The notes below the pieces were generated by a model. That model ran no database searches. It had not been told where the DNA came from and was given only the letters and a program-made list of their open reading frames with translations. Positions 1-33,822 of a DNA stretch of 33,822 nucleotides are shown one piece after another. The DNA is from Desulfotomaculaceae bacterium (GTDB taxonomy: Bacteria; Bacillota; Desulfotomaculia; Desulfotomaculales; Pelotomaculaceae): contig JAQVGZ010000020.1 in the NCBI GenBank assembly GCA_028696455.1, forward strand, positions 1 through 33,822, read 5' to 3'. Numbering within the stretch: the first letter of the stretch is position 1; each line of letters opens with the position of its first letter. The translations under genes were made by a program, and so were the position numbers.

Positions 1-64
1 CTCCATGCTGCTCACATACTCTTAGTGCTTCTCGTTTGAATTCCTCTGTGTATTTGTTTGCCAT
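1..64 (-). mobile_element. IS3-family transposase OrfA, N-terminal part, runs off window
   Basis: Reading leftwards from an ATG at 64-62, the minus strand encodes MANKYTEEFKREALRV and a few more residues before the window edge. The pattern (K/R)Y(T)xEFKxEAL is the usual beginning of the small HTH protein OrfA of IS3-family elements, which binds the IS ends and is joined to OrfB by frameshifting. An AAGGAG box lies 11 nt upstream. An inverted pair CCTTGAC (78-84) / GTCAAGG (94-100) sits just upstream and may belong to the IS end. Only 21 codons are visible, so the subfamily cannot be named. Confidence 0.7.
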
Positions 65-118
65 TTTCGCAACATCTCCTTGACCCTATTTTTGTCAAGG
101 GTGTGCGTTTTTATTGTA

Positions 119-337
119 TCATTCCAGCTTACAGTAATATCTGCGTATTAAGATCCGGCCACAGAAACTTGTGTTAATAGCATTCCTTGTGTAGAAGCCA
201 TGGGGACTGGGTACCACAGGTACCCGGCAATCAGGATGCAAGCAGTTCTGAGGGTTAGGAAAAGGGAATTCTTCCCCGGCCAGATGATACTCTTCTGGGG
301 TTGTCTGGGTATAAAAAATGAGCTGCAAAATTATCAC
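119..337 (-). pseudogene. N-terminal fragment of a Cys/His-containing (DUF6431-like) protein, cut by the IS
   Basis: A 72-codon reading frame has the layout NCLHPDC, then HGFYTR, then RILIRRYYC. This resembles the short zinc-binding front domain (DUF6431-like) seen in Firmicute helix-turn-helix/transposase-associated proteins. In that family a further CxxC normally follows the RRYYC segment. Here the frame stops two codons later, where the IS3-type element begins. I infer that the IS inserted near 119-128 and removed the rest. The start may be GTG at 337 or TTG at 328, which has GAGGTG 8 nt upstream. The family assignment rests on pattern memory only. Confidence 0.45.
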
Positions 338-652
338 CTCACAACCCAGTTTCCCCTCATTCGGTTTCTAAAATAATGAGATAAAATATATCAAATTAGT
401 ATGGTAGTGGAATCATTTGCAGATTATTTAATTCTATAATCGTTTGGATAATTTGCCTACATTAAAGTGATAATCTACAACAAGTCAAAGCAAGTGATTT
501 TAAGTGCGACAGAACGGGTTAGATGTCGGTGCTTGCTGACAGAGCAGTTTAGATGTCAGGGGTTAGCTTTAATTAAAATAATTTTTTCCTCTGCAACGAA
601 ATACTCGTTTTCAGGATATATAAAGTAGAACTGATTGAAAGGAGGCGATGAT
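338..652. other. Gene-free stretch with a short direct repeat
   Basis: No convincing coding region. The 9-bp word TTAGATGTC occurs at 519-527 and again at 549-557, a 30-bp spacing, within partly similar surroundings that include the related words CTGACAG and TGTCAGG. Repeats of this kind are found near the ends of some insertion sequences, so this may be an IS-end relic. The AT-rich part at 570-630 would hold the promoter of the sigma factor gene, but I cannot assign -35/-10 boxes with confidence. Confidence 0.3.
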
Positions 653-1135
653 TTGGGTGACCGCATTGAAGAAATATACAAAGAACACGCCCGAAGCGTG
701 TACAAATTCTTGCTTTCCCTGTCTCACGATGCGGATACGGCGGAAGAACTGACTCAGGAAACTTTCTATCGTGCTGTCTATTCTATTGACAGATATGATA
801 GTAGCTGTAAGATGTCGGTTTGGCTCTGTCAGATTGCTAAGCATGTCTGGTATCAAGAATTGCGTAAGCGAAACCGACATGCCGCGCAGGAACTTACTGA
901 AGATATATCCGACTTGTCAACGCCCGAGCAATCGCTTCTGTTGACCAGTGATAAGCTATCCTTGTATAAGGCAATCCATGGTTTGAGCGAACCGATGAGA
1001 GAAGTCGTCTATATGAGACTATCCGGCGATTTTTCCTTTTCGGAAATCGGGGAAGTTCTCGGCAAAAGCGAAAATTGGGCGCGGATTACTTTTTATAGGG
1101 CAAAGCAAAAAATAATGGAGGTGATGTCATGCTGA
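653..1135 (+). CDS. ECF-type RNA polymerase sigma factor
   Basis: A 160-residue sigma-70 family protein of the extracytoplasmic-function size. Region 2 lies at about residues 5-75 (YKEHARSVYKFLLSLS, then EELTQETFYRA, the core-binding and -10-melting helices). Region 4 lies at about residues 100-150 (LSEPMREVVYMRL, then FSEIGEVLGKSENWAR, the -35-binding HTH). The start is taken as TTG at 653, because AAAGGAGG at 638-645 lies 7 nt upstream; a longer frame opens at TTG 635, but the ribosome site would then be inside it. It overlaps the next gene, a membrane anti-sigma factor, by 7 nt, so the two are translationally coupled. The target regulon is unknown; no cognate promoter could be assigned. 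Confidence 0.92.
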   Translation: MGDRIEEIYKEHARSVYKFLLSLSHDADTAEELTQETFYRAVYSIDRYDSSCKMSVWLCQIAKHVWYQELRKRNRHAAQELTEDISDLSTPEQSLLLTSDKLSLYKAIHGLSEPMREVVYMRLSGDFSFSEIGEVLGKSENWARITFYRAKQKIMEVMSC

Positions 1136-1500
1136 AATGCTATATCGTCAAAGACTTATTACCGAGTTATATCGACGGAATGCTCAGCGAAAAAACGACA
1201 GCGGAGGTCGAACAGCATTTGAAGGAATGTGACGACTGCCGCTTGGACTATGAAAAGATGAAATCCCCTGTCAAGACACCGTTACCGCCAACAACCGATA
1301 AGGAGGTGGATTTTTTGAAGAAAGTTAGGCGCAAGGCGTGGGGCACCGCTATCTTTCTCTTTGCCGTCGGTGTATTTATTGGTATTGCCGGCATTTACAT
1401 TGGGGAAACCGATGACGCACCTGGTGCTGCGCTAATTGGTATCTTGTTGATGCTGGGACTGGTGGTGCTTGGAGTGAGAGCTGCTTGGCGCAGACGTTGA
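1129..1500 (+). CDS. Anti-sigma factor with zinc-finger (ZAS/zf-HC2) domain, membrane anchored
   Basis: A 123-residue protein starting with an anti-sigma zinc-finger domain. The His30-x3-Cys34-x2-Cys37 motif is present, with Cys4 as possible fourth ligand. A linker follows, then two hydrophobic segments at about 71-91 and 99-117 and an Arg-rich tail. Family members bind the partner ECF sigma factor in the cytoplasm and release it on a signal at the membrane. ATG 1129 has GGAGGTGATG just upstream and overlaps the sigma gene end. It has no large extracellular sensor domain: only a short loop lies between the two membrane segments, so the signal may be sensed in the membrane or by another protein. 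Confidence 0.88.
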   Translation: MLKCYIVKDLLPSYIDGMLSEKTTAEVEQHLKECDDCRLDYEKMKSPVKTPLPPTTDKEVDFLKKVRRKAWGTAIFLFAVGVFIGIAGIYIGETDDAPGAALIGILLMLGLVVLGVRAAWRRR

Positions 1501-1557
1501 TGGTAGGGGACGAACTTATGGCAGAAAAAAAGGGAGGATTTATTAAGGGAGATTTTT

Positions 1558-2040
1558 ATGAATAAAAAAGAAATTGTAACCAAGGAAAACCTAATAGAAG
1601 TATTGGATTTATTAGATAGTATGAAATGAGATATTGGGTTGATGGCGGCTGGGGAGTTGATATTTTACTTGGAAAGCAAAACAGAGAACATCGAGATATT
1701 GACGTTGATTTTTGACGGAGAGTTTACGGAAACCCTATTAAATAAACTGAAAGAAATAGGTTATGAGATTGTGGTAGATTGGAGCCCTTCTCGTATCGAA
1801 TTATATCATCCTGGATTAAGCTATATGGATATACACCCTTTAATAATAAATGAAGATGGAAATGCCAGACAGGCTGATCCGCAAGGTGGCTGGTATGAGT
1901 TTGAAGCAAAATGGTTTACGACTGCAGTATTTGAAGGTCGGGTTATTCCATGTATTTCTGCTGAAGCTCAAAAATTATTTCATAGTGGATACGAGCTTAG
2001 AGAAGTTGATAAAATCGATAACGACAAAACGATAAAATAA
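1558..2040 (+). pseudogene. lnu(A)-like lincosamide nucleotidyltransferase, broken by two frameshifts
   Basis: Three frame segments together give a protein closely patterned on Lnu(A)/LinA, which adenylylates lincomycin and clindamycin. Segment one (1558-1626) is MNKKEIVTKENLIEVLD and onward. Segment two (1629-1713, a different frame) encodes RYWVDGGWGVDILLGKQ followed by NREHRDIDVDFD, the nucleotidyltransferase core with its Asp ligands. Segment three (1714-2040) runs from the GEFTETLLNKL region to IPCISAEAQKLFHSGYEL. One base is missing near 1627 (giving TGA) and one T is extra in the T run at 1709-1713. The two shifts cancel, and the total length of about 160 codons equals the family length. 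AAGGGAG lies 6 nt before the ATG. As written it makes only a 23-residue peptide. Confidence 0.85.
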
Positions 2041-2073
2041 ATCGAAAGCTAAGTTTGCATTTGATTATAAAAA

Positions 2074-2126
2074 ACAAGGCACAACGCGCTGTAACCAAAT
2101 CAGCGTTGCGTGCCTTGTTCGTTTAT
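2074..2126. terminator. Long hairpin between lnu relic and recombinase relic
   Basis: An imperfect stem of about 18 bp is formed by 2074-2091 and 2101-2118 around a 9-nt loop, followed by TTCGTTTA. It sits between two convergent genes (the lnu relic on plus, the recombinase relic on minus) and can serve both as terminator. A shorter perfect hairpin in the same position stands at 7531-7561 beside the second recombinase relic. Confidence 0.65.
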
Positions 2127-2130
2127 GCCT

Positions 2131-2440
2131 TTATCCTTCAATATTCACCGTAATGCCAGACTTGATTTCCACAGAGAACTGTCCGCGTCAAAGGTAATTT
2201 TCTCAATTAACCGACGGACCAGTTGCTCGTCGTATTCGGTCAGGGTGGTAGGCCGTCCCCGCAGAAAAGCCTCCATATCGTCAATCCGTTTCTTTCAGTT
2301 CATTTTGCTCGACGTTTTCCAACAGCAGCTTCTGCTGTTCCCCATGCAGACGGTAAATCTCATATGCTGCACCTCTGTAGTCAGCCTTGGCGTGGTAGTG
2401 ATCGAGAAGATACAGATCAATTTTTTAGTCAACGTAGTCA
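2131..2440 (-). pseudogene. C-terminal relic of a large serine recombinase
   Basis: Reading leftwards, the minus strand encodes a coiled-coil type stretch (DHYHAKADYRGAAYEIYRLH, then EQQKLLLENVEQNELKE), then LRGRPTTLTEYDEQLVRRLI, EKIT, and, after a one-base shift near 2180, VEIKSGITVNIEG and TAA at 2133-2131. This is the usual tail of large serine recombinases (DUF4368-type end, with EYDExLVRRLIEKxTV and FKSG motifs). The catalytic N-terminal domain and the zinc ribbon are absent, and an in-frame stop interrupts the segment near 2295. It is a dead fragment marking an old mobile element. A second, diverged relic lies at 7578-7840 in the same orientation. Confidence 0.75.
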
Positions 2441-2507
2441 ACCACAGGGTTGGGGACTTACTAACTGAGTGAACAAGAAATTTTTTAATGGGAAACATAT
2501 AAAACTA

Positions 2508-2536
2508 TTGACGTTAATATAGTTATAACATATAAT
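2508..2536 (+). promoter_or_regulatory. Sigma-A promoter of the paaX-like gene
   Basis: TTGACG at 2508-2513 and TATAAT at 2531-2536 are separated by exactly 17 bp, a near-consensus housekeeping promoter. Transcription would start near 2543, about 43 nt before the proposed start codon. Confidence 0.8.
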
Positions 2537-2562
2537 AATGATAAAGAAACTAGTGTTATAAC
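2522..2562 (+). promoter_or_regulatory. Paired GTTATAAC palindromes, possible PaaX-type operator
   Basis: The 8-bp palindrome GTTATAAC occurs at 2522-2529, inside the promoter spacer next to the -10 box, and again at 2555-2562, just downstream of the expected transcription start. The centres are 33 bp apart, about three helical turns, so dimers would sit on one face. The position suits autorepression by the regulator encoded next. This is an inference from position and symmetry. Confidence 0.5.
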
Positions 2563-2585
2563 AAAACATGCGAGGAGTGAAAATT

Positions 2586-3422
2586 TTGAAAGTGGTTTTG
2601 CGTAAAGAAGACAGTTCAACAAGCAGCCTGCTGTTCGTATACAACATGGTATATTCGAGAGTACAAAAGAAAAGCTTTCATCTCTCCAGCCTGCTTGAGA
2701 TCATGAGCAGGTTTGAAAAGGCGGAAACTGCGACGCGGATGGCGCTGTCGCGTGCCTGCAAGGCGGGGATACTGGAAACCAGCAAGCCTGATAAAGAGGT
2801 GGTGTATACTTTGACGCCGGTAGCCCTACAGTTTATTCAGTCATGGAACGTGGATGCGCAATCTTGCTGGAAGCGATTCGCTCTGCGGAATGCACCCTGG
2901 GAGGGTAAATGGCACTTTGTCCATATCGCACTGAACAACCCGGCTAAAAAAGCCGATCTGAGCGAAAAGCTGCAGCAAGCTGGATATATACAGATCAACG
3001 TCCAGACTTGGCTTAGTCCCTACCATCAAACAGAGGTGGTCAAATCCATCCTTGGAGATATCGGTGTAGAAGTGGATATCGCATCCGTATACGGAGAATT
3101 CGAAGCGAGCACCGGCATGGACGTCTTTTTGGAAAAGACCTACGGACTTTCCTGGCTGGCAGAGCAATACTCTGAGTTCACAAGTTCCTACCGACCCCTG
3201 CTGGCCAAGCTTCATGAAGACCTGTCCGCAGCAAAAGAGGGGAAAGCGCTGCAGGTACTGCACAGGCTGGGGTATGCGTACTTCTCCATCGCGACGGGAG
3301 ACCCGATGCTGCCCCGGATGTTGTTGCCGGAGTGGCCAGGAGATCAAGCGGCGGCGCTTATGCGCGACCTTCGAAAGATACTTGAAAACGCGTCATGGGA
3401 ATATCTCAAAGATCTTAATTAA
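2586..3422 (+). CDS. PaaX-family transcriptional regulator
   Basis: A protein of about 278 residues. An N-terminal winged helix lies at about residues 12-80, with the segment TATRMALSRACKAGILE, the PaaX recognition-helix pattern (xxVRxALSRLxxxGxLE). A middle domain follows, then a PaaX C-terminal domain ending in the LLPEWPGDQAAALMRDL motif. PaaX of phenylacetate catabolism is a repressor that responds to an acyl-CoA effector; the effector here is unknown. TTG 2586 is preferred as start because GAGGAG at 2572-2577 lies 8 nt before it; an upstream ATG at 2568 would place that site inside the gene. It is followed after 29 nt by a CPBP protein and then a broken metallo-hydrolase, probably as one operon. 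Confidence 0.85.
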   Translation: MKVVLRKEDSSTSSLLFVYNMVYSRVQKKSFHLSSLLEIMSRFEKAETATRMALSRACKAGILETSKPDKEVVYTLTPVALQFIQSWNVDAQSCWKRFALRNAPWEGKWHFVHIALNNPAKKADLSEKLQQAGYIQINVQTWLSPYHQTEVVKSILGDIGVEVDIASVYGEFEASTGMDVFLEKTYGLSWLAEQYSEFTSSYRPLLAKLHEDLSAAKEGKALQVLHRLGYAYFSIATGDPMLPRMLLPEWPGDQAAALMRDLRKILENASWEYLKDLN

Positions 3423-3451
3423 TAAATCTTATATAGGGAAGGAAGATCATT

Positions 3452-4237
3452 ATGAAAACTCAGAACTTGTTCAAGTTTAAGCCAACAAAAGATTTGGCGG
3501 TCGTACTGATCAACTACGTTCTCATTGTTGCAATGTTCTATCTCTCTTTCCAGGTCATAACGATCAAAAATGTTGCCGGTCAATTCATCACCTTCGGTGT
3601 TGTCGGCATCCTGCTGCTAGGCATATTGGCTCCCGTTTTCTACAACACGCTGATCATGGAACGCCCGCTGTCCGCTTTGGGCATTAAAAAAGAGAAGCTG
3701 CTGCTGAGCATTGGCCTGTGCCTTTTATTCTCGGTTATTCAATACTTCCTGACACTTGGCAATTTGGAATTGCCGGATTTCAAGTCGTTCCTTCCGCTGG
3801 CCTGCATGGCTGTAACCGTTGGACTCTTTGAAAACATTTTTTTCAGAGGTTTCGCTCAGCTGCGGATTGAGGAAAGCTTCGGCATCATCCTCGGCATCAT
3901 ACTGAGCGCGGTCATATACTGCTTCTATCACGTCGGGTACGGCATGATGGGCTCGGAATATGTGACGCTGTTCATCATCGGACTCATTTATTCTGCTATT
4001 TTCCGCCTGACAAGCAACATTTTCATCCTATTCCCGCTACTTACACCGATGGGCGCGATGTTTACAAACATCAAAGAAGGGCTGAGCATACCCTTTGAAG
4101 CCATCATTGGTTTTTCCATGGTCATCTTCTTCGCCGTAATGGGACTGGTGACAATCCATAATGTGTACAGGAAGAGACAGCAGAAAGCCACGAAACCGGC
4201 GGAGGTCAAAACCGCCGGGGCAGTATCTGAAGCCTGA
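3452..4237 (+). CDS. CPBP-family intramembrane protein (Abi/CAAX-protease-like)
   Basis: A 261-residue polytopic membrane protein with about eight hydrophobic segments. The CPBP motif 1 region reads FENIFFRG, where the usual paired glutamates are Glu-Asn, and the motif 2 region reads CFYHVGYG (FxxxH type). Family members are glutamate/histidine intramembrane proteases or non-catalytic relatives. With the second Glu replaced by Asn, the protein could be impaired or non-proteolytic. GGAAGGA precedes the ATG by about 8 nt. It lies between the PaaX regulator and the metallo-hydrolase relic in one direction, so it is likely co-regulated by the PaaX-type protein. Substrate unknown. Confidence 0.8.
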   Translation: MKTQNLFKFKPTKDLAVVLINYVLIVAMFYLSFQVITIKNVAGQFITFGVVGILLLGILAPVFYNTLIMERPLSALGIKKEKLLLSIGLCLLFSVIQYFLTLGNLELPDFKSFLPLACMAVTVGLFENIFFRGFAQLRIEESFGIILGIILSAVIYCFYHVGYGMMGSEYVTLFIIGLIYSAIFRLTSNIFILFPLLTPMGAMFTNIKEGLSIPFEAIIGFSMVIFFAVMGLVTIHNVYRKRQQKATKPAEVKTAGAVSEA

Positions 4238-4262
4238 TAATAAGAATTGGAGGATATTAAAA

Positions 4263-4649
4263 ATGGTTGCCTTAATAATCGTGGGTGTTATCATCCTGCT
4301 GGCCGCACTGGCGGTAGTAGGGAAAAGTATAGAATTTATCAAAAACAAAAAACGAGCCGATGAAGAATGGAACGCAGCGAAGCCTGAAAAGATCACGAAC
4401 ATGGGGAGTGTCAAGGATCTGATTATTCTCCCGCTGGTGGACTGGTAAACAGCCGATAAAACGCTGAGCGGCGAAGGCGGAGTCTCGTGGCTTATCCATG
4501 CGGGCGAAAATAAAATCCTTATGGATACTGGAAACAACACCAAAAAGGAAGTGGAATCGCCTTTGCTGCGCAACATGAAGGCCTTGGGTGTGAAGCTTGA
4601 GGAAATTAAAAACATCTTTATCTCGCATCTGCATATGGATCATGTTTGA
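4263..4649 (+). pseudogene. MBL-fold metallo-hydrolase, nonsense and truncated
   Basis: From ATG 4263 (TTGGAGGA upstream) the frame gives an N-terminal hydrophobic anchor, then SVKDLIILPLVDW. An in-frame TAA at 4446-4448 is followed in the same frame by TADKTLSGEGGVSWLIHAG, NKILMDTGNN and IKNIFISHLHMDHV, ending in TGA at 4647-4649. The GGVSWLI / LMDTG / SHLHMDH pattern is the front half of a metallo-beta-lactamase-fold hydrolase, and the first zinc-binding HxHxDH is complete. The rest of the fold is missing, so a functional enzyme is unlikely. Sequence from 4650 to 4740 could hold a short tail of the same gene after a deletion. Confidence 0.8.
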
Positions 4650-4787
4650 TTGTTTTGGATTTTTGTGCTTCAAGGCCGCCGACACTCAGGCCGTCAAATC
4701 AGGAGGCATTCAGACAGCAAATCGGCTTTATCGGAACTAGTCTGGGGAACGAAAAGAAATAGTCCTGCCGGCTGGGAATTAATATAA

Positions 4788-4820
4788 GTATCCTCCAGGC
4801 ACTTGGAGGATACGTCTCTT
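4788..4820. terminator. Terminator hairpin between convergent genes
   Basis: GTATCCTCCA (4788-4797) and TGGAGGATAC (4804-4813) form a perfect 10-bp stem with a 6-nt loop, followed by GTCTCTTTTA. It lies directly behind the stop codon of the minus-strand metal ATPase and ends the plus-strand PaaX operon. Confidence 0.8.
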
Positions 4821-6743
4821 TTATTGATCAAAATTTCTATCATAAAGAAGAGCTGCATTTAAAACTACCAACACCGATCCGGCATTATGCACTAAAGCGC
4901 CTGAAATGGGGTTCAGGAGACCCAAAACCGAAAGAACAATGGCTATGGCATTGATACCCATGGATGCGGTTATGTTGCCTTTGATTGTACGGAGAGTGGA
5001 GTTTGACAAGCGTTTAAGATACGGTATTTTATCTATGTTGTCACTCATCAAGGCGATGTCGGCGGCTTCTATGGCAATGTCGCTGCCCATACTGCCCATT
5101 GCAACACTGACATTCGCCATTTTTAGAGCAGGGGCGTCATTTACGCCATCGCCGATCATGCAGACTATTTTGTTTTCCTTTTGTAAATCCTCAATGCTTA
5201 AAACCTTTTGTGCCGGAAGCAGATCTGCACGTATATTTTTGATGCCAACCTGCTCTGCCATATATTTCGCTGTCAAATGATTGTCACCTGTAAGGAGAAC
5301 AACATCGGTATCCATAGCGCCAAGTTTCGCTACAATATTTTCTACTGTTGGGCGAATGGTGTCAGAAAGAGCTATGATTCCGATTGCTTTACCATTTTCA
5401 GCCACGATAATCGATGCCTTGCCTTGATTTCTTAAATTGGTTAAGATATTCTGCATTTTAGCTGTTTCGGCAATCGAATTTTCCTTTATATAGAGAGCGT
5501 TGCCGCAAATCACTTTTGTGCCGGACAGTGTTGCCGTCACGCCTTTTCCAGGTATCATCTGAAAATCTTCGACTTCAAAAATAGCGAATCCATTATCTTC
5601 AGCATGCTGGACGATTGCTTTTCCAAGCGGGTGTTCAGATCGCTTTTCAACGGATGCGGCCTTAGTAAGTAATTCAACATTATTAATAGTATCATCCAGA
5701 GGAACAACATCCGATACTTTCAGATTTCCATAGGTGAGAGTACCTGTTTTATCAAAGGCAATGCAGTCTACCTTGCCCATACGTTCCAAAGCTTCACCGG
5801 ACTTAATCAGCACGCCGTGTTTAGTAGCCTGACCGATGGCTGCCATAATCGAGGTTGGTGTTGCCAGGACCAAGGCGCAGGGGCAGAAAACGACCAATAC
5901 AGTGACTGCTCTGACAATGTCATTTGTGATGAAATATGCAGCTATGGCAATCAGAAGAGCAATCGGTACCAGCCATGTTGCCCATATATCAACGGTTTTT
6001 TGCATAGGCGCTTTCTTGTTTTCTGCTTCCTTTACCATATCAATCATTTTTTGCAGAGACGAATCCTTACCTACCTGGGTAGCACAGATATCAATCGATC
6101 CATAGCAGTTAATCGTTCCGCAGAAAACGCTGTCGTTTTCTTTTTTATCAACAGGCAAAGATTCACCTGTCATAACGGATTGATCAACAGATGTATTACC
6201 ATTGATAATGATGCCGTCAACTGGGATCGTTTCACCAGGGAGAACACGAAGCATATCATCTTTTGATATCTGTTCAACGGGGACAACCTCTTCACGCACA
6301 CTGTCAGCAGTCTGAATCAATTTTCTGCCTTGCCTTGGAGCAAGTGAAATCAGGTTAGTGATACTTTTTTTGGCACGACTCACGGTCATGTCTTCAAGAA
6401 TAGCGCCAATCGCCATAATAAAAGCAACTTCGCCTGCTGCAAAGAGTTCTCCAATGGCGATTGAAGCAACCATGGCCATGGAAATCAGCAGAGGTGACGA
6501 GATCCATTTCTGAAATACCAACCTCGTAATTGCCAGGTATAAAAGCGGTAGGCCGGAAATCACAACTGTCACCCAGGCCGGGTCAACAGGCAGTTCCCTT
6601 CCGGTTAGCATTAGAATTAAACTGGCCGCTAAGAAAACACCTGATACTATGGTCATCTTTATTCCGGCCAGAAAGTCCATAGACTTCGTCATGGTCCATT
6701 TCTGCTTAAATAATAATGATTCGCTTCCACATACTGCCACCAT
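4821..6743 (-). CDS. P1B-type heavy-metal translocating ATPase without metal-binding domain
   Basis: A protein of about 640 residues with the complete P-type ATPase core: TGES near 192-195 (actuator), the transmembrane metal site CPC at 287-289, DKTGTLT from Asp331 (phosphorylated Asp), and near the end TGDN and GDGVNDAP. It lacks the N-terminal CxxC metal-binding domain common in CadA and CopA. The last membrane helices carry HNAGSVLVVLNAALL, unlike the Asp-containing CadA/ZntA signature and closer to the HN..S pattern of CtpC-like pumps, so the exported metal (Zn, Mn or other) is uncertain. ATG 6743 is chosen because AAAGGGG ends 5 nt before it; GTG 6749 would overlap that site. It is divergent from a TetR regulator. 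Confidence 0.9.
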   Translation of the reverse strand: MVAVCGSESLLFKQKWTMTKSMDFLAGIKMTIVSGVFLAASLILMLTGRELPVDPAWVTVVISGLPLLYLAITRLVFQKWISSPLLISMAMVASIAIGELFAAGEVAFIMAIGAILEDMTVSRAKKSITNLISLAPRQGRKLIQTADSVREEVVPVEQISKDDMLRVLPGETIPVDGIIINGNTSVDQSVMTGESLPVDKKENDSVFCGTINCYGSIDICATQVGKDSSLQKMIDMVKEAENKKAPMQKTVDIWATWLVPIALLIAIAAYFITNDIVRAVTVLVVFCPCALVLATPTSIMAAIGQATKHGVLIKSGEALERMGKVDCIAFDKTGTLTYGNLKVSDVVPLDDTINNVELLTKAASVEKRSEHPLGKAIVQHAEDNGFAIFEVEDFQMIPGKGVTATLSGTKVICGNALYIKENSIAETAKMQNILTNLRNQGKASIIVAENGKAIGIIALSDTIRPTVENIVAKLGAMDTDVVLLTGDNHLTAKYMAEQVGIKNIRADLLPAQKVLSIEDLQKENKIVCMIGDGVNDAPALKMANVSVAMGSMGSDIAIEAADIALMSDNIDKIPYLKRLSNSTLRTIKGNITASMGINAIAIVLSVLGLLNPISGALVHNAGSVLVVLNAALLYDRNFDQ

Positions 6744-6785
6744 TGACACCCCTTTGCTTTAATTTGACTTAATAAAAAAAGTGTA

Positions 6786-6811
6786 GTACATTTTGTATCA
6801 TAATGTACATT
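6786..6811. promoter_or_regulatory. Inverted repeat between metal ATPase and tetR-like gene, likely operator
   Basis: GTACATT (6786-6792) and AATGTAC (6802-6808) form a perfect inverted repeat with 9 bp between. The right arm extends into the palindrome AATGTACATT (6802-6811). It lies in the shared control region of two divergent genes, where a TetR-family dimer would be expected to bind. Confidence 0.55.
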
Positions 6812-6922
6812 ATGTTAGATATTTATTATACAGTTTTTCTGTTAAGCATCAATAATCAAAAGAAACGAAATGTAAGATACTGAATGATATATTACCATTT
6901 GTACGGAAACGAGGATTTGGAT

Positions 6923-7486
6923 ATGGATAGACGAATACAAAAAACGAGGGAATCAATCTTCAGAGCTTTCAGCACACTTTTATCGCAAAAGGGATATTCT
7001 AAAATCACAGTGCAGGAAATCATTGATGAAGCTAATATTGGCCGCAGCACCTTTTATTCCCACTTTGAAACAAAAGATGATTTATTGAAGGCATTATGCA
7101 GCGATATATTTGACCACGTATTCTATGAAGATCTGATTTCTGAGTGTACTCATGATTTTTCCTCTGCTAATAACGGCCTGGAGTCAAAAATCACGCATAT
7201 TTTATATCACTTAAAAGATAGTAAAAGGGATATGAAAGGAATTCTCACGTGTGAAAGTGGGGAGTTGTTTTTAAGCGTTATTAAAACCTATTTGGAAAAG
7301 TTGTTTACTGGAATTATCACAAACGATAGTTTGGATGGAATCCCTAAAGAGTATGTTGTTAATCATATGGCTGGTAGTTTTGTTGAAACCGTAAAATGGT
7401 GGATGCAAAATGATATGGCACAGTTACCGGAAGAATTGACCAGGTATTTTTTAAGTGTTATTTCACCGAATATATCATTAAAATGA
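6923..7486 (+). CDS. TetR/AcrR-family transcriptional regulator
   Basis: About 187 residues. The N-terminal HTH covers residues 1-50: TRESIFRAFSTLL, GYSKITVQEIIDEANIGRST and FYSHFETKDDLL, the standard TetR pattern. The C-terminal half is a TetR ligand/dimer domain with WWMQNDM-type helices. ATG 6923 follows GAGG by 8 nt and gives MDRRIQKTR, the usual family beginning; an upstream ATG at 6884 has no ribosome site. It is transcribed away from the P1B ATPase, so control of that pump is the simplest role. The inducer may be a metal or an organic compound. Confidence 0.88.
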   Translation: MDRRIQKTRESIFRAFSTLLSQKGYSKITVQEIIDEANIGRSTFYSHFETKDDLLKALCSDIFDHVFYEDLISECTHDFSSANNGLESKITHILYHLKDSKRDMKGILTCESGELFLSVIKTYLEKLFTGIITNDSLDGIPKEYVVNHMAGSFVETVKWWMQNDMAQLPEELTRYFLSVISPNISLK

Positions 7487-7530
7487 AAATGCAATATGGA
7501 GATAGTTCAAACGAACAAGAACAAAAACAG

Positions 7531-7573
7531 GGCACTCTACGCTGTAATTTCGTAGAGTGCCTCTTTCGTTTTT
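7531..7573. terminator. Perfect 11-bp terminator hairpin
   Basis: GGCACTCTACG (7531-7541) and CGTAGAGTGCC (7551-7561) pair perfectly around a 9-nt loop and are followed by TCTTTCGTTTTT. It terminates the tetR-like gene and abuts the recombinase relic, in the same arrangement as the hairpin at 2074-2118. Confidence 0.85.
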
Positions 7574-7577
7574 AAGC

Positions 7578-7840
7578 CTATTCATTAACATCCACGATCA
7601 CACCGGACTTAAATTCCACGGTAAATTTGTCCTCGCAGACGGTGACCTTTTCAATTAGCTGTCGGATAAGTTGCTTTTTCTACCTGAACTTTTTGCTTCT
7701 GTTCGCGCAGGCGGTAAATCTTGTCGGCGACATCCCCGTAGTCAGCCTTGGAGCTGGCCGGCTTCAAAAGCTCCGTTTGCAGTTCCTCCAGCCGGTTGTC
7801 AATGTCCATCAGGAATTTATCGGAAACCAGTATTTCCTGT
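7578..7840 (-). pseudogene. Second serine recombinase C-terminal relic
   Basis: Minus-strand reading gives EILVSDKFLMDIDNRLEEL, PASSKADYGDVADKIYRL and REQKQKVQ, then after a deletion and frame change QLIRQLIEKVTVCEDKFTVE and FKSGVIVDVNE, stop at 7580-7578. This is the same tail as the relic at 2131-2440 (ADY...IYRLR, RRLIEKxTV, FKSG) but clearly diverged from it. The catalytic domain is absent. Both relics point leftwards and bracket the PaaX/CPBP/metal-ATPase/TetR genes, consistent with successive insertions of integrative elements at this place. Confidence 0.72.
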
Positions 7841-7861
7841 AAAAAAAATTATAAAAAACAC

Positions 7862-7890
7862 TTGCATTTTAAAATAACATATGTTATATG
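7862..7890 (+). promoter_or_regulatory. Promoter with perfect 14-bp palindrome before the tetR-like fragment
   Basis: TTGCAT (7862-7867) and TATATG (7885-7890) are 17 bp apart. The spacer holds the perfect palindrome ATAACATATGTTAT at 7874-7887. This fits an autorepressor operator of the TetR gene whose beginning survives just downstream. Confidence 0.55.
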
Positions 7891-7902
7891 GAGGGCGATG
7901 TC

Positions 7903-8082
7903 ATGGGACCTAAGGTTAAATTCACCAGAGAACAAATTATCGATACAGCCTTTGAAATAGCTCAGATAGAAGGAATCGACAAAGAAATCCTTATTTCACC
8001 AATCAATGGAGTAATTACCTCCATTCTATACGTAGCTGTTGGAATCGGAATAAGAGCTTATAGAAGACAGTCAAACAACTAA
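7903..8082 (+). pseudogene. Chimeric remnant: TetR N-terminus joined to a membrane-protein tail
   Basis: The 59-codon frame begins like a TetR regulator (PKVKFTREQIIDTAFEIAQI, EGID), then changes abruptly to KEILISPINGVITSILYVAV and GIGIRAYRRQSNN, a hydrophobic helix with a basic end that does not belong to a TetR protein. I infer an internal deletion that fused the start of one gene to the end of another. GGAGGG lies 7 nt before ATG 7903, and promoter and operator remain, so a small membrane peptide could still be made. The missing HTH recognition helix rules out DNA binding. Confidence 0.6.
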
Positions 8083-8121
8083 GACAGAATTTTCGGAGAT
8101 CATACAATATTAATATTTGTG

Positions 8122-8139
8122 CCGCCAGCGATGTGGCGG
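8122..8139 (+). promoter_or_regulatory. Small hairpin just before the methyltransferase ribosome site
   Basis: CCGCCA (8122-8127) pairs with TGGCGG (8134-8139) across a 6-nt loop. The stem touches the GGAAGGAG ribosome binding site of the next gene, so it may modulate its translation. Confidence 0.35.
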
Positions 8140-8152
8140 AAGGAGTCTTAAC

Positions 8153-8869
8153 ATGAGTCAAGGGTATAGGAATGGAAGTGATAATCAGGTAAAAAAGTCA
8201 GGTGTTGTGTATATCATAAGGATTCATGCACAGCTATTGATCTTGGCGTTTGCATATTTTATCGCGGCAGGAAGTCTCAATATAGGGAGAGCCTGGCTTT
8301 ATTTCGGTATTGCGGCAGTTACATACTTTGTAAGTTCATTGATATTTATAAAATACAATCCCGGGCTTATTAATGAAAGGGCTAAGGAAAGGGAAAACAC
8401 CAAGTCATGGGATAAGGCGCTATTAAGCTTATACTTGTTGATCGGTTTTCTCGGAACACATATTGTTGCCGGATTGGATAGCAGATTTGAATGGTCGAGC
8501 CTGGACATGATTTATATGATACCTGGGGCGGTTTTATATATAGTCGCTACACTCATTCAAATAATATCAATGCTGGCGAATAAATACTTTGAAGCAACGG
8601 TAAGGATACAAAGCGACAGGGAGCAACAGGTGGTAAAAGACGGTCCTTACAAAATTGTCAGGCATCCGGGTTATGCTTCGGTTTTATTAAGCTTTGTTGC
8701 AATTCCGTTCATGATAGGTTCTCTTTATGCCTTAATCTGCACGGCTGCTGTCTTTATCATTATGTTCACCCGTACTGCATTGGAAGATAAAATGCTGCAA
8801 AAGGAATTACCGGGATACTCTCAATATGCCAAGGAAGTGAAATTCAGACTTATACCTGGTATATGGTAA
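8153..8869 (+). CDS. ICMT/PEMT-like membrane methyltransferase
   Basis: A 238-residue protein with four to five membrane helices. Its C-terminal half has the isoprenylcysteine-methyltransferase/phospholipid-methyltransferase signature: DGPYKIVRHPGYASVLL, then RTALEDKMLQKELPGYSQYA, then VKFRLIPGIW. These residues bind S-adenosylmethionine at the membrane face. Bacterial members methylate unknown lipids or small molecules, and the substrate cannot be told from sequence. ATG 8153 with GGAAGGAG 8-9 nt upstream is used; a longer frame from 8117 lacks such a site. It follows a truncated TetR gene, which may once have controlled it. Confidence 0.85.
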   Translation: MSQGYRNGSDNQVKKSGVVYIIRIHAQLLILAFAYFIAAGSLNIGRAWLYFGIAAVTYFVSSLIFIKYNPGLINERAKERENTKSWDKALLSLYLLIGFLGTHIVAGLDSRFEWSSLDMIYMIPGAVLYIVATLIQIISMLANKYFEATVRIQSDREQQVVKDGPYKIVRHPGYASVLLSFVAIPFMIGSLYALICTAAVFIIMFTRTALEDKMLQKELPGYSQYAKEVKFRLIPGIW

Positions 8870-9166
8870 AACGAACCAAATAAATTTCTTATCAAGGTTG
8901 ATAAAGCGGAAAGGAATCAGAATCGCCTTGAGCGAAGCGAAAGGAATGGATATATAAATGCTATTATACAGTGAGTTTCCTTTAGTGGTATAAGGATAAG
9001 CTACACGTTCTGGATTTTACCAAACAAGCAGGGCAGTATATCCGGCATCCCTTGCCATTATTAAAGGAGATGCCGGCTGCTTCCCATTGCCTCCCCGGGC
9101 AAAATCAGGTGTGCCCCATGTGCTGTTTCTGCCTGTATTGCAACACTCGTGCGCATAATAAAGGGA
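8870..9166. other. Gene-free stretch with one inverted repeat
   Basis: No supported gene. CCGGCATC (9042-9049) and GATGCCGG (9069-9076) form an 8-bp stem around a 19-nt loop without a T run; it could help to end one of the two convergent genes. Confidence 0.35.
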
Positions 9167-9646
9167 CTACCTTATAACCACCAGGCAACCAGCCATAATA
9201 TCATGAAGGGCTTGCTTCTTCTTAGTAAATCCCGCCATCACATAACCTAACATAATAATAAGACTTGATATTATCTTGCCGAAGTATCTTACGGTAGCTC
9301 TGCCAAAAGTCGGCTTGTTTCCATTCAGGTCGGTTACTTTAATACCGATGGCCATTTTACCAAGCGTTCCCTGGCTGCTTGAACTCTCCATCAGCGCAAA
9401 ATAAAGCCAACCAATAACAAAACCAGTAACATTGCCTATTTCATACCCCAATAGAAAACCAATTAGATAACCTGCTGCAGACAATAATAATCCATCTAGT
9501 ATAATCGCAAGAAACCTTCGCCAAAAACCCGCGCATACCATAGGGACTGGGTAAAATATTTCAGTTTCCGTATTGAAATTGGCCTTACAAGACTGGCACA
9601 ATTGAGATTCCGGACGGTTATCCTGCTCGCATTTTGGACAATCCAT
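9167..9646 (-). CDS. RDD-family membrane protein with N-terminal zinc ribbon
   Basis: 159 residues. A short zinc ribbon (Cys3, Cys6, Cys17, Cys20) is followed by an RDD domain: GFWRRFLAIILDGLLL with the Arg and Asp that name the family, a second helix, SSQGTLGKMAIGIKV, and KKKQALHDIMAGCLVV at the end. RDD proteins are small integral membrane proteins, some acting in ion or compatible-solute transport; the role here is unknown. AAGGAGGTG lies 6 nt before the ATG, an excellent ribosome site. Confidence 0.85.
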   Translation of the reverse strand: MDCPKCEQDNRPESQLCQSCKANFNTETEIFYPVPMVCAGFWRRFLAIILDGLLLSAAGYLIGFLLGYEIGNVTGFVIGWLYFALMESSSSQGTLGKMAIGIKVTDLNGNKPTFGRATVRYFGKIISSLIIMLGYVMAGFTKKKQALHDIMAGCLVVIR

Positions 9647-9735
9647 AAAAACACCTCCTTAACATTATATTTAGAACGCAGAGAGAAATGTGCGCGATGG
9701 CCCGGCGGGTGAAAAAAATTGCTAAATTTTGTGTG

Positions 9736-9765
9736 TTGGTCAAGCTTACGGGAAACATGTATAAT
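9736..9765 (+). promoter_or_regulatory. Promoter of the c-di-AMP riboswitch transcript
   Basis: TTGGTC (9736-9741) and TATAAT (9760-9765) with an 18-bp spacer. Transcription would begin near 9772, right at the first bases of the riboswitch. Confidence 0.7.
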
Positions 9766-9772
9766 AATAGAA

Positions 9773-9893
9773 AAAGGCCGAAACCCTGGATAACCCGGGG
9801 AACGGGGGACAAGTTTTTTTGGGGTGAATCGATGCTAAATCGTAGGGTGCCCTCAACCCGAACCCGTCAACTAACCTCGGAGGCCGGAGGGGG
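9773..9893 (+). ncRNA. ydaO/yuaA-type riboswitch (cyclic di-AMP)
   Basis: The conserved blocks of the ydaO-yuaA class are present in order: GGCCGAAACC, then GGGGAACGGGGGACAA, TTGGGGTGAATCGAT, ATCGTAGGGTG, CGAACCCGTCAACTAACCTC and GGAGGCC. This RNA binds two c-di-AMP molecules and normally switches expression off. It is followed at once by a secreted LysM/SleB cell-wall hydrolase, one of the classical gene types under this riboswitch. No separate terminator hairpin lies between aptamer and start codon, and the ribosome site GGAGGGGGG at 9886-9894 adjoins the closing stem. Control at translation is therefore possible. Confidence 0.93.
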
Positions 9894-9899
9894 GATTCA

Positions 9900-10697
9900 A
9901 TGTCTCTGGTTACCCGTGTGTTCCTGAGCTTTTTTGTTTTTGTATGCGCATTAATTGCGCCTCTTGCAGCGCATGCGGCTACCCACAATGTTTCGCCGGG
10001 GGAAAGTCTCTTCACAATTAGCCGCAACTACGGTATTTCACTGAATTCACTGATGGAGGCAAATGGCATTTGGGATTCTATGATCTACCCCGGGCAACAA
10101 CTTTACATCCCCCAAAATGGCGCCAGTGGTGGTTCGTCCTATACCGTCCGGGCAGGGGACAGCCTTTTTCTAATTGGCCAAAAATTCGGGGTTAGCTACC
10201 AGGAGATTATGTCGGCAAACGGTCTGCAAAGTTCTTACATTTACCCCGGCATGTCTTTGTATATCCCCACCACCACACCCGGCACAACAGCCCAACCGCC
10301 TGCACAAGTAAGTAGAGGTGGTTTCCAGAGGCCTACGCTTGCTGACGTGGATATCCTGGCAAGATTAATTACTGCTGAGGCTGAAGGAGAGCCTTATGAA
10401 GGCAAAGTCGCTGTTGGGGCTGTGGTTTTAAACCGGATTGACAGCCCGGAATTCCCTAATTCTATCCCGGAAGTAATCTATCAATATGAGAAAGGGATTT
10501 ATCAATTTGAGCCGGTGATGAATGGATGGATTAACCGTGCGGCCAGCCCGGAATCGGTGAAAGCGGCCAAGGAAGCCCTGGGCGGTAAAGACCCCACGAA
10601 TGGCGCGATTTATTTTTTTGCCACATATGTTAAAAATTCGTGGCTTTGGTCCAGACCTTTGAGCCGGATCATCGGCAATCATGTTTTTACGTACTAA
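9900..10697 (+). CDS. Secreted cell-wall hydrolase with two LysM domains and a SleB-type catalytic domain
   Basis: 265 residues. A signal peptide covers about 1-26 (ending AAHA), LysM repeats cover about 28-72 and 80-124 (each ending LYIP), a Thr/Pro/Gln-rich linker covers 125-140, and a Hydrolase_2/SleB domain runs from about 145 to the end (ILARLITAEAEGEPYEGK, VAVGAVVLNRI, with the catalytic Glu in the TAEAEGE segment). SleB-type enzymes are lytic transglycosylases acting on peptidoglycan; relatives open the spore cortex during germination. The gene is preceded by a c-di-AMP riboswitch, linking wall turnover to that second messenger. The exact physiological role, germination or vegetative wall growth, is not settled by sequence. 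Confidence 0.93.
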   Translation: MSLVTRVFLSFFVFVCALIAPLAAHAATHNVSPGESLFTISRNYGISLNSLMEANGIWDSMIYPGQQLYIPQNGASGGSSYTVRAGDSLFLIGQKFGVSYQEIMSANGLQSSYIYPGMSLYIPTTTPGTTAQPPAQVSRGGFQRPTLADVDILARLITAEAEGEPYEGKVAVGAVVLNRIDSPEFPNSIPEVIYQYEKGIYQFEPVMNGWINRAASPESVKAAKEALGGKDPTNGAIYFFATYVKNSWLWSRPLSRIIGNHVFTY

Positions 10698-10846
10698 GAT
10701 TAATATGTAAAGCAAATGGCCCCCCGGAGGAACGATTTTATATAGCTGGACTTGGAGCAAGGAATCCCTGCGCGCGAACCAGTAAACCCTTTAATTGCTG
10801 AGTAGAAAGTGAAATAAATAAGCAAGTCCTGGGGTAAAATACTTGC

Positions 10847-11125
10847 ATGAATAGAATCATGATCAGATTTTTCGCTGAACTTAATGACTATATTCCCTCA
10901 GATCGGAGGCAGCGCACATTTAGTCATTTTTTTACCGGCCAGCCTTCGGTAAAGGATGTGATCGAGTCGCTGGGGGTTCCTCACGACGAAGTGTGCCTTG
11001 TCCTGGTTAACGGACAATCCGCTAGTTTTGATCATCGCTTGAGTGGCGGCGAAACGGTTGCGGTGTACCCGGTCTTCCAGACCATTGATATCTCTCCTGT
11101 AACCAAAGTTTGGCCCGACCACTGA
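10847..11125 (+). CDS. Lone MoaD/ThiS-fold (Mut7-C ubiquitin) domain protein
   Basis: 92 residues: MIRFFAELNDYIP, then PSVKDVIESLGVPHDEVCLV, LVNGQSASF and GGETVAVYPVFQTIDISPVT. This matches the ubiquitin-like domain that normally precedes a Mut7-C RNase-type domain in a protein of about 250 residues. The frame stops right after the domain (KVWPDH) and nothing downstream resembles the missing Mut7-C domain. It lacks the C-terminal Gly-Gly of true sulfur carriers, so MoaD or ThiS function is unlikely. The ribosome site is weak (CTGGGGT); ATG 10859 is an alternative start. It may be a remnant or a standalone adaptor. Confidence 0.65.
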   Translation: MNRIMIRFFAELNDYIPSDRRQRTFSHFFTGQPSVKDVIESLGVPHDEVCLVLVNGQSASFDHRLSGGETVAVYPVFQTIDISPVTKVWPDH

Positions 11126-11209
11126 CCTCCGGATTTGGCATGCTTGCGGTAAATATTATCAATATTTATTGTGGCAGAAGAAAGGTGGTAGCGTAGGTTA
11201 TACCAAAAG

Positions 11210-11243
11210 AGAAATGAGCCTTTGGGCTCATTTCTGACTTTTT
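11210..11243 (+). terminator. Intrinsic terminator
   Basis: AGAAATGAGCC (11210-11220) and GGCTCATTTCT (11225-11235) form a perfect 11-bp stem with a 4-nt loop, followed by GACTTTTT. Confidence 0.9.
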
Positions 11244-11284
11244 GGCCATTTTGCCGACCGGGTTAGATTTAACATATCTTCTAG

Positions 11285-11521
11285 CTATGAACTTTGGTTT
11301 CTGTAGTTCCGTGCGCTATAGATAAGCCAGGGGGGTACACCGGGTACAAGGAGCATCTCGCTGGTTACACCTGCGAAACGGTGATAATGCCTGTCCTCAC
11401 CTTCCTTTGTTAAATTAGTACCCCCTAAGGATTTGTTGGTTTGGTTTTGGTTCGTGCCGGATTGGAAGTTGTTACAACCGTCACTTACCTGATCAAAAAA
11501 ATACCTGCCGTTATGCGTCAT
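11285..11521 (-). CDS. YmaF-like small protein
   Basis: 78 residues. The segments FFDQVSDGCNNFQSGT, then TKEGEDRHYHRFAGVTSE resemble YmaF-family proteins, in which the word H-x-H-x-F-x-G-x-T is repeated. Here the first repeat has CNNFQSGT in place of HxHxFxGxT, and only the second (HYHRFAGVT) keeps the histidines. The C-terminal 15 residues do not look like the family, so the end may have been altered. An excellent ribosome site, TAGGAGGT 6 nt before the ATG, argues that it is expressed. Function of the family is unknown. Confidence 0.55.
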   Translation of the reverse strand: MTHNGRYFFDQVSDGCNNFQSGTNQNQTNKSLGGTNLTKEGEDRHYHRFAGVTSEMLLVPGVPPWLIYSARNYRNQSS

Positions 11522-11531
11522 AGAATACCTC

Positions 11532-11557
11532 CTAAGTTTTTAGTCTAAGTTTTTAGT
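11532..11557. repeat. Perfect 13-bp tandem duplication
   Basis: CTAAGTTTTTAGT occurs twice in direct succession (11532-11544, 11545-11557), immediately upstream of the YmaF-like gene and next to its ribosome site. It lies in the 5' leader or promoter of that gene. Confidence 0.8.
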
Positions 11558-11653
11558 GAAATATATTTCTCACAAGACCGAAATATAACCATTGAAAAAA
11601 CAATAATTTAATTATCCCAATCATTTACTCATATCTTGAGTACCGCCGGATTA

Positions 11654-12268
11654 CTAAGCCTTTCTCAGAGCTTCCTTGGCAATCTGGTCAGCCTGCTCGT
11701 TATATGTATCTCCAGTATGGCCCTCTACTTTAATAAACTGGATATTAATTAGCTTTTTGTACTTATTAATAAACTTAACGTAACTTTTTGTTCCTTCTTT
11801 TTTAGCCTCCCATTCACCAGTTGCCCATTTCGCTATTCCCTGATAATCGTGGTAGATCACAATTGAATCATATTTATTTTTTACAGCCCATTTTATGGCT
11901 TCCATAGCGCCCAGCAACTCGCCGGCAACATTTCTCATGGAGAGAATAGCCGGGTTATTACCTACTCCAGAAATTATTTTAGTTTCACCACTTAAGAGGA
12001 CACAACCATAAGAATACATTCTTTGATTAACTGAAAAACTCCCATCTACATATGCGATCAATCCTCTGTCAGTTTTCCCTTTTTCTGCCACTGGCAATAC
12101 GTTGAAATTATCCTCTAATTCCAGATAGCGTTGTGCTTCTTCAAGTGTGGCAAATCCTTTGAAATTGGCATTTTTATAATTATCAACCTGTTCACGACAT
12201 TCTGACCATGATTTAAATATACCGGTTTTTCTTCCCTGTTTCACAGCGTAATATTTATTTGCCGCCAA
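11654..12268 (-). CDS. rnhA: Ribonuclease H (type 1) with N-terminal hybrid-binding domain
   Basis: 204 residues. Residues 3-52 form the viroplasmin/RNase HI hybrid-binding domain (YYAVKQGRKTGIFKSWSECR and FKGFATLEEAQRYL). From residue 70 an RNase H fold follows with all four acidic residues: Asp75 (AYVDGSF), Glu117 (NVAGELLGAMEA), Asp141 (IYHDYQGI), Asp194 (NEQADQIA), plus the His184 loop (GHTGD). It cleaves RNA in RNA-DNA hybrids. The start is TTG 12268, with GGAGG 8 nt upstream (12281-12277). It appears to be transcribed alone. Confidence 0.93.
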   Translation of the reverse strand: MAANKYYAVKQGRKTGIFKSWSECREQVDNYKNANFKGFATLEEAQRYLELEDNFNVLPVAEKGKTDRGLIAYVDGSFSVNQRMYSYGCVLLSGETKIISGVGNNPAILSMRNVAGELLGAMEAIKWAVKNKYDSIVIYHDYQGIAKWATGEWEAKKEGTKSYVKFINKYKKLINIQFIKVEGHTGDTYNEQADQIAKEALRKA

Positions 12269-12452
12269 TAATAAGTCCTCCTATTGCCGCATGCCTTTTA
12301 TCTAAATATAACCCAAAATACCCGCAATTACCAGATAAGAAGCCCCGGGGAATCACTATTTTGTGGCGCTAATCAAAAAGATTATAACCACCGTCATAAT
12401 AAATAACCGGTGGTTATAGAGCGCGGATATAGTTCTCCGGAGCTCTTAAGTT

Positions 12453-12578
12453 TTAAATACAGCCACCAAAACAACCCAATCCGCAGACAAGCAGGATCAA
12501 AATCAGGAAGATGATGAACGCTGAATTGCCCGAGCCAAAACCAGTGCCACAGGCATCTTGCGTTTTAACATTATCCAT
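12453..12578 (-). CDS. YjcZ-like small hydrophobic protein, copy 1
   Basis: A 41-residue protein. A Gly/Cys/Ser-rich head is followed by SAFIIFLILILLVCGLGCF and GGCI. The NSAFIIFLILILLV core with a Gly-rich head is the pattern of YjcZ/SscA-type small sporulation proteins. AAAGGGG lies roughly 10 nt before the ATG. Copy 2 lies 30 bp upstream in the same direction with an almost identical hydrophobic core, so the pair is a recent tandem duplication. Three cysteines follow the membrane segment. A role in spore assembly is family-based inference. Confidence 0.75.
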   Translation of the reverse strand: MDNVKTQDACGTGFGSGNSAFIIFLILILLVCGLGCFGGCI

Positions 12579-12608
12579 CAAAGTATAACCCCCCCTTTAA
12601 TCTTAAGT

Positions 12609-12728
12609 TTAAATAAAGAAACTACAGCCACAAACTAGCAGGATCAAAATTAAGAAGATTATGAACGCTGAGTTGCCTCCAAATCCGCAACCGCCACCGG
12701 TACCAACGCCATCAAGGCCGAATCCCAT
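12609..12728 (-). CDS. YjcZ-like small hydrophobic protein, copy 2
   Basis: A 39-residue protein: a Gly-rich head (MGFGLDGVGTGGGCGFGG), then NSAFIIFLILILLVCGCSFF and I. It shares NSAFIIFLILILLVCG exactly with its neighbour at 12453-12578, while heads and tails differ. The ribosome site GAGGAGTGAT lies just before the ATG. The pair is probably co-transcribed. The gene is shorter than usual annotation cut-offs but has a clear start, ribosome site and paralogue. Confidence 0.77.
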   Translation of the reverse strand: MGFGLDGVGTGGGCGFGGNSAFIIFLILILLVCGCSFFI

Positions 12729-12858
12729 TTATATCACTCCTCTTGTTTTTTATAGAATATGTAATTAATGATTAATATGTGAATCCGTGGCAAGCACTGA
12801 AATTCCTTTATTTGCATAATTTATATTAAACACAGCGCCATGTCTCCTTTTTTATGGT

Positions 12859-12889
12859 AAAACCCGGTCAATTGTTGGCCGGGTTTTTA
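12859..12889 (+). terminator. Terminator-like hairpin
   Basis: AAAACCCGG (12859-12867) and CCGGGTTTT (12879-12887) form a 9-bp stem with an 11-nt loop, ending in a T run. No plus-strand gene precedes it, so it may end an unseen short transcript or act on minus-strand reading. Confidence 0.65.
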
Positions 12890-12963
12890 CTTAAGGGGTT
12901 TTTCCGGAGAATTAGGTAAGCTATAATAGAGTAATTCCAAGTATAATATGAGAAGGTAAACCT

Positions 12964-13923
12964 ATGCCAAAAAGGGGGATTTTAATGCCGAACTCTGCCT
13001 CATTTCAACTGCCCCAGGAGTTTTTGATTGTCGGCGCGGCTGCGCAAACAGGATTGTTTGAAGAATTAAAAAATGCTCCCTGCACCCTGGAAGAATTAAC
13101 TGCTAAAACAAAAAGCGACCGCAGGGCCTTGTGGACAGTTGTTGAAGCTTTGGTCGTTCTAAAATATCTTCAATATGACGGTGATAAAATCAAGCTTACC
13201 GCAGAGGCGTACAACACCTTTTTCAATCCGGGCTACGATCATTACACAGGTTTTTCATTCATGCACGCCTACAACTTAATAAAGGCCTGGATCCAGTTAC
13301 CGGAAGTAATAAATAGCGGGAAACCGGTTTCTAAAAAAGATGCGCCCAGGCACACCCAGGACTTTATTAGGGCCATGAGCCACCATGCCCGGCAGTCGGC
13401 CGCTCAGATTGCTGATTATTGCTTAAAAGATCTGCCCGCGGGCGCCAGGGTTCTCGATGTCGGTGGCGGCCCATTAACTTACGCTCTAGCCTTTGCTGGT
13501 AAAAAAGCCACGGTGACAATCCTGGATCTGCCCGATGTTATTGATCTGATGCAGCCGGAACTGGATAGGAATTTACCCATCAAGATGATCAAAGGCGATT
13601 TTACCATAGGGCTGCCAACAGGACCGTATGATCTGGTATACCTTGGCAATGTGTGCCATATCTACGGTGAGCAGGAAAACAGGAAACTATTTGAAGACGC
13701 GGCAAAGGAACTTGAGCCGGGAGGCCAAATTGTTATTAATGACCTGATCCGGGGCACAGGCGATATGCCTGCCATATTCGCGGTAAACATGCTGATTAAT
13801 ACACCTGCCGGGGGGACATGGACTTTTGAACAATACAAATCATGGTTAACTGCTGCCGGTTTTTCCACCGCACCCTGGGAAGAGGTTGCCGGCAGACAAT
13901 TAATTAAGGCTACCAGAATATGA
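12964..13923 (+). CDS. SAM-dependent methyltransferase, O-methyltransferase (family 2) type
   Basis: 319 residues. An N-terminal winged-helix dimerisation domain (residues about 15-90, FLIVGAAAQTGLFEELKN) is followed by a class I methyltransferase fold. It has the SAM-binding motif VLDVGGGP near residue 165, an acidic residue in VTILDLPDV, then IKGDFT and FEDAAKELEPGGQIVINDLI. Plant-type O-methyltransferases and bacterial polyketide or quinone methyltransferases share this layout; the substrate is unknown. Two starts are possible: ATG 12964 (AGAAGG 7 nt upstream) and ATG 12985 (AAGGGGG 6 nt upstream, also strong). A TATAAT at 12922-12927 may be the -10 box. Dam methylase follows after 28 nt. 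Confidence 0.88.
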   Translation: MPKRGILMPNSASFQLPQEFLIVGAAAQTGLFEELKNAPCTLEELTAKTKSDRRALWTVVEALVVLKYLQYDGDKIKLTAEAYNTFFNPGYDHYTGFSFMHAYNLIKAWIQLPEVINSGKPVSKKDAPRHTQDFIRAMSHHARQSAAQIADYCLKDLPAGARVLDVGGGPLTYALAFAGKKATVTILDLPDVIDLMQPELDRNLPIKMIKGDFTIGLPTGPYDLVYLGNVCHIYGEQENRKLFEDAAKELEPGGQIVINDLIRGTGDMPAIFAVNMLINTPAGGTWTFEQYKSWLTAAGFSTAPWEEVAGRQLIKATRI

Positions 13924-13951
13924 AACAATTAATGCATAAGAAGGTTGATGG

Positions 13952-14761
13952 ATGTTAAAGATAAGGCCTTTCTTAAAATGGGCCGGCAACAAGTATCACA
14001 TTCTGGAGCGCATAAGGGCTGTTTTGCCTCCAGGTACACGCCTCATTGAGCCCTTTGTCGGATCAGGGGCGGTTTTTTTGAACACAAATTATCACCAGTA
14101 CCTGCTAACCGATAATAACGGCGATTTGATCAAACTCTATCTAACACTCCAGTCAGAGGGAGAGCAGTTTATTGGTTATTGCAAATCTTTTTTTGTGGAA
14201 GGGAATAACTCAGAGAGCCGTTATTATGAGTTGCGGGAGGTTTTTAATACTACCACTGACAACCGTCTTAAGTCTGCCATATTTATCTACCTGAACCGTC
14301 ATGGCTATAATGGTCTGTGCCGTTATAACGCCAAAGGAGAATTTAATACCCCTTTCGGGAGATATAATAAGCCTTATTTCCCGGAAAAGGAAATGCGCTA
14401 CTTTATTTCCAAAGCAAATGATGCAGTAATTATGGCAGCTGATTTTCGAGCAGTTATGAAAAAAGCCCAAAAGGGCGATGTTGTTTATTGCGATCCACCT
14501 TACGTCCCTTTGTCCGCTACCGCAAATTTCACCACATACAGCTCAGGTGGCTTCGGGAGAAACGACCAGGTTGAACTGGCGGACCTTGCCCGGCAGTTGG
14601 CAGGCAGGGGCGTGCCGGTGCTGATTTCCAATCACGCTACAGAGTTTACCTTAAATACTTATAAAGCCGCTAAAATTGAGTTGTTTGAGGTACAGAGGTT
14701 TATTAGCTGTGATGGGGCCAACCGGGGCAAAGCCGGAGAAGTGCTGGCATTATTTGACTGA
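13952..14761 (+). CDS. DNA adenine methyltransferase (Dam/D12 class)
   Basis: 269 residues, the usual Dam length. It has RPFLKWAGNK at the start, FVGSGAVF at 35-42 (SAM binding), YLNRHGYNGLCRYN and the catalytic DPPY at 181-184, in the order expected for class alpha adenine-N6 methylases of the D12 family. Members methylate adenine, often in GATC. No restriction endonuclease lies nearby, so it may be an orphan methylase with an epigenetic or replication role. It is followed 49 nt later by a MazG-type pyrophosphatase, probably in one transcript. Confidence 0.93.
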   Translation: MLKIRPFLKWAGNKYHILERIRAVLPPGTRLIEPFVGSGAVFLNTNYHQYLLTDNNGDLIKLYLTLQSEGEQFIGYCKSFFVEGNNSESRYYELREVFNTTTDNRLKSAIFIYLNRHGYNGLCRYNAKGEFNTPFGRYNKPYFPEKEMRYFISKANDAVIMAADFRAVMKKAQKGDVVYCDPPYVPLSATANFTTYSSGGFGRNDQVELADLARQLAGRGVPVLISNHATEFTLNTYKAAKIELFEVQRFISCDGANRGKAGEVLALFD

Positions 14762-14810
14762 GACAATTGGCGTCAGAGGAATTATTTTATTCAAAGCGGG
14801 GATGGTCTTT

Positions 14811-15152
14811 ATGGATGATAAAACTACTTCATTAATGGAACTTCGGGATCTTATCGCTTCTTTTATTGAGGAGCGTCAATGGCAGCAATTTCACACTCCC
14901 AAAAACCTTGCTATGTCCGTGGCCATCGAGGCGGCGGAACTGATGGAGTTATTCCAGTGGTCCGGTGAGCAAGAGGTGGATGAAGAGAAACTGGCCCGGG
15001 TCAGGGAAGAGCTGGCAGATGTGGTAATATACTGCCTGGCAATGGCAAACACTCTTGATATCGACTTGTCCCAGGCCGTACGGGATAAAGTTGTTGCCAA
15101 TGGCAAAAAGTACCCGGTGGAAAGCTACAAAGGGAGATATTCTTTAAAATAG
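14811..15152 (+). CDS. MazG-like nucleotide pyrophosphohydrolase
   Basis: 113 residues, an all-helical MazG/dCTPase-type protein. The metal-binding pattern is complete: Glu40 and Glu43 in VAIEAAELMELFQW, and Glu67 plus Asp70 in VREELADVVIYCLAMAN. Family members hydrolyse (d)NTPs to monophosphates and clean the nucleotide pool. ATG 14811 is preferred, with GGGGAT about 7 nt upstream; ATG 14802 is an in-frame alternative too close to that site. It follows Dam in the same direction, a frequent pairing in phage-like and defence-like cassettes, although nothing else here shows such a cassette. Confidence 0.9.
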   Translation: MDDKTTSLMELRDLIASFIEERQWQQFHTPKNLAMSVAIEAAELMELFQWSGEQEVDEEKLARVREELADVVIYCLAMANTLDIDLSQAVRDKVVANGKKYPVESYKGRYSLK

Positions 15153-15181
15153 CGTATATAGAGATTAATGAACATTACAAA

Positions 15182-15206
15182 GCCGGAGTCTCTCAGACCC
15201 CGGCCT
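15182..15206. terminator. Hairpin between convergent mazG-like gene and gdhA
   Basis: GCCGGAGTCT (15182-15191) and AGACCCCGGC (15195-15204) pair with one mismatch around a 3-nt loop. It lies between two convergent stop codons and can serve either strand, though T runs are poor. Confidence 0.55.
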
Positions 15207-15223
15207 GTAAATTATAATATTAT

Positions 15224-16570
<1,347 letters not shown>

Positions 16571-16814
16571 TTAAATAACATCCCCTTTTCTATTCCTTAA
16601 TCTATTTTTATTAATTCTGCTCAATTACCGGTTAAAAACATTGCTAAAGCGTATTCAGCCGAACTCCACATGGAAATTATTTATCTTGACCACCTCTATA
16701 AATCCGAGTCTAACTGATGATTCAATAATTATTCGACAAACCGTTAAATTGTCCTTTACATTTATGTTTTGTAAAAGATTTATTAATTATTTGCCCAAAA
16801 GCTCAATTCTCTGC

Positions 16815-18149
16815 CTACTGATACACAAGGTATATCCATAATCCCAAGTTTAGCAAAGCAATTATCAGCGCTGCCGGAATTACCAAAACCGTAACGCTGA
16901 TATATTTTTTCCAGTTGATAATTATGCCATTTTGTTTGAGCATGTGCAACCAGATCAGTGTTGCCAGTGATCCGGTTGGCAAAAGCAGACAGCCGATGTC
17001 ACTGCCGATGATATTGGCCAGGTATATTGCTTTGAGCGCGAGTGGGTCAAGGGACATACTTGTCGATAGCAGCGTACCGACCATCATGGCCGGGTGATTG
17101 TTAAATATGTTGGACAGGAGTGTAAGCAGCGTTCCCATCAGCAGGATTGACTGCAGCAAGCTTCCTGAAACTACCGGCTGCAGCGTGTGGCGCAGGGTGT
17201 CTGTCAAACCGATATTGTGCAGGCCGCATACGATTACATACATACTGAAGGCAAACCCAAAGATGTGCCACGGTGTACTTTTTATTAAGTCAACAGGCGC
17301 TTTGCCAAGGTGATACCAGCGCCACCCCAGAAGCAGTAGGGAACATAAGACCGCAACCAGCTCTATCGGAACCTCAAAGTAAGAGGCCACGAATAGCATC
17401 ACCCGGCCAACGAGCGCAAAAAGCATCGTGAAAACGATAACTCTCGTATTTAACTTGCCAATTTTCCCGGAGATACCGGGCATGCAGCTCTGTTCCGGCG
17501 CTGGAATACTATTTGTTGTATTTATTTCTGACGGCAGGTCCTTGTAAAAGCGGAAAAATAGTAAAAGTATAAGGATAAACAAACTGAAGGCTGTAGGTAT
17601 TGACATCATAATTGTATAAATATATAGATTAATACCGACTATCTTCATCGATATTAAATTAACGATATTGCTGGCGCCAACCAGGGCACTCGCGGCAGTT
17701 GCGGTCAAAGCACCGGAGAGCAAATAAGGGACTTTATGACTGTTTTCCAGTCCGTAATGGTCCAATAAAAACAATAAAACCGGGGTTGTAATTAGAATAC
17801 TCCCATCGTTATTAAAGAACACTGTCATTAAAAAGCAAAGAAGATTGACATACCAAAATAGGCGCAGGCCTGAATTTCCCGCCCTGGCTTTAATTAGTCC
17901 GGCCATCCAGTGAAATACGCCAAGGCTTTCCATTACTACGGCCATGACGATGGTAGCAATAATGGTGATGGAAGCGCCACCGACTGTTTCAAAGATATAC
18001 CAAAGGTCGGTAAAAGACACACTACCGCTAAGTAAGACCAGGGCCGCGCCTACAGCTGCAGAGATAACAATATTCAGGCCCCGTGGTCGCCACAGGATCA
18101 TTAATACTGTAAAAAGAAAAGCAAGCAGCGTAATTAATTCTTTAACCAT
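16815..18149 (-). CDS. ArsB/NhaD-type permease, likely arsenite exporter
   Basis: 444 residues with about 11-12 membrane helices. Signature segments are FFNNDGSILITTPVLL, NIFNNHPAMMVGTLL and LANIIGSDIGCLLLPTGSLA, then TLIWLHML, which correspond to the FxNDG, NNxP and ANIIGxDxGxxxxPxGSLATLLWLH motifs of the ArsB branch of the ion-transporter superfamily. ArsB proteins export arsenite or antimonite. No arsR or arsC lies nearby, so arsenic specificity is uncertain. The ATG at 18149 has only a weak AGG-type ribosome site. An inverted repeat at 18214-18260 lies upstream and could be its control site. Confidence 0.82.
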   Translation of the reverse strand: MVKELITLLAFLFTVLMILWRPRGLNIVISAAVGAALVLLSGSVSFTDLWYIFETVGGASITIIATIVMAVVMESLGVFHWMAGLIKARAGNSGLRLFWYVNLLCFLMTVFFNNDGSILITTPVLLFLLDHYGLENSHKVPYLLSGALTATAASALVGASNIVNLISMKIVGINLYIYTIMMSIPTAFSLFILILLLFFRFYKDLPSEINTTNSIPAPEQSCMPGISGKIGKLNTRVIVFTMLFALVGRVMLFVASYFEVPIELVAVLCSLLLLGWRWYHLGKAPVDLIKSTPWHIFGFAFSMYVIVCGLHNIGLTDTLRHTLQPVVSGSLLQSILLMGTLLTLLSNIFNNHPAMMVGTLLSTSMSLDPLALKAIYLANIIGSDIGCLLLPTGSLATLIWLHMLKQNGIIINWKKYISVTVLVIPAALIIALLNLGLWIYLVYQ

Positions 18150-18213
18150 GGTAAAGAAACCTATATTTATTTGTTCACGGGAATATTCCTTTTAGTAAAA
18201 AATTTAAAAAAAT

Positions 18214-18260
18214 ATGTTACAATAAGGATTGACATGGAGCAACTTGACAAATTGTAACAT
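18214..18260. promoter_or_regulatory. Perfect 10-bp inverted repeat upstream of the ArsB-like gene
   Basis: ATGTTACAAT (18214-18223) and ATTGTAACAT (18251-18260) form a perfect inverted repeat 27 bp apart. The space between holds two TTGACA words (18229-18234 and 18244-18249), which could be -35 boxes for rightward transcription. It looks like a regulated promoter region, but no regulator gene is adjacent. Confidence 0.5.
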
Positions 18261-18294
18261 TTTATCAATAGTGTATATCTTATGCTAATGAATA

Positions 18295-18412
18295 GTGGAG
18301 GCTGACAAATTTCTCTTTATGTGGGTTTAAAGAGGGAGCTTTTCTAAATAAGTAAGGACCTTGCAGTGATGACTCGGAAATGCCATTTTAAAAGCCTCGC
18401 ATTTCGCAATGG
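18295..18412 (+). other. Possible structured RNA downstream of the inverted repeat
   Basis: No coding frame. GGAGGCT (18297-18303) is complementary to AGCCTC about 100 nt later (near 18400), which would close a domain of RNA length. Inside are short self-complementary pieces such as GAAATGCC/GGCATTTC-like segments. It matches no RNA family I can name, and could equally be ordinary spacer. Confidence 0.2.
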
Positions 18413-18441
18413 TAGCCCGCAATATAATTAATAACCATTAA

Positions 18442-19191
18442 TCAGTCCTGCTCAGTTAAAACCAGCGGACCGTTTTTGGTGATAGCAATAGTATGCTCAT
18501 ACTGAGCTGACAGGCTACCGTCCGCTGTTCTGGCCGTCCATCCGTTATGGTCAATAGTCAGCTCGTAGGAACCTATATTAATCATCGGCTCAATGGTAAA
18601 AACCATCCCCTCACGGAGCCTGATCCCCTTACTTGGGTGACCGAAATGGAGAACTTGCGGATCTTCATGCATGTCGTGGCCTATACCATGTCCGGTAAAC
18701 TCACGCACCACGGCAAACCCATGGGCTTCGGCATGGGTTTGAATTGCATGTGACAGATAACCGAGCCGGTTGCCGGCAATAGCTTTTTCTATACCAATAT
18801 AAAGGCATTCCTTAGTTACCCTGAGGAGTTTTAAAGCCTGTTCAGATATTTGACCTACCGGATAGGACCAGGCAGAATCAGCCATCCAACCATTCAGATT
18901 GACAACCATATCTATGGTGACGATATCACCTTCCCGCAGGGGAATATTAGTCGGGAATCCGTGGCAGATTTCATCATTAACTGAAGCACAAGTCGCAAAA
19001 GGATAGCCCCGGTAACCCTTTTGCGCGGCCTGCGCCCCATGTGATTGGATAAAGTCATCTGCAAACCGGTCGATTTGCATGGTCGTTATACCCGGATGGA
19101 TTATTTTACGGAGTTCCCGGTGGCAGGCGGTTACTATTTTACCCGCTTCAGCAATCAGCTTAATTTGTTGTGGGGTTTTAATTATTATCAA
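18442..19191 (-). CDS. map: Methionine aminopeptidase, type I
   Basis: 249 residues with all five metal ligands: Asp94 and Asp105 (VTIDMVVNLNGWMADSAW), His168 (FTGHGIG), Glu201 (FTIEPM) and Glu232 (YEHTI); His78 of the active site is in EICHGFP. It removes the initiator methionine from nascent proteins. The start is TTG 19191 with AAAGGAGA 7 nt upstream. It stands alone instead of in the secY-adk-infA ribosomal operon, so it is probably a second, accessory copy. The Gly normally before the second Asp (GDSAW) is Ala here. Confidence 0.94.
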   Translation of the reverse strand: MIIIKTPQQIKLIAEAGKIVTACHRELRKIIHPGITTMQIDRFADDFIQSHGAQAAQKGYRGYPFATCASVNDEICHGFPTNIPLREGDIVTIDMVVNLNGWMADSAWSYPVGQISEQALKLLRVTKECLYIGIEKAIAGNRLGYLSHAIQTHAEAHGFAVVREFTGHGIGHDMHEDPQVLHFGHPSKGIRLREGMVFTIEPMINIGSYELTIDHNGWTARTADGSLSAQYEHTIAITKNGPLVLTEQD

Positions 19192-19195
19192 GCTT

Positions 19196-19744
19196 TTTTC
19201 TCCTTTAACTTAACCTTATTGAAAACATACCTGTTGGTCAGACGCCTGTTCTCATCTCCTGAGAATGGCCGGCGGCAGGTATCTTAACAGCTGCCGTTCT
19301 ATAATATAATACATTAAATTATATACTACGCCTCCAACATTGTAAAAGCACATAGTTAGTTTCAGAAAAACTTTTGCCGATATTTCTTAGCACATGTATT
19401 TATTTTAGAAAAAAGCGCAGGTAAAACGATTGTCCTGCACTCCCGGTGTAAGCGAACTGCTTAGTAGTTAGCAGTGTCACCAAACTATTGGTCAAGACAC
19501 TAATAAAATGGTGAATGGGTATTGCTTTAAGAATACAAGAATAAATGAAAGGAGAAAGGTTTTTAGCAGACACATCAGATTCCTGGTTAAGACCACTGTG
19601 AAAGCGGGGCAAGGACCCCTAAGCTTGGTTCACAACACAACACTCCTCTCAGGCCAAACAGTAAAGCACGGCAGGCATTACTGGCCATTCGGAAATGGGT
19701 GAGTGTCTATAGCTTGTAGTTGAATCGATGATACTGCCTCCTAT
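19196..19744. other. 550-bp gene-free region rich in hairpins
   Basis: No convincing gene. Self-complementary elements are CGGCAG/CTGCCG (19273-19278 / 19291-19296), ACTGCT/AGCAGT (19456-19461 / 19470-19475), AGTGTC-ACC/GGT-GACACT (19473-19481 / 19490-19501), GTATT/AATAC (19519-19523 / 19532-19536) and GGGG/CCCC (19606-19609 / 19616-19619). The second and third overlap, so they are mutually exclusive. A short frame with ribosome-site-like bases nearby (MKGERFLADTSDSWLRPL, near 19547) may be chance. It could be an RNA element, an intron relic, or the leader of the esterase gene. Confidence 0.3.
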
Positions 19745-19783
19745 TTGTCGACAGGAGAGAAGGCTGATAAATCCGATTATTCT

Positions 19784-21307
19784 ATGAAATCAGATTTATT
19801 TAGCTTTCGGAAACCAATTACGCAAATGAATGATGTAATTGTAGAAACACGGTATGGGAAGGTACGTGGCAGTGCTGGAGAGGGTGTGAATACATTTAAA
19901 GGCATTCCTTATGCGGCAGCACCGTTTGGCGCCAATAGGTTTCTTCCCCCACAAAAAGCTGAGCCCTGGAGCGGTGTGAGGGACGCCCTTGCCTATGGCC
20001 AGAAGGCACCCCAGGTGGCATTTCCATTAAGCAAGCTTATACCGGAGTTTACCGTTCCCGGTGAGGACTGCTTAAACCTTAATATCTGGTCCCCCGGCCT
20101 CGAGTCGGCCAGGCAGCCGGTGATGGTCTGGATTCATGGCGGCGCCTTTGAAGCCGGAACGGGTGCAATGCCTGCGTATGATGGCAGCCGTTTCGCCCGC
20201 GACGGCATTGTATGTGTGACCATCAATTATCGTCTGGGTGTCGATGGATTCCTCTATTTTGGTGAGGGAGACGCCAACCTGGGCTTGCTTGACCAAATCG
20301 CCGCCCTTGAGTGGGTGCAGGAGAATATCGCCGCTTTTGGTGGTGATCCTGATAATGTGACCATTTTTGGCGAGTCGGCCGGAGCTATGAGTGTTGGCAC
20401 ACTCCTATCTATGCCACGTGCCGGGGGGCTGTTTCACCGGGCCATCGCCCAGAGTGGAGCAGCTCACCAGGCAATCTCACCGGCTGCCGCGCAGCGGGTC
20501 GGTCAGTACCTAGCCGAAAAGCTTGGTGTTGCGGCAACCCGGGAGGCGATCGCGGCGGTCCCCCTTGAGCGCCTGCTTCAGGCTCAGGCGAAATTAAGCG
20601 CCGATCTTTATAAAAATCCAGACCCACAGCGCTGGGGTGAGGTAGTGCTCAGTATGCTGCCCTGGCAGCCAGTGATCGATGGGGACATCATCCCCGCGTG
20701 TCCGATAGAACGTCTTGCTGCTGGAGCTGGTGCAAATGTTGATATCATGCTTGGCACGAACGTCGATGAGTGGAGGTTGTTTTTAGTAGTCACCGGCGCA
20801 ATCGAGCAGATCACCGACGAGGCTCTGGCCGGAGCTGTCGCGGCATACGGGCTGCCAGTCGAAGCGGCACTGGCTTCCTATCGCGCTGCACATCCCAACG
20901 CCAGTGCCGGCGACCTGCTCGCGGCCGTCCAGAGTGACTGGTTTTGCCGTATTCCCGCCATCCGTCTGGCTGATGCATATGCGAAGAGAAACAGGAACAC
21001 CTATATGTACGAGTTTGCCTGGCGCTCACCACAGTTCAATGGACTTCTCGGTGCGTGTCATATTCTGGAGATTCCCTTTGTCTTCGATACTCTCGGCAAT
21101 GGCACTGAACTGATTTGGGGAAGCAATCCTCCACAACAGCTAGCTGATATCATGCATGCCGCCTGGGTATCCTTTGCGACCAGTGGTAAATGCGGTTGGC
21201 CACAGTATGACCTCAATCGCAGGGCCACCATGCTCTTTGATACATCGCCGGAGGTCGTATACGATCCGCGAGCCGCAGAGCGGGCACTTTGGGAAGGAGT
21301 GCGTTGA
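19784..21307 (+). CDS. Carboxylesterase type B (para-nitrobenzyl-esterase-like)
   Basis: About 507 residues of the alpha/beta-hydrolase carboxylesterase family. Motifs are GIPYAAAPFGANRFLPP, GEDCLNLNIWSP, the oxyanion-hole HGGAFEAGTG, the nucleophile GESAG, the acidic residue in GTNVDEWRLF and the histidine in GACHILEIPFVFD. It hydrolyses carboxylic esters, probably in the cytoplasm since no signal peptide is seen. ATG 19784 is a conservative start; AGGAGAGAAGG at 19752-19762 lies unusually far upstream, and a frame from TTG 19745 exists. GC-rich codons (GCC, CTG, GGC) set it apart from its AT-rich neighbours and suggest transfer from a GC-richer host. Confidence 0.88.
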   Translation: MKSDLFSFRKPITQMNDVIVETRYGKVRGSAGEGVNTFKGIPYAAAPFGANRFLPPQKAEPWSGVRDALAYGQKAPQVAFPLSKLIPEFTVPGEDCLNLNIWSPGLESARQPVMVWIHGGAFEAGTGAMPAYDGSRFARDGIVCVTINYRLGVDGFLYFGEGDANLGLLDQIAALEWVQENIAAFGGDPDNVTIFGESAGAMSVGTLLSMPRAGGLFHRAIAQSGAAHQAISPAAAQRVGQYLAEKLGVAATREAIAAVPLERLLQAQAKLSADLYKNPDPQRWGEVVLSMLPWQPVIDGDIIPACPIERLAAGAGANVDIMLGTNVDEWRLFLVVTGAIEQITDEALAGAVAAYGLPVEAALASYRAAHPNASAGDLLAAVQSDWFCRIPAIRLADAYAKRNRNTYMYEFAWRSPQFNGLLGACHILEIPFVFDTLGNGTELIWGSNPPQQLADIMHAAWVSFATSGKCGWPQYDLNRRATMLFDTSPEVVYDPRAAERALWEGVR

Positions 21308-21393
21308 CAGCTTTTGTTCACTAAAATTGCCAACGTTTTGGACAACAACCTAAAGGTGACTTGGTTTTAGCCTGACAGTTTCAAATACGCGCC

Positions 21394-21433
21394 AAAAAGG
21401 AACCTTCCTCAATAAAGAGGAAGGTTCCTTTTT
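21394..21433 (+). terminator. Strong intrinsic terminator behind the esterase gene
   Basis: The arms at 21394-21410 and 21417-21433 form a perfect 17-bp stem (AAAAAGGAACCTTCCTC and its complement) with a 6-nt AATAAA loop, ending in TTTTT. The A-rich left side lets it work on both strands. Confidence 0.95.
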
Positions 21434-21441
21434 AAAAAGCC

Positions 21442-21845
21442 CGTAATGACTTTCACTACAGCTATTACGAATATCTACGCAACTTATGACAATCTTTCGA
21501 CTGTCATAAACCATTACGACACCCGTAATAACCTTTGCTCGACTATTAAGGATACCTTAAAAGCCCATAACAATCTCGCGACCATTATAAACCTCTTAAT
21601 CAAAATACTACGAGTATTTAAATTATATCGGCACCCATAATAGTCTTAGCTCGACTGATAAATATCCTTTGTGACCTGATAATAATCCAAATCGACTATT
21701 ATCAAGCCTGCCAGAACACTTATCAATCTGCCCGCCGGCTAATATTGAGCCTTTCGACCCAACATTAACCTTTGGCCGACTATTACAGAGCCCTGGGACC
21801 CTGTAATAATCTTGGCTCGGCCATTACGAACCCTTGTGATTGTAG
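21442..21845. repeat. Array of about ten degenerate 41/42-bp tandem repeats, each with a dyad
   Basis: A word of the form TAATAATCTTnGCTCGACTATTA recurs with anchors at about 21444, 21485, 21526, 21568, 21638, 21680, 21721, 21763 and 21804. The steps are 41 or 42 bp, except for 70 bp across one degenerate copy near 21600. Many units contain a dyad: TTATGAC/GTCATAA (21484-21490 / 21503-21509), AAATACT/AGTATTT (21603-21609 / 21613-21619), GATAATA/TATTATC in the 21678 unit. The rest of each unit is variable (ends often in GACCC). The alternating 41/42 step breaks any reading frame, so coding is unlikely. The period equals four helical turns. No known repeat family is recognised. Confidence 0.8.
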
Positions 21846-22084
21846 TATGTTCATCAAGACAGAAATGATACCAGGTATAATATGGTAGAATTCCCCTGTT
21901 TATTTGCATAGTTTTATAATCGTTTTTACTTAACTAATGCGCACTTCAGTATTATTTTTAATAAGTATCCGGTAAACCAGTTACACATATAGTATAATTA
22001 ATAAACTAAGGTGCAATTTCTTATATACAGTGAATGTACAAGTAGATTAAAAAAGAAATTATACGTTAGAGGGGGAAGACACTA

Positions 22085-22945
22085 ATGAAAAGGATCTTGG
22101 GAATTGTTTCGTCACAGCGTGTAGCCGGAAACTCTGAAATATTAACCAAAGCTGCGATGGAAGCAACCGGACCGGACCATAAAAAAGAGTTAATCAGATT
22201 AACAGACCTGGATATTAAGTCATGTAAGGGTTGTTATAACTGTTTGCCGCCGGATGTTCCCTGCCACATCAAGGATGACCTCAACTACCTGCTGGATAAA
22301 ATCAGGGACGCTGATGCTGTGGTTTTAGCAGCACCGAGCTACTTTTTGGGACCCCAGGGCAGCATCAAAATGCTCCAGGACAGATTCCTCTCGATAAGCA
22401 ATAGCTTCCAGGAATTTTCAGGTAAACATTGTATCACCATTGCCACTTACGGAATGCCCGGTGCCAAAGGCTATACTGAGGTGGCTTTAAATGTCACCGC
22501 CAGGTTTTTGAACTTGAACCTGATTGACAGCGACAGTTTTATTGGAGCAAGCCCTGCTGAAGTGCTGGAAGACCCCCGGAATCTGGACAGAGCCAGGCAG
22601 ATGGGGCGGGGCTTAATAGATCCCGGATATAAGCGCACCCCTAAAGTCAGCGAGTGTCCGGTCTGTTGGAGCGATATTCTCCGTTATGACGGGTCAGCCA
22701 TAATCTGCCCCTTCTGTGGTACTAAAGGTGAGATCAAGGTGGAAGAGCAGGTAGCCAGACTGGTTTTCTCCCCCCAGGCTGATCATCGCTTCAGCGACGA
22801 GGGAAGGCGGCAGCACTTCGATGTGTTTCTCAACAGAAAAAAACAGGAGTTCATTGCCAAAAGGCACTACTACAAAAAACTGCAAGCCCCCTACCTCTCT
22901 ATGGACTGGTGGGTAAGCCCGCCTGGTGGCAGTAATAGTAAGTAA
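22085..22945 (+). CDS. NAD(P)H-dependent FMN reductase-like flavoprotein with zinc-ribbon tail
   Basis: 286 residues. A flavodoxin-like fold covers about 1-170: MKRILGIVSSQRVAGNSE (phosphate loop), CKGCYNC followed by Cys60 (Cys47, 50, 53, 60, spacing like the cluster motif of iron-sulfur flavoproteins), and AAPSYFLGPQGSIKMLQDR (FMN-binding loop). A second part has CPVC and CPFC pairs, a zinc or iron ribbon, and then a basic, aromatic-rich C-terminus. It could move electrons between NAD(P)H, flavin and a partner; the substrate is not predictable. AGGGGGAAG precedes ATG 22085. It stands alone, convergent to the histidine kinase. Confidence 0.85.
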   Translation: MKRILGIVSSQRVAGNSEILTKAAMEATGPDHKKELIRLTDLDIKSCKGCYNCLPPDVPCHIKDDLNYLLDKIRDADAVVLAAPSYFLGPQGSIKMLQDRFLSISNSFQEFSGKHCITIATYGMPGAKGYTEVALNVTARFLNLNLIDSDSFIGASPAEVLEDPRNLDRARQMGRGLIDPGYKRTPKVSECPVCWSDILRYDGSAIICPFCGTKGEIKVEEQVARLVFSPQADHRFSDEGRRQHFDVFLNRKKQEFIAKRHYYKKLQAPYLSMDWWVSPPGGSNSK

Positions 22946-22957
22946 GTATGCTAATAA

Positions 22958-24820
22958 CTAGACAGTAAATCTGACATAAAACGTTGTCCCACTGAAATTT
23001 GTCTCAATATCGATTCGGGCATTATGCCTGTGGGCAATACTGTGACAGGTGGCCAGCCCAAGCCCGGTGCCACCATCTTTGGTGGTAAAGAAAGGAAGGC
23101 CTACTTTATCCAGGAATTCCGAAGCAATCCCCTGTCCCTGGTCTTGTACAGCCAGGACTACCTCACCGTCATCCTGATAAGTCCTGATCGTCAGCAGACC
23201 ACCGGGTGACATGGCCTCAATACCATTACGGGCCAGGTTCAGAAGCAGTTGGTGAATTTCGTTTTTGTCAATAAGCAGGTCTGGTATTTCACCTAGTTCC
23301 AGGTTAATAGATATGTCATGTTTTGCCGCACCAGCACTAAGTAAAGGATGGAGACTCTCAATCCGGGCATTTAAATTCTGCAGTTTTCTTTTTTCTGCCT
23401 GCTTTCTGGCCAGTGAAAGATACTCTGTAATAATCGCGTTAGCCCGATCTAGCTCTTCAATCATTAAATCTAAATATCCCTGTTCTTGAGCATACTTCTC
23501 CTTTCCTTTAAGAAGTTGCAGGAAACCTCTGACGGTAGTCATGGGGTTCCTAATTTCATGGCCGATACCGGCCGCCATTTCTCCTACCAGGTGCAACCGC
23601 TCTAAGTGAGCAGTTCTCATCTGGTAGCTTCTTAATTCTGTAATGTCATTAGCAATGCCAAGAACACATTCCTGATTAGTAAAAGTTATGATCACCGCTG
23701 ACAATAAAACTGTGCATATTTCACCTGACTTTTTACGTACCTTTGCTTCATGATTTTTGATAATAGTTTTTTTCATAAGCGGTTCTCTAAAACTGTCACG
23801 GTCAGCTAATTCCACCCAAAGGCTGGTATCATGTATACTGAATCCAATCAGCTCTTCCCTGAAATAGCCGCTCGTTTTAAGAAGGGCTTCATTAACATCC
23901 ATAAACGTACCATCATTAGTTGTTAATATAGCCATTGGAAGCGGATTAGCATGAAAAATTTTTGAGAATAGCTCTTCAGATAAACGCAAAGTCTCCTCTG
24001 CCTTCTTACGTGCGGTGATGTCCCGGACAATCATGCTTGATAATTCGCGGCCGTCTTTATCCTTAAACAGATTGGAAGTAATTTCGCCAGGAAACTTTGT
24101 TCCATCTTTATGTACCAGGATCATTTCCGTATTAAAACTTCCCGTCTTTTCTCTTTCATTTATAGCTCTCATAACCCTTGGGTCACCCAAATCTACGATA
24201 CCATTCATGCCAGCAGCACATATTTCCTCTTTCGTTCGGCCAAACATCCGGCAGGCCGCCGGGTTAGCTGATAGTATTCTATTGCCTGGAGTAGTCAGTA
24301 GAATTCCATCCTGGCTGTTCTCAAAAATAGAGCGAAAACATTCTTTACTTACACGTAGTTTATCTTTATCTCTGACATGTTCGGTAACATCACTAAGAGT
24401 GAGAATTAATAAATAGACCTCACCAGACAAGTCAAGAACTGGGACAAGTGTCCAATCCCAATAAGTCACCCCCCACTCATGATGACCAGGAAAGATGAAA
24501 GGTCCGGCTAAAACCTGATAAATTTCTTTTGTCCTGACTACGTGATCAAAGATATCTTTAGTATGGGAAGGATAGAATTCAAAGTGGTTATGACCAGTAA
24601 AATCAGAGACCTTACGGAAGCATGCTTTAGCATATGCTTCGTTAACACGGATGTAATTATAATCCTTATCCATAATAACTACTAAAGGAACTGTTTGTTT
24701 AAAAAAAGCTTCCAAAATCTCTTCGGATTTTTTCCTTTTTTCGATTTCCTCTTTAAGTCTACTATTTTCTTCAACAAGCTCCTTAAGGTATAAATCCTGA
24801 TCTGTTTTTGAGTAGGCCAA
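22958..24820 (-). CDS. Sensor histidine kinase with three PAS domains, soluble
   Basis: About 620 residues. A short coiled coil (LVEENSRLKEEIEKRKKSEE) is followed by three PAS domains, the HisKA dimerisation helix with GHEIRNPMTTVRGFLQLL (His box), and an ATPase domain with NLARNGIEAM (N box), DQGQGI (G1) and GGTGLGLATC (G2). No transmembrane segments are visible, so it senses a cytoplasmic signal. This layout resembles sporulation kinases that feed Spo0F, but the partner is not encoded here: no response regulator is adjacent. TTG 24820 is preferred as start because GGGGGAAG lies 7 nt upstream; a frame back to ATG 24955 is open but AT-rich and lacks a ribosome site. Confidence 0.9.
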   Translation of the reverse strand: MAYSKTDQDLYLKELVEENSRLKEEIEKRKKSEEILEAFFKQTVPLVVIMDKDYNYIRVNEAYAKACFRKVSDFTGHNHFEFYPSHTKDIFDHVVRTKEIYQVLAGPFIFPGHHEWGVTYWDWTLVPVLDLSGEVYLLILTLSDVTEHVRDKDKLRVSKECFRSIFENSQDGILLTTPGNRILSANPAACRMFGRTKEEICAAGMNGIVDLGDPRVMRAINEREKTGSFNTEMILVHKDGTKFPGEITSNLFKDKDGRELSSMIVRDITARKKAEETLRLSEELFSKIFHANPLPMAILTTNDGTFMDVNEALLKTSGYFREELIGFSIHDTSLWVELADRDSFREPLMKKTIIKNHEAKVRKKSGEICTVLLSAVIITFTNQECVLGIANDITELRSYQMRTAHLERLHLVGEMAAGIGHEIRNPMTTVRGFLQLLKGKEKYAQEQGYLDLMIEELDRANAIITEYLSLARKQAEKRKLQNLNARIESLHPLLSAGAAKHDISINLELGEIPDLLIDKNEIHQLLLNLARNGIEAMSPGGLLTIRTYQDDGEVVLAVQDQGQGIASEFLDKVGLPFFTTKDGGTGLGLATCHSIAHRHNARIDIETNFSGTTFYVRFTV

Positions 24821-25105
24821 ATGTACTCTTCCCCCAATCCAGAAAAGTCTAATGTATTTATTTAACAAAAGTTTATTTTCCCCTTCTGGGATTATGACAT
24901 TTTTTGTAGAATTCAAAATATTTGTTTTAATTGCAAAAAAACTAAAACGCACCATATTAATAGGGTACTAGCACCTTCATTGTTTTCCCGCTCTTCTAAA
25001 GTTTCAATAGATAAAAAAAAATGTCCGTTGTTAAAAAATTTTAAAATTTTTTAATTGACTATCTAGCAATTTATGATAACATATAAAAAGAAACCCATAT
25101 TGCGA

Positions 25106-25123
25106 ACATGGTTCCTACCATGT
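25106..25123. promoter_or_regulatory. Perfect palindrome before iclR-type gene, likely operator
   Basis: ACATGGT (25106-25112), TCCT, ACCATGT (25117-25123): a perfect 7-bp inverted repeat with a 4-bp centre, 32 nt before the ATG. IclR-family proteins often bind such palindromes near their own start. The half-site ACATGGT also stands at 27603-27609, between ubiD and the TAXI gene. Confidence 0.55.
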
Positions 25124-25154
25124 GGGACAATTACAAAGAAGGAGGTGAGAAAAA

Positions 25155-25952
25155 ATGCCTGAAGACCGTAATCTGGTCAAAGCAGTCCTTAAAGCTCTGG
25201 AAATTTTGGAAATTATGTGCAAGGAAAAAAACTATGGGGTGCGGGACCTGAGCCGAAAAGTTGGCCTCACCAGGAGTACCGTCGGCCGAATGGTTGCCAC
25301 TCTGGAACATGCGGGCTATGTGGAGCAGGAACAAGAGCGGGGAAAATACCGGGCTACCTTGAAGTTATTTGAACTAGGCAATGAAGTGATCCAGCATCAG
25401 GACATCAGGGAAAAAGCCTATCCCTTAATGGAACAGATATCGACTGAAACGGAGGAAACAGTTAATTTGGCTGTTCCCTACGGTAATCAAATTTTGTACA
25501 TTTTAAAGATCGATTCGCCCCATATGCTTAAGAGTACGGCCCCATTAGGGAGCCATCCTCCGTTGCATTGCAGCGCCAGTGGGAAGGTAATTTTAGCCTA
25601 CCTGCCGGAGGATAAGAAAGAAGCGTTTTTACCTATGGAATTACCAGCTCTTACCCCTAATACCATTACCAGTCTTCCGGAACTGGAGGCTGAATTGGCC
25701 AGAGTACGGGCCAATGGTTATGCAGTTGATAACGAAGAATGGTCGTTAAATACCAAAGCTTTAGCGGCGCCAGTCTGGGGTTGTGGTGGTAAATTATTAG
25801 CCGCCTTAGCAATTGCCGGACCCTCGGTAAGGATGAATTCACAGCAAATAGATGACATGGTGCAAATCCTGCTCAAAACAGCAGGTGAGCTTAGTTTCAA
25901 CCTTGGTTATCGAAAGCCTGCACAAAATAACATGTTACCGGATCAGGTATAA
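25155..25952 (+). CDS. IclR-family transcriptional regulator
   Basis: 265 residues. Residues about 8-68 form the winged HTH (KALEILEIMCKEK, VRDLSRKVGLTRSTVGRMVA, TLEHAGYVEQ), followed by the IclR ligand domain (LMEQISTETEETVNLAV, LHCSASGKVILAYLP, GYAVDNEEWSLNTKALAAPV). AAGGAGGTGA precedes the ATG. IclR regulators commonly control aromatic-acid catabolism and bind the aromatic substrate or its product. It is transcribed towards the UbiD decarboxylase and is probably its regulator. Between it and ubiD lies AGACCGC/GCGGTCT (about 25961-25967 and 26000-26006), a possible RNA element. Confidence 0.93.
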   Translation: MPEDRNLVKAVLKALEILEIMCKEKNYGVRDLSRKVGLTRSTVGRMVATLEHAGYVEQEQERGKYRATLKLFELGNEVIQHQDIREKAYPLMEQISTETEETVNLAVPYGNQILYILKIDSPHMLKSTAPLGSHPPLHCSASGKVILAYLPEDKKEAFLPMELPALTPNTITSLPELEAELARVRANGYAVDNEEWSLNTKALAAPVWGCGGKLLAALAIAGPSVRMNSQQIDDMVQILLKTAGELSFNLGYRKPAQNNMLPDQV

Positions 25953-26091
25953 AACAGTAAAGACCGCTTATGAACACCCCGCCAAGGTATATCACTGCGG
26001 TCTTGGGCTTAGACAGACAAATTGCCTGCCTACGGGCATATTACAATAAGAAACATAACGTGTCAATTGAAATATTGAAAGGAGTATACCA

Positions 26092-27570
26092 ATGTATAAC
26101 AGTCTAAGAGAATGGTTAGCCCAAGTAGAAGAAATTGGGCAACTAAAACATATAACGGCTGAAGTGGATTGGAATCTGGAGATGGGGGCCCTGACCTACA
26201 TGGTCGGCAAGCATATGGGTTCGCCCGCGCTATTATTTGAAAACATCAAAGGCTATTCCCGGGATTACCGGGTGTTATTCAATATGCTGGGGACCGGAAA
26301 AGAACGGATTGCCCTGGCGCTGGGACTTCCCACCGGGCTTACAATAACGGAGATGATCCAGGCTACCCGTGAAAAACTGAAAAAACGGATTCCCCCGGAA
26401 TTTGTTGATCCTAAATCCGCACCGGTCAATGAAAACCTGCATTTTGGCGATGATGTTGATGTTCTGGAGTTCCCGGTGCCCAAAATGTGGCCGCGGGACG
26501 GAGGTCGTTATTTGGGTACCGCTGATGTTATCATCACCAGGGATCCCGAAACCGGTTGTGTCAATCTCGGTACTTACCGTCAGATGGTGCAGGGAAAAAG
26601 TGAGGTCGGTTTTTATGTATCCCCGGGTAAAGACGCTAAATTGCACCGGGAGGCCTGGTGGAAAATGGACAAGCCCTGTGAAGTAGCCGCCGTTTACGGG
26701 GTCGATCCGCTGCTCTTTTTGGTAGGATCGCAGGGCTTCCCCAAAACTATCTCTGAATATGAGTTTGCCGGTGGGATCAGAGGTAAGGCAATTGAAGTAG
26801 TTAAAGGGGAAGTTACCGAATTACCAATACCGGCTCATGCGGAAATAGTTATTGAAGGAATGGCCTACCCCAATAACAATCGCTTGGAAGGGCCTTTCGG
26901 CGAGTTCCAGGGATATTACGGGCGGCCGGAAGCTACTACCCCCATCATAGATGTCAAATGTGTTCATCATCGCCATCAGCCTATATTGACCAGTGCCTTG
27001 ATGGCCGATTATCCTTCCTGTGAACAGAACTTCTTCTTCAGTATTATCCGGTCTGCCAAGATTTGGGACGACCTGGATGCTTTGGGCATTCCGGGGATCA
27101 AGGGAGTTTACTCTCACCCGGCCGCCGCGGGCGGTTTTGGCGTGGTAATTATCTCTATGGAACAACAGTACGCCGGTCATGCACCGCAAGTACTGGCCCT
27201 AGCCGCTCAGTGCCCGGCTGCTGCCTATTATACCAAATGGATTATTGCTGTGGAAGAGGATGTTGACCCAACCAATATGGACGAAGTTCTCTGGGCTATG
27301 TCTACCCGCTGCAACCCGGTCGAGGACATTGATATTCTGCGCAACACCTGGTCAACGTACCTGGATCCAACCCAAAATCCCCCTGAGGAGCGCCCATACG
27401 GCTCCAAAGCACTGATCAACGCTTGCCGGGAGCATAAATATCTTGATGTTTTCTCCGTCCGGTCACGGATTACCCGTAGTATGTACGATAGTTTAAGCCA
27501 GCGCTGGTCTGAGTTGGGATTGGATGGTGAGCCCCCGGTCATTAGGACCTTTGAAAAAGACAATATCTAG
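26092..27570 (+). CDS. UbiD-family prenyl-FMN-dependent decarboxylase, copy 1
   Basis: 492 residues, the full UbiD length. The catalytic Arg-Glu-Glu set known from fungal Fdc1 is visible: Arg163 in LGTYRQMVQ, then Glu266 and Glu271 in NNRLEGPFGEFQGYYG. Other UbiD blocks are SPALLFENIKGY, GLGYLGTADV-like GRYLGTADVIITRDPETG and EEDVDPTNMDEVLWAM. Family members reversibly decarboxylate aromatic or alpha,beta-unsaturated acids using prenylated FMN supplied by UbiX, which is encoded in this locus at 31069. Housekeeping UbiD acts on 4-hydroxy-3-polyprenylbenzoate; an IclR regulator and transporter genes nearby point instead to a catabolic aromatic-acid substrate. GAAAGGAG precedes the ATG. Confidence 0.94.
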   Translation: MYNSLREWLAQVEEIGQLKHITAEVDWNLEMGALTYMVGKHMGSPALLFENIKGYSRDYRVLFNMLGTGKERIALALGLPTGLTITEMIQATREKLKKRIPPEFVDPKSAPVNENLHFGDDVDVLEFPVPKMWPRDGGRYLGTADVIITRDPETGCVNLGTYRQMVQGKSEVGFYVSPGKDAKLHREAWWKMDKPCEVAAVYGVDPLLFLVGSQGFPKTISEYEFAGGIRGKAIEVVKGEVTELPIPAHAEIVIEGMAYPNNNRLEGPFGEFQGYYGRPEATTPIIDVKCVHHRHQPILTSALMADYPSCEQNFFFSIIRSAKIWDDLDALGIPGIKGVYSHPAAAGGFGVVIISMEQQYAGHAPQVLALAAQCPAAAYYTKWIIAVEEDVDPTNMDEVLWAMSTRCNPVEDIDILRNTWSTYLDPTQNPPEERPYGSKALINACREHKYLDVFSVRSRITRSMYDSLSQRWSELGLDGEPPVIRTFEKDNI

Positions 27571-27632
27571 TGATTTTCATTTATTGATTAGCCAATCAAA
27601 CCACATGGTAAGTTCACTTTTTGCGAGAAACT

Positions 27633-27666
27633 GTACTTCGTACCGGCGCATACCGGTACGAAGTAC
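27633..27666 (+). promoter_or_regulatory. Perfect 14-bp hairpin between ubiD and the TAXI gene
   Basis: The arms at 27633-27646 and 27653-27666 are exact reverse complements (GTACTTCGTACCGG...) with a CGCATA loop. There is no T run behind it, so it is not a simple terminator. It could stabilise or process the mRNA between enzyme and transporter genes, or act as a binding site. Confidence 0.6.
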
Positions 27667-27754
27667 CAGCACCAATGCAAAAGATGATTAATATCACTTA
27701 AAAAGACCCACACATGCCTAAATCCCAGGACATATATTTAAGGGGGTTAATAAA

Positions 27755-28800
27755 ATGAAAAAATTTAGATTTTTATTAGCATTAACTGCTATATTGTTCA
27801 TTTTTTTAGCAGCAGGCTGTTCCGGTCAAAATAATGGTTCCGGTCAGGACCAAGAGCAAACAACTTTAGGTTTGGCTACACATGGGCCGGCTCCCTAACT
27901 AATGCCATGGGATCCGGTATAGGGACCGTGCTGAGCAAACACCTGTCCAAAGAAGTAAAAGTAGTGGCAACCACCGGACCTGCAGAGTGGTTCCCCATGC
28001 TAGAAACAAAAGAAATGGATTTAGGGGTACTTAACGACTGGGATGCCCAGAAGGGCTGGCTAGGTGAAAGTGTCTATGAACAATTATCACAGGGCAAAGG
28101 TTTTCCCTGCAGCCTGTTGACCGTTGGCACGCCGGCATTATGTGGTGTAACGGTAGCCAATGATTCCGGTATTAGAACCGGTGAGGATTTAAAAGGGAAA
28201 AGATTTGTAGTTGACTATACGGGAGCTCCCGGGGTCACCGCGCAGGCAGAAGCATCCCTGGCGAATTTTGGGCTAACCCGTGATGATGTTAAAGTTCTGT
28301 CTATGCCCAGCGCAAATGCAGGCATTCAGGCGATTACCGAAGGCCGGGCTGATGCGACCGGTTCCGGCAATATCGGTATGGGGGTAGTCTCGGAACTGGA
28401 CGCCAAGAGAGGGGCAAGGTTCCTATCATATGACAACTCGCCTGAAGCGGTCAAGCGTTTGCAGGATATATACTATTCGGAAATCGTTGAGGTACAGCCC
28501 GGGCCGGCAAATATCGGGGTTCAAGAGCCTACCAATATGATGCGTTATTATTTTTATCTGGTCGGGCGTAAGGATTTATCCGAAGAAGAGGCTTACAATA
28601 TTGTGAAAACCCTTTGGGACCAGAATCAGGAACTAGGCGCCATACATGTTAAATTGCAAGAATGGGCCACTAACGGTTTTGTTAATCCGATGTGCACCAT
28701 TCCTTATCACCCCGGTGCTGTTAAGTTTTATCAAGAAAAAGGTGTTTGGACACCGGAGATGGAAGAGCGCCAGGCGCAGCTCCTTGCCCAAAAGCAATAA
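27755..28800 (+). pseudogene. TAXI-family TRAP solute-binding lipoprotein, frameshifted
   Basis: AAGGGGG and ATG 27755 start a lipoprotein signal (MKKFRFLLALTAILFIFLAA, then GCSG; Cys22 lipidated). After LGLAT one base is missing near 27881: the frame runs into TAA 27896, while the +1-shifted frame continues with WAGSLTNAMGSGIGTVLSKH to the normal end at 28800. The mature protein shows TAXI features (GEDLKGKRFVVDYTGAPG, then GRADATGSGN and YHPGAVKFYQEKGVW). TAXI proteins bind carboxylates outside the membrane and deliver them to a TRAP permease, which follows 57 nt later. As written, no full-length binding protein is made. Confidence 0.85.
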
Positions 28801-28857
28801 ATTAGCGTTATGGTGTGGTAGCCCCTTAGTCTTCTCTAAGAAGAAGGAGGTATAAAA

Positions 28858-30783
28858 ATGGAAAACGAATCACAGGGGCGGTTTCGGAAATTAACGGGAG
28901 TTGCACGCTATGTTCAGTTAGGCGTGGGTTTGGCTACGCCGGTTACCGCGCTGTTTTTTATCCTTGATTTACCGCTATACGTGGCGGGAATATCCCTTTT
29001 TGCACAGCAATACCTGGGCTTGTTTCTGGGCTTAATCCTGGCCTACGTTTTTATAAGCGTTCCTGCTGCCAAAAAGGCCAGTAAAAATCGGGTGCCCTGG
29101 TATGATATATTATGCGCTTGTGCGAGTTTGATCGTAGGGTTATATGTAACTATTTATTACCCCCAGTTATTAGTAACACTGGGTATTTACACTCCTATAA
29201 AAGTTATTTTCGGATTAGCGGCGATTTTAGCCGTTCTAGAAGCCACGCAGCGCCTTGCCGGTTGGCCTTTAGTGATCATCGTCACTATTTTAATTCTTTA
29301 TGGGCGCTATGGATTTCTTTTGCCGGGCATCCTGGCAGGTAAAGAGCTTAACTGGCCACGTTTGATCAGTTAACTTTACCTGGGGTCAGAATTTCTTTTT
29401 GGCATTGCCCTGCAAACAGCGGCCATGATTGTTTTTAGCTTTATCCTATTTGGGCATTTTTTGTTCGGCACCGGAGGGGCATCCTTCCTGATCAATCTTG
29501 CCCAGGCTCTCATGGGACGCTTCCGGGGTGGCGCCGCAAAAATATGCATTGTCGCCAGTACTTTGATGGGCACACTGTCCGGCAGTGCCGTGGGTAACGT
29601 GGCAGCCGTGGGAGTTTTGACTATTCCCATGATGAAGCGCGTAGGATATCCTGCCCACTTTGCCGGCGGAGTAGAAGCTGTTTCCTCAACGGGTGGTTGC
29701 ATTATGCCGCCGATTATGGGCGCTGCAGCTTTTATTATGGCTCAGTTTTTAGGAATTCCCTATGCCACTGTTGCCCTTGCTGCACTGGTTCCAGCCTTGC
29801 TTTACTATATAAGCATATTTATCCAAGTAGACTTGAGAGCTGCGAAAATAGGTCTTAAGGGAATGTCCAAGGAAGAAGTTCCTTCGCTGACAAAAACCTT
29901 AAAAGACGGGTGGATTTATATCATACCCGTGCTGGTGCTGCTCTTTTGCCTTTTTGCTTTGTTCCTGAGAGAGTCCGTGGCTGCCTTATATTCATTAGCA
30001 GCCTTGTTGCTGGTAGTATTATGCCGAAAAGACGTCAGGAAACAGTTAAAAAATTCATTAAATATTCTTGAGGAAACCACTCAGGGTATGTTGGAAGTAA
30101 CGGTTATTTGTGCTGCGGCGGGATTGGTGGTAGGGGTAATTACCTACACCGGCTTAGGTCTATCTTTATGCCGGGTGCTTACGGATTTTGGTGGAGGTAA
30201 TCTTTTGCTGTTAGCTATATTAACTGCCCTCGCGAGTATTGTTCTGGGTATGGGGATGCCGGTGACCGCTTCTTACCTCTTGCTTGCTGTTCTGGTGGCG
30301 CCTGCGATGGAGCAGTTGGGCGTACCCGCTTTATTGGCTCACATGTTTGTTTTCTACTACGGAACCCTTTCGTTCCTCACCCCGCCGGTATGTCTTGCCG
30401 CCTATGCAGCGGCCTCAATTGCCAATGCGCCAATGATGCCTACAGCCTGGCAGGCGATTAAGCTGGGTATTGCCGCATATATAGTACCTTTTATCTTTCT
30501 CTTTAAGCCAGGTTTACTTTTAATAGGGTCCACCGGTGATGTAGTATTATCAATACTTGATGGTGTTCTGGGTATTGCTGCAGTTGCCATCGGAGTGGAA
30601 GGACATTTGCGACGGGATTTAAGTATGTTAGAGCGGGCACTCTTTATCATAGCCGGGATCATTTTACTTATCCCCGGGTGGTGGAGTCGGATTGTAGGGT
30701 TTGGGTTATTCGTTTTAATCACGGTGTTTGTCTATCGAGTAGGTTTGGCAAATAAACAAAAAGAGGTTGTTAAAATCTCATAG
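28858..30783 (+). pseudogene. Fused TRAP permease (DctQ-DctM type) with an in-frame TAA
   Basis: From ATG 28858 (AAGGAGG upstream) a polytopic protein of about 640 residues is encoded. The first 171 codons give about five membrane helices and end at TAA 29371-29373. The same frame goes on without gap (LYLGSEFLFGIALQTAAMIV) and gives the DctM part: FRGGAAKICIVASTLMGTLS, GSAVGNVAAVGVLTIPMMKR, GGVEAVSSTGGCIMPPIMGA, and GMGMPVTASYLLLAVLVAPA. It matches the 4TM-12TM fused permeases that pair with TAXI proteins and drive carboxylate uptake with a sodium or proton gradient. A single base substitution explains the stop. Independent expression of the second half from ATG 29425 is possible but would lack the small subunit. 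Confidence 0.88.
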
Positions 30784-30863
30784 CTTAAATAATTGCAGAG
30801 TTAATTGGGTCGATACTGTATTTTGGAGTGTACGCTGCTATATCGTTTTCTGAAGAGGGCTGC

Positions 30864-30891
30864 GCGCAACTAACGAACATCTATGTTGCGC
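30864..30891 (+). promoter_or_regulatory. Inverted repeat in the gap before ubiX
   Basis: GCGCAAC (30864-30870) and GTTGCGC (30885-30891) are 14 bp apart in the 285-bp gap between the TRAP permease and ubiX. No T run follows. Operator or RNA hairpin, unassigned. Confidence 0.4.
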
Positions 30892-31068
30892 TCAGCTCAA
30901 CTTATACTATTTCGTTTGCCATAGGTCGACTTGATGAGGTGCTGGTTAACAAGAATTTATGTTAAAGGCTTAAGATATTAGTCGGGTCTGTAATTTTGAG
31001 TACCATTTCTAAAGGTAATCGTGTTGAGACAGCCACGCAGGGTAATAACAAATCAGGGGGAGTAAATC

Positions 31069-31674
31069 ATGAAACTGGTCGTTGGAATATCGGGAGCAAG
31101 CGGTGCGATATATGGCATCAGGCTCCTGGAAACACTAAGGCAATGCCAGGTGGAAACGCACCTGGTAATCAGTAAAAGTGCCGGAAGAACAATTAATTTG
31201 GAAACAAACTATAAGTTGCACGAGGTGGAGTCACTGGCAGACTTCGTTTATGATAACGCAGATGTAGGGGCAGCGGTAGCCAGTGGATCGTTCAGACATG
31301 ATGGAATGATTATAGCGCCTTGCTCAATCAAGAGCCTGTCCGGGATAGCGCATTCATATAACGATAATCTTTTGGTACGGGCTGCTGATGTAACCCTTAA
31401 GGAAAAAAGAAAGCTTGTGCTGATGGTCCGCGAAACCCCACTGCACCTTGGTCATCTTAGGATGCTGGTTGAATTGTCCGAGGCCGGAGGGGTAATTTTG
31501 CCCCCCATGCCTGCTTTTTACCACCGTCCCTCTAGTATTAATGATATAATCAATCAAACTGTCGGTAAAATACTGGATCAATTTAATGTGGAACACCAGT
31601 TGTTTCGACGTTGGGGAAGTGTGCCGGAAAAAAGCAGTATCACAAAGATTTGTGATGTTTTAAATGTTAGATAA
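31069..31674 (+). CDS. ubiX: UbiX-family flavin prenyltransferase
   Basis: 201 residues, full length. It has the start VVGISGASGAIYGIRLLETL (FMN loop), VISKSAGRTI, DGMIIAPCSIKSLSGIAHSY, DNLLVRAADVTLKEKRKLVL, then MVRETPLHLGHLRMLVELSE and ILPPMPAFYHRP, the family's conserved blocks in order. It joins a dimethylallyl group to FMN, giving the prenyl-FMN cofactor that UbiD enzymes need. It lies between two UbiD genes, so it likely supplies both. GGGGGAG precedes the ATG. A short hairpin (AGAGGG 31678-31683 / CCCTCT 31691-31696) overlaps the gene end region. Confidence 0.95.
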   Translation: MKLVVGISGASGAIYGIRLLETLRQCQVETHLVISKSAGRTINLETNYKLHEVESLADFVYDNADVGAAVASGSFRHDGMIIAPCSIKSLSGIAHSYNDNLLVRAADVTLKEKRKLVLMVRETPLHLGHLRMLVELSEAGGVILPPMPAFYHRPSSINDIINQTVGKILDQFNVEHQLFRRWGSVPEKSSITKICDVLNVR

Positions 31675-31718
31675 AAAAGAGGGTCAACACCCCTCTATTA
31701 TCCCGGTAGAACCTCGCT

Positions 31719-31759
31719 ATGCGCACATGTTTGCTCTAAAAAAGGCAGCATGTGCGCAT
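31719..31759 (+). promoter_or_regulatory. Perfect 11-bp hairpin upstream of benE-like gene
   Basis: ATGCGCACATG (31719-31729) and CATGTGCGCAT (31749-31759) are exact complements with a 19-nt loop. It lies 49 bp before the -35 box of the next gene; it may end the ubiX transcript or bind a regulator. Confidence 0.45.
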
Positions 31760-31807
31760 GTATATTTGATCTAACAACAAAGCGGTTTTGCCTTAATTCA
31801 TTTAACA

Positions 31808-31836
31808 TTGACAGATTATAATACCTACAATTAAAT
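31808..31836 (+). promoter_or_regulatory. Promoter of the benE-like gene
   Basis: TTGACA (31808-31813) and TTAAAT (31831-31836) with a 17-bp spacer, 57 nt before the TTG start. A perfect -35 box and a fair -10 box. Confidence 0.5.
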
Positions 31837-31892
31837 CTAAGATAAAGAAGCTAACACAGAGATAATTGCAGTTTAATTAGGGAGGGTTTAGC

Positions 31893-33130
31893 TTGGCCAA
31901 AGGTTTAATTGAACGTGGCCCGGGGATCAGAGATGGTCTAAAAGCTCTGCCGCATAGTATCAATATTAATAATGTAACAGCAGCCTTAATTGCAACAGTT
32001 TTTAGCTTAAGCGGTCCAATCATTTTATTAATTAATATTGCCAACGAAGCCCGTTTATCTGACCAACAGACTGTCACATGGCTGATGTCAATCTATCTTA
32101 TTAGCGGTGCACTGATGGTCTTCCTGGCTCTCTATTACCGTCAGCCTATAGCTATTGCCTTTTCTTTACCTGGCATTATCGTAGTAGGGAACCTCATGAA
32201 AATTTTTTCATTAAACCAAATGGTTGGGGGCTATGTTTTCGCGGGGGTAATTTTACTCTTTCTTGGGGTTACCGGCCTAATTAAGACTGTTGTGAAGTAT
32301 TTGCCTTTACCGATCATCATGGGGATGATTGCAGGCGCCCTGTTTGGCTATGCCATGGGAATTGTTACCTCAGTTTAAAAGGATTATATTGGAGCCGGAT
32401 TAACATTATTAGCGTTTTTTATAAGCCGACTTTTTACAAAAAAAGTACCACCTCAGGCAATTGCGTTGGTTGTTGGGATAATTGTCAGTATGTTCCTTAT
32501 GAAGTCCGAAATGTCATTGGGTGACTTGTCTTATGATCCTCTTTTAGTAAAACCAGATTTTAATCTTGCTGCAGTATTATCTATAGGCATACCACTGGTA
32601 CTGTTGGGACTCGCTGACTTTTTAAAAGGCTATGGAATTTTAACAGCCAATTAATATGATACACCTGTTAATACAATGATTACGACTACTGGAATCTGCT
32701 CATCGATAGGCGCATTTTTCCTGGCGCCAGTATTACAGTTGCCGGTCCGGTGACTGCAATAACTTCCTGTAATGATACTGGTCCAAAAGAATTCAGATGG
32801 GTTGCCGCATTCATCAAGGGCATCATCCAGGTTTTCATTGCATTAATTGCCGGGCTATTGGTGCCTTTTTTAAGGTCCTTGCCGGCAACTGTTACCGGTG
32901 TTTTAGCTGGCCTGGCCATGGTAAGCCTGTTTATTACCGCCTTTGAGATAGCTTTTAGCGGCAAAAATAAATTCCAAATGGGCGCTTTTTTTGCATTTAT
33001 TGTTGCTTACTCTAACTTTTCCTTCTACAATATAAGTTCTCCCGTGTGGTCTTTACTGATTGGTATTATTGTTTCGCTAATATTTGAAAGGGAAGACGCT
33101 AAAAACTTTTTAAACCTCAGTCATAATTAG
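31893..33130 (+). pseudogene. BenE-type benzoate/aromatic acid transporter, two stops and a frameshift
   Basis: TTG 31893 with GGGAGGG 6 nt upstream starts a polytopic protein of about 412 codons. In-frame TAA codons lie at 32376-32378 and 32652-32654, and one base is missing near 32733. Joined, the protein reads NNVTAALIATVFSLSGPIIL, LPLPIIMGMIAGALFGYAMG, GIPLVLLGLADFLKGYGILT, YDTPVNTMITTTGICSSIGA and SITVAGPVTAITSCNDTGPK, close to the BenE benzoate:H+ symporter pattern (notably xxPPVNxLLTxxG and the AITxxICTGPE region). The conserved order of helices shows recent loss. It would have carried benzoate or a similar acid, in keeping with the UbiD/UbiX neighbours. Confidence 0.8.
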
Positions 33131-33269
33131 GTGGGTAACCATATCTTGCCCAAATGTTGCGAAGAAAAAGTAATATATTAATGGTCTAGATTTATAAGTT
33201 TTTTGAATATTTTAAAATATGAAAATATTATTTTAGAATTTGAAATTAACAATAAGCAGAAAAACTGTG

Positions 33270-33302
33270 AAGAGTTGGTCTTAGCAAAGACCAACTCTTT
33301 TA
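33270..33302 (+). terminator. Strong intrinsic terminator behind the benE-like relic
   Basis: AAGAGTTGGTCTT (33270-33282) and AAGACCAACTCTT (33287-33299) form a perfect 13-bp stem with an AGCA loop, ending in TTTT. It isolates the second ubiD gene from upstream transcription, so that gene needs its own promoter. Confidence 0.9.
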
Positions 33303-33362
33303 ATTCTCGTAATTATTCTTATCAGTTTTGCTGTCAATCGCTTATTTTCGGGGTTAATGCTC

Positions 33363-33378
33363 TGGTATGGTAGTTGCA
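33363..33378 (+). promoter_or_regulatory. Candidate sigma-54 (-24/-12) promoter for the second ubiD
   Basis: TGGTAT (33363-33368), five bases, then TTGCA (33374-33378). The GG and GC pairs have the exact spacing of the consensus TGGCAC-N5-TTGCA, with two mismatches in the -24 element. Transcription would begin near 33390, 76 nt before the ubiD start. Such promoters need an enhancer-binding activator, not seen in this window. Confidence 0.5.
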
Positions 33379-33465
33379 CTTAATAAAATCAACTTTAGCT
33401 TTAAAGGCAGCCGCGGAAGCCGGAGAAAGTCTAAAGCAAATATAAGGTATGGAGGGAGAGAATCA

Positions 33466-33822
33466 ATGAAAGGCTTGCGGGATTATATCGCGCTTCTTGA
33501 GAAGAATGAAGAATTGGTGCGGATCAAGAAGGAAGTGGACTGGGATATCGAATTAGGGGCAATCAGCCGCCGGGTATACGACCAGTACGGCCCGTGCCTT
33601 ATGTTTGAGAATGTCAAAGATTATCCAGGTTTTTCAGTCATCAACGGTGAATGTGGCACCTGGCGGCGGGTAGCGCTGGCGATGGGACTGGATGCAGACA
33701 CACCGTTACGGGAGATTTACAAGGTGTATGAAGAGCGGATCCAAGGGCGCGTTCAGCCAAATATCGTTGATCGTAAAGACGCCCCCTGCAAGGAAAATGT
33801 CTTTACCGGAAAAGATGCGGAC
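33466..33822 (+). CDS. UbiD-family decarboxylase, copy 2, cut by window end
   Basis: The first 119 codons: MKGLRDYIALLEKNEELVRI, KKEVDWDIELGAISRRVY, GPCLMFENVKDYPGFSVING, RRVALAMGLDADTPLREIY. They align block by block with UbiD copy 1 at 26092 (for example EVDWNLEMGALT, ALLFENIKGY, RIALALGLP) but differ in many residues, so the pair is paralogous and may use different substrates. GGAGGGAG precedes the ATG by 7 nt. The catalytic Arg-Glu-Glu part lies outside the window. It sits behind a terminator and a sigma-54-like promoter. Confidence 0.92.
   Translation, partial: MKGLRDYIALLEKNEELVRIKKEVDWDIELGAISRRVYDQYGPCLMFENVKDYPGFSVINGECGTWRRVALAMGLDADTPLREIYKVYEERIQGRVQPNIVDRKDAPCKENVFTGKDAD

Follow-up and report, generated by a model that had tools for sequence, protein, structure and literature searches.

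A phylum-wide structured RNA gene with a probable forespore promoter accounts for a 41-nt periodicity in a Desulfotomaculaceae genome

Introduction

What kind of element gives an intergenic stretch of bacterial DNA a loose period of four helical turns and a series of dyads? The question is raised by a contig of a Desulfotomaculaceae bacterium, of which 33,822 nucleotides (hereafter the window) were analysed. An earlier note, made from the letters alone, had described an array of 41- or 42-bp units at 21442–21845, with a dyad in many of them, between an esterase and an FMN-reductase gene, and had favoured a row of protein-binding DNA sites on one helix face or, failing that, a row of small RNA hairpins. 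The two flanking genes were confirmed as such (PF00135 and PF03358, respectively); a multi-PAS sensor histidine kinase gene (22958–24955), convergent with the FMN-reductase gene, also adjoins the locus. Here we show that the region holds the gene of a large structured RNA, and we weigh its probable expression and role. The matter is of interest because endospore formation is a process in which roles have been assigned to few structured RNAs.

Results

The periodicity is not that of a tandem array

Autocorrelation of 21437–21860 revealed a peak at lag 41 (z 4.6), equalled in none of 2,000 dinucleotide shuffles, together with a signal at lag 21 (z 4.0) and a weak one at lag 42 (z 2.4), and a sliding scan (350 nt, lags 20–129) ranked this region as the strongest signal in the window. 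Tandem Repeats Finder reported no array there even at score 30, and the gap-free repeat families of the region had only two to four members. The 41-nt units are thus not true tandem repeats; the period of 41 announced in the earlier note stands, whereas that of 42 is weak and tandem copies are absent. Identical direct repeats with unique spacers, the mark of a CRISPR array, were likewise not found at the locus, and homology over the full length is conserved across families, in agreement with the previous rejection of a CRISPR. The periodicity is instead the footprint of an RNA gene whose helices nearly all measure 15–16 bp; the period is loose in the DNA because these helices are near-equal in length and have similar conserved ends.

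Homologues delimit a probable stand-alone RNA gene

The region recurs widely among relatives: BLAST searches with 21436–21860 gave matches in 47 of 60 related genomes, mostly full length, with ~68–89% identity and in many families of the order. Alignment of 55 copies revealed a common core of ~400 nt. A strong terminator hairpin marks its low-coordinate end, and its high-coordinate end has a conserved box resembling TAGTATG, which on the minus strand reads as the −10-like CATACTA. On this comparison, positions 21394–21837 (minus strand) are a structured non-coding RNA gene of ~445 nt, probably stand-alone, with its own predicted promoter and terminator, the ends of the RNA (5′ at ~21837, 3′ at ~21394) being inferred from these two elements. 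The predicted rho-independent terminator (21394–21433, minus strand; inverted repeat I1) consists of a 17-bp perfect stem and a U-run at 21398–21394, and an equivalent hairpin lies 3′ of the RNA in the aligned copies. The interval originally proposed covers the body of the RNA; the terminator and the leftward-reading promoter (21843–21871) also belong to the element.

Several features suggest an independent transcription unit. The copies have a conserved promoter-like box as well as the terminator, and no one neighbourhood is kept: ileS–lspA, rarA–iscS and recJ–spoIVA are the most frequent settings, the adjacent genes vary widely in kind and orientation, and the commonest gene family within four genes of the RNA occurs in only 10 loci. 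The terminator in the copies and the unconserved neighbours indicate by comparison that the RNA gene stands alone. An element that regulates an adjacent gene in cis, as a leader or riboswitch, would also be intergenic and structured, and many riboswitches exist in the same genomes, but such an element is very improbable here: the RNA ends in its own terminator, it has no fixed position 5′ of functionally related genes, and its direction in the window leads away from the FMN-reductase gene and toward the end of the esterase gene, which is convergent with it.

A closed five-armed fold maintained by compensatory changes

RNAalifold applied to 53 copies yielded a closed branched fold. The consensus structure was built on an alignment of 32 full-length sequences spanning the phylum (hereafter A2) and comprises 150 pairs in 12 helices. 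Standard pairs fill 96.7% of the 4,797 pair cells of A2, versus 81.2% after shuffling, and 114 of the 150 pairs have changed on both sides with pairing kept, as the earlier note had suggested checking. The covariation score is 0.585, compared with 0.256 for shuffled alignments and at most 0.139 with the partners slid. The window RNA alone folds to nearly the same structure (−184.9 kcal/mol, z −16), whereas for its opposite strand the value is only −78 kcal/mol, and all 32 homologues have their more stable fold on the minus strand. Furthermore, G–U wobbles make up 23% of the helix cells and 14 pairs are G–U in at least 90% of the homologues. This content of wobbles, together with the uniform bias in stability, identifies the minus strand as the functional one. 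By its length above 200 nt and a structure kept by compensatory changes, the element resembles the large structured non-coding RNAs, and its maintenance across a phylum makes an important role almost certain.

Two other readings of the locus can be judged on the same data. Dimeric protein-binding sites in DNA, spaced by four helical turns, would explain the 41-bp spacing and the dyads, both of which exist; each dyad is in fact one RNA helix, and the fixed G–U positions contradict such an array, as pairs of this kind are complementary neither in DNA nor on the opposite strand. The middles of the helices vary freely while pairing is kept, where binding sites would keep their sequence instead, and the outermost helix, P1, joins ends ~370–400 nt apart, so that the idea preferred in the earlier note now has a negligible probability. 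Its second suggestion came closer: the elements are RNA helices, although they form one closed branched minus-strand fold of 150 bp and not a row of independent hairpins. We give equally little credence to a gene, live or decayed, whose protein would be made of 14-residue repeats. A 64-codon open frame lies at 21446–21640 and some stretches resemble such repeats, but over a 386-nt core the per-frame medians of the longest open stretch are 48–61 aa, no frame is conserved open among the six, open stretches of at least 115 aa occur in only 3 of 53 copies, and base pairs are conserved, not codons; the region had already been called non-coding, which holds.

As shown by comparison, the RNA is a closed structure with five arms (P2, P3, P4/P4a, P5/P5a and P6/P6a) in which P1 pairs the two ends; all coordinates below refer to the minus strand. 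The 5′ strand of P1 (21819–21834) forms 16 bp with the 3′ strand (21436–21451), with 98.4% of cells paired and both-sided changes in 10 of the 16 pairs. Two simple hairpins follow, P2 (21778–21811; 16 bp, 97.5% paired, 13 pairs changed on both sides) and P3 (21737–21770; 15 bp, 98.5% paired, 12 pairs). The remaining arms are compound: P4 (21653–21728; 16 bp, 14 pairs changed on both sides) is capped across an internal loop by the hairpin P4a (21673–21708; 15 bp, 12 pairs), P5 (21537–21650; 19 bp, 14 pairs) is accompanied by the hairpin P5a (21560–21595; 16 bp, 13 pairs) and an insert at ~21596–21629 whose length varies in A2, and P6 (21460–21533; 16 bp, 13 pairs) contains the hairpin P6a (21480–21513; 15 bp, 11 pairs).

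The arms are built from recurring parts. In every hairpin rod a conserved base of the GAYU/RGUC type is followed by a freely covarying middle of ~6 bp, and a cassette in which 5′-GGGUC-3′ faces 5′-GGYUC-3′ (or a close variant), so that two fixed wobbles flank one Watson–Crick pair, occurs in six helices (P1, P2, P3, P4a, P5a and P6a). A CGAGC–AAAG motif marks four helix entries (21819, 21778, 21653 and 21541), its copies being CGAGCCAAG (21811–21819, near-invariant in A2), CGGCCAAAG (21770–21778), CGAGCTAAG (21645–21653) and CGAGCAAAG (21533–21541). A covariance model of the P2–P3 domain at the 5′ end (R1), in which 25 of 37 pairs have changed on both sides, also gives weaker matches in the interior of many copies, downstream of this domain, a pattern suggesting that internal duplication gave rise to part of the RNA.

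A probable forespore promoter

The gene is preceded by a predicted −10-like element, CATACTA (21843–21849, minus strand), of the type used by the forespore factors sigma-F and sigma-G, and 16 nt 5′ of it by a −35-like element, GTATCA (21866–21871, minus strand), to which corresponds, in the homologues, a HATA/ATATT-type element ~17 nt 5′ of the −10. Across 83 copies the pattern is HATA/ATATT, ~17 nt and CATAMTA, usually with GGN before the last, and −10 positions 2, 6 and 7 are A, T and A in at least 95% of them. In a mismatch scan against shuffled sequence, using B. subtilis consensus strings, sigma-G and sigma-F fitted best (z 15.7 and 14.3), followed by sigma-E (5.3), sigma-A (3.2) and sigma-K (−0.9). 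The same scan also ranked sigma-G and sigma-F first for the promoters of small acid-soluble protein (SASP) genes of the same genomes; a SASP gene of the window's own genome carries GCATAA-N17-CATACTA, and GGNAATACTA boxes are present at spoIIR, itself of the sigma-F type, in several relatives.

It is thus probable that RNA polymerase with sigma-F, sigma-G or both transcribes the gene in the forespore. This is not proven, since the specificities of the two factors overlap (PMC7438776) and a matrix trained on SASP promoters does not separate the RNA promoters from the sigma-A-driven ones of 6S RNA, which score nearly as high (8.0 versus 8.6); the assignment therefore rests on comparing the sigma consensuses. 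The spoIVA promoters, taken as a yardstick for sigma-E, were uninformative. Expression of the same structured RNA by sigma-A, or in the mother cell by sigma-E or sigma-K, with a general role instead of one in the forespore, is unlikely. In its favour, some copies have a −10 close to TATAAT (TATAATA, TATACTA), and the specificity of the SASP matrix is limited. Against it, there is no TTGACA-like −35, sigma-A lies barely above shuffled sequence and sigma-K does not fit while sigma-G and sigma-F reach z 14–16, and spoIVA is present in nearly all genomes with the RNA.

Distribution of the RNA and its tie to spore formers

A consensus search found the RNA in 80 of 113 genomes of the class and order and in 94 of 398 in a sample of the phylum. 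R1 reached further: within the order it matched 83 of 113 genomes (65 of 80 of high quality; 45 of 55 genera), and within the phylum sample 142 of 398 (105 of 267 genera), at one to five matches per genome. No phage or plasmid copies were detected by blastn, and an origin from either was rejected on this ground. A pattern scan of genome contigs, run with one wrong gap in the pattern, returned one real copy in a Desulforudis sp. metagenome-assembled genome (MAG; L069), and a match in an Acidimicrobiales MAG (L068) that lies inside a coding region and was judged chance.

Among the 398 genomes searched, spoIVA was present in 139 of 142 with the RNA, compared with 197 of 256 without it (Fisher P=1.7 × 10−9, shared ancestry ignored), and two of the three RNA-positive genomes lacking a detected spoIVA are only 61% and 75% complete. 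Given the 197 spoIVA-positive genomes in which the RNA was not detected, it is not a general requirement for sporulation. Inside the order, SASP genes and sigG-family matches occur in every one of the 60 relatives searched, which leaves no contrast to draw. Taken together, promoter and distribution tie the RNA to endospore formation, a link that is well supported. The family model now offers a means of locating the RNA in cultured spore formers.

Comparison with known RNAs

No Rfam 15 family was matched at the gathering threshold, either at the window locus or in distant members, and permissive searches gave only weak, scattered matches or none at the RNA; those to PyrR (E 0.02) and to microRNA-like families were well below their cut-offs and were judged chance. 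The RNA thus corresponds to no known family in Rfam 15. We found no prior description in the open literature, and an earlier one may exist beyond the open papers, as most subscription journals lay outside the search.

CsfG of B. subtilis is under sigma-F/sigma-G control. It shares with the present RNA, for which consensus scans favour a sigma-F/sigma-G-type promoter, a link to sporulation: CsfG (the ylbH-associated element) is a non-coding RNA specific to sporulation and conserved among endospore formers (Marchais et al. 2011, as cited in PMC3574147 and PMC12456014). In contrast to CsfG, which has 136 nt with CU-rich conserved loops and associates with Hfq (PMC3574147), the present RNA measures ~445 nt, has a closed five-armed fold and another sequence, and its consensus is without conserved CU-rich loops. 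OLE, GOLLD and ROOL, large and highly structured bacterial non-coding RNAs whose functions are unknown or partly known (PMC12286853), and raiA (ModT RNA), a structured non-coding RNA of Bacillota whose disruption affects sporulation (as summarised in PMC11706538 and, for Soares et al. 2024, in PMC12286853), are analogues in kind only. Their Rfam models are unmatched; unlike the first three, the present RNA consists of near-identical 15–16-bp rods and is associated with spore formers, with no phage or plasmid copies found, and the architecture of raiA is unlike it.

6S RNA (RF00013) is likewise a stand-alone structured RNA, and both RNAs adjoin rarA in six loci of one family, where identity of the two was suspected. 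It was ruled out: in these loci 6S RNA has a gene of its own, a few kilobases off, and is less than half as long as the present RNA, which has no match to RF00013. The CsrB/RsmZ sponges resemble the RNA in repeating identical hairpin motifs within one molecule, which suggests protein titration, but what is repeated here are double-wobble helix cassettes and CGAGC–AAAG junctions, and not loop GGA; repeated GGA in hairpin loops is absent from A2.

A proposed role as scaffold or sponge

We consider it fairly likely that RNA polymerase carrying sigma-F, sigma-G or both makes the ~445-nt minus-strand RNA in the forespore, and that the RNA acts as a modular scaffold or sponge. Its six wobble cassettes and four junction motifs would be identical docking sites by which, in the developing spore, it may gather several copies of one protein or assemble with itself, rather than serving as an antisense regulator, a riboswitch or an mRNA. 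We infer this role from the repeated cassettes and junctions, and no conserved protein partner was found; a design of six equal cassettes and four equal junctions does predict a repeated binding partner. The broader proposal, that the RNA represents an undescribed class of architectural forespore RNAs, ancient in the endospore-forming phylum, whose six identical double-wobble rods dock one protein or one another, has in our judgement an even chance of being right. If it is right, the RNA would rank, translation aside, among the largest that are linked to spore development.

A particle made of RNA only, without a protein partner, is a doubtful variant, drawn by analogy with GOLLD and ROOL, which have been shown to self-assemble in this way (PMC12286853). 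Rods of uniform build whose conserved tips and junctions recur would lend themselves to homo-oligomeric contacts, and large ornate RNAs of unrelated sequence do form such complexes (PMC12286853), but the hairpin loops in A2 are not strongly conserved, unlike the kissing loops that would be expected.

Locus history and variant copies

The genome of the window has, in addition to its full-length copy, a shrunken remnant between ileS and lspA (G000:C68), an answer to the earlier suggestion that other loci be checked, and several family members have a full-length RNA at this site. The remnant, its full-length relatives and the unconserved neighbours indicate that the RNA gene appears to have been duplicated, moved and lost over time. 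The remnant itself (L212:788–1000; G000:C68 ~18187–18400) keeps the terminator and both P1 arms, with ~14 of 15 pairs, around a strongly reduced interior, and a similar terminator-end remnant exists in a congener (L215).

Other variants were seen among the copies. Near-tandem duplicates occur in L010 (two copies ~2 kb apart) and at G076:C8:40691–41593. A congener in which no full-length copy was found has an internally deleted copy of ~150 nt with the end regions only (L065:308–460). In relatives, the terminator stem and the adjoining 3′ arm of P1 (CATTACGGGCTCTT...GAAACCTTCCTC) stand by themselves at L213:575–624 and L214:532–591, and may be either decayed copies or a separate small element. 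An 8.4-kb stretch with a copy of the RNA (L013) also has two molybdenum cofactor riboswitches (6864–6981 and 8162–8282) and a TPP riboswitch, and the window itself has a c-di-AMP (ydaO) riboswitch at 9766–9898, directly 5′ of a LysM/cell-wall hydrolase gene (9900–10697).
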